DNA of 64,000 nt from Halogranum rubrum. Lineage in GTDB: Archaea > Halobacteriota > Halobacteria > Halobacteriales > Haloferacaceae. This document shows, in pieces, positions 1-64,000 of this stretch. The notes beneath the pieces were generated by a model. It was not told where the DNA came from and did no database searches. It saw only the letters and a list, made by a program, of their open reading frames with translations. The number at the start of each line of letters is the position of its first letter. Positions within the stretch are counted from its first letter, which is position 1. Position numbers and translations under genes: made by a program. The stretch covers positions 62,001 to 126,000 of the forward strand of contig NZ_FOTC01000005.1 of NCBI RefSeq assembly GCF_900114455.1, given 5' to 3'.

Positions 1-715
1 AGTCGTGCAACCTCTCGACGGCGCGGCGCGTCTCGCGGATAGAGAGTTCGTCGGGGTTGACGACGAGGAAGAACGCCGCCTCGTCTCGCAGCACCCGACC
101 TGCGAACTCGAACTGCTCCTTTCGCGCCTCCAGTCGGGCGATGATGGGGTCGCCGTCCATCATCCGCCGTGGTTCGTTGTTGCCGATGGCGGCGCGCTCG
201 AACAGTTTGACGCTCTGTTTCCGCTTCATCAGGAGGCGTTCTATCCAGCCTTCGAGGAACTCCGGAAGCGAGAGGAGTCGAAGCGTCCCGCCCGTCGGCG
301 ACGTGTCGAAGACGACGCGGTCGTACTCGTCGCTCTCTCGCATCACCTCGATGAAGCGGTCGAACAGCGCCGACTCGTACGCACCGGGCGTCTGGTGGGC
401 CATCTCTATCTGTCTGTCTATCTCGTTGACCATCCCGGCGCTCACCTGGTCGCCGAGTGCGCGCTTGGTCTCCATCAGGTGACGCTCCACCTCGTCGTCG
501 GGGTCTATCTCCATCGCGTCGAGACCCCCGACGCCGTCGACGGGTTGGGGCGTGTCGCTGAACTGCTGGTCGAACACGTCGGAGGTGCTGTGGGCCGGGT
601 CGGTGGAGACGACGAGCGTGTCGAGGCCGGCGTTCGCGCACTTGAGCGCGTAGGCGCTGGAGACGGTGGTCTTGCCGACGCCACCTTTCCCGCCGAAGAA
701 GACGAACTTACGCAT
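1..715 (-). CDS. ArsA/Get3-family P-loop ATPase (C-terminus beyond window)
   Basis: The protein starts at 715 with MRKFVFFGGKGGVGKTT, the deviant Walker A loop of the ArsA/Get3/MinD class. STDPAHS follows (switch region), then FDTSPTGGTLRLL near residue 130. About 238 residues are visible before the window edge, so the C-terminus is missing. Known: ArsA drives arsenite efflux with ArsB, and Get3-type relatives chaperone tail-anchored membrane proteins. With no arsenic genes nearby, I infer the Get3-like or generic role. Its ATG overlaps the TGA of the upstream 98-residue gene, so the two are cotranscribed. Confidence 0.9.
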   Translation of the reverse strand, partial: MRKFVFFGGKGGVGKTTVSSAYALKCANAGLDTLVVSTDPAHSTSDVFDQQFSDTPQPVDGVGGLDAMEIDPDDEVERHLMETKRALGDQVSAGMVNEIDRQIEMAHQTPGAYESALFDRFIEVMRESDEYDRVVFDTSPTGGTLRLLSLPEFLEGWIERLLMKRKQSVKLFERAAIGNNEPRRMMDGDPIIARLEARKEQFEFAGRVLRDEAAFFLVVNPDELSIRETRRAVERLHD

Positions 716-1011
716 CAGAAGTGGTACTGCTGCCCTTTGCGTTCGAGGACCGACCCGCGGTCCCACATCCGCCGCTCCCACGCTTCGAACTCGTCTTCGA
801 GGTAGGGCAGGAGTTCGGCGGTGTAGTACGAGACGGGACTCGGGATGCCGAAGGCGTCGGGGAAACACGCGAGCATAAACGTGTCCTCGATGTCCTCGGC
901 CTCCTTCTCTATCTTCTCGTAGGCCGGATGGGAGATGAGGCCGTGATAGAGGCCACGGAGCCACTCGTCAAGGAGTCGGCGGAACTCCTCGATGCGGTCT
1001 GCGGGTGTCAT
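715..1011 (-). CDS. Small acidic haloarchaeal protein coupled to the ArsA-type ATPase
   Basis: This 98-residue soluble protein begins MTPADRIEEF and ends in ERKGQQYHF. It is rich in charged helical segments and has no membrane span or cysteine motif. I chose the ATG at 1011 over a longer reading to 1041 because the extra residues look like upstream DNA. The stop overlaps the start of the ATPase gene (ATGA), indicating translational coupling and probably a shared role. I do not recognise a characterised family. Confidence 0.75.
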   Translation of the reverse strand: MTPADRIEEFRRLLDEWLRGLYHGLISHPAYEKIEKEAEDIEDTFMLACFPDAFGIPSPVSYYTAELLPYLEDEFEAWERRMWDRGSVLERKGQQYHF

Positions 1012-1088
1012 GTGGTGACAACCTCCCCGTCTCGCGGGCAAAAGGGTGTCGGGAATCGGTCAGCGGTTGGCGTACACGACCGGCGAGA

Positions 1089-1095
1089 TTTATTA
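1089..1095 (+). promoter_or_regulatory. TATA-like box for the CobW gene
   Basis: TTTATTA lies 24-30 bp before the ATG at 1119, the spacing expected for a leaderless haloarchaeal mRNA. It supports the 1119 start over an in-frame start 38 codons upstream. Confidence 0.6.
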
Positions 1096-1118
1096 GCACA
1101 CCTCGACGAACACGGGGT

Positions 1119-2390
1119 ATGGCTCGTGACGCGATTCCGGTGACGATTCTGAGCGGGAGTCTCGGCGCAGGCAAGACGACGCTGCTCAACCACCTCCTGC
1201 ACACCGCCGACCGGGACATCGCCGTCCTCGTCAACGACATGGGCGAGGTCAACATCGACGCCGCCCTCGTGAGCGACAGTTCCGAACTCGACGTCGACGA
1301 CGGCGTGACGGAGTTGTCGAACGGCTGTATCTGCTGTGAGCTACAGGACGACCTGAACACCGCCGTCGTCCGACTGGCGAGAGAGCGCGACTTCGACCAC
1401 CTCGTCGTGGAGTCGTCGGGCATCAGCGAACCCGAACCCGTCGCTCGCCTCTTCACCACCGGGTCGCGGGCGGCGGCGCTGTACGAGGTGGATTCGCTCG
1501 TCACCGTCGTCGACGCTCGTCTCTTCTACGACACCTTCGGCGGCGATGAGCGGGTGGAGCGCCGCGGCACCGCGGACGACGACACTCGCCCGCTCTCGGA
1601 CCTCTTGGTCGAACAGGTAGAGTTCTCGAACGTGGTTCTCCTGAACAAGCGAGATCTGCTCTCCGAAGACGAACTCGACACCGTCGAGGAGTTGGTGCGA
1701 ACGCTCCGACCCGACGCGGTGATACTCCGAAGCGAGTTCGGACAGGTAGCCGCAGGGGAGTTGCTCGGTCGTGGTCTCTACGACCCCGCGACTGCGGCGG
1801 ACGCCGCCGGATGGAAGCAAGCACTGAACGAGGACGACGCAGACGAACGGGAGGATGCACACGGCGACGGCCACACACACGACGACCATAGCCACGGCGA
1901 CAGCCACGATGGTCACGACCACACCGGTCACTCCCACCCTGACGAGATGTACGGCGTCACCTCGTTCGTCTACCGTCGCCGCCGACCGTTCCATCCACAG
2001 CGACTCGACGCGTTCCTCTCGTCACTTCCCGACTCGGTCGTCCGCTCGAAGGGGACCTGCTGGGTCGCCGGCAACGACCACCAGCAGGTGATGGGACAGG
2101 CCGGCCCCTCGGTTCGCGTCGAGGCGGGCGCACCGTGGGTCGCCAGCCTCCCCGAACTCGACCAGAAGCTCTACCGCTCGAACCGGAAGAATCTGGAGTG
2201 GGACGACGAGTGGGGCGACCGAAAGACGGAGTTGGTGTTCATCGGACAGCGGATGGACGAAGAGAGACTGGTCGCCGCACTCGACGACTGTCTGTTGACC
2301 GACGCCGAGATGGACGGCGAGTGGACGTTCGAGGACCCCTTCCCGCAGGAGCAAGGCGAGTCCGTCGTCGTCGCGGAACCGACCGTCTGA
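1119..2390 (+). CDS. CobW/COG0523-family GTPase, probable metallochaperone
   Basis: 423 residues. The sequence shows a Walker A loop (GSLGAGKTT, residues 13-20), the family's metal-binding GCICC (69-73), an ESSGISEP switch motif and NKRD (176-179) for guanine specificity. A His/Asp-rich stretch at about 248-273 separates the G domain from the C-terminal CobW domain. Known: COG0523 proteins insert or allocate Zn, Co or other metals using GTP hydrolysis. I infer Zn or Ni/Co handling; the metal cannot be read from the sequence. A TATA-like box supports this start and independent transcription. Confidence 0.92.
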   Translation: MARDAIPVTILSGSLGAGKTTLLNHLLHTADRDIAVLVNDMGEVNIDAALVSDSSELDVDDGVTELSNGCICCELQDDLNTAVVRLARERDFDHLVVESSGISEPEPVARLFTTGSRAAALYEVDSLVTVVDARLFYDTFGGDERVERRGTADDDTRPLSDLLVEQVEFSNVVLLNKRDLLSEDELDTVEELVRTLRPDAVILRSEFGQVAAGELLGRGLYDPATAADAAGWKQALNEDDADEREDAHGDGHTHDDHSHGDSHDGHDHTGHSHPDEMYGVTSFVYRRRRPFHPQRLDAFLSSLPDSVVRSKGTCWVAGNDHQQVMGQAGPSVRVEAGAPWVASLPELDQKLYRSNRKNLEWDDEWGDRKTELVFIGQRMDEERLVAALDDCLLTDAEMDGEWTFEDPFPQEQGESVVVAEPTV

Positions 2391-2412
2391 GTCGCCAGTC
2401 GTCTCTCTCGAC

Positions 2413-2826
2413 TCAGCGGAGGTCCGTCGCCAGCGCGTCGAGTGCTCGTTTCAACTCGCCTTTCCGCTTCCACGCGGCGAGGCGGTCGGTGAGGCTAGAG
2501 AGCGGCAACCCGAGACTCACCGCCGACCACATCGTCACGCGAGCACCGTCGTCTTCGGCGGTGACCGAGACGCGTGTCTCCATCTCGTCGAACGGTCCCG
2601 CCTCGCCCTCCTGCGTGTAGGAGAGACCGTCCGCGAGTTCCTGGAACCGAAGCGCGAGACTCAGCCCCCGCGACCCGGCGGTGACGACGGTGGTGCCGTC
2701 GTCCTGTTCGTCGACGTCGACGACCGAAAAGCTCCCCTCGTACTCGACGAGTGCGGCGGGCGTCAACGCCCGCTGAACCTCGGCGGGCGTCGCGCGGACG
2801 AACCGCGACACCTCGACTTCGTGCAT
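2413..2826 (-). CDS. SRPBCC (START/polyketide-cyclase fold) protein
   Basis: 137 residues starting MHEVEVSRFV. The N-terminal pattern of a beta strand, a helix containing TPAEVQRALTP, then alternating strands resembles SRPBCC ligand-binding proteins such as polyketide cyclases and CoxG-like proteins. A longer frame upstream is basic and low complexity, so ATG 2826 is preferred. It converges on the CobW gene with a 22-bp gap. The ligand is unknown. Confidence 0.7.
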   Translation of the reverse strand: MHEVEVSRFVRATPAEVQRALTPAALVEYEGSFSVVDVDEQDDGTTVVTAGSRGLSLALRFQELADGLSYTQEGEAGPFDEMETRVSVTAEDDGARVTMWSAVSLGLPLSSLTDRLAAWKRKGELKRALDALATDLR

Positions 2827-2889
2827 GGCTCTCCGTCTCGACTCGGGGGAGAAAAAGCGGCGGGGTCGACGGGAGCGATGCACGAGTGA

Positions 2890-2896
2890 CTATAAG
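2890..2896 (+). promoter_or_regulatory. TATA-like box for the 59-residue membrane protein
   Basis: CTATAAG lies 24-30 bp before the ATG at 2920, supporting expression of this short gene as a leaderless mRNA. Confidence 0.6.
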
Positions 2897-2919
2897 TTCC
2901 GAGGTTCACCACAGGACGC

Positions 2920-3099
2920 ATGGCCAACTCGCAGGGGGACCCCCGCGTGCTGTTCGTGATGAACCTCGTGTTGTCGGCGCTGTTCGCGTCCGCCGTCGTC
3001 TGGGGACTCGACTACATCGGTATCCTGTCGTTCACCGTCGAACTAGTCGTCGCCGCCACCGCGGTGTTGATGGTTCTCACCTACCTCGTGATACGATAG
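2920..3099 (+). CDS. Small two-helix membrane protein
   Basis: 59 residues, MANSQGDPRV to LTYLVIR. Two hydrophobic segments (about residues 11-33 and 35-58) leave almost no soluble part. It sits just upstream of upp in the same direction with a 66-bp gap. A TATA box precedes the ATG at leaderless distance and the reading frame ends in TAG. I know no function; size and topology suggest a small accessory or regulatory membrane protein. Confidence 0.7.
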   Translation: MANSQGDPRVLFVMNLVLSALFASAVVWGLDYIGILSFTVELVVAATAVLMVLTYLVIR

Positions 3100-3132
3100 C
3101 TGGCGAACAGGATTCAGCGGGCGAAGGATGCA

Positions 3133-3139
3133 ACTTATG
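3133..3139 (+). promoter_or_regulatory. TATA-like box for upp
   Basis: ACTTATG lies 27-33 bp before the upp ATG at 3166, so upp probably has its own leaderless promoter even though a same-strand gene lies upstream. Confidence 0.55.
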
Positions 3140-3165
3140 TCGCTCGGCGTACCGCGTTTCACACA

Positions 3166-3843
3166 ATGCCTATCGAAGACCGAGACGACGCGCATCTCAT
3201 CACACACGCCCTCGCCAAAGACACCCTCTCGAGGCTCCGAGACGTCGAAACCGAGCAGGTCGCCTTCCGGAAGGGCCTCGTCAAACTCGGCCGTATCTGC
3301 GGCTACGAAGTAATCGACGGCGCGATGGACACCGAGTACGTCACCATCGAGACGCCGCTCCAAGAGACGACAGGCGAGCGCGTGAAGGGCCTCGACAACG
3401 TGGTCATCATCAACGTCCTTCGGGCCGCGACGCCGTTCGTCGAAGGACTCCTGAAGGCGTTCCCCCGCGCGAAGCAGGGCGTCATCAGCGCCGGGCGCAA
3501 CGAAGAGGCCGGCATGAACGAGGATGGCGAGTTCCCCATCACCATCGACTACGTGAAACTCCCCGAAATCACCGAGAAGGACACCGTCATCGTGGCCGAC
3601 CCGATGCTCGCGACGGGCAGTACGATGTGTACCGTCCTCCAGCACGTCCTCGACGAGGCACCCGCCTACGAGAACCTGTTCGTCCTCTCGGCGGTCAGCG
3701 CCCCCGACGGCCTCCTTCGCGTCGGTGAGCAGTTCCCACAGGCCGACCTGCTGACCGTCGCCATCGACGACTACCTCAACGACGAGGGGTTCATCGTCCC
3801 CGGCCTCGGCGACGCCGGTGACCGCGCGTTCCGCACGAAGTAA
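3166..3843 (+). CDS. upp: Uracil phosphoribosyltransferase
   Basis: 225 residues, full family length. It salvages uracil by joining it to PRPP to form UMP in the cytosol. The PRPP-binding loop is visible as [14 protein letters not shown] (about 141-154), and [11 protein letters not shown] near 84-94 contributes to the phosphate site. The C-terminal [21 protein letters not shown] is the uracil-binding hood typical of Upp. Single gene with its own TATA box; it converges on the glycosyltransferase. Confidence 0.97.
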
Positions 3844-3913
3844 CACCGAACAACTGTTCGACGTCGATTGTTCTCTCCTCGTTCTGCCGCGTGTTCTGTA
3901 GTCTGTCGGTCGG

Positions 3914-5626
3914 TCAGTCGTCGACGACGGCCTGTGGCTGTGAGGTGGTCGACGTCGACGATTCCTGTTGACGCGCCCGCGTGACCGACTCCCAGCGCAT
4001 TCCCGTCCCCTGGAGGAGACTCGCCATCGTTCGGAGGATGACGAAGTCGAGGAACTGCCGGTAGCCGAAGATGTGGAACGGTACGTACGCGAGGAGTCGG
4101 AAGTCGTGATTGGAGAGGTCCAGTGCCATCGCCGAGACGACTGCGAGCACGAGCAGGAAGTACCCCGCAGCGAGGATGACATCGAACAGGCTCCCACCGA
4201 AAATTGCTGAGACAAGCGTCACCGTGACGAGGAGACTCGCGAACGGGACGAACAGCAGTGAGAGTGCAGACAGCGGGAACGCGAAGCGGTGGAGGAACCC
4301 GTACTGCGGGCTCGTGAACACGTCGCGGTGTTTGAGGAGCGTCTGTATGTTCCCGCGCGTCCAGCGGAGTCGCTGGTTCAGCAGGTCGCCGAGGGAGAAC
4401 GGAGCCTCTGTGTAGACGATACTCTCCGTCAACTCGACGCGCCATCCAGCTTTGATGAGCCGGACGGTCAGATCGAAGTCCTCGGTGACCGTGTCGGCGT
4501 CGTAGCCACCGACACCTTCCAATGCCTCTCGACGGAATACACCGAGACAGCCGGGTACCACCATCACCGTTCCGAGGTAGGAGAACGCCCGACGGAGCGT
4601 ATTGATACCGAGGACGTACTCTAACGCCTGCACGCCACCGACGATACCCTGCGGATTGTCGATGACGACGGTGCCCGCGACGGCACCGATGCGCGAATCA
4701 GATTGAAGTCGGGCGACTGCTCGCTGGAGGGCTGTCGGGTGGAGCGTGCTGTCAGCGTCGACCCCGACGATGACCTCTCCACGGGCACACGAGAGGCCAA
4801 AGTTGAGTGCAGCGTGTTTGCCGCCGTTGGCGCGGGTGAAGACCGAGACGCGTTCGTTCCGGTGACTGGCGGCTTCCGTATAGGTGTCGTCGGTGCTCCC
4901 GTCGTCGACGACGATGACCTCCAGTCTGTCTGTCGGATAGTCGGAAGCGAGAACGGACTGGATACAGTCACCGATGTAACTCGACTCGTTGTACGCGGGG
5001 GTGAGGACACTCACGAACGGCGTATCGGCCAACGTATCTTCATCCGACTCACGACGACTGTGAGCCTGTGCGATAGTCATCGGAAAGACGACGAGGACGA
5101 GACAAGCGACGACGATGAATCCGCCGAAGATGGCGAAGTCGAACGGTTCGGGCGTTCGCCAGCCGAACACCAACCCCCCGGTAACCACGAGCAACGTGAA
5201 GACGACGACGGGCCAGACGGAGAGACGCATCGGTCTCGTGGCTGCCGCTCGAAGGCGCCCGTCGATTACGAGCACGACGACCCACGGCAGGCAGACGGCG
5301 ACGACCAGCGCGAACGCCGCGGCTTCGACGGTGTATCGCTCGACGAAGACGAGCGTCCCGACGAGCGCAGACGCGACGAACGCCGACGCGACGACCCACC
5401 CACGCAACGGGAGTCCGACGCCGAACAACGTGTCGAACAGGCGGGGCCAGCGAACGGCACCGAAGAGGAGTCCAGCGAGGACGGCGGCGAAACCGAGCGG
5501 TGCGAGGACGAGCGCGAGTGGGAACAAGGCGACGCCCGCGAGGAGGACGAAGAGCAAGACGGCCAGTTGGGCAGGCGCACGGACAGCCCACTCAGCAGCG
5601 TGGTCGTGTGGTCGTTCAGCGGGCAT
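3914..5626 (-). CDS. Membrane family 2 glycosyltransferase (polysaccharide synthase)
   Basis: 570 residues. Several hydrophobic segments fill residues about 20-185, then a processive GT2 catalytic domain: SVLTPAYNES, DDGST (241-245), DAD (290-292), TED (381-383) and QRLRW (418-422), followed by three C-terminal membrane helices. This D, DxD, ED, QxxRW set is that of cellulose, hyaluronan and poly-N-acetylglucosamine synthases, which polymerise and export sugar. I infer an exopolysaccharide product; the sugar is unknown. The start overlaps the stop of the zinc-ribbon gene (ATGA), and a glycoside hydrolase diverges upstream. Confidence 0.9.
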   Translation of the reverse strand: MPAERPHDHAAEWAVRAPAQLAVLLFVLLAGVALFPLALVLAPLGFAAVLAGLLFGAVRWPRLFDTLFGVGLPLRGWVVASAFVASALVGTLVFVERYTVEAAAFALVVAVCLPWVVVLVIDGRLRAAATRPMRLSVWPVVVFTLLVVTGGLVFGWRTPEPFDFAIFGGFIVVACLVLVVFPMTIAQAHSRRESDEDTLADTPFVSVLTPAYNESSYIGDCIQSVLASDYPTDRLEVIVVDDGSTDDTYTEAASHRNERVSVFTRANGGKHAALNFGLSCARGEVIVGVDADSTLHPTALQRAVARLQSDSRIGAVAGTVVIDNPQGIVGGVQALEYVLGINTLRRAFSYLGTVMVVPGCLGVFRREALEGVGGYDADTVTEDFDLTVRLIKAGWRVELTESIVYTEAPFSLGDLLNQRLRWTRGNIQTLLKHRDVFTSPQYGFLHRFAFPLSALSLLFVPFASLLVTVTLVSAIFGGSLFDVILAAGYFLLVLAVVSAMALDLSNHDFRLLAYVPFHIFGYRQFLDFVILRTMASLLQGTGMRWESVTRARQQESSTSTTSQPQAVVDD

Positions 5627-5964
5627 CAGTCACACTCGCCAGCCTGTAGTGCAGATGTCGTGAGCGGGACACCGTCGAACCGACGGTTGCACCCCGAACA
5701 GCAGAAGAGAAACGCGACACATCGAAGGTGGTCGTTGGTCACAGAGAGCGTCGTCTCACACTTCGGGCAGTCTATACGTGTCTCGATGCCGCCGAACCGG
5801 GCGGCGACGTCGACGAACCCACACGTGGTGTGTTCGAACACGCCGACGCGGCGAACGTGGCCCGAACGACAGGACGGGCAGTCGGCCTGCGCGACTCGTC
5901 TGGCTCTCTCCGTGGCCTCAGTTCTCTCTCTCGTCGAGTTCGAGGCTAGTTCTGTACGTTCCAT
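5626..5964 (-). CDS. Multi-cysteine zinc-ribbon protein
   Basis: 112 residues with paired cysteines: CPSC (29-32), C48, CPKC (66-69), C82, CCSGC (88-92) and C111. This fits at least two zinc ribbons in a soluble protein. ATG 5964 is chosen because a TATA-like sequence (revcomp of about 5988-5998) sits 24-34 bp upstream; an in-frame ATG seven codons earlier is less well placed. Translationally coupled to the GT2 synthase. Role unknown; regulation or assembly of the synthase is speculation from coupling. Confidence 0.75.
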   Translation of the reverse strand: MERTELASNSTRERTEATERARRVAQADCPSCRSGHVRRVGVFEHTTCGFVDVAARFGGIETRIDCPKCETTLSVTNDHLRCVAFLFCCSGCNRRFDGVPLTTSALQAGECD

Positions 5965-6137
5965 CGTTGGTGGAGAGAAGAACATCTCAGTATATCGGTA
6001 TGTTTTGCTGGCCAGAGAGAACGAGGACCGGGCCGGTTGGACGAGACTGCTTACCCAACCGGGATGGCGTCTCCTACCCGTCGAAAAACGTCGGCAGGCG
6101 TCGCGTACTCACGTCCGTGTAGAGCAATCTGTCTCGC

Positions 6138-7235
6138 ATGAATCGACGCCGGTTTCTGGGGTTGAGCGCTGCGACGGGGGGCACCCTCGTCGGAGCGATG
6201 GGGATGTCGCGAAGCGTAGCGAGCACAGGTACGACGCGAGCAGGTGACCTACTCGCCGGTGTCTCGGTACAAGAGCCGATGCTTCGAACGCTCGACGGGT
6301 TCGACCGCTGGACGGGGACGCCACACGCCGTCGTCGTCTACTACGCGACACTCGGGCAGTCTGGACCAGAACGGCGAGAGACGGTCGAGCGACTCGAAGC
6401 GACGTGGGCGCACGGTCACGTCCCGATGTTGGTGTTAGAACCGACGATAGGGTCCATCGAGTCGACGCCGACGACGATTGCCACCGACGTCGCCGCCGGA
6501 GACTACGACGCCGAACTGGACGCGTGGCGTGATACACTCACCGGGTGGCTTCAGCGAGGGTTGGGTCGCGCGAACCGACGCCTCTATCTGGAGTTTGCAC
6601 CGGAGATGAACGGCGACTGGGTACCGTGGGGTGCCCCGGCCGGTGGGTCGACACCGGACGACTACGTGGCGATGTTTCGCCGTGCGCACGCCCGACTGAT
6701 GTCGAAGGGACTCACCCAGTCGGAGGTACAGTGGGTGTGGGGTCCGAACGCCAAGGGTCGCGGTGGCATCGCGATTCAACACTACTTCCCCGGCGACGAC
6801 GTGGTCGACTGGGCGGGCGTCAACGGGTACAACTGGCATCGCTGGGGCGGGTGGAACACACCTGCAGAGATTTACGGCAAAGCACTCGAACAGATACGGA
6901 GCGTCACGGACGCGCCGATAGCGATTACCGAAGTCGGCTGTTCGAGCGACGTCGAAGACGGGAACGACACAGCGCGGAAGGCCGTGTGGATTCGTGAGTT
7001 CTACGACTACGCGGTGGCCGAGGGTATCAAGATGGTGTGCTGGTTCAACCACACGAAGGAGACGGACTGGGGTGTCTTCGGCGGCCCCCGCGGCACGGAG
7101 ACGTGGACGAGCGGTGCCGAGACGGTGTTCGTCTACGACGCCTACCGTGAAGTGCTGAATCGACCGTCCGTCCTCGGTGCGCATCCGACGGACCGACGAC
7201 GACTGACGGAACGCGAGTTCCGTGGCGCGTTCTGA
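6138..7235 (+). CDS. Tat-exported GH26-like glycoside hydrolase
   Basis: 365 residues. The N-terminus MNRRRFLGLSAATGG is a twin-arginine signal. The mature part resembles GH26 (beta-mannanase-type) TIM barrels: EFAPEMNGDW places the likely acid/base at Glu156 and AITEVGCSS places the nucleophile at Glu265, with NGYNWHRWGGW between them. Known: GH26-type hydrolases cut beta-mannan or related glycans. Divergent from the GT2 synthase, so I infer trimming or release of the exopolysaccharide made there. Substrate not determinable by eye. Confidence 0.82.
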   Translation: MNRRRFLGLSAATGGTLVGAMGMSRSVASTGTTRAGDLLAGVSVQEPMLRTLDGFDRWTGTPHAVVVYYATLGQSGPERRETVERLEATWAHGHVPMLVLEPTIGSIESTPTTIATDVAAGDYDAELDAWRDTLTGWLQRGLGRANRRLYLEFAPEMNGDWVPWGAPAGGSTPDDYVAMFRRAHARLMSKGLTQSEVQWVWGPNAKGRGGIAIQHYFPGDDVVDWAGVNGYNWHRWGGWNTPAEIYGKALEQIRSVTDAPIAITEVGCSSDVEDGNDTARKAVWIREFYDYAVAEGIKMVCWFNHTKETDWGVFGGPRGTETWTSGAETVFVYDAYREVLNRPSVLGAHPTDRRRLTEREFRGAF

Positions 7236-7260
7236 GCGGTACGGAACGTGAGTAGGGTGT

Positions 7261-7285
7261 GACCCGAACCCCCTCGCTTCGGGTC
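7261..7285. terminator. Hairpin between convergent hydrolase and peptidase genes
   Basis: GACCCGAA (7261-7268) and TTCGGGTC (7278-7285) are a perfect 8-bp inverted repeat with a 9-base loop, 26 bp after the hydrolase stop and about 100 bp beyond the peptidase stop. Candidate terminator or processing site; function inferred from position only. Confidence 0.4.
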
Positions 7286-7387
7286 GAACCCCCGTCCCCG
7301 TCGGGCGCTCTTCGTTCGACCCGACCGACTCGAAACCGTCCACCTGACCGTCTCTTTGTCAAACGTAGTCGTACCGGCAGAGACGTG

Positions 7388-9490
7388 TTACTCGGTCCGT
7401 TCGGCCTCGTTGTCCGTGTTATCTGTGTCGTCCTCGCCGTCTTCTGTTGCAGAGAGGCCGTCGTCGCCGCGGTCCAACGCGCGCGGTACGTCGTGGTGAC
7501 TGGAGTAGCCGTCGAACCAGCGAATCGTTCTGTCCAATCGGTCGACGACGTGGCTGGGTTCGCCCGAGCGCGAGAGTTCGTGTCCCTCTCGGGGGTAGCG
7601 GACGAGTCGCGTGTCGACGCCGAGTTTCTTCAAGAACAGATAGAACATCTCGCCGTTGTTGACGGGAACGCGGAAGTCGTCGTCCGCGTGCATCACGAGC
7701 GTCGGCGTCGTCACGTTCTCGACGTGCGCGACGGGCGACTGCTGCCAGAGGAACTCGCTCTCCTCCCACGGCGTCGTTCCGAAGTCCCACTCGACGAGTT
7801 TGAACGCGTCCGTCGACCCGTAGAACGACGAGAGGTCGTAGACGCCGCGTTGGGCGACGGCGCCGGTAAAGAAGTCGGTGTGGCCGACGAGCCATCCGGT
7901 CATGAACCCGCCGAAACTCCCGCCCGTGACGAAGGCGTCGTCGCCGTCGACGTAGTCGCGTTCGCAGACGAGTTCGACGCCCGCCATCACGTCGCGCATC
8001 GTCACGGCCCCCCAGTCTCGCTCGATGGCCATCGCGTGGGACTCGCCGTATCCGGTCGACCCACGCGGGTTCGACCAGAAGACGACGTACCCGCGCGCCG
8101 CGAGCGTCTGGAACTCGTGCCACATCGTGTCCGTCGTACTCCACATCGCGTGTGGACCGCCGTGAATCTCGACGGCGAGTGGGTACGTCTCCGTCTCCTC
8201 GAACTCCGGCGGCGTCAAGAGCCACCCCTGAATCTCGTGACCGTCCGACTCGAAGCGGAGTTCCTCCGGTTCCCCAATCGCCCGGTCGGCGAGATAGTCG
8301 GCGTTGAGGGTGGTCAGGCGAGTGGTGTCGTCATCGTCACCGTCGCCGCCATCACCGCCATCGCTCCCCTCGCGCGTGGTGAGAAACACGTCGCCCGGAT
8401 GGTCCCACTCGGAACGAACGACGGCGACGTTCTCCTCGGCGACGCTGAATCCGGTCGTGTGACCCGTCGTCGTCGCGTTCACCGGTGACTCGCTCCCGTC
8501 GCCGGCGACGGAGCGAACGACCACGTGGCCTTCGTCGGGGGTAGCGAAGAACACGCGCTCTTCGTCCGGGTCCCACGAGAACCCAACGTCGAGGTCGACC
8601 GTCCGGTCGAGGTCGGTCGTCAACAGTGTCGACTCTCCCGTCTCGCAGTCGTACAGTTCGAGGTCGGTCTGTCGCATCGACAGCCCTTCTTCGGGTGTTC
8701 GAGGGTAGACGACGCGACCGTCTTCGGTGGCGGCGAGCAACGCCCCCCAGCCAGTCGTCTGCGTGACGAGCGTCTCCGTCTCGGCGTCGGTGTCGAAGGA
8801 GAGCACGTCGATGACGGCGGAGTCGTCGAGTGGTTCCGTCCTGCTACTCGCGTAGTAGAGCGTCGTCTCGTCGCCCCACTCGACCGCGTAGTGGTCGTAC
8901 TCGGCGTCGGTGACGCGGGAGACGGTGTCGTCTGCGAGGTCGGCGAGGTAGACGTGACTCTGTGCACCGTCGGTGTACGTGGTCCCTCGCCGGTAGACGA
9001 GTCGGTCGATGACTCGGGGGTCCGGCGTCTCGCGTTCGTACTCGTCTCCGTCTTCCTCGCTACCGACGTCGCAGTCGAGACCCGCCTCGCGTTCTGTCGC
9101 CGTCGTCGACTGGACGAACGCGAGTCGTGTCCCGTCGGGACTCCAGACCGCACCGACGACGCCGCCGGGGACGTCTGTCACCTGTCGTGCCTCGCCCCCG
9201 TCGGTCGGCAGCACCCACAACTGCGGTCGGTCGTCGTCGGCCCCGCGGGTGCTGACGAACGCGAGTCGGTCGCCGCTCGGACTCCATCGTGGCTGGCTGT
9301 CGACGCCCTCGCTGACGGTGAACTGTCGTGGGTCGTCACCGCCGACAGAAACGACGTAGACCGTCGCTTCGTACTGCTCGTCGCCGTCGGGAACCGACCG
9401 GACGAAGGCGACTCTCTCACCGTCCGGAGCGAGTTGTGGGTCGCTGGGCTTGGCGAAATCGTAGTAGTCTGCCGTGGTAACGGGGTGCAT
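7388..9490 (-). CDS. S9-family serine peptidase (acylaminoacyl-peptidase-like)
   Basis: 700 residues. Residues 1-390 are beta-propeller WD-like repeats (SPDGTRLAF, SPSGDRLAF). The C-terminal alpha/beta hydrolase carries the triad: Ser525 in GGSFGG, Asp605 in HADDDFRVP and His637 in EGHELS. No signal peptide is seen, so a cytosolic oligopeptidase is likely. The tail after residue 660 and a loop near 376-388 are Asp/Gly-rich, common in haloarchaeal proteins. A TATA-like sequence lies about 25 bp upstream. Monocistronic. Confidence 0.92.
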   Translation of the reverse strand: MHPVTTADYYDFAKPSDPQLAPDGERVAFVRSVPDGDEQYEATVYVVSVGGDDPRQFTVSEGVDSQPRWSPSGDRLAFVSTRGADDDRPQLWVLPTDGGEARQVTDVPGGVVGAVWSPDGTRLAFVQSTTATEREAGLDCDVGSEEDGDEYERETPDPRVIDRLVYRRGTTYTDGAQSHVYLADLADDTVSRVTDAEYDHYAVEWGDETTLYYASSRTEPLDDSAVIDVLSFDTDAETETLVTQTTGWGALLAATEDGRVVYPRTPEEGLSMRQTDLELYDCETGESTLLTTDLDRTVDLDVGFSWDPDEERVFFATPDEGHVVVRSVAGDGSESPVNATTTGHTTGFSVAEENVAVVRSEWDHPGDVFLTTREGSDGGDGGDGDDDDTTRLTTLNADYLADRAIGEPEELRFESDGHEIQGWLLTPPEFEETETYPLAVEIHGGPHAMWSTTDTMWHEFQTLAARGYVVFWSNPRGSTGYGESHAMAIERDWGAVTMRDVMAGVELVCERDYVDGDDAFVTGGSFGGFMTGWLVGHTDFFTGAVAQRGVYDLSSFYGSTDAFKLVEWDFGTTPWEESEFLWQQSPVAHVENVTTPTLVMHADDDFRVPVNNGEMFYLFLKKLGVDTRLVRYPREGHELSRSGEPSHVVDRLDRTIRWFDGYSSHHDVPRALDRGDDGLSATEDGEDDTDNTDNEAERTE

Positions 9491-9833
9491 GACACGCCTC
9501 TCGGGCGTGAGTCGAATAGTCTTCGGAAAGCGGAAGCGTCCGGCGAGGCAGTCGAACCCCTCTATTTCCGGTCGAAATCGACAGACTGCGCCGCGGTATA
9601 CGGTACGAGAGTGGGAACGAAGCGAACCGCTGATAGCTCCATAGAGAACTGTTCACATTGGGTCCGAACGTCCCGAAGACACCATCAGAAAGGATAGCTC
9701 CCTGAAGATTTCTCGACGTATAGTGTGCAAACAAGGTCAAAGTTGCTCGATAAGTGAATATCGTCAAGGAATCGGCTAGCGCGTCTCGAAAAGCATGGAC
9801 AAGCATAAGTACTGACTATCAGTATATAGAGGC
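9491..9833. other. 343-bp divergent promoter region, peptidase / TRAP operon
   Basis: No gene is supported. The stretch is clearly more AT-rich toward the TRAP side. GATAGCTCC occurs twice as a direct repeat (9632-9640 and 9693-9701), which could be a regulator site. CATAAGT (9803-9809) is a TATA-like box 25-31 bp before the binding-protein ATG. The peptidase promoter lies at the left end. Confidence 0.5.
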
Positions 9834-10961
9834 ATGGATAAAGATATCAACCGTCGTGAGTTTATCGCAGCGGCAGGTCTCACAGGTGTCGTCGGATTGG
9901 CTGGCTGTGCCAGTGGCGGCGACGGTGGAGACGGTGGCGATGGTGGCGACGGTGGAGACGGCGGCAGTGAGATGACGGATACCGAAACCAGTGGCGGTGA
10001 CGGTGGCGACGGCGGCAGCGGTGGAAACAACCAGCTGACGTGGCACGCCGGCGGAACCGGCGGCACGTACTACCCGCTGTCGAACCAGTTCAAGAGCATC
10101 GTCGAGGCCAACACCGACTACACGCTGCAGGTGCAGTCGACGGGAGCCAGCGTCGAGAACGCTGGCAGTCTCGGCAACGGTAGCGCCGACTTCGCGCTCC
10201 TCCAGAACGACGTCGCCTACTTCGCGGTCAACGGCGAGGGTATCGAAGCGTTCCAAGGGAACGCCATCCCGAACATCAAAGGTGTCGCGACGCTCTACCC
10301 GGAGACCATCCACGTGGTGACGCCCGCGAACTCCGACATCCAGTCGGTCGAAGACCTCAGCGGCGCGGTCATCAACACCGGTGACCTCGGCAGTGGGACG
10401 CAGGTCGACGCACGCCAGATTCTGCAGGCAGTCGGCATCGAAGACTACACCGAGCAGAACACCGACTTCTCGCAGGCCGCAGAGCAGATTCAGAACGGCG
10501 ACGTCGACGCGGCGTTCGTCGTCGGCGGATGGCCGGTCGGTGCCATCGAAGACCTCGCGAACAACAGCAACATCCGTATCGTCGAAATCTCCGGCGACGC
10601 ACGCCAGCAGGTCAAAGAGGCAGGGTCGTACTTCGCCGACGACGAGATTCCGGCGGGCACCTACAGCGGTATCGACGAACCGGTCCAGACCGTCGCCGTG
10701 CAGGCGATGATTGCGACGAACGAAGAGCAGTCCGAAGAGGTCGTCCAGTCGGTCACCGAGGCCATCTTCGAGAACACGGACGAACTCAACATCAAGCAGG
10801 ACTTCATCAACGCCGAGAGCGCCCAAGACGGGATGTCCATCGAACTCCACCCCGGCGCACAAGCGTACTTCGACTCCGCCGGAATGGGCGGCAGTAGCGG
10901 CAACGAGTCCACGGGTAACGAGACGATGGGTAACGAGACGACCGGCAACGAGTCGAGCTAA
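9834..10961 (+). CDS. TAXI-type TRAP transporter substrate-binding lipoprotein
   Basis: 375 residues. Tat motif NRREFI (6-11) and lipobox LAGC (Cys25) predict export and lipid anchoring. A Gly/Asp-rich linker (about 28-65, built from GDGGDGG repeats) separates the anchor from the binding domain. GTGGTYYPLSNQF and TGASVENAGSLGNGSADFA match the TAXI family. The tail has repeats of the type GNET. Known: TAXI proteins capture organic acids such as glutamate or other carboxylates for TRAP permeases. First gene of a three-gene operon. Confidence 0.93.
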   Translation: MDKDINRREFIAAAGLTGVVGLAGCASGGDGGDGGDGGDGGDGGSEMTDTETSGGDGGDGGSGGNNQLTWHAGGTGGTYYPLSNQFKSIVEANTDYTLQVQSTGASVENAGSLGNGSADFALLQNDVAYFAVNGEGIEAFQGNAIPNIKGVATLYPETIHVVTPANSDIQSVEDLSGAVINTGDLGSGTQVDARQILQAVGIEDYTEQNTDFSQAAEQIQNGDVDAAFVVGGWPVGAIEDLANNSNIRIVEISGDARQQVKEAGSYFADDEIPAGTYSGIDEPVQTVAVQAMIATNEEQSEEVVQSVTEAIFENTDELNIKQDFINAESAQDGMSIELHPGAQAYFDSAGMGGSSGNESTGNETMGNETTGNESS

Positions 10962-11048
10962 CGCGACTCGGACAGTCGCCTCTCGACTCGCCGTTCACTG
11001 ACCTGTACAGATGCACTTTCGACCAACCACCTGTTTCCTGTGCTGCCC

Positions 11049-11552
11049 ATGAGCGACGCATTCAGCCGACGGACAGCGAGCGTCGTGTTCGCGTCGGTAC
11101 TCGTTCTCGCAGCAGTGCTCGCCGGCGGAGCGGCAGCGATGTCGCCCGAGCGGGCGCTCGTCGTCGAGGACGCCGACACCGGCGAGCGACTCCTCGTCGA
11201 ACCGATCGAGAACGGAACCACGGTGACACTCGCGTACAACCACAGCGTCGAGGGAAGTCCCGTCCGAGACGTCTACGCCGTTCACGGCGACCGACTCGTG
11301 ATGACGCGCATGGAGTTCGCGTCGTACGGCTGGGGGTTCCCGGCGCAGGCGAACGTCACCCGAGTCAACGGCACGTTCGTCTCGCACCCGGACGACGTTC
11401 GACTCACCGAACTGTACGTCTCGCCGGGCTACGTCGCTGGACACGAACTCTACGTCGGCGAGAAGACGTACGACCTCGTCGAGCGCTCGAACGGTGAAGC
11501 CGTTCGAATTCACATCGAACACCGCAGTATACTACAACGCATGATGCCATGA
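11049..11552 (+). CDS. DUF1850 protein of the TRAP operon
   Basis: 167 residues. An N-terminal hydrophobic segment (about 11-33, ending near GGAAAM) looks like a signal or anchor. The rest is an extracellular beta-rich domain with YNHSVEGSPVRDVY, characteristic of DUF1850. ATG 11049 is preferred to a GTG three codons earlier. It lies 87 bp after the binding protein and overlaps the permease start by 4 bp. Known: DUF1850 genes accompany TAXI TRAP permeases; their biochemical role is not known to me. Confidence 0.82.
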   Translation: MSDAFSRRTASVVFASVLVLAAVLAGGAAAMSPERALVVEDADTGERLLVEPIENGTTVTLAYNHSVEGSPVRDVYAVHGDRLVMTRMEFASYGWGFPAQANVTRVNGTFVSHPDDVRLTELYVSPGYVAGHELYVGEKTYDLVERSNGEAVRIHIEHRSILQRMMP

Positions 11553-14260
11553 CCACCGACGACCAACCACCGGAAGACGAAGAACTCTCCCAAGAGGAGC
11601 AACAGGAACTCATCGACGAACTAGAGCGGAAACGGAGCCTCCGCGGTGTCGCCGCCGTCGTCGTCGCAGTCGTCGGGATTCTCTTCTCGGCGTTCCAGAT
11701 GTGGCTCGCTGCACGCGGGTTCATCTTCGAGGTGACGCTGCCCGTCGTCGGGACGTTCCGTCTCGCCGCACTCCAACCGCTGCAGATTCGCGCGATTCAC
11801 GTCGTCTTCGCGCTCATCCTCGCGTTCATGCTCTATCCGGCGACGTCGAGCGACGGTTTCTTCTCGCGACGACTCTCGCCGGTCGTCCCGAACCTCGACA
11901 GCCGTTTCGGCGCCTCGCACCCGATGACGCGAGCGGCGACGCGCGTCCGCTCGGGGGTTCGCTGGGTCGTCGCCGACCCGCACCGCCGGCGAGTGACGCC
12001 CGTCGACATCCTCTTCGCGCTGCTGTCGATGCTGACGGCGGCGTACATGATAACCGACTACGACGAGATTCAACGGATGCGTGCGCTCGGTCTCGGGTCA
12101 GGTCGCACCATCGCCGAAATCTATCCCTTCCTCGCCCCCGTCGTCGACGTCGTCTCGGCGCTCGGCATCCCGCTCGACCAGACGTCGTACGCGACGGTGC
12201 TGGGTGCAATCGGCGTCCTCCTCGTGCTCGAAGCCACGCGGCGGACACTCGGAACGCTGCTCATGAGCATCGTCTCGGTGTTCATCCTCTATGCGCGCTA
12301 CGCGAGTAACATCCCGCAGGACCTGCCGTATCTCGGCATCCTGTCGACGCCGTCGGCGTCGTGGGACTCCGTCATCCAGAACCTCTGGTACAACACCGCC
12401 AACGGTGTCTTCGGCGTTCCCGTCGAAGTGAGCGTCCGGTACATCTACATCTTCGTCCTCTTCGGAGCGTTCCTGGAGATGAGCGGTGCCGGGCAGTGGT
12501 TCATCGACCTCGCGTACTCGATGACCGGGTCGCGGAAAGGCGGCCCAGCGAAGGCGAGTATCCTCTCGTCGGGGTTCATGGGGACCATCAGCGGTTCCTC
12601 GATTGCGAACACCGTCACCACCGGTGCGTTCACCATCCCACTGATGAAACGCTCGGGCTACCGTCCCGAGTTCGCCGGGGGTGTGGAAGCCTCCGCCTCC
12701 TCCGGGGGACAGATTCTCCCACCAGTGATGGGAGCGGCGGCGTTCCTCATCGTCGAGTTCGTGGGTGTCTCCTACGACACCGTCATCATCGCGGCGGTGA
12801 TTCCCGCCATCGTGTTCTTCTTCGGCGTCTGGGTGATGGTCCACCTCGAAGCGTCACGCGCGGGTATCGGTGGCGTCGACCCATCCGAACTCATCAGCAT
12901 CACGAAACACCTGCGTAGCGGGTGGTTCTACCTCGCACCCATCGGACTGCTGCTCGTCTACCTCATCGGTATCCGATACTCGGTGTCGCGCTCGGCGTGG
13001 TACACCATCGTCGCCATCGTCGCGCTCATCGCACTCGTCGCCGCCTACAACGAACAGAACCGTCTCCCGCTGTTGGGCACTATCGGTGCGCTGTTCGCGC
13101 TCGAAGCAGTAGCGAACTTCCTCACTGGCGCAGGACTCGTCGGCGCGATAACCGGCGCTGGTACCGGTGGCGTCTCGGCCCGTGCCGCGCTCGACGCCGC
13201 GGCCGGCCAACTCGGTATCATCATCATCCTCGTGAGTGCGGCGTTCCTCGTCGCACGGCCACGCCTTCCGGCACCGCTCTTGGAGTACGACGGTGCCGTC
13301 GACACCGCCGCCGAGACGACGGCCGACGCGTTCGGCCGCCAGTCGCTCGCCAGCAACAACGCTTACCGCTTCGGGACGTTCGTCCTGAAGGCGATGGAGT
13401 CCGGTGCGCGGACCGCGACAGTGGTCGTCATCGCCGTCGCCGCCGCGGGCGTCATCCCCGGCGTCATCAGCGTCTCCGGTCTCGGACCGAACCTCGTCGC
13501 ACTCATCGAGGCCGTCTCCGGTGGGTCGCTCATCTTACTGCTCCTCATCACCGCCATCTCCTCTATCATCCTCGGGATGGGGATGCCGACGACGGTGACG
13601 TACATCATCCTCGTCGCACTCCTCGGCGGCGCAATCGCGGAGCTCGCAAACATCCCGCTGTTGGCGGCGCACCTGTTCATCCTCTACTTCGGTGTCATCG
13701 CCGACATCACGCCACCGGTGGCCGTGGCGGCCTACGCCGCGTCCGGGGTGGCGAAGTCCGACCCGTTCAAGACGGGTATCGAGGCGTTCTCGCTCTCGCT
13801 CAACAAGGCAATCGTCCCGTTCGCCTTCGTGTTCTCGCCCGGCATCCTGCTCATCCGCGGTGAGAGCACCGAGAACTACCACATCCTCACGTTCGCCGAC
13901 GTGGCCGACTTAGGCTACTTCATCCCGGAGGTGGTCGTCCCCATCGTCGGGTTGTTCCTCGGCGTCCTCGCACTCGGGCCGACCATCATCGGCTACTTCT
14001 ACTCGCCGGTGAGCGGTGTCGAACGCGCCCTGTTCGCCGTCTCGTCGATTCTGCTCATGGCGCCGCAGATGCTTCTCGACCCGGTGTTCACGTTGTTCCC
14101 AGGTATCGGCGCGACCGCCGGCGTGCTGACACTCGACCTCGCACTGCGCGTCGTCGGTGGACTCCTGTTCGGCGCACTGACGTTCAAGAACCGCGAGAGC
14201 AGCAAGCGCGGCGAGCAACCGAGTTCGGTCGGCACTGGCTCGGAGTCGCCCGCAGAATAG
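11549..14260 (+). CDS. Fused TRAP transporter permease (small and large subunits)
   Basis: 903 residues with about 16 or more hydrophobic segments. The N-terminal part corresponds to the 4-helix DctQ-type subunit and the remainder to the 12-helix DctM-type subunit. SGSSIANTVTTGAFTIPLM and GMGMPTTVTYI are large-subunit signatures, and DITPPVAVAAYAASG is another. The fusion is usual for TAXI systems. Sodium-coupled uptake of a carboxylate is inferred from the family. Overlaps the DUF1850 gene by ATGA. Confidence 0.94.
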   Translation: MTTDDQPPEDEELSQEEQQELIDELERKRSLRGVAAVVVAVVGILFSAFQMWLAARGFIFEVTLPVVGTFRLAALQPLQIRAIHVVFALILAFMLYPATSSDGFFSRRLSPVVPNLDSRFGASHPMTRAATRVRSGVRWVVADPHRRRVTPVDILFALLSMLTAAYMITDYDEIQRMRALGLGSGRTIAEIYPFLAPVVDVVSALGIPLDQTSYATVLGAIGVLLVLEATRRTLGTLLMSIVSVFILYARYASNIPQDLPYLGILSTPSASWDSVIQNLWYNTANGVFGVPVEVSVRYIYIFVLFGAFLEMSGAGQWFIDLAYSMTGSRKGGPAKASILSSGFMGTISGSSIANTVTTGAFTIPLMKRSGYRPEFAGGVEASASSGGQILPPVMGAAAFLIVEFVGVSYDTVIIAAVIPAIVFFFGVWVMVHLEASRAGIGGVDPSELISITKHLRSGWFYLAPIGLLLVYLIGIRYSVSRSAWYTIVAIVALIALVAAYNEQNRLPLLGTIGALFALEAVANFLTGAGLVGAITGAGTGGVSARAALDAAAGQLGIIIILVSAAFLVARPRLPAPLLEYDGAVDTAAETTADAFGRQSLASNNAYRFGTFVLKAMESGARTATVVVIAVAAAGVIPGVISVSGLGPNLVALIEAVSGGSLILLLLITAISSIILGMGMPTTVTYIILVALLGGAIAELANIPLLAAHLFILYFGVIADITPPVAVAAYAASGVAKSDPFKTGIEAFSLSLNKAIVPFAFVFSPGILLIRGESTENYHILTFADVADLGYFIPEVVVPIVGLFLGVLALGPTIIGYFYSPVSGVERALFAVSSILLMAPQMLLDPVFTLFPGIGATAGVLTLDLALRVVGGLLFGALTFKNRESSKRGEQPSSVGTGSESPAE

Positions 14261-14265
14261 TCACT

Positions 14266-14305
14266 TCCTTTTCACTCGATTCACTCGATTTTTACTCGAT
14301 TTCGA
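14266..14305. repeat. T-rich short tandem repeat between convergent genes
   Basis: Three imperfect copies of a TTCACTCGAT-like unit run through the 31-bp gap between the TRAP permease stop and the YigZ stop and into the YigZ C-terminus. T-runs on the plus strand could also end permease transcripts. Confidence 0.5.
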
Positions 14306-14921
14306 CGCGGCCGCTGGTCGCACTTCTGAGTCGGTCGCGTAACGCCTCGGCCTCGTCGAGCGGCACTCGCACCTCGAAGCGCACGTCGGACTCGTAGGCG
14401 GCGTCGAACTCGACGCCGGTGCTCTCCAGAATGCCGCGCACCGTGCCGGAGTCGTCGTACTCGGCGACCACGCCGAACCGCTCGTGCGGTACCTCCTCGA
14501 CGACGCCCGCCGCCTCGACTGCCTCTTTCACCGCTCGACTGTAGGCTCTCGCCAACCCGCCGACGCCGAGGTTCGTCCCGCCGTAGTAGCGCGTGACGAC
14601 GACGACGACGTTGCGAATGTCCTGTTGGACGAGCACGTTCAGCGCGGGTTTACCGGAGGAGCCAGTCGGTTCGCCGTCGTCGCTCTGGTACTCTCGGAGC
14701 ATCACGTCGCCGGGCGCGCGCTTACTCGACGCTTCTCCGGCGGGGACGCGATAGGCGGGGACGTTGTGCGTCGCGTCGGGGTGAAGTGCGCGAATCTCGT
14801 CGACGAACGCCTCCGCCTCCGCGACGGTGTCGGCGGGGGCGACGTAGCCGATGAACTCCGAGCCTTGCACCTCGAACGATGCCTCGGCGCGGTCGGCGAC
14901 GGTGCGGTAGGCCTCTGTCAT
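14292..14921 (-). CDS. YigZ/IMPACT-family protein
   Basis: 209 residues from ATG 14921. The UPF0029 N-terminal domain is recognised by SEFIGY, THNVPAYRV, SDDGEPTGSSGKP and VTRYYGGTNLGVGGL, and a C-terminal ferredoxin-like domain follows from about residue 130. Full family length. Known relatives include E. coli YigZ and eukaryotic IMPACT, linked to translation control; the archaeal role is not established. Monocistronic, and convergent with the TRAP operon. Confidence 0.9.
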   Translation of the reverse strand: MTEAYRTVADRAEASFEVQGSEFIGYVAPADTVAEAEAFVDEIRALHPDATHNVPAYRVPAGEASSKRAPGDVMLREYQSDDGEPTGSSGKPALNVLVQQDIRNVVVVVTRYYGGTNLGVGGLARAYSRAVKEAVEAAGVVEEVPHERFGVVAEYDDSGTVRGILESTGVEFDAAYESDVRFEVRVPLDEAEALRDRLRSATSGRVEIE

Positions 14922-14979
14922 GTCACTGACTGGCCCGGGAGACGGCAAAAGAATTCGCACACTCGGACGGCAGACGTAG

Positions 14980-15771
14980 CTACTCCGTCGCCGTTTCCAC
15001 AGGTAGACTGCGGACGTAGCCCACGACAGCGACGAGACCAGCGGCGACGAGTGAGACGACGCCGAGCGCCGACGCGACGAGACCGAAGAGAAGGCCGTCG
15101 GGGAAGTTGAAGTCGTCGACGTGGAGGTTCACCCAGACGGCGTAGGTGGTTCCCTGCTTCTCGACGAGCGGTGCGTCGGGTACTGGCTCGTCGGACCACA
15201 GGCGATAGCCGAACTCACCGTGTTCGGTCGCGTTCCGAATCGCGTCGAACGTGGCCTGTTCGGCCGGGGGGAGTGACTCGTAGGACACCGAGAGGTCACG
15301 GCGGACGACGTCGGCGATGACCGAGTCGTTCGCACGAGTCGTCCGGACGACAGTCGTCTCAGCCTCAGTCGAGAGACGGAGGTCGTACACGCCGTCGCGG
15401 GTGCTGTCGTTCGTGACGAACGGATACTCGTCGTCAATGGCGGCGAGGTCGGCACGAACCGAGTCGTTCCGCGTGGTCGCTCGTCCCGTGTCGACGGCGT
15501 CGGCGAGGACACGGCGAGTCGCGTTGGGCGCGTCGTAGTCGGTGGCGACGTGGCGGTACCGCAGGGAGTCCGCACGGAAGGTGACACGACTGGCGTAGCG
15601 GTCAGCGAGGAACGTGTCGTTCGAGGCGTCGACTGGGGTCGCTACGTAACCAGACGACGACCGATAGCGGTCCGGGCCGGTGACGTCGTCGAGAGCGAAG
15701 ACGTAACCGACGCTGGGTGTGAGGAGGACGCCGACGACGAGGAGGGCGAGGGCGGTTCGTCGATAGTTCAC
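14980..15771 (-). CDS. Surface protein anchored by two membrane helices
   Basis: 263 residues, GTG start. A hydrophobic N-terminus (about 6-27), an extracellular middle of about 190 residues with several potential N-glycosylation sequons (NDT, NAT, NDS) and a C-terminal helix near 228-250. No cysteines or catalytic motif are visible. The pattern fits a haloarchaeal surface membrane protein of unknown function. It lies between the YigZ gene and another membrane protein with short gaps. Confidence 0.72.
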   Translation of the reverse strand: MNYRRTALALLVVGVLLTPSVGYVFALDDVTGPDRYRSSSGYVATPVDASNDTFLADRYASRVTFRADSLRYRHVATDYDAPNATRRVLADAVDTGRATTRNDSVRADLAAIDDEYPFVTNDSTRDGVYDLRLSTEAETTVVRTTRANDSVIADVVRRDLSVSYESLPPAEQATFDAIRNATEHGEFGYRLWSDEPVPDAPLVEKQGTTYAVWVNLHVDDFNFPDGLLFGLVASALGVVSLVAAGLVAVVGYVRSLPVETATE

Positions 15772-15825
15772 AGTGAGCGAGAAGAGCGTCCGTGGTAAGT
15801 GTTTTCTCCGTCGCTCAGCGGTCGG

Positions 15826-16269
15826 TCACTCCGTGCCGTAGCCGCCGGCCAAGAGACCGAGGAGCGACCCCGCGCCGACGAGTTCGACGACGATGGAGAA
15901 GAACGCCACCGGGTCGTCGACGAAGTGCTCGACGACGAGCGAGAGCGGTGATTCGTGGGTGTGACCGCCGGGGACCGTGCCGCCGTGGTCACCGAGATGC
16001 CACCAGACGTAGCCCACGACGTAGCCGAGTAAGATGACGACGCCGAGTGCGAGGAGTGGGCGAACCGCTCGGTCGAAGTAGAGGCCCGCGAGGACGACGA
16101 GGAGCAAGAGTGCCGAGGGGACGAACAGGTAGCCGCGTGGGTCGTAGAACTCCCAGAGCGGGAGGTACACGACGAGCATGGGGACGCCCATCCAGAGGTG
16201 GACGAGAGCAGAGACGAGCGTCCCTTGCACGCCGAGGAAGTGCAGTACCGATTCGGTCGTCTCGTTCAT
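15826..16269 (-). CDS. Multi-pass membrane protein
   Basis: 147 residues with four hydrophobic segments (about 15-35, 45-65, 68-90 and 115-140). A loop with HLGDHGGTVPGGHTHES is His-rich and could bind metal, but this is only suggested by composition. I recognise no family. Same strand as the upstream ACT-domain gene and the downstream surface protein. Confidence 0.7.
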   Translation of the reverse strand: MNETTESVLHFLGVQGTLVSALVHLWMGVPMLVVYLPLWEFYDPRGYLFVPSALLLLVVLAGLYFDRAVRPLLALGVVILLGYVVGYVWWHLGDHGGTVPGGHTHESPLSLVVEHFVDDPVAFFSIVVELVGAGSLLGLLAGGYGTE

Positions 16270-16346
16270 ACGTGCGCTGGAGGGTGGAAGGACAAGAGCG
16301 TGTCTATCTGTCGAAATCGAGTGGTACGCGCCTCGAAAGCGGAGCC

Positions 16347-16847
16347 TCAGAACTCGACCTTACGGACGAACGGGAGGTTGCGAATCTCGACGAGCAGGTC
16401 GCCGGGAATCGGGTCGTCGGTGACGACGTAGAGTTTCGGGTCGTCGGTGAACTCGGGGTCTTCGCTGATGGTCTGGCGGATGCTGATGCCCGCGTCGGCG
16501 AGCATCGTCGTCACCTTCGCGACGATACCCGGTTCGTCGGCGTCCTCGACTTCGACGGTGAGGACGGTCAAGTCGAGAACAGGAGCCAAATCCATCAGAC
16601 TCGGAATCGACGAGATGTTCTGGAAGATGCGCTTCAGTTCCGGGTCGGCGAGGATGGCGTTCGTCGTCGAGTCGACGACGCGGCGGTCGACACCTATCTC
16701 GCGGGCGATGCCGGTGTTCGGAATCTCGATGCCGCCGGAGACGACACGACCCTCGTCGTTGACGGAGAACCCACGTTCGAGGAGGAGGCGAATCACGGCC
16801 TGTTGGCTCGGACTCCCCTCGAACTTACCCATGATTTCGTCGAACAT
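16347..16847 (-). CDS. HTH plus ACT-domain amino-acid-responsive regulator (COG2061-type)
   Basis: 166 residues. The N-terminal half (about 13-70) contains a helix-turn-helix-like segment around IPNTGIAREIGVDRRVV. The C-terminal half (about 93-166) is an ACT domain with VEDADEPGIVAKVTTMLADAG. Known: COG2061 proteins are predicted allosteric regulators of homoserine dehydrogenase and often lie beside hom. Here no hom gene is adjacent, though metX, metY and aspartate kinase are in the same window. I infer sensing of threonine, methionine or a related amino acid. Confidence 0.82.
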   Translation of the reverse strand: MFDEIMGKFEGSPSQQAVIRLLLERGFSVNDEGRVVSGGIEIPNTGIAREIGVDRRVVDSTTNAILADPELKRIFQNISSIPSLMDLAPVLDLTVLTVEVEDADEPGIVAKVTTMLADAGISIRQTISEDPEFTDDPKLYVVTDDPIPGDLLVEIRNLPFVRKVEF

Positions 16848-16945
16848 CCTTTCCGTGAAGGTTGGCCAGTGGGTGCTTTAATCGTGCGGGTGTTGGTCCA
16901 CGGCGACCACCCACACTTTTCGTCTCCTCTCTCTTTCTCCCGGCC

Positions 16946-17548
16946 ATGCGCGCACTCAGTTCGTGTGACTTCTGCGGCGACGACGCCGCGGGAACGTTCG
17001 AAGTGGTCCCCGACGAGTTCCTCCAGACCGCCGCCGACCAGCGACGAATCGCCCTCTGTGAGGGCTGCCGGACGACGCTCGAAGACGTACTGGAACCGTT
17101 TCTTCGGGGAGAGACGAGCGAACAGAGCGACCAAAGCGACGCCGAGGCAGTTGCGAAGACGGCGGCGACTGTCGAGAACGACTCCTCCCGAGACGACAGC
17201 GACCAGTCGCCGACCAGCGCCGCCGTCGACAGTACGGCCCGTGCCGAGGGAATCGCTATCGGACGTTCGGAGATGGCTGACGAATCCGACGTGGACGAAG
17301 CCGACGACGAAGGTGTGACACTCGGCGACGACGCCGAACAGACGAACGACGTCGGCGACGAACCCGACCAGTTCCGGAAGGTGATGCGTCTCCTGAGCAA
17401 CCGCGAGTTCCCCGTCGACAGAGCGGAGTTCGCCGAGTTGACCGCCGGAGCCTACGAGATGGAAGACGACCACGTCGCCCGAATCATCGACCACGCTGTG
17501 GAGCGCGGTGTTCTCGTAGACGACGACGGGACGTTGCGGAAGAACTAG
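16946..17548 (+). CDS. Acidic zinc-knuckle protein with C-terminal winged-helix-like end
   Basis: 200 residues from ATG 16946. CDFC (7-10) and CEGC (about 38-41) can form one zinc site, with family-like spacing but no name I recognise. Residues about 55-135 are a disordered Asp/Glu/Ser linker. The last 60 residues, with FPVDRAEFAELTAGAYEMEDDHVARIIDHAVERGVL read in short segments, look like a small helical DNA-binding-type domain. The stop overlaps the stop of the convergent membrane protein by 4 bp. Confidence 0.75.
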   Translation: MRALSSCDFCGDDAAGTFEVVPDEFLQTAADQRRIALCEGCRTTLEDVLEPFLRGETSEQSDQSDAEAVAKTAATVENDSSRDDSDQSPTSAAVDSTARAEGIAIGRSEMADESDVDEADDEGVTLGDDAEQTNDVGDEPDQFRKVMRLLSNREFPVDRAEFAELTAGAYEMEDDHVARIIDHAVERGVLVDDDGTLRKN

Positions 17549-18255
17549 GTCCTCGGCGATTCGCGGAGCATGAGCACCCCCAACGCAGCGAACCAGACGA
17601 GTTGTGTCAGTCCGAAGACGCCGCCACCGACTTCACCGAGCGCTGGGATCGCCGAGAGGATACCCGCCGCGCCGACGACGATGCCGAGGTAGTTCACCGC
17701 GCGGTGGAAGGCCGAAGCGCGTAACGCGGCGACACTGACGAGGAGCGTCCAGACACCGCCGACGACTTCGTTGCCGCCGCCGAGTCCGTCGACGACGGGC
17801 GTGAGCGTCTGCCAGAGCGTCGCGGCCTGCGCCGGGTCCGTGCCGTAGAGACCGACGACGGCAGACACACCGATGTTCGCAATCATCCCGCTTGCGATGA
17901 CCAGTCCGGCCCAGATGAGTCCAAACGCCGTCGCCACCTGCATCGTCACCGGCGCGTCCGCCTTCAACCGGTCGTAGAGCGCGAGCGCTAAGACGACGAG
18001 AACGGCGCCGAAGACGACGTAGGAGAGCAAGTTCATCACGTACAGTCCAGTCTGGTTGTCGACGAGTAGTCTCGCCATCTGCGCCGGGTCGGTGACGCTC
18101 GCGAAGTCCAACACCACGAGGAAGTACACGATTGCGGTGAGATACAGTGCCGCTTCGACGAGTGCCGCGATACCGCCTGCTCGGTGTAATCCACCCACGC
18201 CGAAGGTCCGGGCTCGAGTCTCCGGTTCGACCGCCAACCGACTTGTCGATGCCAT
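17545..18255 (-). CDS. Six-helix membrane protein (DUF4386-like)
   Basis: 236 residues from ATG 18255. Hydrophobic segments occur near 28-50, 75-97, 108-130, 150-175, 182-205 and 210-230. The opening, GLHRAGGIAALVEAALYL, and overall topology resemble DUF4386 proteins, whose function is unknown. A longer reading adds 46 Arg-rich residues and is rejected. Divergent neighbours and a 100-bp upstream gap suggest its own promoter. Confidence 0.68.
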   Translation of the reverse strand: MASTSRLAVEPETRARTFGVGGLHRAGGIAALVEAALYLTAIVYFLVVLDFASVTDPAQMARLLVDNQTGLYVMNLLSYVVFGAVLVVLALALYDRLKADAPVTMQVATAFGLIWAGLVIASGMIANIGVSAVVGLYGTDPAQAATLWQTLTPVVDGLGGGNEVVGGVWTLLVSVAALRASAFHRAVNYLGIVVGAAGILSAIPALGEVGGGVFGLTQLVWFAALGVLMLRESPRT

Positions 18256-18355
18256 GTGAATCACTCTCTCAGAAGGCGAGAAAGAGTCATAAAGATAGTA
18301 GGGACCGTGATAGCAGTGATTTTCCGCGATTCGAGAACGACCAGTACGGACGCGT

Positions 18356-18955
18356 TCAGAGCGCGCCTTTCGTACTCGGCGTATCCCCTGCACGTCGCTC
18401 GTCGATTCTGGTCGCGTCGTCGAGACTCCGGGCGAGTGCCTTGAACATCGCCTCCACCTCGTGGTGGGCGTTGTCGCCCTCGACGCCGACGTGGAGCGTC
18501 AGACCGGCGTTCATCGAAAGCGACATCGCGAAGTGTTCGGCCATGTGGCTGGTGAAGTCGCCGATAGACTCCTGGGAGAAGTCGCCCTCGAAGTCGAAGA
18601 ACGGACGGCCGGAGATGTCGACGACGACCGAGGCGACAGCCTCGTCGAGGGGAACTTTCCGGTCGGCGTAGCGGACGATGCCCTTCTTCTCGCCGAGTGC
18701 TTGCTCGAAAGCTTCGCCGAGGACGATGGCGACGTCTTCGACGGTGTGGTGGTCGTCGATGTGGAGGTCACCGTCGCAGGAGACGGCGAGGTCGAACAGG
18801 CCGTGTTTGGCGAACGCTTCCAGCATGTGGTCGAAGAAGCCGACGCCGGTGTCGACGTCGGCGTCGCCGGATCCGTCGACGGCGAGCGTGACCTCGATGG
18901 TCGTCTCGGCCGTCTCGCGAGTCACCGAGGCGGTTCGGTCGGTCGTCTCTGACAT
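18356..18955 (-). CDS. hisB: Imidazoleglycerol-phosphate dehydratase
   Basis: 199 residues from ATG 18955, normal for a monofunctional HisB. It dehydrates imidazoleglycerol phosphate to imidazoleacetol phosphate in histidine synthesis, using Mn ions. Metal-binding histidine motifs are visible: [22 protein letters not shown] and [24 protein letters not shown] (about 18979-18988, read on the minus strand) is a TATA-like box 25-33 bp upstream. hisA lies 294 bp upstream on the same strand, separated by a small opposite-strand gene. Confidence 0.97.
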
Positions 18956-19044
18956 ATCGGAACCTCGGGGTGGGAGGCCTAATACGGTTGCGCTCGGCGT
19001 GTGCAGCCCTCGTGTGCCCGTCGTCTGACGCGCGTCTGCCTTCA

Positions 19045-19056
19045 ATTGATATATCA
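19045..19056. promoter_or_regulatory. Palindrome overlapping the TATA box of the 56-residue gene
   Basis: TTGATATATCAA is a perfect 12-nt palindrome 20-31 bp before the ATG at 19076, where the TATA box should lie. It may act as the TATA element and as a binding site for a dimeric regulator. No protein is known to bind it. Confidence 0.5.
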
Positions 19057-19075
19057 AGAGTTCGAAACGCGTGCA

Positions 19076-19246
19076 ATGAAACGGCTCGTACTGACCGCAG
19101 TGACGTTCTGCATCGGCGTTCTCCTCGTGAGTTCGCTGACGGCCGAAGGCGTCGTGTTCGGCCTGCCGCTCGTCTTGCTGTCGGTCGTCGTGAGCGTCAA
19201 GAGCCTCTCACAGACGCTCTGGGACGTCGTGTGGCGGACGGCGTGA
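19076..19246 (+). CDS. 56-residue membrane protein between hisB and hisA
   Basis: MKRLVLTAV to VWRTA. Two hydrophobic segments (about 4-18 and 24-40) suggest a hairpin in the membrane. It faces opposite to both his genes, ends 3 bp from the hisA stop and has a well-placed TATA element that is a palindrome. No family recognised. The promoter and compact placement argue that it is real. Confidence 0.65.
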
Positions 19247-19249
19247 AGT

Positions 19250-19978
19250 TCAGACGTCCATCGCCTCACGGAGCGTGAAGCGCCCCTCGTAGAGCGCCGT
19301 CCCGACGACGACTGCCGCCGCTCCTGCCTCCCGAAGTGTCTCGATATCGTCGAGCGTCGCGACCCCACCCGAGGCGACGACGGGGATATCGACGGCGTCG
19401 ACGACGCCCTGTACCACGTCGGTCTGAACGCCGTCTAACTGGCCCTCCACGTCGACGTCGGTGAACAGAATCGCACCTGCACCCAATTTTTCGTAGCGCA
19501 CTGCGGCCTCTGCTGGGTCGAGACCGGTCCCCTCGGTCCACCCCGAGACGAGTACTTCGCCATCCTTCGCGTCGAGACTCACCATCACACTGTCGGGGTG
19601 TTCGTCCGAAATCTCTTCGACGATTTCGGGGTTCTCGATGGCCGCCGTGCCCAGAATCACGCGGTCGACGCCGCGGTCCAGCAGGTCGACGGCGTCCTCG
19701 GCCGTGCGAATTCCGCCGCCCAACTGGACGTCCACGTCGACGGCGTCGAGGATGGCGTCGACGGCCGGGGCGTTCTCCCGTTCGCCCTCGAACGCGCCGT
19801 CGAGATCGACGAGATGGAGCGTCTCCGCACCCTCGTCGACCCACCGCTCGGCCGCTTCGACGGGGTCGCCATACGTCTTCTCGGTGCCACGCTCGCCTTG
19901 GACGAGTTGGACGACTTCGCCGTCCTGCATGTCGACGGCGGGGACGACTTCGAACTCGGGGAAGTGACTTCGGGTCAT
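19250..19978 (-). CDS. hisA: Phosphoribosyl-ProFAR isomerase
   Basis: 242 residues, from ATG 19978. It isomerises ProFAR to PRFAR (Amadori rearrangement) in histidine synthesis. TIM-barrel signatures include EVVPAVDMQDGEVVQL with the catalytic Asp, LGGGIRTAEDAVDLLDRG, VILGTAAIENP, the second catalytic Asp in SLDAKDGEV, and VVASGGVATLDDI. A longer upstream reading adds 25 implausible residues. It converges on the 56-residue membrane gene. Confidence 0.97.
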   Translation of the reverse strand: MTRSHFPEFEVVPAVDMQDGEVVQLVQGERGTEKTYGDPVEAAERWVDEGAETLHLVDLDGAFEGERENAPAVDAILDAVDVDVQLGGGIRTAEDAVDLLDRGVDRVILGTAAIENPEIVEEISDEHPDSVMVSLDAKDGEVLVSGWTEGTGLDPAEAAVRYEKLGAGAILFTDVDVEGQLDGVQTDVVQGVVDAVDIPVVASGGVATLDDIETLREAGAAAVVVGTALYEGRFTLREAMDV

Positions 19979-20079
19979 GGCTACGACTGTGTACGAGCGC
20001 GAGTAAAGGAAACCGGTTGCGGCAGCGTCGCCGTCACCGAGGTTCGGCGGCACCGCCGTCGAGTCGTGGCAGCGTCGGC

Positions 20080-21387
20080 CTACTGGGTCGCGGCGTCGAT
20101 GGCCTGTTCTAAGTCGGCGACGATGTCGTCGGCGTCCTCGACGCCGACGGAGAGTCGGACCATGTCGCTCGTGACGCCCGCGGCGGCCAGTTCCTCGTCT
20201 GAGAGTTGCTGGTGGGTCGTCGACGCCGGGTGGATGACGAGCGTCTTCGCGTCGCCGACGTTGGCGAGCAGCGAGGCGAGTTCGACGTTGTTCACCGTCC
20301 CCTTCGCCGCCTCGTAACCGTCAGCGAGGCCGAAGGTAATCATCCCGCCGTAGCCGCCGTCGAGATACTCGCTGGCCTCCTCGTGCGTCTCGTGGGAGTC
20401 GAGGCCGGGGTAGTTGACCCACGAGACGGCCTCGTGGTCGTCGAGGAACTCCGCGACGGTCTGGGCGTTCTCGCAGTGCTGGCGCATCCGCATCGGCAAC
20501 GTCTCCAGTTTCTGCATCGTCAGCCACGCGTCGAACGGCGACTGCTGGTTGCCGAGGTCACGCAGGCCGCGGGCGAGGGCGGCGTAGGTGAACGCCGCGT
20601 CGCCGAAGCGTTCCGAGAAGTTGACGCCGTGGTAGGCGGGGTTCGGTTTCGCGATTTCGGGGTAGTCGTCGGCGTACTCGTCCCACGGGAACTCGCCGCC
20701 GTCGACGACGACGCCGCCCACCGTCGTCCCCGACCCGTGAATCCACTTCGTCGTCGACTCCCAGACGAGGTCCGCGCCGTGCTCCAGCGGCTTGCAGAGG
20801 TACGGCGTCGCGAAGGTGTTGTCGACGACGAGCGGCGTCCCGTGGTCGTGGGCGATGTCGGCGATGCGCTGGATGTCCGGCGTCACGAGCGCCGGGTTGC
20901 CGATGGTTTCGAGGTGGACGTACGCGGTGTCGTCGTCGATGGCCTCCTCGTAGGCGTCGTAGTCGAGTGTGTCGACGAAGCGCGTGTGGACGCCCCGGCG
21001 TTCGACGGTGTGGGTGAGGTAGGTGTACGTCCCGCCGTACAGTGAGGATGCCGAGACGATGTTGTCGCCGACAGAGGCGAGGAGGAAGGTGAGGAGGTCC
21101 AGCGACGCCATCCCCGAGGCGGTGGTGAGCGCCCCGACACCGCCTTCGAGCGACGCGAGTCGTTCCTGCAGCATCGACGACGTGGGGTTCATCAGCCGCG
21201 AGTAGATGTTACCCGGTTCTTCGAGCGCGAACAGTCGCGCGGCGTGGTCGGCGTCGTCGAACACGTACGACGTCGTCTGGTAGATGGGTGGGGCGCGGGC
21301 GTTCGTGGCCGGGTCGGGCGTCTCTTGACCGGCGTGGAGACTCCGCGTCGCAAAGCCACGGTTCTCTGTGGGGTCGTCCTGTGACAT
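20080..21387 (-). CDS. metY: O-acetylhomoserine sulfhydrylase, copy 1
   Basis: 435 residues of the Cys/Met-metabolism PLP family. PLP is held by Lys214 in [43 protein letters not shown] and the C-terminal VIHPASTTH are conserved. The long-chain type (over 420 residues) points to MetY rather than MetB/MetC. It forms homocysteine from O-acetylhomoserine and sulfide. GGTTTTACGC (minus strand, about 21415-21424) is a TATA-like box 28-37 bp upstream, so it can be transcribed apart from metX, which lies 103 bp upstream. Confidence 0.93.
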   Translation of the reverse strand: MSQDDPTENRGFATRSLHAGQETPDPATNARAPPIYQTTSYVFDDADHAARLFALEEPGNIYSRLMNPTSSMLQERLASLEGGVGALTTASGMASLDLLTFLLASVGDNIVSASSLYGGTYTYLTHTVERRGVHTRFVDTLDYDAYEEAIDDDTAYVHLETIGNPALVTPDIQRIADIAHDHGTPLVVDNTFATPYLCKPLEHGADLVWESTTKWIHGSGTTVGGVVVDGGEFPWDEYADDYPEIAKPNPAYHGVNFSERFGDAAFTYAALARGLRDLGNQQSPFDAWLTMQKLETLPMRMRQHCENAQTVAEFLDDHEAVSWVNYPGLDSHETHEEASEYLDGGYGGMITFGLADGYEAAKGTVNNVELASLLANVGDAKTLVIHPASTTHQQLSDEELAAAGVTSDMVRLSVGVEDADDIVADLEQAIDAATQ

Positions 21388-21490
21388 GGTGGTCCACGAG
21401 TAGAGGTGCAGATGCGTAAAACCGTACGACAGTCACAGGTGCTGCCACCGTCTGTGACGCGACGCCACGGCGACGTTCGAGCGGCTCGCG

Positions 21491-22705
21491 CTACCCCGAG
21501 AACAGACTCGTATGGACGGGCGCGAACTCGGGTTCGCCGCCGTCGTCGTCGTCGACGGTGTCTGTGACCGCTCGCCCGCGAACGCCGTCGTGGAAGAAGT
21601 CTCGCAGCGGCGGGCCGACGTTCTCGGGTTCGACGAGGAAGGCGTCGTGGCCGTGGTCGGAGTCGACGACGTGGTGGGCGACGGGGACGTCGTCGGCACG
21701 GAACGCTTCGGCGACGGACTCCGATTGGGCCGTCGTGAAGTGCCAGTCGCCGGTAAAGGACATGAGTAACGCCTCACCCTCGAACGCGGCGAGTGCGGCG
21801 GCGTCGGACTCGTACCCCTCCGAGAGGTCGAAGTCGTCCATCGCTCGCGTCAAGTAGAGATACGAGTTGGCGTCGAAGCGGTCGACGAACTTCTCGGCTT
21901 GGTAGTCGAGGTACGACTCCACGTCGCGGTAGGGGAAGAAGTCCGCCGCGGGGTCGCTCGGGAAGGTGTCGCGGACCATGTCGCGTCCGGCGGCGCGGCG
22001 GCCGAACTTCTGGTCCATCGACGCCTTCGAGAGATACATCACGTGACCGATTTGGCGGGCGAGCGCCAGACCGTCTTTCGGCTTCTCCGCCGCGTCGTAG
22101 TAGTCACCACCGTTCCAGTTCGGGTCGGTGGTGATGGCGCGGCGAGCGATGCCGTCGAGCGCGAGACACTGCGGGTCGAGGCGGGCCGCGGCGGCGACGG
22201 CGACGACTCGCTGGACGTCGTCGGGGTAGCGGACGGCCCAGTCGAGGGCGTTCATCCCGCCGACGCTGCCGCCGACGACGGCGTGGAGACGACCCACACC
22301 GAGGTGGTCGAGCAGCGCTCGCTGGGCGCGCGTCCAGTCGCCGATAGAGACGGGCGGGAAGCGCGTCCCGTAGGGTTCGCCGTCGGGCGCGTCGCTGGCC
22401 GGGCCGGAACTCCCGTAGCACGACCCGGGAACGTTCGCACAGACGACGTAGTACTCGGTGGTGTCGATGGCCTTCCCGGGGCCGACGATGTCGGACCACC
22501 ACGCGCGGGCCTGGCCCGCAGTACCCTGCGTGCGGTGGCTCGCGACGTTCTGGCTCCCGGTGAGCGCGTGACAGACGAGCACCGCGTTGTCGCCGGTGAA
22601 CTCGCCGTAGGCTTCGTAGGCGATTTCGAGGTTCTCGATTGACTCGCCGCACTCGAAGCGGAACTCCCCCAACTCGGCGACGTCGGCGTCAGTTTCGACC
22701 GGCAT
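21491..22705 (-). CDS. metX: Homoserine O-acetyltransferase
   Basis: 404 residues, alpha/beta hydrolase fold. Nucleophile Ser147 lies in [12 protein letters not shown], with FTGDWHFTT and [10 protein letters not shown] carrying the likely Asp and His of the triad. It activates homoserine for sulfhydrylation. Acetyl versus succinyl specificity cannot be proven by eye, but pairing with two MetY genes favours acetyl. Only 2 bp separate its start from the stop of the second metY, so they form an operon. The tail after residue 385 is Asp-rich. Confidence 0.92.
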
Positions 22706-22707
22706 GG

Positions 22708-24045
22708 TCAGCGCCCCGACGTCGCCCGTTCGATACCCTGTTGCAGGTCGGCGACGATGTCGTCGGCGTCTTCGATACCGACCGAGAGACGAAGCATGTC
22801 CGGTCGGACGCCGCCGGCGCGCTGTTCCTCCTCGGACAACTGGGCGTGCGTCGTGGACGCCGGGTGGATGATGAGCGTCTTCGAGTCGCCGATGTTGGCG
22901 AGGAAAGAGGCGAGTTCGACCTCCTCGCAGAGCGTCTTCGACGCCTCGAACCCGTCGGCGAGACCGAACGTAATCATGCCGCCGTACCCACCGACGGACG
23001 TGCCGCCCGTCGAGGTGCCACTCGCGTCGCTCGCGGCACCACCTGCCAGATACTTAGTCGCGTTGTCGTGGGTCTGATGGTCCTCGAATCCGGGGTAGAG
23101 CACCCACCCGACCTCGTCGTGGTCGCGGAGGAACTCGGCGACCGCTCTCGCGTTCGCACAGTGTTGCTTCATGCGAAGCGGGAGGGTTTCGAGGCCCTGG
23201 AGGGTGACCCAGGCGTCGAACGGCGACTGTTGGTTGCCGAGCGAGCGAACCGCCCGCTGACGGGCGGCCATCGCGAAGGCACGCTTGCCGAACCGTTCGG
23301 TGAAGTCGATACCGAACGCCGGGTTCTCGCCCGAGATTTCAGGATAGTCGGCGTCGGGGTGGTCCCACGGGAAGGTACCGCCGTCGACGAGGATGCCGCC
23401 GAGTGTGGTTCCCGACCCGTGAATCCACTTCGTCGTCGACTCCCAGACGATGTCCGCGCCGTGTTCCAGCGGGTTGCAGAGGTACGGCGTCGCGAAGGTG
23501 TTGTCGACGACGAGGGGGACGGCGTGGTCGTGCGCAATCTCCGCGACACGTTCGAAGTCCGGCGTCACGAGCGACGGGTTGGCGATAGTCTCGACGTGGA
23601 CGAACGCGGTGTCGTCGTCGATAGCGTCCTCGTAGGCGTCGTAGTCGAGCGTCTCCACGACGCGCGTCTCGATACCTCGTCGGGAGGCCATCTTCGTGAG
23701 GTAGGTAGAGGTACCGCCGTACATGTCGGCGGAGGCGACGACGTTGTCGCCGACGGAGGCGAGAATGCTCGTCGCGGCGTCGAACGCGCCCATCCCGGCG
23801 GCAGTGGCGACGGCGTCGACGCCGCCTTCCAGCGAAGCGAGGCGCTTTTCGAGCATCCTGACAGTTGGATTCGAGATGCGCGAGTAGACGTCGCCCTCCT
23901 CGTCCAACGCGTACAGCGCCGCGGCGTGGTCGGCGTCGTCGAAGACGTACGACGTCGTCTGGTAGATTGGTGGGGCGCGCGCCCCTGTCGCGGGGTCCGG
24001 TTCCTGTCCGGCGTGGAGGCTCCGGGTGTGGAAACCACGAGTCAT
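22708..24045 (-). CDS. metY: O-acetylhomoserine sulfhydrylase, copy 2 (first gene of operon)
   Basis: 445 residues, clearly paralogous to copy 1 along its length, with PLP Lys206 in [12 protein letters not shown]. It differs by a shorter N-terminus and a Gly/Ser/Thr insertion ([14 protein letters not shown]) before the [13 protein letters not shown] motif. First gene of an operon with metX. The two copies may differ in substrate (sulfide, methanethiol or cystathionine chemistry) or be dosage variants; this is inference. Confidence 0.92.
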
Positions 24046-24071
24046 GTATGTGGCGCATATTTCCCCACCAA

Positions 24072-24078
24072 CTTATAA
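24072..24078 (-). promoter_or_regulatory. TATA box of the metY-metX operon
   Basis: On the minus strand TTATAAG lies 27-33 bp before the ATG at 24045, standard for a leaderless haloarchaeal transcript. Confidence 0.65.
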
Positions 24079-24138
24079 CCCTAAGTTACGGCAAGCATCT
24101 CCGTCCTGCGACGAGGAGCGGTACGGCCGGTGGGGGTC

Positions 24139-25410
24139 TCAGAATCCAAGCAACGACCAGCAGAGGGCACCGACCCAGAGCGTCGCGCCGGCGAGGGTGT
24201 ACCCGTGGCGAGTGACCACGTCGTCGCTCCAGCGGACACCGCCAGCGGCGATGAGACCGATGGCGAGGAGGAGCGTGACCCGGTGGACGACTACCGCGAT
24301 AGGGAGCGTCGTAATCTGGAGCGCCGAGTAGTCGAGGAGGAATCCGACTCCCAGGCCGATGGCGGCGACGACGAACCCGTCGTCGGCCCGGAGCGTGTAG
24401 CCGAGATACGAGGCGAGAATCGGCAATCCGAACGCGAGGATGGGAAAGCAGATAGCTGCGATGACCTTCGGCGAGTCCCCGAGCGGCGTCTGTTGTTCGA
24501 GGGCGATACTGACCAGACGAACGGTGAACGGGAGACTAGCCATCGTTAGAAACAGCGTAACGTGGCTGCTGGAGAGACGGTGCGAGAGTTCCGAGTCTTC
24601 GAGGACGTCTCTGACGCTACCCAAACGGTCGGTGACGGCCGCGAGGAGTCCGAGTACGGGGAGGACGAAGAACTGTGGACCACCGACCGTCCAGTCGACT
24701 AGGTCGATGACCGTCACCCAGCCGTCGGTGTCCATGATACCGCCGTTTCCGTAGCGTTGCCGCTCGATAGCGCCGAGGTAGCGCGTCCCGTAGAAATCCC
24801 GTTCGACGTGACGCTGGGCCTCTGCGAGGCTGTTGACTGTGTGTCTGAGTCTGAACCAGTCCCAGTGTTCGTGGTGTGCCTGGACGGCCGTCCACCGCTT
24901 GGTCGGCGTTCCGCCTTCGTACAGTCGGAGATGATACCGCGTCCCGAAGTACGACCCGTCGTGTAGTTGGTACGTCTCGTCTTTCCAGACGCCGCCCGAC
25001 TCCGTCTCGACGTAGGTGTAGCGCGTCGCGCCGTCCGATTCGCTCCACCGCGTGCTCGTCCCGTTGAGGATGACCGTCTCGTTCGAGGGAGTCTTGGTCG
25101 TCCACTGAGAGTCCGAGTCCTCGTTACTGGCTACGAAGAGTCGGCGGACGGTGTCCGCGTCTTCGTGAAACACGACGTTGATAGGGAGCGTCAGTGTACT
25201 GAAATCCTTCTCTCTGCTGGTGTAAGGCCAGAGCTTCGTAGTACCGTTGATGTAGACGTTGACGAATTTGACGTTCGGTGTCGCGTCTATCTGCTCTTCG
25301 GTCTGCGTCGCCGAGGCAACGTGAGCGGGCCCGACGAGTGCCAGTGTGACAAGTAGGTAACAGCAGATGCCGGCCCAGACGAGACGGTGCCGCGAGTTGA
25401 CTCCCTTCAT
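24139..25410 (-). CDS. Exported-domain plus multi-helix membrane protein
   Basis: 423 residues. An N-terminal hydrophobic stretch (about 12-34, ending VASATQ) looks like a signal. Residues 35-235 form a large extracellular domain with several N-glycosylation sequons (NGT, NET), and the C-terminal 190 residues contain about six membrane helices. No family recognised. Base composition seems less GC-rich than neighbouring metabolic genes. Divergent from ligA. Confidence 0.75.
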   Translation of the reverse strand: MKGVNSRHRLVWAGICCYLLVTLALVGPAHVASATQTEEQIDATPNVKFVNVYINGTTKLWPYTSREKDFSTLTLPINVVFHEDADTVRRLFVASNEDSDSQWTTKTPSNETVILNGTSTRWSESDGATRYTYVETESGGVWKDETYQLHDGSYFGTRYHLRLYEGGTPTKRWTAVQAHHEHWDWFRLRHTVNSLAEAQRHVERDFYGTRYLGAIERQRYGNGGIMDTDGWVTVIDLVDWTVGGPQFFVLPVLGLLAAVTDRLGSVRDVLEDSELSHRLSSSHVTLFLTMASLPFTVRLVSIALEQQTPLGDSPKVIAAICFPILAFGLPILASYLGYTLRADDGFVVAAIGLGVGFLLDYSALQITTLPIAVVVHRVTLLLAIGLIAAGGVRWSDDVVTRHGYTLAGATLWVGALCWSLLGF

Positions 25411-25476
25411 ACCCCGGTAGAGGGTTCACAGCGAAGAGAGATTATTAGATGCGCATTAATGTCGGTTTTCGTTTAA

Positions 25477-27768
<2,292 letters not shown>

Positions 27769-27789
27769 CGTACCAACTGGCAGAGTGGG

Positions 27790-28962
27790 TTATCCGACGA
27801 ACTGCTTGACGAAGTCGAGGACGACAGCGTAGAGTCGCTCGAAGCCCGACTTCGGTGGGGCCTCTTCGCTCGTCTCGGCGAGCGGTTCGGTAACTTGTTC
27901 CTGTTCGGGTCGCTCCGCGGGCGAGTCCTCGGCCAGTTCCGGTTCGCTCGTCTCCGTCAGTGTGTTCGACTCCCAGACGAGCCAGCCGTCGTCGACTCGC
28001 TCGAGTTTACCCTGCTGCGACCGTTCGGCGAACTCGCCGAGCGTCATGAACCGTACCCCCTCTCTGGACTTCATGTGGTGAATGAGTCCGCGAAGCGTCT
28101 GGAGTCGCGATTCGTCGGTAAACGTCGGGTAGTGGAGCATCTGCACGTAGACGCCGTTGTTCTGATGCGTGGCGTCGAACGCTTCTTCGAGTTCTTCCTC
28201 GGTGTAGAGTTCGTCTGCCGACCAGTCCTTGACGAAAGAATGTGAGTTCGGCACGTGGAGCATACCTCCGGTTTCGAACGGTTCTGACTCGTTGTAGTAC
28301 TGAATAGTAAACCAACCGCCACCGGAAATGGCTGTATAATTCTGTCGAGTAAGGGCACGAACCGTGTTGTTGTCGTACGTATCGAACGGAGGGATGAACG
28401 TCGTCGAGCGCTCACCCGTACACGACTCGAGTATGTCAGTGCCATCACTGATTTGTTGATACTGAGTCGCGTAGGCAACGTCTCCGAACTCGCTCCCACC
28501 ATAGAACGTCGTCGTCGCGTTGTGCGTGTAGCCGTGGAGTACGTACTCGAAGGTGTCGGGATGGGTGGTCGATTGTGTTCGGATGTACTGGCACAGTTGT
28601 CCCTCAGACAGGATTGCGCCATCTGCAGTCGTCGGAATTACTCCCTGAGTGACTGGAACACCTTCATCGACGAACACCTGGTCGACCGCACGCATCTCCG
28701 GTTGGCGATAGTATGGCTGAATGTCGTCGTTTCTGAAAATAACAATCGACTGATGGTGCTTCCACTCTCCGTCCGAACTGGGTTGTGCTTCTGACTGCGA
28801 TACTGCACCCACTGGGGTGACGACTGCCGACGACAGAACGAGCAACAGCAGACATAGTGTGAGGCTCGTCCGAAGAGTTCTTCCACCGAACGAAGAGTCG
28901 AGTCGGCAAGGGAGTTTCTGGAGAATGACGTGCTCGCTCTCCGTTGCATTCCGACGGTTCAT
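27790..28962 (-). CDS. Secreted polysaccharide-deacetylase-like protein (DUF2334-type)
   Basis: 390 residues. Hydrophobic signal or anchor at about 33-54. The catalytic-type core shows IVIFRNDDIQ (RNDD 77-80), HGYTH (143-147), TFIPPFDTYDNNT and LHYPTF, matching metal sites of carbohydrate-esterase-4/DUF2334 NodB-fold enzymes. The C-terminus (about 335-370) is Glu/Pro-rich, then a hydrophobic end. It likely deacetylates a surface glycan; substrate unknown. Locally lower GC and an AT-rich upstream region suggest a different history from its neighbours. Confidence 0.8.
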   Translation of the reverse strand: MNRRNATESEHVILQKLPCRLDSSFGGRTLRTSLTLCLLLLVLSSAVVTPVGAVSQSEAQPSSDGEWKHHQSIVIFRNDDIQPYYRQPEMRAVDQVFVDEGVPVTQGVIPTTADGAILSEGQLCQYIRTQSTTHPDTFEYVLHGYTHNATTTFYGGSEFGDVAYATQYQQISDGTDILESCTGERSTTFIPPFDTYDNNTVRALTRQNYTAISGGGWFTIQYYNESEPFETGGMLHVPNSHSFVKDWSADELYTEEELEEAFDATHQNNGVYVQMLHYPTFTDESRLQTLRGLIHHMKSREGVRFMTLGEFAERSQQGKLERVDDGWLVWESNTLTETSEPELAEDSPAERPEQEQVTEPLAETSEEAPPKSGFERLYAVVLDFVKQFVG

Positions 28963-29118
28963 TATCCGAGCGATAGCGAAGAGAGGAGATGGTAATGCTC
29001 TGCTTACCAGTTAGTCAATAATTATAGATTGTCGCCAGTTCGAATGATTTTCTTGTCAGACGCCGACACTGCCGAGCGATGCGATTGGAAAATCACATCG
29101 ACGAGAACGCACAACCGT

Positions 29119-29937
29119 TCAGAGGTCGGCCTGTTCGAACCGCCACAGACCCAAGAGTGGCGGTAGCGACAACCAGCCGAGCAGCATCGCAATCGCGGCC
29201 ACCTGGAGGGTCACGTCACCGCCGGAGAACAGTTCACCGTTGAGGAACGCACCCGAGACGATTTTGAACGACCCCGTCGGGTTGAGGAGTCGAATCATCC
29301 GGAAGAGTTGCTGACCCGTCAGCGGTACCCATCCGGGGACGCCGCCGCTGAGTTGCAGGTAAATCTGCAGCGGGAACTGCGCGGCACCCCACAGCGGGAC
29401 GAAGACGAGATACAGTCCCATCGCGCCCGCGGTGGCGAGTTGCTGTGAGCGCACTGCCGCCGAGAAGCCGACGGCGATGGCGACGAAGACGGTGCCGAGG
29501 AGCGCCGTCAGGAGGATGTAGCCGATGTACGACCCGGCGTCGAAGGTGAAGGGGCCGATGGCGAGCGCGAGCGCCGGTAGAATAAACCCGACGACGATGG
29601 GTGTGGCGATGGCCGCCGAGCGGCCGAGCACCTTCCCGAACACCACGTCGGCGCGGGAGTGCGGCAACGAGAGCAGCAGTTTCAGACTACCCGTCTCACG
29701 CTCGCCGACGATTGCGCTGTAGGCCATGATGAGCGCGATGAGCGGGATGAGCGTCGTGACGAGCGTCCCGCTCAGGATGTTGAGGATGTCGTTCGAACTC
29801 GCCGTCTGCCCCGCGGGCGGACGGACGAAGTAGGCGATACCCGACGTGAGCAGGACGAACAGCGCCGTCAGGCCGATGAGCCACCACGAGCGGACGGCGT
29901 CCTCGAAGTCCTTGCGGGCGATTGCTTCCCAACTCAT
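29119..29937 (-). CDS. ABC-2 type exporter permease
   Basis: 272 residues with six hydrophobic segments. The N-terminus MSWEAIARKDFEDAVRSWW and the motif VGERETGSLKLLLSLPHSRADVVFGK (read in parts) are typical of ABC-2 permeases of the NosY/gliding type. Its start overlaps the stop of the ATPase gene (ATGA), giving a two-gene exporter. Substrate unknown; no copper or nitrous-oxide genes are nearby. Confidence 0.88.
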   Translation of the reverse strand: MSWEAIARKDFEDAVRSWWLIGLTALFVLLTSGIAYFVRPPAGQTASSNDILNILSGTLVTTLIPLIALIMAYSAIVGERETGSLKLLLSLPHSRADVVFGKVLGRSAAIATPIVVGFILPALALAIGPFTFDAGSYIGYILLTALLGTVFVAIAVGFSAAVRSQQLATAGAMGLYLVFVPLWGAAQFPLQIYLQLSGGVPGWVPLTGQQLFRMIRLLNPTGSFKIVSGAFLNGELFSGGDVTLQVAAIAMLLGWLSLPPLLGLWRFEQADL

Positions 29938-30857
29938 GCCGACACCTCCTGTTTCTGCCCTTCGGTGTACGAGAGAAAGAGGTCTTCCAGCGACGCTTCG
30001 GTCGTCTCGAAGTCCTTCACCGTCACGCCGCGCGCTTCGAGCGTCGAGAGCACCTTCGTCTTCACGCTGCTCTCACAGGAGACGACGACGGTGCCGCCGT
30101 CGCCCGACACGGACTCCACGCCGTCGAGGGCGCGAACGGCGTCGAGGTCGTCGCTCGACGCGCTGTCGACGGTGAGTTCGAGGCGTTCTTCGCCGCCAGC
30201 GGCGTCGCGCAGGCCTTCGATGCTGTCCTCGGCGACGAGGGTTCCTTCGCGCATGATGCCGACGCGGTCACAGACCGCCTCGACCTGGCCGAGCACGTGC
30301 GACGAGAAGAACACCGTCGCGCCGCGGTCGGCCTCCGTGCGGACGATTTCGCGCATCTCTTTCGCTCCAGCGGGGTCGAGTCCGGAGGAGGGTTCGTCGA
30401 GGATGAGGAGGTCCGGTTGCCCGACGAGCGCCATTCCGAGTGCGAGACGCTGACGCATCCCTTTGGAGTAGCCACCAGCCTTTCGGTCGGCGGCGTCGGC
30501 GATGCCGACCCGTTCGAGAATCTCGTCGGGGTGGTCGGTCGCGTCCTTCGAGCGGATGGCGAACTCGACGTGTTTACGACCGGTGAGGCGGTCGTAGATG
30601 TCGAACCCCTCGGGGAGGACACCGGTGCGTTGTCGGACGGCCACGCTGTCACGTTGGGCGTCGTAGCCGAGAACGCTGACGTCGCCCGTCGTCGGTCGGA
30701 CGAAGTCGAGAATCATGTTGATGGTCGTCGACTTTCCCGCACCGTTCGGGCCGAGAAAGCCGAACACCTCGCCCTCGGGGACCGTGAGGTCGAGACCGTC
30801 GACGGCGGTGACGTCGTCGTAGCGTTTCGTCACGCCGGTCAGTTCGATAGCGGCCAT
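29934..30857 (-). CDS. ABC-2 exporter ATP-binding subunit
   Basis: 307 residues from ATG 30857. Walker A GPNGAGKST (36-44), signature YSKGMRQRLALGMALVG and Walker B LLILDEPSSGLDP are intact, and a C-terminal accessory domain follows residue 215. Drives the ABC-2 permease encoded next. First gene of the pair. Confidence 0.93.
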   Translation of the reverse strand: MAAIELTGVTKRYDDVTAVDGLDLTVPEGEVFGFLGPNGAGKSTTINMILDFVRPTTGDVSVLGYDAQRDSVAVRQRTGVLPEGFDIYDRLTGRKHVEFAIRSKDATDHPDEILERVGIADAADRKAGGYSKGMRQRLALGMALVGQPDLLILDEPSSGLDPAGAKEMREIVRTEADRGATVFFSSHVLGQVEAVCDRVGIMREGTLVAEDSIEGLRDAAGGEERLELTVDSASSDDLDAVRALDGVESVSGDGGTVVVSCESSVKTKVLSTLEARGVTVKDFETTEASLEDLFLSYTEGQKQEVSA

Positions 30858-30990
30858 GGTTGCGGCTTGTACGACCACCGCATAAAGGGTTTAGGTCTCT
30901 CCAGAGCCGACAGATTGACAATCGTCGCAGCGACGAACAGCGTCCGAGACGCCGTCGTCGGCCGGTCTCGCGACGACTCGACCGACGGGG

Positions 30991-31287
30991 TTACAGTTCC
31001 TCGTCGGGGTCGTACTGCTCGGCCGTCCGCTCGGCCTCCGTCGCGTAGCGTTCGCGCGTCTCTTCGTCGGGCGTGTCGTTCAGTCGGTCGGGTTCGACGT
31101 CGATGGCGGCGGTAGCACCGGTGCCACGCTGTTGCATCAGGGTCGCCGCAATCTCCTTCTGGAGCATCTGCTCGCCGTCGGGCGTCGCGTAGACGAGCGT
31201 AATGAGATTTCGGTCGTCGTAGGTCCGTTCGACTAACCAGAGTTGGACGGTCTCTGTGGCGTCAGTGGACTCCGAACTGTCGGTCAT
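30991..31287 (-). CDS. Small acidic haloarchaeal protein
   Basis: 98 residues from ATG 31287. The core QLWLVERTYDDRNLITLVYA followed by TPDGEQMLQKEIAATLMQ looks like a compact alpha/beta domain, and the last 35 residues are Glu/Asp-rich. No family recognised. It lies 55 bp downstream of the DUF5694-like gene on the same strand and could be cotranscribed with it. Confidence 0.68.
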   Translation of the reverse strand: MTDSSESTDATETVQLWLVERTYDDRNLITLVYATPDGEQMLQKEIAATLMQQRGTGATAAIDVEPDRLNDTPDEETRERYATEAERTAEQYDPDEEL

Positions 31288-31342
31288 TAGGCTGTGTTCG
31301 CACGAGCGGTCCTTGTACTCTGTGACCGAGCGTCGTCGCCGC

Positions 31343-32206
31343 TCACTCGTCGTCCGGGAGGTACGGAAGCGCGCTGAGGGGGCAGAACTGCGAAAACTGA
31401 GTGAGTAGGTGTCGGAGCACGTGAACGTGGCCGGCACCGACGACGAAGAGGACGCGGTCGGTGTCGTCGTCGACGACCCGCCAGAGGTTGTGAACCATCC
31501 GGAGGTTTCGCCGGTACCAGTTGGCGAGGGCGTCCGGCCCGGCGTAGTTGTCGCCCTCCCCGTGCCGCAGGAATCTGTCGAACATGCCGTCGTTGTAGTG
31601 GAGAGCGGCCTCCTCGTTCAGAAAACGGTGATACGCCGGAATCGACGACGCGGCGAGGCGTTCGTCGAGTGAAGTCTGGAGTTCGTCGTGGTCGATTCGA
31701 GGCACGTCGAGTTTCGGCGTCGTGTCTACGTCTCTCTCTTCCAGCGCGTCGAAGTCCGGCCCGGAACCGAGTCTCTCGGGGACGTCGACGGGGACGACGC
31801 GTTCGTGCTTGAGTCGGTCGGCGAGACGGAAGCCGACTTGGACGGACTCTCCCCGACAAGAGAGCAGGTCGGCGTCGTGGTGGACATGCTGCGGGTCGAA
31901 CGTCCGCTCCTCGTCGTAAGCGACGTCGCCGTCTCGGTAGCGTGCATACACCTCGTTCACGTCGTCAGTCTGCGAAGCGGGATGTTCGACAGCGACGTGG
32001 TCGGGGTCCGCACGTTCGAGGTTCGAGACGAGTGTCTCCAGTTCTCGCTGTCGGGTGTCGACGAGAACGTCGTCGGTACTGATGTTCACCGTGTCGAGAC
32101 CGGGTTCGTTCATGTGGTACGTACCGAGGAGGACGACGTCGACCTGTTCGGGCGTCGGTGTCGGCCACGTCGGCGTCTTCCGTGCGGTCGCTCGGGGTCT
32201 GAGCAT
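31343..32206 (-). CDS. DUF5694-like protein
   Basis: 287 residues. The opening DVVLLGTYHMNEPGLD and later FVVGAGHVHVLRHLL flank a helical core, the pattern of DUF5694 and the wider TraB/TIKI-type group, in which a GxxH pair may bind metal. Known function: none that I can name for DUF5694; TIKI relatives are metalloproteases. No signal peptide, so probably cytosolic. A TATA-like AGTTATTCG lies near 32235. Confidence 0.72.
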   Translation of the reverse strand: MLRPRATARKTPTWPTPTPEQVDVVLLGTYHMNEPGLDTVNISTDDVLVDTRQRELETLVSNLERADPDHVAVEHPASQTDDVNEVYARYRDGDVAYDEERTFDPQHVHHDADLLSCRGESVQVGFRLADRLKHERVVPVDVPERLGSGPDFDALEERDVDTTPKLDVPRIDHDELQTSLDERLAASSIPAYHRFLNEEAALHYNDGMFDRFLRHGEGDNYAGPDALANWYRRNLRMVHNLWRVVDDDTDRVLFVVGAGHVHVLRHLLTQFSQFCPLSALPYLPDDE

Positions 32207-32355
32207 CGTGCGACGACGAAGAGCGGGGACCGAATAACTGTTCGGGACGCTGACGTTTCGAATGTCGAGTGTCGAATCGGGTCCGAAAAGTGCTCCGTTG
32301 GTCGGTCAGAGACGCTACAGCGCCGAAGCCGAAGCGAACGAGTTCGTGCGGTGAT

Positions 32356-33975
32356 TCAGTGCGACCGTTCGCCGCGCAGTTCGCCGACCGCGCCCGCGAG
32401 TTCGTCGATGGCGTCGGTCCCTTCGTCGGTGGCGTCGACGATGTGTGCGGCGGCTTCTTCGGTCTCCTCGGCGCGTTCTTGGACGTTCTCGATGGTCGCC
32501 GTGAGTTCTTCGACCGTCGTCGCCTGGTCGTCCGTCGCTCGCGACACCTCGGTGATGCCGTCGGCGGCCTCGTCGATAGCGTCGGCAATCTCCTCGAACG
32601 CCTCCAGCACGTCCGAAATCTGCTCGCCCGCGTGGTTGATGCGTTCGTGTGACTCCTCGGCGGCGTCCACGGTGGAGTCCGTCTGCGCTTGAATCTCTTC
32701 GATGCTCGTCGTAATCTGCTCGGTGTGGGTCCGCGTCTCGTCGGCGAGCGTCTTGACCTCCTCGGCGACGACGGCGAACCCGTCGCCGTCTTCGCCCGCG
32801 CGGGCCGCCTCGATGTTGGCGTTGAGCGCGAGGAGGTTCGTCTGGTCGGCCACGTCGGAGATGACCTCGACGACCGCCTCGATGTCGTCCATCCGTTCGC
32901 CGAGGTCGGTGACGCTCCGAACCACGTCGTCGCCGATGTCGACGACTTCGTTCGTCGCCGTCCGGGCGTCTTCGCTGGCGTCGAGACCCTGCGCTGCCGC
33001 GTCACGGGCCTGCGTCGCCGCGACGTCGACTTGGTCTGCGGTGGCGGCGACCTCCTCCATGCTCGCACTGAACCGCTGCATCTCGCTCGCCCCTTCCGAG
33101 AGCAGGTCGTTCTGCTCTTCGACGTTCCGAGCGATTTGATTCGCCGCCGTCGCCGTCCGTTCGACCGCGTGCGCCAACGACTGTGTCTCGGTGTCGACGC
33201 GCATCGCGACGTCTTCGAACCCTTCCGCCATCCCGTTGAGTTCGTCGACGACCGTGAGGAGTCTGTCTTCGACGACGCGCCCCTCTCGGTCGAAAGAGGC
33301 CCGTGCTTCGAGATGGCCGTCGACGAGCGCGTGGAGCGTCTGTTGGACCTCGTCGACGAGGTCCTCGATGTCGCTGTGGCGTCGAACTTCGTCCGTTCGG
33401 TCGCGGACGGTCTGGACGACGGCGACGAGGTCGCCGTCTTCGTAGATCGGCATCGACGTGTATCGGAAGTGGCGCTCGTCGCCGTAGCGGTCGGTCAGCG
33501 TCTCCTCCTCCGCGTAGAGTGAGAGCGTCTCGTCTTCGAGTGCGAGACCGTAGGTTCGGTCCGCCGTCTCGGGGGCGTCGAGCACTTTCTCCGCGAGCGT
33601 CTGTCGGCGCTGCGCGTCGGAGTAGAAGACCGTACTCACGGCCCGACTGCCGAGTGCTTGGTCGGCCGAGACGCCGGTGAGTTGTTCGAAACTGTGGTTC
33701 CACGCGACGACTTCGCCGTCGGTACGGAGCATGAAGACGGGCATCCCCACACCGTCGAGCAGCACGTCGTCGTCGATGTTCAACTCGTCGGCGGCGAGGT
33801 CGGTTTCGTCTTGAAACTCGAACTCGCCGCCGGAGGCGTCGGGGAGCGACGAGTCGGTTCCCGGAGACCCCTCGCTCTGGTCGGTGACGGTGACACCACC
33901 GTCAGTCATCGACGTCTTGCTCGACTCGTCGCCCGCGAGTCGAGAGAGTAGTGTTCGGACCGAATTGCGGAGCAT
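32356..33975 (-). CDS. Soluble methyl-accepting transducer with PAS domain
   Basis: 539 residues without membrane helices. A PAS domain spans about 68-195 (GMPVFMLRTDGEVVAWNHSFEQLTG read in parts), then a coiled-coil signalling domain from about 215. The MCP hairpin tip near 380-410 contains EAARAGEDGDGFAVVAEEV. It should couple a cytosolic cue to CheA/CheW and the archaellum motor. No che or arl genes are in this window. Ligand unknown; PAS suggests redox, light or a small molecule. Confidence 0.92.
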   Translation of the reverse strand: MLRNSVRTLLSRLAGDESSKTSMTDGGVTVTDQSEGSPGTDSSLPDASGGEFEFQDETDLAADELNIDDDVLLDGVGMPVFMLRTDGEVVAWNHSFEQLTGVSADQALGSRAVSTVFYSDAQRRQTLAEKVLDAPETADRTYGLALEDETLSLYAEEETLTDRYGDERHFRYTSMPIYEDGDLVAVVQTVRDRTDEVRRHSDIEDLVDEVQQTLHALVDGHLEARASFDREGRVVEDRLLTVVDELNGMAEGFEDVAMRVDTETQSLAHAVERTATAANQIARNVEEQNDLLSEGASEMQRFSASMEEVAATADQVDVAATQARDAAAQGLDASEDARTATNEVVDIGDDVVRSVTDLGERMDDIEAVVEVISDVADQTNLLALNANIEAARAGEDGDGFAVVAEEVKTLADETRTHTEQITTSIEEIQAQTDSTVDAAEESHERINHAGEQISDVLEAFEEIADAIDEAADGITEVSRATDDQATTVEELTATIENVQERAEETEEAAAHIVDATDEGTDAIDELAGAVGELRGERSH

Positions 33976-34093
33976 ACTGCCGTATCCTCACGTCCGGTTC
34001 CTTAATCTTCCCCAGTAAATTTCAAGGTTGATAATTGGAACCGATGTAGCGAGGACGTCAGTCTCAAGCCCGTTCGGATGCAAGCGTGGAGAG

Positions 34094-35830
34094 ATGGATG
34101 TGACCGAGGTCCGCGAGCGCGCGAACGACCTCCCACGGGACCCCGGCGTCTACCAGTTCCACGACGGAGAGACGGTGCTCTACGTCGGCAAAGCGGTCGA
34201 CCTCCGGAGTCGAGTCCGGTCCTACGCCGACCCGCGCAGCGACCGCATTCGACGGATGGTCGCTCGCGCGAACCGACTCGAGTTCGCCGTCACGGACACG
34301 GAGACGCAGGCGCTGCTGCTCGAAGCTAACCTCATCAAACGCCACCAACCACGGTACAACGTCCGGTTGAAAGACGACAAGTCCTACCCGCTGGTCCAGT
34401 TGACGGCTCATCCGGTTCCGCGAATCGAGGTCACGCGCGACCCCGACGAGGCCGCGACGGTGTTCGGCCCCTTCACCGACAAGGGACGGGTCGACGTCGT
34501 CGTCAAGGCGATTCGCGAGACGTACGGAATTCGGGGCTGTTCGGACCACAAGTACTCGAACCGCGAACGACCCTGTCTCGACTACGAGATGGGGCTCTGC
34601 ACCGCCCCCTGTACGGGTGAGATTAGCGAGGCGAGGTATCGGGAGGACGTCGAGAGCGCGGTTCGGTTCTTCGAGGGCGAGACGGGTGTGCTCGCCGACC
34701 CGCTCCGCCGAGAGATGGAGCAGGCGTCGCAAGACCAGGAGTTCGAACGCGCCGCGAACCTGCGAGATAGGCTCGACGTCGTCGAGTCGTTCCACGGCGG
34801 CGGCGGCGAGGCAGTCGCCTCCCAGTCCGGAGAGCGCGCCGTCGACGTCCTCGGGGCGGCCCTCGAAGGCGAACGCGCCATCGTAGCCCGTCTCCACAGC
34901 GAACGCGGCCAACTCGTCGACCGGTCGCGACACCGCCTCGACGCACCCGAGGACAGCGAGGAGGGCGTCGCCGAGGTGCTCGCCGCGTTCGTCGCGCAGT
35001 ACTACGCCGAACGCGAGTTGCCGGACGCGCTCTTGCTCTCGGAGCGACCCGACGACGAGGAGTTGCTGGCGTGGCTGGACGCGGAGGGTGTCGCCGTCCG
35101 CGTTCCGGGCGCAGGCCGCGAAGCCAAGTTGGTCGAACTCGCGCTCAAGAACGCCCGGCGCGGCCCCGGACAGGGCGACGAGTTGGGCGCACTCTCCGAG
35201 GCGCTCGGCCTCCCGCGAATCGAGCGCATCGAAGGGTTCGACGTGAGTCACGCGCAGGGGCGGTCTGTCGTCGGCAGCGACGTCTGTTTCGTGGGGGGGT
35301 CAGCAGAGAAAGCGGATTATCGAAGAAAGAAACTCACCGACCGCAACGACGACTACGCCAACATGCGCGAACTCGTGAAGTGGCGGGCCGAGCGGGCCGT
35401 CTCGGGCCGCGACGACAGACCGGACCCCGACCTGCTGCTCATCGACGGCGGCGACGGCCAACTCGGGGCGGCACAGGACGCACTGCAGGAAGTCGGGTGG
35501 GACGTTCCCGTCGTCGCCCTCGCGAAGGACCGAGAGTTGGTCATCACCGACACGCAGGTTTACGACTGGCCGAAGGACGCGGCGCATCTCCACGTGCTCC
35601 AGCGCGTCCGTGACGAGGCCCACCGCTTCGCCGTCCAGTACCACCAGACCCTCCGCGACGACGTGAAGACGGTGCTCGACGACGTTCCCGGTATCGGCCC
35701 CGAGACGCGGAAGCGACTCCTGCGGCGGTTCGGGAGCGTCGAAGGGATTAGAAACGCCTCCATCGACGACTTGTTGGACGTCGACGGTGTCGGTGAGAAG
35801 ACGGCGAACGCCCTCCAGTCGCGGCTGTAA
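34094..35830 (+). CDS. uvrC: Excinuclease ABC subunit C
   Basis: 578 residues from ATG 34094. GIY-YIG nuclease domain at the N-terminus ([17 protein letters not shown]; likely metal-binding Glu78), a four-cysteine group Cys149, Cys161, Cys169, Cys173 consistent with the Fe-S site reported for UvrC, a UVR motif near 206-235, an RNase-H-like nuclease ([16 protein letters not shown]) and C-terminal HhH motifs. It makes both incisions in nucleotide excision repair with UvrA/UvrB. Slightly shorter than many bacterial UvrC. Alternative start 22 codons upstream rejected. Confidence 0.97.
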
Positions 35831-35952
35831 GGTGAGTAACTGGTGTAACTGATTCGTCTCTGCTCTCAGAACTCGACAGGAGAGCGTCGACTCTCCGACA
35901 TACGTATCGCGATTCCGAACTTTCTTCTTAGACACCGAACGACTACCGTGCG

Positions 35953-36240
35953 ATGGCCGATGACGAGTCAGCGGGGGCCGACGACGACCCGGTCGAACTC
36001 TCACACGACGAACTCAGAGAGCTGATACGAACGGAGGCACGCGACGTCGTCCGCGAGGAGATACGACGGACGCGGAGCCTCTTCGGGAGCATCATCGCTG
36101 GATTGTTCGGCTTCGTTATTCTCGGGCAGTCGATAGAGGCGGGCGGTATCTTGACCGCTATCCTCGTCGTCGTCGGCGTACTCCTACTCCTCGTCGCCGG
36201 TTTGGGGGCGACGAGTCTCTTTGGCACTAACAGAGAGTGA
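35953..36240 (+). CDS. Small membrane protein with acidic N-terminal helix (paralogue A)
   Basis: 95 residues. An Asp/Glu-rich start, then an amphipathic helix ELSHDELRELIRTEARDVV with EEIRRT, then two membrane helices (about 38-58 and 62-85). The same layout and motif recur in the next gene, 62 bp downstream, so the pair arose by duplication. No family recognised. Confidence 0.7.
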   Translation: MADDESAGADDDPVELSHDELRELIRTEARDVVREEIRRTRSLFGSIIAGLFGFVILGQSIEAGGILTAILVVVGVLLLLVAGLGATSLFGTNRE

Positions 36241-36302
36241 CGGCGTGGGGCGACCCTGCTCGACAGTGACATTTTTGACGGGCGGTTCCGTCGTCGAAGC
36301 TG

Positions 36303-36530
36303 ATGCCCTCCACAGAGCTCTCCGCCGACGAAGTCCGCGAAATCGCCCGTGAAGAGACGAGAAAGGCAATTCGGTCGGAACTGAGAGGGTACGCTTACGG
36401 CGTGGTCGGTCTCGTGGTAGGCTTTCTCGGCCTCCCACTGCTCTTCATGGCGGCGTCTTCGGGAAATCTCGCTGTCGTCGCGGTAGTCGTCGTCGCGCTC
36501 GTCGGGTTCACCGCGCTTCTGCTGTGGTAG
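36303..36530 (+). CDS. Small membrane protein (paralogue B)
   Basis: 75 residues. ELSADEVREIAREETRKAI aligns with the N-terminal helix of the preceding protein, followed by two membrane helices (about 30-50 and 55-75). It ends in LLLW and overlaps the convergent CPBP protease gene by 23 bp. Function unknown; the pair might form a hetero-oligomer. Confidence 0.68.
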   Translation: MPSTELSADEVREIAREETRKAIRSELRGYAYGVVGLVVGFLGLPLLFMAASSGNLAVVAVVVVALVGFTALLLW

Positions 36531-37500
36531 CGTCGGCGGTGTCACTCGACGAGGCGTCGTCTACCGGCGGCGTCCCGGTGAACACCTCGCTGCGCCACAG
36601 TAACCACGCCGCCGCGACGGTCCATCCGAGACCACCGACCAGTCCGAGCGGCGTCGGGCCGACCAGTGGGTTCGGCTGCCCGGCGACGAACAGCACGCTG
36701 AGACCGGCGACGGCGTTGATGGCGCCGTGGCCGATGGCGGCGGGCCAGACGCTCTCGCTTCGGAGCGTCACCCACGCGAGGAAGACACCTGTCGTGAGGG
36801 TGAACCAACACATCGCGAGGAAACCGGTCCACGGCACACCGGGATACTCGAAGCCGTAGTTGTAGCCCATCGCGATGAGCGGCCAGTGCCACGCCCCCCA
36901 GACGAGTCCAACAAGGAGCGTCGCCTGTCGCGTTCCGAGTGGGAGCAGTTTCGGGAGCAGGTAGGCGCGCCACCCGAACTCCTCGCCGAAGGCGAACAGC
37001 ATGTTGATGAGTGGTGCGATGGTGACCGCTGCGACGAGTTGGATGGCGACGAGCGTCCACGGGTCGATACCGATGTCGCCGCCTGCGGCCTGCCGAAGCG
37101 CCTCGGTGTACGTCGTGAGTTCCGGGTCGAACGAGGCCGAGAAGACGGCGAAGTAGACGCCTGCACCGACGAGCGTCAACAAGACCGGAGCGAACCACGC
37201 CACGGCGTAGACACGGAGTGAGCCCCTGAGGTGCGGGCGAATCTGGAGGTCCTTTCGCCCTTCGCCAGTGAGGAGTCGGGCAGCGACGTTGCCGAGAGCG
37301 GGAGCGAACATGTACGCCGTCGGGAGAAGTACCGTCGCGAGCGTGATACCGAGACCGGGGAGGAGTTCGGGACTGTCGGTGAGTCCACCGGTCAGAAAGA
37401 GCGCCGCCGCCGTCGCCCACGCGACGCCGTAGGCGACGACCAGGAAGATGGCGACACGACGTGTCTCGATGGAATGACTGTCTGATTGCTGGAGGGACAT
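36508..37500 (-). CDS. CPBP-family intramembrane metalloprotease
   Basis: 330 residues from ATG 37500, about eight hydrophobic segments. The CPBP/Abi motifs are intact: EEFGWR (173-178), His205 in WGAWHW and His258/Asn262 in IGHGAIN, the expected metal ligands. Known members include CAAX prenyl proteases and bacteriocin-immunity proteins; targets in haloarchaea are unknown. The last 25 residues are polar and Thr/Asp-rich. It overlaps the convergent small membrane gene at its 3' end. Confidence 0.88.
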   Translation of the reverse strand: MSLQQSDSHSIETRRVAIFLVVAYGVAWATAAALFLTGGLTDSPELLPGLGITLATVLLPTAYMFAPALGNVAARLLTGEGRKDLQIRPHLRGSLRVYAVAWFAPVLLTLVGAGVYFAVFSASFDPELTTYTEALRQAAGGDIGIDPWTLVAIQLVAAVTIAPLINMLFAFGEEFGWRAYLLPKLLPLGTRQATLLVGLVWGAWHWPLIAMGYNYGFEYPGVPWTGFLAMCWFTLTTGVFLAWVTLRSESVWPAAIGHGAINAVAGLSVLFVAGQPNPLVGPTPLGLVGGLGWTVAAAWLLWRSEVFTGTPPVDDASSSDTADATTAEAR

Positions 37501-37674
37501 GCGGCTACAGATGCTGGCAGCGAGCAAAAAGCGTCGGGTCTGGTAGAATTCGCCAGGTCACCCTCGTTTCGGGCTGACGGGAGTAACGGAGGTGATAGCA
37601 GTGACAGAAGTAACTGAAGGAGTTGAGCGGACTGCCAAAATGGTGAAGAAGACGGGTTTCTGCGGCGACGCCGC

Positions 37675-38589
37675 TTACGAAATCTTGTCGTACTGGTCGC
37701 TCAGTTTCTCGGCGGCCTCGTCCATCAGATTCTGCTCGTAGTCGTCGAGGTCCCACTCGACGACTTCCTCGATACCGTTCGAGCCGAGTTTGACGGGGAC
37801 GCCGAAAGCAGTGTCCTCGTAGCCGTACTCGCCGTCGAGGACGAGCGACCCGGGCAGCACCTCGCCGGTGTCGCGCAGGATGGCTTCGACCATGTGGGCG
37901 ACGCCCGTCGCCGGGCCCCACTGCGTCGCACCTTTTCGGCTGATGACGTCCATCGCCGACTCCTGCAGGTCGCCGAGAATCTCCTCTCTCTCACTCTCGC
38001 TGAACTCGGGGTCCTTGCCGTCGACGCGGACCTTCGAGAACACGGGCACCTGTGCGTCGCCGTGTTCGCCGAGAATCGTCGCCTCGACGTTCTTGACGGG
38101 GACGTCGAAGCGCTCCGAGAGGACGTAGCGGAAGCGCGCGGAGTCGAGTCGGCCACCGAAGCCGACGACCTTGTGTCGGTCGCGGTCGCCCGCCTCGTAG
38201 AGGTGGCGGTTGAGCAGGTCGACCGGGTTCGACGTCGTCACGGAGACGAAGTCGTCGTTGTACTCGGCGATGGACGACCCGATGTCGGCCATGATGGGCG
38301 CGTTGTCGCCCGCGAGGTCGATACGCGTCTGGCCTTCCTTCCGCGGAATGCCGGCCGTGACGACGACGACGTCCGACCCCTCGGTGGCCGAGTAGTCGCC
38401 CTGTCGAACCGTCGTGTTCGAGTCGTAGGCGATGCCGTGGTTCGTATCGGCCGCCTGTCCGATCGTCTTGTCCTCCATGTCCGGGATGTCCACGAAGACG
38501 AGTTCGTCGACCACGTCACGGAGTGCGAGATTGTATCCTGCGGCGGCACCGACCGTCCCTGCGGCGCCGACCACGCTAACTTTCGTCAT
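37675..38589 (-). CDS. mdh: Malate dehydrogenase
   Basis: 304 residues from ATG 38589. Rossmann motif GAAGTVG (8-14), mobile loop IPRKEGQTR with substrate arginines near 83-89, and catalytic His176 in GEHGDAQ. This is the LDH-like tetrameric haloarchaeal MDH that interconverts malate and oxaloacetate in the citric-acid cycle. The reading frame runs open far upstream, but that extension has no MDH similarity and crosses the divergent gene, so it is not coding. Confidence 0.96.
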
Positions 38590-38732
38590 ACCACGTAAAC
38601 CTGCCCGCGGATTCCGATTAAACGCTTCGGAACGGGCGGAAACCCACGGTTCCGACGTTGTTGACATACGACAATCGTCGAAGACGACGGCGTCCCGTTG
38701 TCTTTTTCGATGCGAGGAACGAGAGTAGAGCC

Positions 38733-39407
38733 ATGAGCGAGTTCGACAAAGAGGCCGAACGAGAGAAACTCCGCGAGAAGTTCGCGAAGGACGACGAGAA
38801 ACGACAGAGTACGAAACGAATGAGCGAACTCCTGTTGAAGGGTGCGACGATGACGAACAGTCACTGCAACACCTGCGGTGACCCCGTCTTCCGCTTCGAC
38901 GGACAGGAGTTCTGTCCGTCGTGCCAAGATGCAGAAGTGTCCGGCGGGCAGATTCGACTTCGGAACCCGAGCGGACAGCAGGCGGCACAGACGCAGACCG
39001 ACTCGTCGGAGCGTGAGGCGACGGTAGCGTCCGAGACACAGCAAGCGCAGCAGACGAAACAAGCACAGCAAGCGCAACAGGCGCAACAAGCACAAGAGAC
39101 CCCGCAGGCCCGTGACGGCGAGACAGCAGGCCCCGCTGTCGAACCGACGCAACCGCCGGTGCCGACGAGCGAAGCGGCCGACGAATCGAAGACGGCGGCG
39201 ACGTCGCCGGAGACGAGAGGGGCGGCAGAGACGAAGACGAGTTCGACCGGCGACGACGCGAACCTCGACACCGCCCGCGCCGCCCTCCGCCGGACGGTGA
39301 CACGCTACGCCGAGGAGGCCGAGCGAACCGACGACCCTCGGCGCGCCCGCGAACTGCTCGCTGCCGCCCACGAGGCCGCCGAGACGCTCGCCGCGCTTCG
39401 CCGCTGA
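38733..39407 (+). CDS. Sjogren/scleroderma autoantigen-1 (p27)-like zinc-ribbon protein
   Basis: 224 residues from ATG 38733. The N-terminal 75 residues match the family: a charged helix, [16 protein letters not shown], then a zinc ribbon CNTC (50-53) and CPSC (65-68). Residues about 84-180 are Gln/Ala/Thr-rich, with CAA/CAG-type repeats around 39050-39105. The C-terminus is a short helical bundle. Function unclear in archaea. Divergent from mdh. Confidence 0.85.
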
Positions 39408-39459
39408 TCCGACTCCTTATCGCTCGCTCGCAGTTGGTGAAAGCCCCACAGGTGGAGGT

Positions 39460-39494
39460 AGTGCCGGTGACAGGCGTTCCCCGACTCCGGCACT
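39460..39494. terminator. Hairpin between convergent p27-like and hef genes
   Basis: AGTGCCGG (39460-39467) and CCGGCACT (39487-39494) form a perfect 8-bp inverted repeat with a 19-nt loop, directly before the hef stop codon. Possible bidirectional terminator; no strong T-run follows. Confidence 0.35.
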
Positions 39495-39497
39495 GGG

Positions 39498-41987
39498 TCA
39501 GTAGTCGCTGCCGATAATCTCGCGAATCCGCTCGGCCGTGACCTCGCCGACGCCCGACACTTCCAGCAGGTCGTCTTTCGGCGCAATCATCACGGCTTCG
39601 ACGCTCCCGAAGTGGTCGAGGAGCGCCTGTGCCGTCACCGGACCGATGTCGGCGATGGACTCGACGACGTACTCCTGTTGCTCCGAGAGCGTCTTCGCGC
39701 TCTTCTCGCCGTGAGCGCTCACGGTGCGCTTACGCTTCGTCTGTTCGCGCGAGGCGATGACTTCGAGCAAGTCGGCCGTGTCGCCCTCGTCTTCGGTTCT
39801 GAGGACACTCGCCCCGTAGTCCACAGCCAAGGAGGCGAGTGCACCGCGGATGGCGTTCGGGTGGACGTTGCGCTCGCCGTAGAGGTTCTCACCTTCGACG
39901 ATGACCACGGGCCGCGAGTAGTGTCGCGACATGTCTCGGACCTGCTCGAACATCGAGCGGTCGCCGCCGGTCAGCGTGTCGAGGAAGTCAGAGACGGACT
40001 TGCGTTCGACGGCGACGCGGTCCGAGAGGATGTAGTCACCGACGGCGAGGGTTTCGAGGCGCGTGTGGACGCCGTCGCGCTGTGAGAGGGTGCGGGCGAT
40101 GTTCGAGTCGAGTTCTCGCTGGTCGACGACGATTTCGACCACCTCCGCTTCGGGGTCGCTCTCGGCGGTGGCGACGACGCTCTCGTCTTCCGCCTCGTCT
40201 GTTTCGACGTTTTCGTCTGCCTCGGCATCTTCGTCTTCTCTCGTGGCTCCCGAGTCGGCTGGCTCGGTCGAGTCGGCCGTCGTCGCCTGCGCCGTCGTCT
40301 GTTCAGCGTCGTCTGCGTGGTCTTCGTCGACCTCACTCTCGTCGAAGTCTGCTAGTCCGGGTCCGAGACGGTTCTCGCGACTCTCGCCGTTTTCGCTACT
40401 GAACTCGCCGAGCGACCGCTGGCTCTTGTCGAGTTGCTGCTCTAGCTCGTCGGCGGCCGTCTTCAGCTTCTGGAGTTCGTTCTCCATCTTCGACTCGCGG
40501 CGGCGAGAGATCCAGAAGTACACCTCGTCGCGGGTGTCCTCGGCCATCAGCACGATGACCTTCCCCTCTGTCTGGCGGCCGGTTCGACCCTTTCGCTGGA
40601 TAGAGCGAATCGCGGTGGGGACCGGTTCGTAGAACAGCACGAGGTCGACTTCGGGAACGTCCAGTCCCTCCTCGGCGACAGACGTCGAAACGAGCACCTC
40701 GAACTCGCCGTTGCGGAAGGCGTCGAGCGTCTCCTGTTGCTCCTTCTGACTCATCCCGTCGGAACCCTCTTTGTTCCCCTGCCCGACGAACCGCCGCGTC
40801 GAGAACGACTGCGAGAGGAAGTCGGTGAGGGCTTCGGCGGTGTCACGGGATTCGGTGAAGACGATGACGCGTTCGCCGTCGTTGATGCCGAGCGTCTCGG
40901 CGAGCAGGATGCGCGTCTTCGAGAACTTCGGGTGGAGCGCATCGAACGACTCGGCTTTCCGCATCGCCTCTCTGACCTTCGGTTCGGAGACGAGTCGCTG
41001 ACTGGCCTTCGAGGCACCCGACGAGCGGGCGGCGTTGCGCTGGCGTTCGAAGTATCTCCGGACGGATTCGACGCTCTGCGTCTCGACCAGTTCGACGGCA
41101 CGCCGAAGTTTCATCACCTCGGCGTGGACGGACATTCCCTTGTAGCCTTTCGACTGGTCGTTGTCCATCATTTTTCGCAACTGCCCGCGCATCGCGTTGA
41201 GTTTCTTCTGTGAGAGGTCCGGACTCGTCGTGCCGCTGACGCCGAGTTCCTTCAACTGCTCCAGGCGGTCGACGATGACCTCGTTGAGCGCGTCGCGAAT
41301 CGCCAGAATCTCCTCGGGAAGCTGAATCTTCTCCCACCGGACCTCGGTGTCGTAGGTGTGTTCGCCCACGTCGGCGTCGTCCTCGGTCATCACCGCGACT
41401 TCGGTGAGTCCGAGGTTCTCACACACTTCGAGGATGGACTCCTCGTCGCCGCCGGGCGAGGCACTCATCCCGGTGACGAGCGGGTCGGCGGCGTCGGCGT
41501 GGTAGCGTTCGGCGATGTAGACGTACGCGTAGTCGCCGGTGCCGCGGTGGCACTCGTCGAAGGTGAGATGCGTGACGTCCCGCAGGCTGATGCGGTTGCC
41601 GACGAGGTCGTTCTCGACGACTTGGGGCGTGGCGATGACGATCTTCGCGCTCTCCCAGAGTTCGGCGCGGTCGTCGGGGCGAACCTCGCCGGTGAAGACG
41701 ACGATGTCCTCGTCGGGAAGTTGGAGGGCTTCGCGGTAGAAGTCGGCGTGCTGCTGGACGAGGGGTTTCGTCGGCGCGAGAAAGAGCGACTTGCCGCCGA
41801 CTTCGTGGAGGCGTTCGGCGGTCAAGAGGAGACTCACGGTGGTCTTACCGAGACCAGTCGGGAGACAGACGAGCGTGTGGTCGTCGCGGGCGGCCCCGGC
41901 CAAGCGAATCTGGTACAGTCGTCGCTCGATGAACGTCGGGGCGAGGAGAGGATGCTCGACGTACGCGACGTCGTCCGTAGCGGCCAT
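39498..41987 (-). CDS. hef: Hef helicase-nuclease (XPF/FANCM family)
   Basis: 829 residues. SF2 helicase with Walker A PTGLGKTT (43-50), DECH box (144-147) and QRKGRTGR motif VI. An acidic low-complexity linker (about 530-615) leads to an XPF-type nuclease: VVDQREL from 620, GDY (650-652) and ERKSVSD (661-667). Tandem HhH motifs close the protein ([29 protein letters not shown]). Known: Hef processes stalled forks and is important in Haloferax when homologous recombination or Hjc is limiting. GCTTATT at 42012-42018 (minus) is a TATA box 25-31 bp upstream. Confidence 0.96.
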
Positions 41988-42131
41988 TGGGCCTCGTTCG
42001 TCGTCGTCGTGAATAAGCGTTGGTGAACCGCAGTGAAAGTAAAGAGAGGGGACGGAGTCGAACTGGTCGACGACACCGTCGTGTCATCGTGCCGTCGCCC
42101 CGGGGTGTCAGCGCGGCGGCGGGATAGGGGG

Positions 42132-42254
42132 TCAGTTGGGTCGGTTCAGCCGTCGGTCGCGGGTGAGGACGGCGCCGTCGTCGAGGCCCTCGGGGACCTC
42201 CGCGCCGACGAGGTCCGCCCACTCCGCGATTCGGTTGCGTGTCTGTTGACTCAT
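42132..42254 (-). CDS. 40-residue small protein upstream of hef
   Basis: MSQQTRNRIAEW to RRLNRPN. The frame has typical haloarchaeal codon use (third-position G/C) and ends in TGA. GTTATATATC on the minus strand (42288-42297) sits 34-43 bp before the ATG, implying a short leader. It lies 144 bp before hef, which has its own TATA box, so it is a separate gene. No family recognised. Part of the next stretch (42255-42380) is AT-rich promoter DNA. Confidence 0.55.
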   Translation of the reverse strand: MSQQTRNRIAEWADLVGAEVPEGLDDGAVLTRDRRLNRPN

Positions 42255-42380
42255 GCTCTCGCCCTCGAAAGGTGTATCTCAATCAAGATATATAACGGTT
42301 GTGTCGGCGAAGAAACAAACTGTTCGTCTCGAACCCGCTGTGTCCGACAGGCGGCTGACGCGGCGAGCGGAGGCGACTCA

Positions 42381-42460
42381 TAATGACTGCTGTAAGTCGG
42401 TACCGATCCGACCGCATGCCGTCGTGCGGTCGGATCGGTACACAGTTACAGCAGTCATTA
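42381..42460. repeat. 80-bp foldback inverted repeat (possible MITE or terminator)
   Basis: Two 36-nt arms (42381-42416 and 42425-42460) are inverted copies around an 8-nt loop. The outer 15 bp (TAATGACTGCTGTAA) and inner 17 bp (GTACCGATCCGACCGCA) match perfectly, and mismatches are confined to four central positions. The element abuts the ferredoxin stop codon. Its ends read TA-ATGAC and GTCAT-TA, so a TA duplication can be drawn, and TCA also flanks both sides. This would suit a miniature IS630/Tc1-type element; a long terminator is the alternative. Confidence 0.8.
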
Positions 42461-42706
42461 TCAGGGGACGAGCTGTTCGCCGTCGTCGTCGTAGAGGGTG
42501 ATGGCGTCGACGGGACAGACGCGGGCGGCGAACTCCGCATCGAACTCCGCATCTTCGGGGACTTCACGGACGAACACCTGTTCGTCGACTTCTTCGGCGT
42601 CTACCAAATCGGCTTTCCCCGCGTCGAGGTTCTTCTCGAAGGCGTCCCACTCGTCGACGCACTGGAAGATGCCGATACAGGTCTCGCGGTCGTACTCGAT
42701 TTTCAT
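42461..42706 (-). CDS. Ferredoxin with only three cysteines
   Basis: 81 residues. Cys10 and Cys16 lie in CIGIFQC, and Cys64 in ARVCPVDAI, the usual site of the last ligand before proline. The position normally filled by Cys or Asp between the first two is Ile13. This suggests a [3Fe-4S] cluster or an incomplete [4Fe-4S] site. The protein is strongly acidic between the halves (about 32-60). It may carry electrons to an unknown oxidoreductase. No redox partner is adjacent. Confidence 0.82.
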   Translation of the reverse strand: MKIEYDRETCIGIFQCVDEWDAFEKNLDAGKADLVDAEEVDEQVFVREVPEDAEFDAEFAARVCPVDAITLYDDDGEQLVP

Positions 42707-42842
42707 GTCACTCCGTTCGGTCGTGGGTTACAAAGCGATGACGAACGGTTCGCTCGTGGCGACGATTTCGGGATTCGATCGGGCCAAAGAGGTCTAAAAG
42801 GGCCACCGCGTTGATTGTGGGGCGAAGCGAACAGTGTTACAC

Positions 42843-43922
42843 ATGCTAACCGGGTCTCGGGTCGTCGCCGCAGTGAGAGCAATCGGGGCGGAGTTCAGCG
42901 AGAAGAACGTCACGTTCATGGCCGGCAGTATCGCGTACAACGCGTTCGTCTCACTCGCCCCGTTACTCGTCGTGCTCCTCCTCGCGGTGAACGTTCTGAA
43001 CAGTGACCTGGAGAGTCAAGTCCTCACGCTCGCGAACCAGTATCTGACGCCGAGCGTCAGCAGACTCGTCGAACGAGTGGTCGACGGCGACAGCAGTACG
43101 ACGAGCGCCTCGGTCATCGGTCTCGTCGTGTCGTTGTGGGGGTCGCTCAAGATATTCCGCAATCTCGACACGGCGTTCTCTGAAATCTTCGAGTCCGACG
43201 TACAGAACTCGTTCACCGACCAACTTCGAGACGGTCTCGTCGTGCTGTTCGCGCTGCTCGTCGGTGTCGTCGGGATGGTGTTCGCGACTGCCGCCTTCTC
43301 GTACTTCGAGTGGGTTCCGTACGTCGGTCTCCTCAGTCCCGTATCTCTCTTCGTGGGACTCTGCGTCGCGTTCTTCCCCTTGTTCTACGTCTTTCCCGAC
43401 GTCGACCTCGAACCGCACGAGGTGCTGCCGGGCGTCGTCGTCGCGGCGGTCGGGTGGGCGATTCTCCAAGGGGTCTTTCAGGTGTACACCATCGTCAAAG
43501 GCGGGTCCGACGCCGCACTCCTCGGAACGCTCATTCTCGTCGTCACGTGGCTCTACTTCAGTGGCATCGTCCTGCTTCTCGGTGCCATCGTCAACGCCGT
43601 GCTGACGGGGAACGCTGGCAACCTCGTCGACCGACGCACAGGGATGTCGTCGACGGCCGAGACAGAACGGGACCTCACAACCGACGACGCCGCCCCGTAC
43701 CTCGCAGTGCTCCGTGAGGACGTCACCGGCCGCTACGTGGGAATGCGACCGACGAAACGGACACGGCCGGTGCAGGACGGCGGCCGGAGACGCCCTCGAC
43801 CCAGCGGGAGAATCCACGTCGAAGAGCACACTGTCGAGACACTCGACGGGAGCGAATGGGAAGTGACGCTCCGGTATCCGTACGAGTCGAAAGAAGAGAC
43901 GGAGACGAAGATGGGCTGGTGA
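42843..43922 (+). CDS. YihY/BrkB-family membrane protein
   Basis: 359 residues, from ATG 42843 (a GTG three codons earlier is possible). MAGSIAYNAFVSLAPLLVVLL is the family's first helix, and about six membrane segments follow to residue 265. SLWGSLKIFRNLDTAFSEIF is also conserved. The last 95 residues are a cytosolic basic/acidic tail. Once called RNase BN in error; actual role unknown, possibly transport. It is divergent from the ferredoxin gene. Confidence 0.9.
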   Translation: MLTGSRVVAAVRAIGAEFSEKNVTFMAGSIAYNAFVSLAPLLVVLLLAVNVLNSDLESQVLTLANQYLTPSVSRLVERVVDGDSSTTSASVIGLVVSLWGSLKIFRNLDTAFSEIFESDVQNSFTDQLRDGLVVLFALLVGVVGMVFATAAFSYFEWVPYVGLLSPVSLFVGLCVAFFPLFYVFPDVDLEPHEVLPGVVVAAVGWAILQGVFQVYTIVKGGSDAALLGTLILVVTWLYFSGIVLLLGAIVNAVLTGNAGNLVDRRTGMSSTAETERDLTTDDAAPYLAVLREDVTGRYVGMRPTKRTRPVQDGGRRRPRPSGRIHVEEHTVETLDGSEWEVTLRYPYESKEETETKMGW

Positions 43923-43937
43923 CTCCCCGTCCGACAG

Positions 43938-43943
43938 TTTAAA
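43938..43943 (+). promoter_or_regulatory. TATA box for the hel308-cgi121 operon
   Basis: TTTAAA lies 27-32 bp before the ATG at 43970, supporting a leaderless mRNA. Confidence 0.6.
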
Positions 43944-43969
43944 CCGAAGCACGGTCCAACCTCGGTGCA

Positions 43970-46420
43970 ATGAACACAGCGGACCTACACGGCCTCCCGC
44001 CGGGGGTCCCCGAGCACCTCCAGTCGGAGGGAATCGAGGAGCTCTACCCCCCGCAGGGCGACGCCGTCGACGCCGGTATCTTAGACGGCGAGAGCGTCGT
44101 CGCCAGTATTCCGACGGCGAGTGGGAAGACGCTCATCGCCGAACTCGCCATGCTCTCTGCAGTCCAGCGCGGCGGGAAGGCGCTCTACATCGTCCCCCTC
44201 CGTGCGCTCGCCAGCGAGAAGAAAGCCGAGTTCGAGCGGTGGGCCGAGTACGGCGTCACCGTCGGCGTCTCCACCGGCAACTATCAGTCGTCGGGTGAGT
44301 GGCTCGGTTCGCGTGACATCATCGTCGCGACGTCGGAGAAGGTCGACTCGCTCGTCCGCAACGGCGCGCCGTGGGTCGACGACCTCTCTTGTGTCGTCGC
44401 CGACGAAGTCCACCTCGTCGACGACAGACACCGCGGGCCGACACTCGAAGTGACGCTCGCGAAGTTGCGCAAGATCAACCCCGGACTCCAGACCGTCGCC
44501 CTCTCCGCAACCGTCGGCAACGCCGACGAAGTGGCCGACTGGCTCGACGCCACGCTCGTCCAGTCCGACTGGCGACCAATCGACCTGAAGATGGGCGTCC
44601 ACTACGGAAGTGCGATAAATTTCGACGACGGGAGCCAACGCGAGGTGCCGGTCGAACGCGGCCAAAAGAAGACGGCCGCACTCGTCGACGACACGCTGAA
44701 AGAGGGTGGCTCCTCGCTCGTCTTCGTCAACTCCCGTCGAAACGCCGAATCCGAGGCGCGACGACTAGCCGACGTGACGAAGGCGCGACTCACCGGACAG
44801 GAGCGAGACGACCTCCGCGAGTTGGCGAAGGAACTCCGAGACGTCTCCGACACCGACACGAGCGACGACTTGGCCGACGCCGTCGCCAAGGGCGCGGCGT
44901 TCCACCACGCCGGTCTCGCCAGCGAACACCGCGCACTCGTCGAGGAGGCGTTCCGCGACCGACTCATCAAAGTCGTCTGCGCGACGCCGACGCTGGCCGC
45001 CGGAGTCAACACACCGAGTCGGCGCGTCATCGTCCGCGACTGGCGGCGCTACGACGGCGAGTTCGGCGGCATGAAACCGCTCGACGTGCTCGAAGTCCAC
45101 CAGATGTGTGGCCGTGCGGGTCGGCCGGGACTCGACCCCTACGGCGAAGCCGTCTTGCTCGCGAAAGATTCGGAGACGATGGACGAACTGTTCGAGCGCT
45201 ACGTGTGGGCCGAGGCCGAAGACGTGCGCTCGAAACTCGCCGCCGAACCCGCCCTCCGAACGCATCTGCTCGCCACCGTCGCCTCCGGGTTCGCCAACAC
45301 GCGACAGGGGCTCTTGGACTTCCTCGACCAGACGCTCTACGCGACGCAGACGACGGAGTCGGGTCGACTCGAAACGGTGACCGACACCGTCCTCGCGTAT
45401 CTGGAAGCGAACGAGTTCATCGAGAGAGAGGAGGGAACCATCCGCGCGACCAACATCGGCCACACCGTCTCGCGGCTCTATCTGGACCCGATGAGCGCCG
45501 CCGAGATAATCGACGGCCTGCGCTACGCGGCCGACAAACGCGTCGAGAAACTCCGAGTCATCGAAGGAGGCGGGTCGGCGTCGAAGTCGTCGAAATCGTC
45601 GAGGCCGTCGAAATCGAAGAACGAACCGGACGAGACTGCCGGGTTCACGACGGCGAGTGAATTGCAGGCCGAACGGGACGGTGAAGACGACGACGTGGAG
45701 GACGGAGACGACGAGAATCTCGACGCCGACGACTTCGAGACGACCTATCCGACGCCGCTCGGCCTCTACCACCTCGTCTCACGCACGCCGGACATGTACG
45801 AACTCTACCTCAAATCCGGCGACCGAGAGACGTACACCGAACTCTGCTACGAGCGCGAGGCGGAGTTCCTCGGGCGGACACCGTCGGAGTACGAGGACGT
45901 CGCCTTCGAGGACTGGCTCGCGGCGTTGAAGACGGCGAGACTCCTCGAAGACTGGGCCAGCGAGACGGACGAGGACCGCATCACCGACCGCTACGGCGTC
46001 GGCCCCGGCGACATCCGCGGGAAGGTCGACACCGCCCAGTGGTTGCTCGGCGCGGCCGAACAACTCGCGGGCGACCTCGATTTGGGCAACAACGTCGCCG
46101 TCCGCGAGGCGAAAAAGCGCGTCGAGTACGGCGTTCGCGAGGAACTACTCAACCTCGCCGGTGTCCGCGGCGTCGGTCGGAAGCGCGCCCGGAGACTCTA
46201 CGAAGCCGGTATCGTCTCCCGCGCGGACCTCCGCGACGCGGACAAGTCGGTCGTGCTCGCCGCCCTCCGCGGCCGTCAGAAGACGGCCGAGAACATACTC
46301 GAAGCCGTCGGGCGGCGCGACCCCTCGATGGACGAAATCGAAGAAGACACCTCGACTCGCGTCGCCGCGGGGGCGAGCGAAGACGACGACGGACAGGCCA
46401 GTCTGGGTGATTTCGGATGA
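43970..46420 (+). CDS. hel308: Hel308 DNA helicase
   Basis: 816 residues. Walker A IPTASGKT (47-54), DEVH (145-148), a RecA2 domain with [19 protein letters not shown]-like motif VI, a winged helix and ratchet domain, and C-terminal HhH ([17 protein letters not shown]). A Ser/Lys- then Asp/Glu-rich insertion of about 55 residues sits near 530-590. The extreme C-terminus QASLGDFG resembles a PCNA-binding PIP box. Known: 3'-5' helicase that remodels stalled forks and recombination intermediates. It overlaps cgi121 by 4 bp. Confidence 0.96.
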
Positions 46421-46914
46421 GACTCGTCGAAGGAGTGGTCGAAGTCGACGACGTCGGCGCGTTCGTCGCCCGTATCGGCGACATCGCCGACGAAGCAGGT
46501 GTGACGGTACAGGTGTTCGACGCCCGGTACGTCGTCTCCCGACGCCACCTCGAACGGGCCGTCGAGTTGGCCGACAGAGCCATCGAACGGGGCGAGAACG
46601 TCGCTCGCGACAGAGCCGTCGAGATTCTCTGCTACGTCGCGGGACGTCGCCAAATCGACCGGGCGCTGACGCTCGGTGTCGACGAGGGACGGACACCAGT
46701 GGTGGCCCTAGTCGATGGCGACGACGAGAGCGACGAGGCCGACGCCGAGACAGCACTCCGTGAGTTACTCGACCCTGCGGAGACGCTCGGCGACTACGAC
46801 GACGAACTGGTTCGTGACTACTTCGAGATACAAGAGACAGAACTCACAGCGACGGCCGGGAGCGTCGAAGATCTCGTCTTAGAGCGGATCGCGCTCCTCG
46901 ACGTAGAGAAGTAA
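46417..46914 (+). CDS. cgi121: KEOPS complex subunit Cgi121
   Basis: 165 residues. The sequence [31 protein letters not shown], read in parts, and the [12 protein letters not shown] motif are typical of Cgi121/TPRKB. Known: binds Bud32 and the tRNA 3' end within KEOPS, which makes t6A on tRNAs decoding ANN codons. An acidic insertion (about 105-120) is haloarchaeal. Translationally coupled to hel308 (ATGA overlap), a pairing that links repair and tRNA modification only by position. Confidence 0.92.
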
Positions 46915-47086
46915 GTTTCGGTTTCGTCTAACCCCTTTGTTTCGACTGGAGACCGACAGACTGCGTCGACATAGCTCACTAAAAGCCACGGAACGAGTGA
47001 TAGCACCAGTGTATATTTGGAGTGGTCGACGGTGTTACCGCCTCGTCGGCGAACGACGTCGCTGGAGAAGACGAATGTGAGAGAAT

Positions 47087-47158
47087 AGTTCCACCAGGAT
47101 TCGAACCTGGGTCGTTGCCCCCAGAAGGCAACAGGATTGGCCACTACCCCATGGAACT
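47087..47158 (-). tRNA. tRNA-Gln (CUG anticodon)
   Basis: On the minus strand a 72-nt cloverleaf runs from AGTTCCA to TGGAACT. The 7-bp acceptor stem is perfect. The anticodon stem TTGCC/GGCAA encloses loop TTCTGGG with anticodon CTG at positions 34-36, reading CAG (Gln). The T-loop is GGTTCGAATCC. No intron and no encoded CCA. CTTAAGTATT at 47191-47200 (minus: AATACTTAAG) is a well-placed TATA box. Transcribed toward cgi121. Confidence 0.95.
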
Positions 47159-47291
47159 TCGTTCGCACCCACATCTACTGCTGCATCCTTCTTAAGTATT
47201 GCGTGATTGTTGGACTGTGCGGATTCCTGTCAGACTGGCCGACTGTGCATAAACCGCCACGTTTTTTGGGTCTAGTTGTGCAGAGTCATGT

Positions 47292-47867
47292 ATGTATATC
47301 GGACGTTTCATCGTCATCGGTCCCGAAGTCGGCGCGTATCGCGTCTCGTCGCGCTCGTTCCCGAACCGGCAGGTCGTCGACCGAGACGGCACGCTCACGG
47401 TCGCGCCGACGCCGGACGCACCGGAGACGGACAACCCGTACATCTCCTACAACTGCGTCCGTGAAGTCGACGGAAAGGCTGTCGTCGGCAACGGGTCACA
47501 GGTCGACCCCATCACGGAGAAACTCGGTCTCGGCTACCCCGCTCGCGACGCTCTCGCCGAGACGCTGTTGGCACTCGACTACGAGAAAGACGACTACGAC
47601 ACGCCGCGCATCGCCGGCGTCGTCGGTGCCGACGAAGCCTACATCGGCATCGTCCGTAAGGACGCTCTACTCGTGAAGGAAGTCGACGAACCGACACTCG
47701 TCGCGACCTACGAAGAGGACACCCCGCGGTCGTTCCAGTTCGACGCCGAGACGGCGAGTACAGCGGCAACTGAGGCCTACGACCAAGAGTTCGAGCACGC
47801 CGTCTGCGCCGCCGGCGTCCGCGTGACCGACTCGGGTGTCGAGACGGCCATCGAGAACGGCGAGTAG
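47292..47867 (+). CDS. purO: Archaeal IMP cyclohydrolase
   Basis: 191 residues. [20 protein letters not shown] and SFPNRQVV at the start, then [14 protein letters not shown], match the archaeal PurO family, which closes the purine ring of FAICAR to form IMP. Full length, complete frame. Divergent from the tRNA gene; a T-rich box occurs near 47261. It lies 50 bp before a same-strand phosphoesterase. Confidence 0.95.
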
Positions 47868-47917
47868 CGTCGCACCCGGCCACGAGTTCTAACACGTTCG
47901 CTCACGCACAGGTAGCT

Positions 47918-48577
47918 ATGCGACTAGGCGTACTCTCCGACATCCACGCGAACCGCGTCGCACTCGACGCCGTCTTCGAGGATATGCCACGAGTCGACGG
48001 ACTCGTCTGTGCCGGCGACGTCGTCGGCTACAACCCGTGGCCCGCAGAGTGCGTCGCCGAAGTCCGCGAGCGAGCGATACCGACGGTGCAGGGAAACCAC
48101 GACCGGGCCGCCTCGACGGGGTCGGCGTTCGGCTTCAACAGCATGGCTCGCGCCGGCGTCGACTACACCCGCGAGCAACTCGACGCCGAGAGCATCGAGT
48201 GGCTCGGGACGTTACCGACGGAACGAACCGTCGCCGACGGCCGAGTCAAAGTCGTGCACGGCCACCCCGACGACCCGGACCACTACACCCGCCCACACGA
48301 GTTCGCCCCCGACTTACTGGGTGAGGAGGACGTCCTGGTCATGGGCCACACCCACGTCCAACATCACGAAGTGTACGACGAAGGAATCGTACTGAACCCC
48401 GGTAGCGTCGGCCAACCACGTGATGGCGACGAGCGCGCCGCCTACGCGGTTCTCGACCTCGATGCGATGGAAGTCGAAGAACGCCGCGTCGACTACTCGA
48501 TTCGGTCCGTCGTCGACGCGGTTCGGGAGGCCGGGTTGCCAGAACGAATCGGGACGCGGTTGTTAGACGGGAAGTGA
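47918..48577 (+). CDS. YfcE-like metallophosphoesterase
   Basis: 219 residues. Metal ligands occur in order: Asp8/His10 (SDIH), GDVVGYNP, GNHD, HGHPDD and GHTHVQ, the calcineurin-like fold. GSVGQPRDGD near the C-terminus is usual in YfcE/MJ0936 relatives. Likely a cytosolic phosphodiesterase; natural substrate unknown. Confidence 0.9.
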   Translation: MRLGVLSDIHANRVALDAVFEDMPRVDGLVCAGDVVGYNPWPAECVAEVRERAIPTVQGNHDRAASTGSAFGFNSMARAGVDYTREQLDAESIEWLGTLPTERTVADGRVKVVHGHPDDPDHYTRPHEFAPDLLGEEDVLVMGHTHVQHHEVYDEGIVLNPGSVGQPRDGDERAAYAVLDLDAMEVEERRVDYSIRSVVDAVREAGLPERIGTRLLDGK

Positions 48578-48599
48578 GGCAGCGAAAAGAAGAGCTAGC

Positions 48600-49778
48600 T
48601 CAGAACTTGTCTTGGACGATTTTGAGCGTCTCTTCGCGGTCGTCCCACGCGACGAAGATGGCGACTGAGGTGGCGCTCGTGATGACGTCGTGGAGGTTGA
48701 TTCCGGCCTCGGCCAGCGGCGTGACGATGTTCTGGAGTACGCCTGGTCGGTTCGGGAGTTCGCCACCCGTCACACGGACGACGGCGATTTCGTCGTCGAC
48801 GGTGACCGAGGAGAGCAGGTCGTCTTTGACGACTTCGCCGTGGAGGACGTTCTCGGCCTCTTCGGCGAGGTCGATGTCGACGTAGAAGGTGATAGAGTCC
48901 ATCCCGCTCGCGACGGCTTCGACGTTTATCTCCGACCCGCGGAGTGCCTGCGAGAGGTCCGCGAGGATACCCGGTCGGTTCCGAATCGCTCGCCCGGCGA
49001 CGGTGAGGCAGGCGAGTTTGTTCTCCTGCATGTCGATGAGGTTCGTGAACTTCCCCTCGATGCGAGTACCGCCGGTCAGGAGGTCACCGTGCTGGTAGTG
49101 GACGACGCGGACGTCGAGGGTGTCGTCCTTGTACGAGAGCGCAGAGGGTGCGACCACTTCCGCGCCGCGGAACGAGAGGTTTCGGAGTTCGTCGACGGTG
49201 ATACGCCCGACGTTTCGCGCGCCTTCGACGACGTGTGGGTCGCCGGTCATGACGCCTTCGACGTCGGTGACGATGACGACTTCGTCGGCGTCCATGTACT
49301 TGCCGAGCATCACGGCACTCGTGTCTGAGCCACCGCGGCCGAGCGTCGTCACTTCGCCTTCGAGATTCTGGGCGAGGAAGCCAGTGATGACGGGGACGAC
49401 CCCGTCGAGTTCTTCGGCCAACTTGGCGGCGCGCTTCGACGTCTCCTCAACGTCGACTTCGCCGAGGTCGTTGGTGATGACCGGCCACTGTTCACTACCG
49501 GGTTCGAGAAAGAGTGCGTTGACGCCCCGAGCAGAGAGGGCGGCCTTGAGCATCCGGACGCTCGTCCGTTCGCCCATACTGACGATTTCGGCGCGGTCGG
49601 AATCCGAGGCGTCGAACTTGATGTCGTCGAGCAGGTCGTCGGTCGTACTGCCCATCGCGCTCGCGACGACGGCGATCTCGTGGCCGTGTTCGACGGCAGC
49701 AGCGATAGAGTCGGCCGCGCGGTTGATTCGGTTCCCGCTTCCGAGAGACGTCCCGCCGAACTTCGCGACTACGCGCAT
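48600..49778 (-). CDS. lysC: Aspartate kinase
   Basis: 392 residues. KFGGTSLGSGNRI at the N-terminus binds ATP. RGGSDTSAVMLGKYMDAD and ITDVEGVMTGDP are kinase-domain signatures. Two ACT domains follow (about 255-392; RPGILADLSQAL and RPGVLQNIVTPLAEAG) and should bind an inhibitory amino acid. It phosphorylates aspartate, the first step toward threonine and methionine. metX and metY are 25 kb away, so the pathway is dispersed. Confidence 0.95.
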   Translation of the reverse strand: MRVVAKFGGTSLGSGNRINRAADSIAAAVEHGHEIAVVASAMGSTTDDLLDDIKFDASDSDRAEIVSMGERTSVRMLKAALSARGVNALFLEPGSEQWPVITNDLGEVDVEETSKRAAKLAEELDGVVPVITGFLAQNLEGEVTTLGRGGSDTSAVMLGKYMDADEVVIVTDVEGVMTGDPHVVEGARNVGRITVDELRNLSFRGAEVVAPSALSYKDDTLDVRVVHYQHGDLLTGGTRIEGKFTNLIDMQENKLACLTVAGRAIRNRPGILADLSQALRGSEINVEAVASGMDSITFYVDIDLAEEAENVLHGEVVKDDLLSSVTVDDEIAVVRVTGGELPNRPGVLQNIVTPLAEAGINLHDVITSATSVAIFVAWDDREETLKIVQDKF

Positions 49779-49961
49779 GCGACTCCCTCCAAGACGGTCG
49801 ACACTGCGGACTGGTGCGTAAACATGCGACAGCGTAGCGTGGGGAGCCGCATAACTGTGTCCACTTACTCAACGGTTGCCGATTGGACAGATAGTGACAC
49901 GGTCGTCGGGAGACCCTCGGTTCCCGTGGAGTTTTACGCCTGTTTCCCGTGGATATGGGAC

Positions 49962-50393
49962 ATGAGTAGCTTGCACGTCCGAGACGCCGTCGAGAGTGAC
50001 GCCGACGGGCTCGCCACGCTCGCAAACCTCCCGGCGGACGTCGTTCGCGACAGTATCCACGACCGAGCGGTCAGCGTCGCCGAGCGACCCCCCGAGGGCG
50101 AAGAAGCCGAGAACGGCAGAGACAGCGAGTTAGCGGGGTTCGTAAGTTTCGATGCCCGCGACGACGTCGTCCACGTCACCCAGTTCGGCGGGTCGCCGGA
50201 GGCCTGCGAGCGACTCCTCGAGGAACCGGTTCGGTTCGCCGAGAACGAAGGGATGGAGGTAGAGATAGTCGTCACCGCGAGCGACGACTCGATGCGAACT
50301 GCAGTGGAAGCGGTGGGGTTCGAAAAACGTGGAAGCGGGCCGATGTTCGAGGGTGAGCGGACGGTTCGATACCGTCTCTCGCCGGATACGTAA
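49962..50393 (+). CDS. GNAT-like acetyltransferase (haloarchaeal type)
   Basis: 143 residues from ATG 49962. LHVRDAVESDADGLATLANL is the usual GNAT opening, and the final MRTAVEAVGFEKRGSGPMFEGERTVRYRL (read in parts) matches the C-terminal strand-helix-strand pattern. The central acetyl-CoA loop is poorly preserved, so activity is uncertain. Divergent from aspartate kinase and convergent with the flavin oxidoreductase. Confidence 0.68.
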   Translation: MSSLHVRDAVESDADGLATLANLPADVVRDSIHDRAVSVAERPPEGEEAENGRDSELAGFVSFDARDDVVHVTQFGGSPEACERLLEEPVRFAENEGMEVEIVVTASDDSMRTAVEAVGFEKRGSGPMFEGERTVRYRLSPDT

Positions 50394-50403
50394 TCGACCG
50401 TCG

Positions 50404-51534
50404 TCAGTCGTCGAGCGACGCGACGTCGGCGTCCGGCACCTCGTGGTCGCCGATGGTCGCTTTCGGCAGGAGAATCTCTTCGAAGTCGAACGGGTCAGGG
50501 TCCTCGCCCGCGGCGACCTGCTTCGGCCAGTCGGGGTTCGAGAGTGCGCTCGTCCCGAGCGTCACGAGGTCCGACCCGGCCTCGATGGCCTGCCGGGCGG
50601 CGTCGGGGTCACCGAGTCCACCGTTGTCGACGACGGCCGTCCCGTCGCCGCTGTGCTCGACGGCGAGGTCCGCGAGCGTCGGTCCCGTGTCGCCGAAGGC
50701 GGGCGTCGTAGCGTCCGTCCCCGTCACGTGGATGTAGTCCGCACCGGCCTCCGAGAGCGCCGAGAAGATGACCTCGGCGTCGTCCTCCTCGCCGGGCCAG
50801 CGGTACTCGTCGTCGTTGACCTTCTCCTGCGAGACGCGGACGCCGACGACGAAACCGTCGGGAAGTTCCGCGTCGACGGCTTCCAGTACCTCGGCCGGGA
50901 AGCGCACGCGGTTCTCGACGTCGCCGCCGTACTCGTCGTCGCGCTGATTGGCGTCGGCCGCGAGGAACTCGTTCAAGAGATAGCCGTTGGCGGCGTGGAG
51001 TTCCACGCCGTCGAATCCGGCCTCCTCTGCGTTGCGTGCGGCCGCGACGAACGACTGCCGGATGCCGACGAGTTCCTTCGTCAGCAGTTCCCGCGGCGTC
51101 TCGAACTCACCCTCACCGCCGTAGAGTCCGGACTTCTCGCCGACCGGTTGGACGGCGGAGGGACCGACCGTCTCGTCGGCGTGCGGGTTCCCCTGCGAGA
51201 TGGCTCCCGCGTGCATCAGTTGGGCGAAGATAGGTGCGCCCGCCTCGTGGACGGCGTCGGTCACCTGCTGCCACGACTCGACGTGGTCCTCGGTGACGAG
51301 TCCGGGTTGGTTCAGATAGCCCTGACTGTACTCGTGGTCGGTGTAGACGCCCTCAGAGACGAGAAAGGAGAAGCCACCGCGGGCGAACTTGGCGTAGTAG
51401 CGCGCCATCTGTTCTGTGGCGCGTCCGTCGTCGGTCGCACTCGTTCGCGTCATCGGCGCGAGGCCGACGCGGTTGTCCAGCGACACATCGTCGAAGTCGA
51501 ACGACTCGAAGAGCACGTCGGATTCCTCTGACAT
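50404..51534 (-). CDS. NADH:flavin oxidoreductase (old yellow enzyme family)
   Basis: 376 residues from ATG 51534. FMN-binding TIM barrel: NRVGLAPMTRTSA, HAGAISQGNPH, GFDGVELHAANGYLLNEFL, NQRDDEYGGDVENR and a C-terminal VDNGGLGDPDAARQAIEAG with VTLGTSALSNP. Reduces activated alkenes with NAD(P)H in the cytosol; substrate unknown. No Fe-S C-terminal domain, so it is the short OYE form. Confidence 0.92.
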   Translation of the reverse strand: MSEESDVLFESFDFDDVSLDNRVGLAPMTRTSATDDGRATEQMARYYAKFARGGFSFLVSEGVYTDHEYSQGYLNQPGLVTEDHVESWQQVTDAVHEAGAPIFAQLMHAGAISQGNPHADETVGPSAVQPVGEKSGLYGGEGEFETPRELLTKELVGIRQSFVAAARNAEEAGFDGVELHAANGYLLNEFLAADANQRDDEYGGDVENRVRFPAEVLEAVDAELPDGFVVGVRVSQEKVNDDEYRWPGEEDDAEVIFSALSEAGADYIHVTGTDATTPAFGDTGPTLADLAVEHSGDGTAVVDNGGLGDPDAARQAIEAGSDLVTLGTSALSNPDWPKQVAAGEDPDPFDFEEILLPKATIGDHEVPDADVASLDD

Positions 51535-51856
51535 CGCTTGCACTTGGGACGGCACAGGGAAATACTGAATCCGGAGTTGCACGCCCCGCACACTGAACAT
51601 GTGGTAGCGTCCGCCAATCAGTCAGGGGACAGGCAGTAGGGAGCGTCGTCGCGGCGGTAGGCAGGCTTTCAGCTGTGCGGTACGGCGGTAATCCTGTTGT
51701 ACCGCGAGCGAGGCCGAAGGCCGAGCGAGCGGCCTTTTTGGCCCACGGGAAGACGCTTCGCGTCTTCCAAGCCTTCGCGGTGAAACCGCGAAGAGAGCTT
51801 TTTCGAGGAGTGGTGTGCGAGCGCAGCGAGCACACCCGACGAAGAAAAAGGTCGTT
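51535..51856. other. 322-bp intergenic region with hairpin string
   Basis: No gene is supported. The part near 51535-51690 holds the promoter side of the oxidoreductase and nothing else evident. The part 51700-51856 is packed with inverted repeats, listed separately. Short frames crossing it are Arg- or Ser-rich and look like noise. Confidence 0.6.
51712..51836. repeat. Tandem triloop hairpins downstream of the rubrerythrin gene
   Basis: Successive perfect inverted repeats: GGCC-GAA-GGCC (51712-51722), GGCC-TTTTT-GGCC (51731-51743), a 9-bp stem GGAAGACGC with loop TTC (51748-51768), a 9-bp stem CTTCGCGGT with loop GAA (51773-51793), and a 7-bp stem GGTGTGC/GCACACC (51812-51836). Short A/T runs lie between them. 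Likely a terminator array or a dispersed haloarchaeal intergenic repeat. Confidence 0.7.
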
Positions 51857-52477
51857 TCAGCAGACGTTCTTCGGCTTCACGCCCATCGATTCGAGCGTCT
51901 CGACGTAGTCGTCGTAGGCGGCTTCGACGACGGCGTCGGCAGCGGCCTTCGCCTCGTCCCACTGTTCGTCCGTCTTACAGGCTTTGTCGAGCGCATCGGC
52001 GACGGCGTCGAGGTGGTCGTCGTAGTCGTCACGGATGCCGCGGAACGTGTTGGCCGACGAGGGGTCGGCGTCGCCGACGAAGAAGCCGACCATCTGCTCG
52101 GCCGTCTTCTTCGTGACGAGCGTCCGTCCGGCGAGTGCGCCGAGTCGCGCCGGGAAGTCCGAGAACCCTTCGAGCGTCTCGTACATCGCCTGCGACGTGT
52201 CTGGGTTGCCTTCTTCGGAGCCGATGGCGTCGACGTGTGCCTCCTCGTCGTCGGCGACCTGCTGGAAGACGGGTGCGGCGTCCGGGTCGTCCTCGCTGTC
52301 GGCCCAGTCCGCGAAGAGACGAGCGGCCGTCGACGCCTCGTCGTGGGCGGCGGCGCGGACGTTCGGAGCGTTCATCTCGCCGCCCGTGAGCGCGTACAGT
52401 GATTTCGAGGAGCCGAGACGCGAGAGTGCGGTCTCGTGGTCGTCACGAAGCTGACCGACGAAGGTGTGTCCGTCCAT
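51857..52477 (-). CDS. Rubrerythrin/ferritin-like protein
   Basis: 206 residues, mostly helical. HDEASTAARLFADW and VADDEEAHVDAI carry Glu and ExxH-type residues that can bind a diiron site, and FPARLGALAGRTLVTKKTAEQ follows. No C-terminal rubredoxin domain. Possibly peroxide or iron handling; the metal ligands are incomplete by eye. A single Cys ends the protein (NVC). The hairpin string lies immediately downstream. Confidence 0.7.
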   Translation of the reverse strand: MDGHTFVGQLRDDHETALSRLGSSKSLYALTGGEMNAPNVRAAAHDEASTAARLFADWADSEDDPDAAPVFQQVADDEEAHVDAIGSEEGNPDTSQAMYETLEGFSDFPARLGALAGRTLVTKKTAEQMVGFFVGDADPSSANTFRGIRDDYDDHLDAVADALDKACKTDEQWDEAKAAADAVVEAAYDDYVETLESMGVKPKNVC

Positions 52478-52593
52478 ACGCCGCCGTACTCTCGCCGACG
52501 ATTTGTAAGCATCGGCAAGCGTCCGCGCGTGGACACCGAGACCGAGACACGGCGACGAGAACAGTTAGGAGTCTGGCACGAGAGGCCACGACT

Positions 52594-54099
52594 GTGACAC
52601 TCGCATCAGCCCTCCGCTCGGGAGTTCGACTGCCCGTCCAGTACGCCTGGACCGTCCTCCCGTTCTACCTGCTCGCAACCGGCAGCCTCGTCGTCGCGCG
52701 TGTTCCGCTCGTCGCGGGACTCGCCGCCGCCATCTCGCTGCTCCACGTGCAGGGTCGTCTCGAACCGTTCGTCCGCACACTCGACGGACTCCAACCCAAC
52801 CAACTCGACACCTCGGACCCGACGACGCTCCCATCCGGACTCGACGAAGCCGTCACTGGACTGGTGACACCGACGGTCGTCGGGATTCTCGGCGTCGCAC
52901 TCCTCGCGATGCTCGTCGTCTGGATCTTCACGCAGGCGGTTGCCTCCGCTGGAACGTTCTCGGCAGTCTACGCGGCACTCGACGGCCGCGACCCCTTGAC
53001 CGACGGGGTTCGAGGTATCGTTCGCCACTGGCGGGCGTTCGTCGGCCTAGCACTCCTCCGTCTCCTCGTCTTGCTCGTCGCCGTCGGCGTCGTCGCCGGT
53101 GGCGTCGCCGCGGGCCTCGCGGTGAGTGGTCCGCTCGGCGTCGTCGTGGGCGTCTCGGTCGGTCTCCTCGCTCTCGTCGGCCTCCTCGTCGTCTCGCTCG
53201 CGCTCTCGTTCGTCGGCCCTGCAGTCGTCGTCGACGACGTCGGAGTCGGCGGAAGCGTCCGCGGCAGTCTCGGGTTCATCCGCCGAAATCCAGTCACGTT
53301 CGTCCTCTTCTTCGCCATCTCTATCGGCGTCTCGCTCGCCGTCGGTACGGCCGCTGCGCTGGCTAACTTCGCGGGGGCCGGTCGACTCGTCGGCGTACTG
53401 ACCCCGCTCCTCGTCGCTCCCGCGCTCGGGGGGTTCCAAACGGCGCTCTACGCCGGGGTCGAACTCCCCGAACCTTCCGGACAGCACGACGAACGGTCAC
53501 GTCGCCGGCGACTCACCGGTGGCTTCGGTCGAGGATGGCGAGCGCTCCGGCAGTTCGTCGTCGGTCATCCCCTCTCAATCGTCGCCGCCGCCGTCGTCCT
53601 CACCGGCGGTATCGCGGCCGGGTGGATGCTCACCGCTCCGTACGGTGTGTCGATTCAACCACCTGAAGACGTCGCTGGTGTGTTCGGTACCGTCGCTATC
53701 GGCCCCTTCGTCAACATCGCGGCCAACAACTGGCTGGTCGCGACGGGCGGAAGTTACGGTGGACTCGCCTTCGGTGTCCCGCAAGTGTCCGAGTTGTTGT
53801 TCAACGGCGTGTTCATCGGCGCGCTAGCCGGTCTCTTCGACCGCGTCGGCTTCGTCGCGCTGGTCGCACCGCACGGCGTCATCGAACTCCCGGCGCTCGC
53901 CGTCTCGGGGGGACTCGGCTTCCACCTCGGACGTGTCGGACTCGACTGGTTCCGTGGCCGACTCGACGCGGCCGACGTGGGCGACGAACTCGGCCGAGCG
54001 TTCGAAGTGCTCGTCGGACTGGCACTCGTCTTCGTCGTCGCCGCATTCATCGAGGCGTTCCTGACGCCGCGAATCGCGGCGTTCGTCCTCGGCGGGTAG
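52594..54099 (+). CDS. Large membrane protein with SpoIIM-like C-terminus
   Basis: 501 residues from a GTG at 52594; no ATG is available before the first helix, and the 65 upstream codons are Arg-rich noise. About ten hydrophobic segments. Residues 1-320 resemble haloarchaeal membrane proteins with repeated Val/Gly helices. Residues about 325-500 (GHPLSIVAAAVVLTGGIAAGWML, APHGVIELPALAVSGGLGF read in parts) match stage II sporulation protein M. Function in archaea unknown. Confidence 0.82.
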   Translation: MTLASALRSGVRLPVQYAWTVLPFYLLATGSLVVARVPLVAGLAAAISLLHVQGRLEPFVRTLDGLQPNQLDTSDPTTLPSGLDEAVTGLVTPTVVGILGVALLAMLVVWIFTQAVASAGTFSAVYAALDGRDPLTDGVRGIVRHWRAFVGLALLRLLVLLVAVGVVAGGVAAGLAVSGPLGVVVGVSVGLLALVGLLVVSLALSFVGPAVVVDDVGVGGSVRGSLGFIRRNPVTFVLFFAISIGVSLAVGTAAALANFAGAGRLVGVLTPLLVAPALGGFQTALYAGVELPEPSGQHDERSRRRRLTGGFGRGWRALRQFVVGHPLSIVAAAVVLTGGIAAGWMLTAPYGVSIQPPEDVAGVFGTVAIGPFVNIAANNWLVATGGSYGGLAFGVPQVSELLFNGVFIGALAGLFDRVGFVALVAPHGVIELPALAVSGGLGFHLGRVGLDWFRGRLDAADVGDELGRAFEVLVGLALVFVVAAFIEAFLTPRIAAFVLGG

Positions 54100-54170
54100 G
54101 TGAAAGAAGGAAAGAATCGGTGAGAACCGGTGAGAGTCGACCGAATCGACTCAGTCGGCGAATTCGCCGG

Positions 54171-54206
54171 GTTCAGTGAGTTCAGCGAATTCAGCGAGTT
54201 CGGCTT
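54171..54206. repeat. 9-bp tandem repeat at the end of tssA
   Basis: Three near-identical units of the form GTTCAGYGA (54171-54179, 54180-54188, 54189-54197) and a diverged fourth run into the tssA stop codon at 54205-54207. They lie in the gap between convergent genes. Confidence 0.7.
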
Positions 54207-55059
54207 AGTTGCCTTTCTCGATGGGCGCCCCGACGAGGTTGCCCCACTCCGTCCACGACCCGTCGTAGTTGGTGACGTTGTCGTAGCCGAGCAGTTCGTG
54301 GAGTGCGAACCACGCAATCGAGGAGCGCTCGCCGATACGGCAGTAGGCGATGACGTCCTGGTCGTCGTTGACGCCTTCGGCCTCGTACATCTCACGCAGT
54401 TCGTCGGCCGACTTGAACGTGCCGTCGTCGGTGACCGTCGCGGCCCACGAGATGTTGCGCGCGCCGGGGACGTGACCGCCGCGCTGCGCCGTCTCCTGCA
54501 GACCCGGCGGTGCGAGAATCTCGCCGGAGTACTCCTCGGGCGAGCGAACGTCGACCAGCGGCAGGCCTTTGTCGATGGCCTTCTCGACGTCGTCGCGGTA
54601 GGCGCGGATGGACTCGAACGGACCGCGGGCGGTGTACTCGGTTTCCGAGAACTCCGGTGCCTCCTCCGTGAGCGGATAGTCGTTGTCGAGCCAGTAGTCG
54701 CGACCACCGTTCATCAGGCGGACGTCCTCGTGGCCGTAGTACTTGAACTGCCAGTAGGTGTAGGCGGCGAACCAGTTGGAGTTGTCGCCGTAGAGGACGA
54801 CGGTGTCGTCGTCGCTGATGCCGTGAGAACCGAGCAGTTCCTCGAAATCCTCCTGCGTCAGGATGTCACGAGTCGTCTGGTCCTGCAGCTGGGTCTCCCA
54901 GTTGAAGGCGATGGCCCCGGGGGCGTGGCCCTCGTCGTAGGCTTCGGTGTCGACGTCGACTTCGACCAGTCGATAGCTAGAGTCGTCGCTCTGGAATTCG
55001 TCGAGGTGGTCCTCCACCCAGTCCGCGGAGACGAGAACGTCTTTTGCGTAATCAGACAT
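54205..55059 (-). CDS. tssA: Two-domain thiosulfate sulfurtransferase (rhodanese), A
   Basis: 284 residues from ATG 55059. Inactive N-terminal rhodanese domain (about 1-135) and active C-terminal domain with Cys240 in AYCRIGERSS, close to the CRxGxT loop of thiosulfate sulfurtransferases. DVRSPEEYSGE and HVPGARNISW are CH2-box-like motifs. Transfers sulfane sulfur from thiosulfate or mercaptopyruvate. Transcribed head-to-head with tssB across 261 bp. Confidence 0.92.
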   Translation of the reverse strand: MSDYAKDVLVSADWVEDHLDEFQSDDSSYRLVEVDVDTEAYDEGHAPGAIAFNWETQLQDQTTRDILTQEDFEELLGSHGISDDDTVVLYGDNSNWFAAYTYWQFKYYGHEDVRLMNGGRDYWLDNDYPLTEEAPEFSETEYTARGPFESIRAYRDDVEKAIDKGLPLVDVRSPEEYSGEILAPPGLQETAQRGGHVPGARNISWAATVTDDGTFKSADELREMYEAEGVNDDQDVIAYCRIGERSSIAWFALHELLGYDNVTNYDGSWTEWGNLVGAPIEKGN

Positions 55060-55085
55060 TGCACCCCCATATACTCCACAAAGTC

Positions 55086-55093
55086 GTATAATA
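55086..55093 (-). promoter_or_regulatory. TATA box for tssA
   Basis: Minus-strand TATTATAC lies 27-34 bp before the tssA ATG at 55059; it fixes this start over a 42-codon longer reading. Confidence 0.65.
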
Positions 55094-55290
55094 CCACTAG
55101 CCAGGGCATAGTTCGCCTCTCCTACCGACTTGCGGAGATTGTTGCCGCGGACAGCTGGAGACGGAAGCGAGAGACGCAGACGCACCGTTCGTCCATAACT
55201 GCTGTGTAATGAGTGTCGACTACCGGCCGAGCTTTCGGACTAAATTGCCGCTATCTAGGTTCGCTGGCCGCTGGTGTCGAAGCCCGGAAC

Positions 55291-55296
55291 GATAAG
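55291..55296 (+). promoter_or_regulatory. TATA-like box for tssB
   Basis: GATAAG lies 25-30 bp before the tssB ATG at 55321. The 190 bp between the two sulfurtransferase promoters contain no gene. Confidence 0.5.
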
Positions 55297-55320
55297 ACGG
55301 TCCGGGGTCAACGCCCTCGC

Positions 55321-56157
55321 ATGTACGAGAATCTCGTCGTGTCGGCCGACTGGCTGGCCGACAATCTGGACGACGTTCGTGTCGTCGACGTGCGCGACGC
55401 GTGGGAGTTCGACGGTATCGGTCACGTACCGGGTGCGGTGAGCATCCCGTTCGACTCCTTCAGAAGCGACGTCGGCGACGAGGGGATGCTCCCCGGGACG
55501 GACGTCTGGACGGACCTCATGGACGAAGCCGGAATCGACGCCGACGACACACTCGTCGCCTACGACGACACTCACGGCGTCTTCGCCGCACGCTTCCTCG
55601 TCACCGCAGAACTCTACGGCCACCGCGACCTACACCTCCTGAACGGCGACTTCAGCGCGTGGAGCCGAGAACACGAAGTCGAACGCGACGCCGTCGACTA
55701 CCCCGAGAGCGACTACGAGGTACGCGACCCCGAGTCGTCACCACTCGTCGGCTACGACTACGTCCTCGACGCCGTCGAGCGCGTCGAAACAGGAGGGGAA
55801 GACGCAGAGACGGTCATCGTCGACACCCGTGAGGCGTGGGAGTACGAGGAGAGCCACGTCCCGGGTGCCGTCCAGTTGGACTGGATGGGACTGGTCGACG
55901 ACGGGAGTCGAGGTCTGAAGTCGGACGAGAAACTGGAGGAACTGCTCGCCGAACGAGGAATCACGCCCGAGAAAGAAGTCGTCCTTTACTGTAACACTGC
56001 CCGACGCATCAGCCACACCTACGTCGTGCTCCGACATCTGGGGTACGAGAACGTCGCGTTCTACGAGGGGAGCCTGACCGAGTGGGACGAACGCGGTGGA
56101 CCCGTCAAGACAGGCGAGACGGGCGAGACGGGCGAAACAAACGAGAGCGAGGAGTGA
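55321..56157 (+). CDS. tssB: Two-domain sulfurtransferase (rhodanese), B
   Basis: 278 residues. Paralogue of tssA with DVRDAWEFDGIGHVPGAV in the first domain and DTREAWEYEESHVPGAV in the second. Catalytic Cys224 lies in LYCNTARRISH, a loop different from that of tssA, so sulfur donor or acceptor may differ. The C-terminus ends in three TGE repeats encoded by a 9-bp tandem repeat. Confidence 0.91.
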   Translation: MYENLVVSADWLADNLDDVRVVDVRDAWEFDGIGHVPGAVSIPFDSFRSDVGDEGMLPGTDVWTDLMDEAGIDADDTLVAYDDTHGVFAARFLVTAELYGHRDLHLLNGDFSAWSREHEVERDAVDYPESDYEVRDPESSPLVGYDYVLDAVERVETGGEDAETVIVDTREAWEYEESHVPGAVQLDWMGLVDDGSRGLKSDEKLEELLAERGITPEKEVVLYCNTARRISHTYVVLRHLGYENVAFYEGSLTEWDERGGPVKTGETGETGETNESEE

Positions 56158-56221
56158 GGAGAAATCGGGTGTCGAGAGTCGGGTCCGTCGGCCGACGCGA
56201 GAGATTCAGTCGACGGATTCG

Positions 56222-56284
56222 GGCTACTCGGGCGAGTTAGGCGAGTTAGGCGAGTTAGGCGAGTTAGGCGATTCGGGCGACTCG
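56222..56284. repeat. 9-bp tandem repeat in the AI-2E permease C-terminus
   Basis: Seven units of 9 bp, with four identical copies of GGCGAGTTA at 56231-56266 and diverged flanking units. The permease stop codon lies inside the first unit. The minus strand encodes SPN/SPE tripeptides. Copy number changes would keep the frame. Confidence 0.85.
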
Positions 56285-57288
56285 AGCGTATCCATCCCGA
56301 CGACGTCGTCGCGTAACTCGGCGGCGAGGAGGTTCGCCAGTTCGATGACGAGCGCGACGACGAGCGGACCCGCGATGAATCCGATTGGGCCGAGACTCAA
56401 GAGGCCGCCGACGAACCCGACGAAGTAGAGACTCCCCGGAAGGTTCGCCGTCTCCTTGGCGAGTCGAGGACGGATGAGAATGTCCGGCAACCAGGCGATG
56501 AAGAGTCCACCCACGAAGAAGACGAGAAGGGCCTGTGTGACTTGCTCGGCGATGACGTGCCACCCCGCGAGGACGGCGAGTAGGACACTCGGGCCGACGA
56601 TGGGGATGAACTGTAGGACCGCAGAGATGGCAGCGAGCGTGAGCGGAAACTCGTATCCAAGCGCGAAGAAGACGGGCAGTGCGATGACGAACGTGCCGAG
56701 TGCCGTCGCCGCCTGCAGCACGTAGATGGCGAACAGCGTCTCGCGCGTCCGTCGGTTGAGCGCTTCGGCGACGTCGCGGTAGGTGGGCGGGACGAGCGCG
56801 AGCATCGCCGTTCGGGCGTCGCTCTGGTGGTGGAGGAGCGAGAAGACGAGCAGACCGAACAACGTGAACTTGACGAGCAAGACGGGAGCGGCCGTCGCTG
56901 CCACCCTCGCGAAGGTCCGACCGAGTCCGACGAAGAACGTCGACACCTCCTCGATGGTGACGGTGTACGTGAATCCGACCAGTTCGACGACGACTTCGTC
57001 GGGAAGCGACTCCAAGACGAGGAGGATACCTTCCAACCGTAAGACGAGAACGACGAAGAACGGTGCAGCGAGCGCGAGCGTCCCGAAGAAGGCGGCGAGT
57101 GTCGTCAGGAGGCTTGCCGTTCGAGGTGACAATCCGCGATGGGAGAGTTGCTGTCGGACGGGAATCAACAGATACGCGAGAGTAACGGAAAAGAAGACTG
57201 TCGAGAGTACGTCGGCGAGAAGCGCCGCTGCGAGGAGCGTGACGAAGACGAACAGTCCGCCGAGGACGTACTGTCGAGAGACGTTCAT
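56224..57288 (-). CDS. AI-2E-family transporter (PerM-like)
   Basis: 354 residues from ATG 57288. About eight hydrophobic segments and the family motif FIPIVGPSVLLA with GWHVIAEQ... ADQ-type helices before IAWLPDILIRPRLAK. Members export autoinducer-2, or act as Na+/H+ antiporters in halophiles; specificity cannot be read here. The C-terminus is a run of SPN/SPE repeats from the 9-bp repeat. Divergent from thiB. Confidence 0.88.
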   Translation of the reverse strand: MNVSRQYVLGGLFVFVTLLAAALLADVLSTVFFSVTLAYLLIPVRQQLSHRGLSPRTASLLTTLAAFFGTLALAAPFFVVLVLRLEGILLVLESLPDEVVVELVGFTYTVTIEEVSTFFVGLGRTFARVAATAAPVLLVKFTLFGLLVFSLLHHQSDARTAMLALVPPTYRDVAEALNRRTRETLFAIYVLQAATALGTFVIALPVFFALGYEFPLTLAAISAVLQFIPIVGPSVLLAVLAGWHVIAEQVTQALLVFFVGGLFIAWLPDILIRPRLAKETANLPGSLYFVGFVGGLLSLGPIGFIAGPLVVALVIELANLLAAELRDDVVGMDTLESPESPNSPNSPNSPNSPE

Positions 57289-57363
57289 ACTCGACCTGTG
57301 TGTGAGACGGACAAAACGGTTGTCCCGATTTCGACCGATGTGGCTTGAATAACAACCACGTCG

Positions 57364-57373
57364 CCTAAGTATG
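57364..57373 (+). promoter_or_regulatory. TATA-like box deciding the thiB start
   Basis: CCTAAGTATG lies 22-31 bp before the ATG at 57395. The alternative ATG at 57371 sits inside this box, so it is unlikely to be in the mRNA. Confidence 0.6.
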
Positions 57374-57394
57374 ACCCAGTTCAATTACCGAGTA

Positions 57395-58534
57395 ATGAAA
57401 CGACGAGTCTTCCTCCGCTCCGCAGGTGTCGGCGCGACTGCACTCGTTGCAGGGTGTACGACACAGCAGGCGGACGGCGGAGCAGGGAGTGAGACGAGTG
57501 AATCGTCGACGACGGGCGGCGACGGTTCCACCGGAACGACGACGGGAACGACGGAGTCGTCGAGCGAGACGCTCAGAGTCGCCACCTACAGCGCCTTCGT
57601 CGACGCGCCGAGTTCGAGTCCCGGGCCGTGGCTGAAAGAACAGTTCGAGTCGGAGTTCGACACGACAATCGAGTGGCAGACGCCCGAGAACGAACTCAAC
57701 TACTTCATCGAGCGTCAGTTGCAAGGCGTCGACCCGGGCGCGGACCTCTACGTCGGCCTCGACACGAACATGCTCATCCGACTCGACGAGAAACTGAACG
57801 ACCCGCTGTTCGCCCCCGTCGAGTCGGGTGCGCTCTCGAATCGCGGCGACGTGAAGGAGTCACTGGAGTTCGACCCGCAGAACCGAGCGGTTCCGTACGA
57901 CACGGGCTACATCTCGCTCGTCTACGACGAGACCCAGTCCACTGCACCCGAGACGTTCGACGGCCTCTTGGACCCCGAGTTCGAGGGCGATCTCATCACG
58001 CAGAATCCGACGTCGAGTGCGACGGGAAAGGCGTTTCTCCTCCACACCATCAAGGCGAAAGGTGAAGACGGCTATCTCGACTACTGGCAGAGGCTGAAAG
58101 ACAACGGCGTGCGCGTCCTGGGAACGTGGGAGGACTCCTACACCGCCTACTCGAACGGTGAGGCACCGATGGTCGTCTCCTACTCGACAGACCAGGTGTA
58201 CGCCAACGCCGACGGCGCAGACCTGCGCAAACACCAGATTCGCTTCCTGAACGGACAGGGGTACGCGAATCCCGAGGGGATGGCCCGCTTCGCCGACACC
58301 GAGAACGTGGAGACGGCGAACCGGTTCATGGACTTCCTCCTCCGTCCGGAAGTGCAGGCCGAAATCGCCGTCCGCAACGTACAGTTCCCGGCGACGACGA
58401 CGGCCGAGTTGCCAGAAGAGTTCGCAAAGTACGCCCGCGAACCCGAGGAAGCCGTCACCTTCTCCTACGAGGAACTGAAGGGGAACCTCAGTGAGTGGAC
58501 CGACGCGTGGGCGAGACAGTTCGCGAGCAAGTGA
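57395..58534 (+). CDS. thiB: Thiamine ABC transporter binding lipoprotein
   Basis: 379 residues. MKRRVFLRSAGVGATALVAGC gives a twin-arginine-like motif and lipobox (Cys21). A Gly/Ser/Thr linker (about 25-58) precedes the binding domain with LRVATYSAFVDAP and GADLYVGLDTNMLIRLDEKL, resembling TbpA/ThiB. Captures thiamine or its phosphates outside the cell. First gene of thiB-thiP-thiQ. Iron-binding relatives are the main alternative, but the sequence pattern favours thiamine. Confidence 0.87.
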   Translation: MKRRVFLRSAGVGATALVAGCTTQQADGGAGSETSESSTTGGDGSTGTTTGTTESSSETLRVATYSAFVDAPSSSPGPWLKEQFESEFDTTIEWQTPENELNYFIERQLQGVDPGADLYVGLDTNMLIRLDEKLNDPLFAPVESGALSNRGDVKESLEFDPQNRAVPYDTGYISLVYDETQSTAPETFDGLLDPEFEGDLITQNPTSSATGKAFLLHTIKAKGEDGYLDYWQRLKDNGVRVLGTWEDSYTAYSNGEAPMVVSYSTDQVYANADGADLRKHQIRFLNGQGYANPEGMARFADTENVETANRFMDFLLRPEVQAEIAVRNVQFPATTTAELPEEFAKYAREPEEAVTFSYEELKGNLSEWTDAWARQFASK

Positions 58535-58580
58535 CGGTGAGCGTTCGTCTCGCACGTCTCGTGAGTCTCGTGAGTCTCGC

Positions 58581-60329
58581 GTGACGGCGTCCGGTCGCCG
58601 ACTGTCGGGGACACTCGACCGACTCGAACGACGGGCCCTCGTCCTCGTCGCCGCAGCGACGGCGCTCGCACTCCTCGTCCTCTTCTACTACCCCGTCGCG
58701 ACGGTGTTCGTCGAGGCGGTCACCGTCGACGGCGCGCTGTCGACGGACCCTATCGCCGAGGTGCTCACGGACCGGTTCTACCTCGTCGACATCTTCTGGT
58801 TCACGGCGAAGCAAGCCGCGCTGTCGACCCTCGCCAGCGTCGCACTCGGCCTGCCGGGCGCGTGGATTCTCGCCCGCTTCGACTTTCCCGGCCGCGAGAC
58901 ACTCCGGTCGCTGACCATCCTCCCGTTCGTCCTCCCCTCTATCATGGTCGCCATCGGGTTCGTCGCCATGTTCGGCCAGAACGGGACGCTGAATCAGGTG
59001 CTCTCGTTCGTCGGCCTCGGCCCCGTGAGCCTGCTCTACACGCTCGAAGCCATCGTCCTCGCCCACGCCTTCTACAACGCACCGCTCGTGACGCGCATCA
59101 CGACAGCGGCGTGGGAGAGCGTCGACGCCCGAACCGTCGAGACGGCCCGAAGCCTCGGCGCGAATCCGACGAGAGCGTTTCTGGACGTCGTCGTCCCGCA
59201 ACTGTTACCCGCCGTCCTCGTCGGTGCGACGCTCACCTTCGTCTTCACCTTCGCCTCGTTTCCCATCGTGCTCGCACTCGGCGGGTTCCAGTTGGCGACG
59301 GTCGAAGTCTGGATATACAAACTCGTCGGCGAGTTGGAGTACGCCGAGGCGGCCGCCCTCGCCGTCGTCGAGACGGCTCTCTCGCTCGTGCTGACCTACG
59401 CGTACCTCCAGTACGAGGGGAGACAGCGAGGGGCCGGACAGGGCGCCCATCCGCAACCGCGACACTCGTTGCTTCCGGCGTTCTCGTCGCTCGGTCCGGA
59501 CCGCTCGTCGGTCGAGTCGGTACTGACGCGACTCGCCGTCCTCGGCTACGGCGTCGTCGTCGCGGTGGTCTTCCTCGGTCCCATCGTCAGCATGATACTG
59601 GCGAGCGTGACGGGGCCAGAGGGTGAACTGACGCTCCGACACTACGAGTTCCTCCTCCAGCGGCAGGCGACGGGGGCGAGCTATCAGGTGAAACCGCTCC
59701 CGGCCATCCAGAACTCGCTACTCTACGCACTCGGGACGCTCCTGGTCGCGCTCCCGATGGGCGTCGTGATGGCCGTGCTGACGACGCGGCGGTTCCGCGG
59801 GCGGAAGGTCATCGACGCGCTGGCGATGGCGCCGCTCGCCGTGAGCGGTATCGTCGTCGGCCTCGGCATGTTGCGAGGACTCGTCTTCGGAATCCGCATC
59901 GGCGACACGCGCGTGCAAGTCGTCGGCACCGTCGCCATCGTCGCCGCCCACGCGGTGGCGGCGTACCCGTTCGTCACGCGAAACGTCGCGCCGCTCCTCG
60001 GCACGTTGGACTCCCGATTCGTGGAGTCGGCGCGGAGTCTCGGCGCGAGTCGGTTTCGGGCACTGCTCGACGTGGAGTTACCTCTCGTGTGGGCGGGCGT
60101 CGTCGCCGGTGCGGCGTTCGCCTTCGCCATCAGCATCGGCGAGTTCGATGCGACAGTTATCTTGGCCTCCGGGTCGGGCAGTTACACGATGCCCGTCGCC
60201 GTCGAACGCTTCCTCGGTCGCCGTCTCGGTCCAGCGACGGCGATGGGATGCGTGCTTCTCGTCGTGACGAGTCTGAGTTTCGTCGTCATCGAGCGCTATG
60301 GCGGTCAGTGGGGTGGTGACGATGTCTGA
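58581..60329 (+). CDS. thiP: Thiamine ABC transporter fused permease
   Basis: 582 residues from GTG 58581; GTG 58491 is an alternative that would overlap thiB by 44 bp and add Ser/Arg-rich repeats. About twelve membrane segments in two halves. Each half ends with a permease EAA-like loop: ARSLGANPTRAFLDVVVPQL and ARSLGASRFRALLDVELPLV. This internal duplication is characteristic of ThiP/FbpB-type permeases. It overlaps thiQ by 8 bp. Confidence 0.88.
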   Translation: MTASGRRLSGTLDRLERRALVLVAAATALALLVLFYYPVATVFVEAVTVDGALSTDPIAEVLTDRFYLVDIFWFTAKQAALSTLASVALGLPGAWILARFDFPGRETLRSLTILPFVLPSIMVAIGFVAMFGQNGTLNQVLSFVGLGPVSLLYTLEAIVLAHAFYNAPLVTRITTAAWESVDARTVETARSLGANPTRAFLDVVVPQLLPAVLVGATLTFVFTFASFPIVLALGGFQLATVEVWIYKLVGELEYAEAAALAVVETALSLVLTYAYLQYEGRQRGAGQGAHPQPRHSLLPAFSSLGPDRSSVESVLTRLAVLGYGVVVAVVFLGPIVSMILASVTGPEGELTLRHYEFLLQRQATGASYQVKPLPAIQNSLLYALGTLLVALPMGVVMAVLTTRRFRGRKVIDALAMAPLAVSGIVVGLGMLRGLVFGIRIGDTRVQVVGTVAIVAAHAVAAYPFVTRNVAPLLGTLDSRFVESARSLGASRFRALLDVELPLVWAGVVAGAAFAFAISIGEFDATVILASGSGSYTMPVAVERFLGRRLGPATAMGCVLLVVTSLSFVVIERYGGQWGGDDV

Positions 60330-61380
60330 GATACACCTCGACTCGGTGTCGAAGCGCTACGGCGAGACGACGGCGCTGGTCGACGTGGACCTCGACGTCG
60401 CCGACGGCGATTTCTTCACGCTCGTCGGCCCCTCGGGGTGTGGAAAGACCACGACGCTCCGCCTCGTCGCCGGATTCGAGTCGCCGACAGATGGTCGAGT
60501 TCGGTTCGACGACGAAGAGATGGCGAAGGTTCCACCCGAAGCGAGGGGGGTCGGCGTCGTGTTCCAGAACTACGCGCTCTTCCCGCACATGAGCGTCGCC
60601 GAGAACGTCGGCTACGGTCTGCGCTTCACCGACCCGCCCGAGGGCGAGTCGAGGTCCGAACGCGTCGACCAGTTGCTCGACCTCGTCGACCTCGGCGGGA
60701 TGGGCGACAGAGAGCCGAATCAGTTGTCCGGGGGCCAACAGCAGCGAGTGGCGTTGGCGCGGGCGCTCGCGCCCAGTCCGCGACTCCTCCTCCTCGACGA
60801 ACCGATGAGCGCGCTCGACGCCCAGTTACGCGAGCGACTCCGGATGCAAATCAAGGAGATTCAGTCGGAACTCGACATCACGACGCTCTACGTCACCCAC
60901 GACCAGGAGGAGGCGCTCGCCGTCTCCGACCGCGTCGCAGTCATGCGCGATGGGCGAGTCGAACAGGTCGGCACGCCGCGCGACATCTATCGTCGACCCG
61001 AGACGCGTTTCGTCGCCGAATTCGTCGGCGACAACAACCTCTTCGAAGGAACGATGCGCGAATTGTCAGTTTCTGCAGACGAAACGAAGGGGTATCTCGT
61101 CGACGTCGATAGTGAAGAGTTTCGGGTCGCAGGCGACGGGCGAAGTGAGGGCCTCGCCGTCGGCGACACGGTGACGTTCTGCGTCCGCCCCGAACAGTTG
61201 AGAGTCGGCGACGGCGAGAACCGCTTCACCGCGACCGTCGAAGGGTCGGAGTTCCTCGGCGAGACGACGCGAGTCCACCTCGACTGGAAGGGGCGGTCGG
61301 TGACACTACGAACGACGGACGTGCCGTCGGGAGCAGTCGAGTTAGGCTTCGACGCCGACGACGCGTGGCGAGTGTCGTAG
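60322..61380 (+). CDS. thiQ: Thiamine ABC transporter ATPase
   Basis: 352 residues from ATG 60322. Walker A GPSGCGKTT (36-44), signature LSGGQQQRVALARAL (from 135), Walker B LLLLDEPMSALD (155-166), H-loop TLYVTHDQEEAL, and a C-terminal TOBE domain (about 280-350), longer than E. coli ThiQ and closer to the PotA/FbpC type. Energises uptake by thiB-thiP. The stop region contains a short duplication TGTCGTAG. Confidence 0.9.
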   Translation: MSEIHLDSVSKRYGETTALVDVDLDVADGDFFTLVGPSGCGKTTTLRLVAGFESPTDGRVRFDDEEMAKVPPEARGVGVVFQNYALFPHMSVAENVGYGLRFTDPPEGESRSERVDQLLDLVDLGGMGDREPNQLSGGQQQRVALARALAPSPRLLLLDEPMSALDAQLRERLRMQIKEIQSELDITTLYVTHDQEEALAVSDRVAVMRDGRVEQVGTPRDIYRRPETRFVAEFVGDNNLFEGTMRELSVSADETKGYLVDVDSEEFRVAGDGRSEGLAVGDTVTFCVRPEQLRVGDGENRFTATVEGSEFLGETTRVHLDWKGRSVTLRTTDVPSGAVELGFDADDAWRVS

Positions 61381-61435
61381 TGTCGTAGCGTCAAGTTCGG
61401 TGGAGAAAAGGGCGATTGCTGGCGACTACGGACGG

Positions 61436-62125
61436 CTACGGTGCCACGCCGACGGTCAGAAGCGTCCCGAACGTCCGATAGCGTTCGACCATCGCCTCGC
61501 GCGTCTCCCAGTCGTCGGTCGGGAACTCGGCGGCGGGCGGGATGTCGATGTCGCGGTCCGAGATGTTGTCCTGTTCGGCGACGTGGAGGCCGGCCTCGCG
61601 GAACCCAGTCCGGTACTCCTCGGCCGACCAGCGGGTCATCTCGACTTCGATGTGCTCTTGCCACTCGTGGGAGTGGGTGTTCTCCTCGTAGTAGTTGACT
61701 GCGCAGAAGAACGTGCCGCCCGGTTTGAGGACACGAGCGATTTCTTCGAGGGTGTGGTGTGGGTCTGCGGCGTAGTAGAACGCCTCCATCGACCAGACGT
61801 GGTCGACGCTGTCGTCGGCGAACGGGAGTTCGTCGAAGTCGCCGACGAGGAAACCGACGTCGTCGGAGTCTGCTTCGTCGGTGTAGCGACGGGCGTTCTG
61901 CGCCATCTCGGGAGAGCCATCGAGACCGTAACCACGGCCAGCGTCTTTCGTGTCGTGAAGCGCGCGGAGCGCGTAGCCGCTGCCGGTTCCGAGGTCCAAG
62001 ATGACGTCGCCGGATTCGACCGGCATCCGGGCCAGTGCGTGCTTTGCGGTGTGCCAGTGGCGGTCCTCCATCCCTCTGTCGCGGCCGTCGGCCGCCCAGG
62101 CGTCGAACTCGTCGCGAACACTCAT
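61436..62125 (-). CDS. SAM-dependent methyltransferase (class I)
   Basis: 229 residues from ATG 62125. Motif I LDLGTGSGYALRALHD, motif II region GDFDELPFADDSVDHVWSMEAFYY and motif III LEEIARVLKPGG are of the UbiE/methyltransferase-11 type. The C-terminus HIEVEMTRWSAEEYRTGFREAG is substrate-binding-like. Substrate unknown. A longer frame upstream reads through the purine-rich tract and gives Ser/Leu repeats, so it is rejected. Confidence 0.9.
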   Translation of the reverse strand: MSVRDEFDAWAADGRDRGMEDRHWHTAKHALARMPVESGDVILDLGTGSGYALRALHDTKDAGRGYGLDGSPEMAQNARRYTDEADSDDVGFLVGDFDELPFADDSVDHVWSMEAFYYAADPHHTLEEIARVLKPGGTFFCAVNYYEENTHSHEWQEHIEVEMTRWSAEEYRTGFREAGLHVAEQDNISDRDIDIPPAAEFPTDDWETREAMVERYRTFGTLLTVGVAP

Positions 62126-62159
62126 ACCGGAGGGTCGGTCGCGTCCGGTAAAACGGGTT

Positions 62160-62270
62160 CGGAGCAGAGAGAGTAGAAAAATAGGGAGCAGAGAGTAGGA
62201 GGGCAGAGAGTAGAAGCGCAGGGAGCGGAGAGTAAGAGAACGAAGAGAACAGAGAGACGGAGACGACGGC
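62160..62270. repeat. Homopurine tract with degenerate GCAGAGAGTAG repeats
   Basis: About 110 bp of the plus strand is nearly all purine, with four diverged copies of a unit like GGGAGCAGAGAGTAG. It occupies the divergent region between the methyltransferase and the DUF2391-like gene, upstream of both predicted TATA-like boxes. Confidence 0.8.
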
Positions 62271-62312
62271 AGTGCCGAACGTCTTTTCACCGACACCGCT
62301 CCTACTGCCTGC

Positions 62313-62762
62313 ATGGTCCGTGTCGGCAGACATCGTCGGTTCAAACTCGCAGACACTGCCCAGCAGGTCGTCGGAGGGTTCCTCCTCGCCGGCCCGTTCG
62401 TCGTCACCGACGAGGTGTGGGCGCTCGCTGTGGGGATGGAGTGGTACCAAGCCGTCTTGACTGCGGCAATCGTCCTCGCCATCGGCTACGGCACGCTCTA
62501 CAAGGCCGACGACGACCGAGACCCGGACCGCGAAGTCGAGTTCGGAGGGATTCCGGTGCGGTTCATCTCACTAATCCTCGTCTCCTACCTCTCGGTGCTC
62601 ATCCTCGCACTCTCGTTCGACGCACCCGCGACGCTCATCCCGAACCACATGGACCCGGTCGACATCACCCTCCAGACCGAGGTGTTCGTCACGCTGAAGG
62701 CGATGAGCATCGGGTCGGTGTTCAGCGTCATCGGCGCGGCCACCGCCGACAGCGTGTTCTGA
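62313..62762 (+). CDS. DUF2391-like membrane protein
   Basis: 149 residues. GGFLLAGPFVVTDEVW opens a four-helix membrane protein (about 18-38, 45-65, 82-102 and 120-145), with a charged loop DDDRDPDREVEFGG in the middle, as in the DUF2391/TIGR02587 family. Function unknown. GTCTTTTCAC about 25 bp upstream is TATA-like. Confidence 0.78.
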   Translation: MVRVGRHRRFKLADTAQQVVGGFLLAGPFVVTDEVWALAVGMEWYQAVLTAAIVLAIGYGTLYKADDDRDPDREVEFGGIPVRFISLILVSYLSVLILALSFDAPATLIPNHMDPVDITLQTEVFVTLKAMSIGSVFSVIGAATADSVF

Positions 62763-62866
62763 CGGTTGTGTATTCTGTTTGTCACTCTCAGAAAGACCGA
62801 AGCTATCGACCTCTGACCCGAGGTGTCAGCCCGCATCGTTAAGTCGGTTCGGGTGATGTGTCGGGT

Positions 62867-63451
62867 ATGGAATACAGCCTCGCCATCGAGAACGCCCCAG
62901 AGACCATCCCGGGAGGGACTTCTCTCCTTCTCTTGCACCCAAGCATCGGCGAGACCGACCGTATCGATACCGACTTCTTCAAAACCGACACCGACGCCTT
63001 CTTCGTCATCTCCACGCGGACGACGGCGCGTGAGGTCGAACAGAAACTGGACTACTACGACGTCGACGAGTCACGAGCAGTCATTCTCGACACGCTCTCG
63101 GTCGAACGGGGTTACTCCCGTCGCAGTTCGCCGAACGTTCACTACGTCTCCTCACCCGACGATTTCGACGGTATCGTCACGCAGACGGAGGACTTCTTAC
63201 AGAGTCACGAGGGGAAACGACGCGTCAGCGTCGACTCCGTCACCGAGATGGCCTACTACGCCGACGTCGACCGCGCGTACGACGCGACGAAGCAACTCAT
63301 CGAACTGTTGAAAGAGAACGACGCCGTCGGTCTGTTCCACCTCTCGAACGAGGTCCACGAGGACGACACGGTCGACCGCTTCCGCGAACTCTTCGACGGC
63401 GTCGTGACGCTCGACGACGACGGTGCGGTCACCTACGACGACCAGCGGTAG
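62867..63451 (+). CDS. Haloarchaeal RecA/KaiC-like protein without intact Walker A
   Basis: 194 residues from ATG 62867 (a GTG three codons earlier is possible). IPGGTSLLLLHPSIGETDRIDTDFF opens the protein where KaiC-type proteins have a Walker A loop; here GK(S/T) is absent. The later part (ATKQLIELLKENDAVGLFHLSNEVH, read in parts) resembles strands of that fold. Tentatively a DUF7090-type protein; possibly a signalling scaffold. No enzymatic residues are obvious. Confidence 0.7.
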   Translation: MEYSLAIENAPETIPGGTSLLLLHPSIGETDRIDTDFFKTDTDAFFVISTRTTAREVEQKLDYYDVDESRAVILDTLSVERGYSRRSSPNVHYVSSPDDFDGIVTQTEDFLQSHEGKRRVSVDSVTEMAYYADVDRAYDATKQLIELLKENDAVGLFHLSNEVHEDDTVDRFRELFDGVVTLDDDGAVTYDDQR

Positions 63452-63455
63452 CGAA

Positions 63456-63505
63456 AACGAACACGAGAACGAGAACGAATACGAGAGCGAGAACGACAGT
63501 GGGCA
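63456..63505. repeat. 6-bp tandem repeats (GAGAAC-like) after a stop codon
   Basis: About eight degenerate copies of CGAGAA/GAGAAC occupy the gap between the convergent genes ending at 63451 and 63539. Confidence 0.7.
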
Positions 63506-63538
63506 ACTGACCACGCCAGTCGGACGTCGACCGGTCGT

Positions 63539-64000
63539 TCACTCCTCGACGAGTTGTGCGAACGTCTTCTCTGCCCACTGAACCGCGTAGTCGGGACCGT
63601 ACTCGACGTACGCTTCCGTGTCCAGTGCAGCGAACGGAGCGGGCAAGTCGAGGTCGTGTTTGACCGCCGAGCAAGCGAACTCCGTCGCCGCCGGGAACTC
63701 TGTCTGTCCCGTCGCGACGGCACTCGGAAGGTCGGTCAGTCGTCCTTCGAGTCGTTCACCGGCATCGACCCACGCCTCGTGGAGTCGGGGCGCGTCGTCG
63801 GCCCACGTTCGGAACACCGCTCGTGTCTGGAGGCCGATCCACGCCTCGTAGAGTGCGGCAGCAATCTGATAAACGTCTGCGGGGCCGAGCGGTATCGCTC
63901 GGTCGAGGTCACGGTAGCGCTCGCCGAAGAAGGGGAGGAAGTGTTCGGGAACGTCGAGACCGAGTTGGACGAACGCCTCGGCGAACAGAAAGTCGAGAAA
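63539..64000 (-). CDS. Helical protein, N-terminus beyond window
   Basis: The frame is open from the window edge to a stop at 63539, giving the last 153 residues. It begins FLDFLFAEAF and ends TFAQLVEE. The sequence is helical, with aromatic residues (WADDAPRLHEAWVDAGERL, WAEKTFAQL). An internal GTG at 63817 is not a likely start because similarity of composition continues upstream. No family recognised. Confidence 0.7.
   Translation of the reverse strand, partial: FLDFLFAEAFVQLGLDVPEHFLPFFGERYRDLDRAIPLGPADVYQIAAALYEAWIGLQTRAVFRTWADDAPRLHEAWVDAGERLEGRLTDLPSAVATGQTEFPAATEFACSAVKHDLDLPAPFAALDTEAYVEYGPDYAVQWAEKTFAQLVEE

Follow-up and report, generated by a model that had tools for sequence, protein, structure and literature searches.

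An 80-bp foldback element at the ferredoxin stop codon of Halogranum rubrum as a probable non-autonomous MITE with a 3-bp target-site duplication

Introduction

Beside the ferredoxin gene of Halogranum rubrum stands an 80-bp palindrome, and it raises the question whether it is a mobile element or a signal of the neighbouring genes, and, if mobile, which enzyme moved it. The window analysed here is a stretch of 64,000 nucleotides (contig NZ_FOTC01000005.1, positions 62,001 to 126,000). An earlier note, made from the letters alone, had favoured a miniature inverted-repeat transposable element (MITE) of IS630/Tc1 type with a TA duplication and had named a dedicated terminator or protein-binding site as the alternative. 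The comparisons described below make it probable that the palindrome is a non-autonomous foldback MITE, moved in trans, most likely by a haloarchaeal subgroup of IS630 elements, into the ferredoxin stop codon.

Structure of the Foldback Element

The 36-nt arms and 8-nt loop described in the earlier note are real: in an inverted-repeat search 40-nt arms (42377-42416 and 42425-42464) with 90% complementarity and an 8-nt spacer were detected; the element proper is the 80-bp unit of 36 + 8 + 36 nt listed in Table 1. Its RNA fold was calculated at -65.3 kcal/mol versus -29.0 for shuffled sequences (z = -10.5), and because none of 200 shuffles was equally stable the foldback lies far beyond chance. 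The element begins and finishes with TA, the TCA noticed previously on both sides is indeed present, and this 3-bp duplication lies outside the terminal TA.

In 20 aligned copies of the element, 25 of 38 pairs were changed on both sides with the full palindrome kept, and a conserved asymmetry, AGTC facing CTGT without pairing, lies at about positions 16-20 of each arm. Judged from these alignments, either the two ends or the foldback as such must matter, which is not in itself proof of an RNA role. The 4-nt loop (CCGT or ACGG) stands either way round with respect to the asymmetric arms (L003, L021, and others), as if the hairpin tip were able to invert. An Rfam search with the foldback returned sub-threshold chance matches only, and the phage collection searched with it gave no match.

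Table 1. Features of the foldback element and its neighbourhood in the window.
Feature	Position	Strand	Basis
Foldback MITE, TA...TA ends	42381..42460		Inverted repeat; boundaries from G001 empty site and H. katesii copies
Left copy of target-site duplication, TCA	42378..42380		Direct repeat with 42461-42463; single in G001 empty site
Right copy of target-site duplication, the ferredoxin TGA stop codon	42461..42463	-	Sequence, ORF, G001 empty site
Left terminal inverted repeat region, TAATGACTGCTGTAAGTCGGTACCGATC	42381..42408	+	Register of IS630-type IS ends, 16/28 to best
Right terminal inverted repeat region, TAATGACTGCTGTAACTGTGTACCGATC, read inwards	42433..42460	-	Comparison with IS ends
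Conserved hairpin core, CGACCGCATGCCGTCGTGCGGTCG	42409..42432		Common to dispersed copies in many haloarchaea; 66 exact-match stretches
4Fe-4S ferredoxin gene, 81 aa, Fer4_15; insertion target	42461..42706	-	ORF and Pfam domain
40-aa ORF downstream of element, TATA box kept in G001 and G002; synteny marker	42132..42254	-	No Pfam match

The Ferredoxin Locus and Its Empty Allele

The order of the ferredoxin gene and the 40-aa ORF is kept without the foldback in two genomes of the same genus (G001 and G002). Followed along the coding strand of ferredoxin, the window sequence is CTCGTCCCC-TGA-(80 bp)-TGA-GTCGCC, with CCCC before the first TGA, while the empty site of G001 reads CTCGTCCCC-TGA-CGCACC and contains a single TGA; therefore the duplicated 3 bp are the stop codon, TGA, which reads TCA on the plus strand, the ferredoxin stop at 42463-42461 being the complement of the right TCA. 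The clean left junction for this locus comes from G001 only, in which the spacer has diverged too; in G002 the stop is TAA, the spacer has diverged and the element is absent. The insertion exactly at the ferredoxin stop, as had been suggested, was thus confirmed, the TGA stop itself being the target-site duplication.

Since the duplication rebuilds the TGA immediately ahead of the element's initial TA, the insertion would have left the ferredoxin protein unchanged and would have added a long hairpin to the 3' end of its mRNA; a secondary effect of this hairpin on the ferredoxin transcript is possible. On the other side some 120 bp lie between the hairpin and the downstream start of the 40-aa gene, the TATA box region of which is intact. 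In the same-genus genomes this ORF with its TATA box is conserved between the ferredoxin gene and a Hef-like helicase/nuclease gene.

Dispersed Copies and the Target-Site Duplication

Three further, diverged copies (L003, L004, and L005) were found in the Halogranum rubrum genome itself, and the foldback matched in 14 of 99 relatives. Most of the exact matches to the 24-bp hairpin core in the genome collection are held by Halomicrobium katesii, and the others come from Halobaculum, Halogeometricum, Halorientalis, Haloarcula, and further Halobacteriales; copies also occur in plasmid records of Natribaculum, Natrinema, Halococcus, Haloplanus, and others. In the 2.4 Mb of the H. katesii genome scanned, 117 paired elements were counted, mostly of 79-80 bp.

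The flanks of these copies reveal the duplication directly. Equal 3-bp flanks, TGA/TGA or TCA/TCA, were found in 58 of 59 elements in katesii loci and in all 16 TSA-flanked copies of other loci. At one H. katesii locus (L060) the occupied site TCA-(element)-TCA is matched in a relative with 98-99% identity (G279) by the empty site GGCGGTGGG-TCA-GTCCTGACTGG. Within H. katesii another repeat is found intact as TATAGTAACAAT-TGA-AACGATTT (reading CAAT-TGA-AACG), while several copies of it are interrupted as ...CAAT-TGA-(element)-TGA-AACGATTT. Repeated insertion at the same TGA within another foldback repeat (TATAGTAACAATTGAAACG...) was also observed at the H. katesii loci L037, L060, L114, and L228.

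Because the empty sites of this family carry a single TGA or TCA and no TA, the terminal TA is a part of the element and the duplication is TSA; the TA duplication proposed in the earlier note is refuted. The same note had named a unique sequence with no empty sites as the outcome that would speak against mobility, and what was seen is dispersed copies together with empty sites. At the level of sequence comparison the mobility of the element, its boundaries, its target-site duplication, and its insertion at a stop codon are demonstrated. The MITE assignment is upheld by a short non-coding unit with terminal inverted repeats (80 bp, 36-nt arms), multiple dispersed copies, and a target-site duplication seen together with empty sites.

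The Candidate Autonomous Partner

To find an autonomous partner, 2.4 Mb of the H. katesii genome were scanned for paired ends that stand between equal TNA flanks. Three nearly identical 1142-bp insertion sequences were obtained, TGA-(TACGGTCGTGC...GCACGACTGTA)-TGA, which encode an IS630-family transposase with HTH and DDE_3 domains split over two frames; the half-frames scored 97 and 89 with the NCBIfam IS630 model NF033545, just below its cut-off of 100, and, as counted from the sequence, a distance of about 54 residues separates the last two catalytic residues. One of the three ISs lies in a host repeat, intact copies of which read CTCGT-TGA-CTGC, and the IS begins directly after the TGA, with no TA, a comparison that concerns the left junction only. 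Homologues of this transposase, with up to 86% identity, are present on many haloarchaeal plasmids, with ends TAGTGATTAGTTCGAATCTTTACCGGTA and variants, and TSA flanks that are equal in 7 of 9. When exact-end patterns were used to look for an autonomous IS, H. katesii yielded further foldbacks only.

The MITE arms and the IS ends stand in one register, with TA at positions 1-2 and TTTACC at 19-24. The best match between a MITE and an IS end covers 22 of 28 positions (L093) and the window arms agree with the best IS ends at 16 of 28 positions only, while in H. katesii itself what the MITE ends share with those of the resident IS is mainly TACGG and a TTTACC-like block. A profile of MITE ends scored 16 of 18 IS ends above their own shuffles (p <= 0.01), and independent TSA-TA background sites had a mean of -25 bits, four high background values probably coming from loci that hold MITE copies (L165-L167). 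The relatedness of the MITE ends to those of a transposase-encoding element is thereby demonstrated at a strength of 16-22 of 28 positions, and these sequence data support well the IS630-type class of the mobiliser, as distinct from the one element that moved the window copy. Of the IS630/Tc1-type mobiliser proposed previously, the family therefore stands, since IS630-family elements with matching ends and flanks exist, and its TA duplication was wrong.

We infer the trans-mobilisation by this subgroup and its cut-and-paste chemistry as follows. The transposase would act in trans and would most likely come from the haloarchaeal IS630 subgroup with 28-bp ends TAGTGATTAG...TTTACCGGTA; it would excise the foldback and join it to a staggered 3-bp target TGA or TCA, and repair would then duplicate this target. 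In Halogranum rubrum the target would have been the ferredoxin TGA stop, and the element would have become part of the ferredoxin 3' untranslated region. Neither an autonomous IS nor a homologue of the katesii transposase was detectable in the genome of the window, so the insertion is probably an orphan and the copy is probably immobile now.

That the foldback was moved instead by another enzyme with a 3-bp duplication, for example of IS5/IS1031 type, or by an unseen element, the similarity to IS630 ends being partly convergent, appears unlikely. Such an explanation would accommodate the lack of this IS630 subgroup in the element's own genome, a 1116-bp cassette of H. katesii that shares the MITE ends but has no transposase, and the roughly 1.2 Mb of H. 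katesii outside the scan; however, the ends, the register, and the TSA duplication all agree with the IS630 subgroup, and the transposase-bearing IS copies among those examined in the 2.4 Mb of H. katesii are solely of this type.

The cassette itself (L309:1384-2499, G099:C2) has the same ends as the MITE and TGA/TGA flanks and contains a DUF7509 gene with a winged-helix gene divergent to it. It is absent in a relative (G278), its left junction lies exactly at the TGA stop of a gene, and it has the appearance of a gene cassette mobilised in trans. Its candidacy as the autonomous partner was rejected: six other plasmid pairs of DUF7509 and HTH genes have no such ends, and for this reason the two genes are probably passengers. 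Such a two-gene couplet of DUF7509 and divergent winged helix is conserved on numerous haloarchaeal plasmids, in varying gene surroundings (L361-L366).

Insertion at Stop Codons

The window copy is not the only one at a stop codon. The TGA stop of a predicted gene was used in 12 of 47 katesii insertions, counted in called neighbourhoods only, where such stops make up 6.1% of the noncoding TSA sites (binomial p 2e-5); since the gene calls came from a simple codon model, the size of this enrichment is approximate. None of the 47 insertions has coding sequence on both sides. Several copies at other loci also sit at the TGA of long acidic ORFs, and most copies are intergenic and away from gene ends. 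Part of the enrichment may reflect selection in favour of insertions that do no harm.

These observations can also be read as the signature of a bidirectional terminator, an mRNA 3'-end stabiliser, or a protein-binding palindrome that evolved at gene ends and does not move. The very stable hairpin, the pairing maintained by two-sided changes, and the enrichment at stop codons would fit such a role, but paired changes are also expected if one transposase must fit both inverted ends, and the predominance of intergenic copies does not suit a gene-end signal. Empty alleles with exact 3-bp duplications and insertions within other repeats speak against it, as does the absence of the foldback beside ferredoxin in G001, G002, and other genomes that have the gene. 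An intrinsic terminator would moreover combine the hairpin with a T-rich tract, conserved at the gene, whereas the sequence after the hairpin on the ferredoxin strand is TTATGAGTCGCC, with no such tract. Because close relatives keep the gene order without the element and this tract is missing, the terminator or protein-site alternative is not needed, and we consider it very improbable.

The mobile-element reading can be extended, tentatively and with somewhat less than even confidence, to a distinct haloarchaeal IS630 lineage that has changed from TA to a 3-bp TSA duplication, prefers TGA stops, and produces large swarms of 80-bp MITEs and occasional gene cassettes. The TSA duplication would then lead to preferential insertion into TGA stops, in which the stop is rebuilt and the host gene remains unharmed. 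If true, this would be a "safe landing" transposon that spares host genes, and recurrent insertion at TGA stops would be a route to avoid host damage in dense genomes, while adding very stable hairpins to mRNA 3' ends, including that of the ferredoxin mRNA.

Related Foldback Families

A second foldback family (TAGTAGCGTTTGCAA ends; L188, L189-L216, and L373), abundant in Haloferax mediterranei pHME505 and others, has the hairpin core in common with the first family, its ends resemble ISNma7, and it has a TA duplication at one empty site. When IS-sized copies of a sister family with ends TATAGTAGCG were sought in 245 genomes, foldbacks only were found. Other H. katesii foldbacks (L171-L185) combine the ends of the window family with an unrelated hairpin core (CCGGTGAGCGTCTACCCCGTGGCGACGCTCACCGG), suggesting from their sequences that ends and core may be exchanged as modules.

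A classical IS630/Tc1 MITE with a TA duplication and coincidental TCA flanks, which could appeal to the TA at both element ends, to the TA-duplicating sister family with ends TAGTAGCG, and to the similarity between the ends of that family and ISNma7, is hardly credible, given that TGA/TCA flanks covary in 106 of 117 katesii copies (58 TGA/TGA and 48 TCA/TCA in 2.4 Mb) and that every empty site of the window family carries one TSA.

Comparison with Known Systems

The SMRs and MITEs of Haloquadratum walsbyi are alike in size, prominent inverted ends, high copy number, and insertion into other mobile elements (PMC3119063). For the SMRs, which are 80-110 bp long, no target duplications were reported, and their ends were described as resembling no transposon (PMC3119063), whereas the window family has IS630-like ends and, unlike the SMR-A/B type as described, a 3-bp duplication; this comparison is by description and not by sequence. 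Bacterial REP elements, which are moved by REP-associated tyrosine transposases (PMC2817692), are likewise dispersed extragenic palindromes, and they differ from the window family with its target duplication and long paired terminal repeats.

The ISNma7-type IS630 elements and the TAGTAGCG foldback family, whose ends begin with TAGTAR, have the hairpin core CGACCGCACG..CGTGCGGTCG in common with the window family; they differ in having different ends and in the duplication, which was TA at the single empty site observed.

With the IS630 and IS630-Tc1-mariner (ITm) group and its MITEs the system has in common the HTH and DDE_3 domains of the partner, short inverted ends, and non-autonomous derivatives, and it differs in the 3-bp TSA duplication in place of TA and, in the candidate partner, in the spacing of about 54 residues between the last catalytic residues and in the split frame. 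For IS630 elements the duplication described is TA (PMC2170065; PMC8533490), while TAA/TAAA variants are known for Fot-type pogo elements (PMC7386202) and TATA for Sailor (PMC8533490); TSA is not among the departures from TA reported for this group in these three sources, and among IS630 elements it is unusual for a 3-bp TSA target to be duplicated. By every feature tested the element is a MITE, yet it fails the TA feature of IS630/Tc1 while its apparent partner is of the IS630 family. IS630/Tc1/mariner transposons are characterised by the TA duplication, and a prokaryotic TSA lineage that departs from it, documented by empty sites in the same genome and in near relatives, is a natural experiment on the evolution of target choice in a transposase fold.
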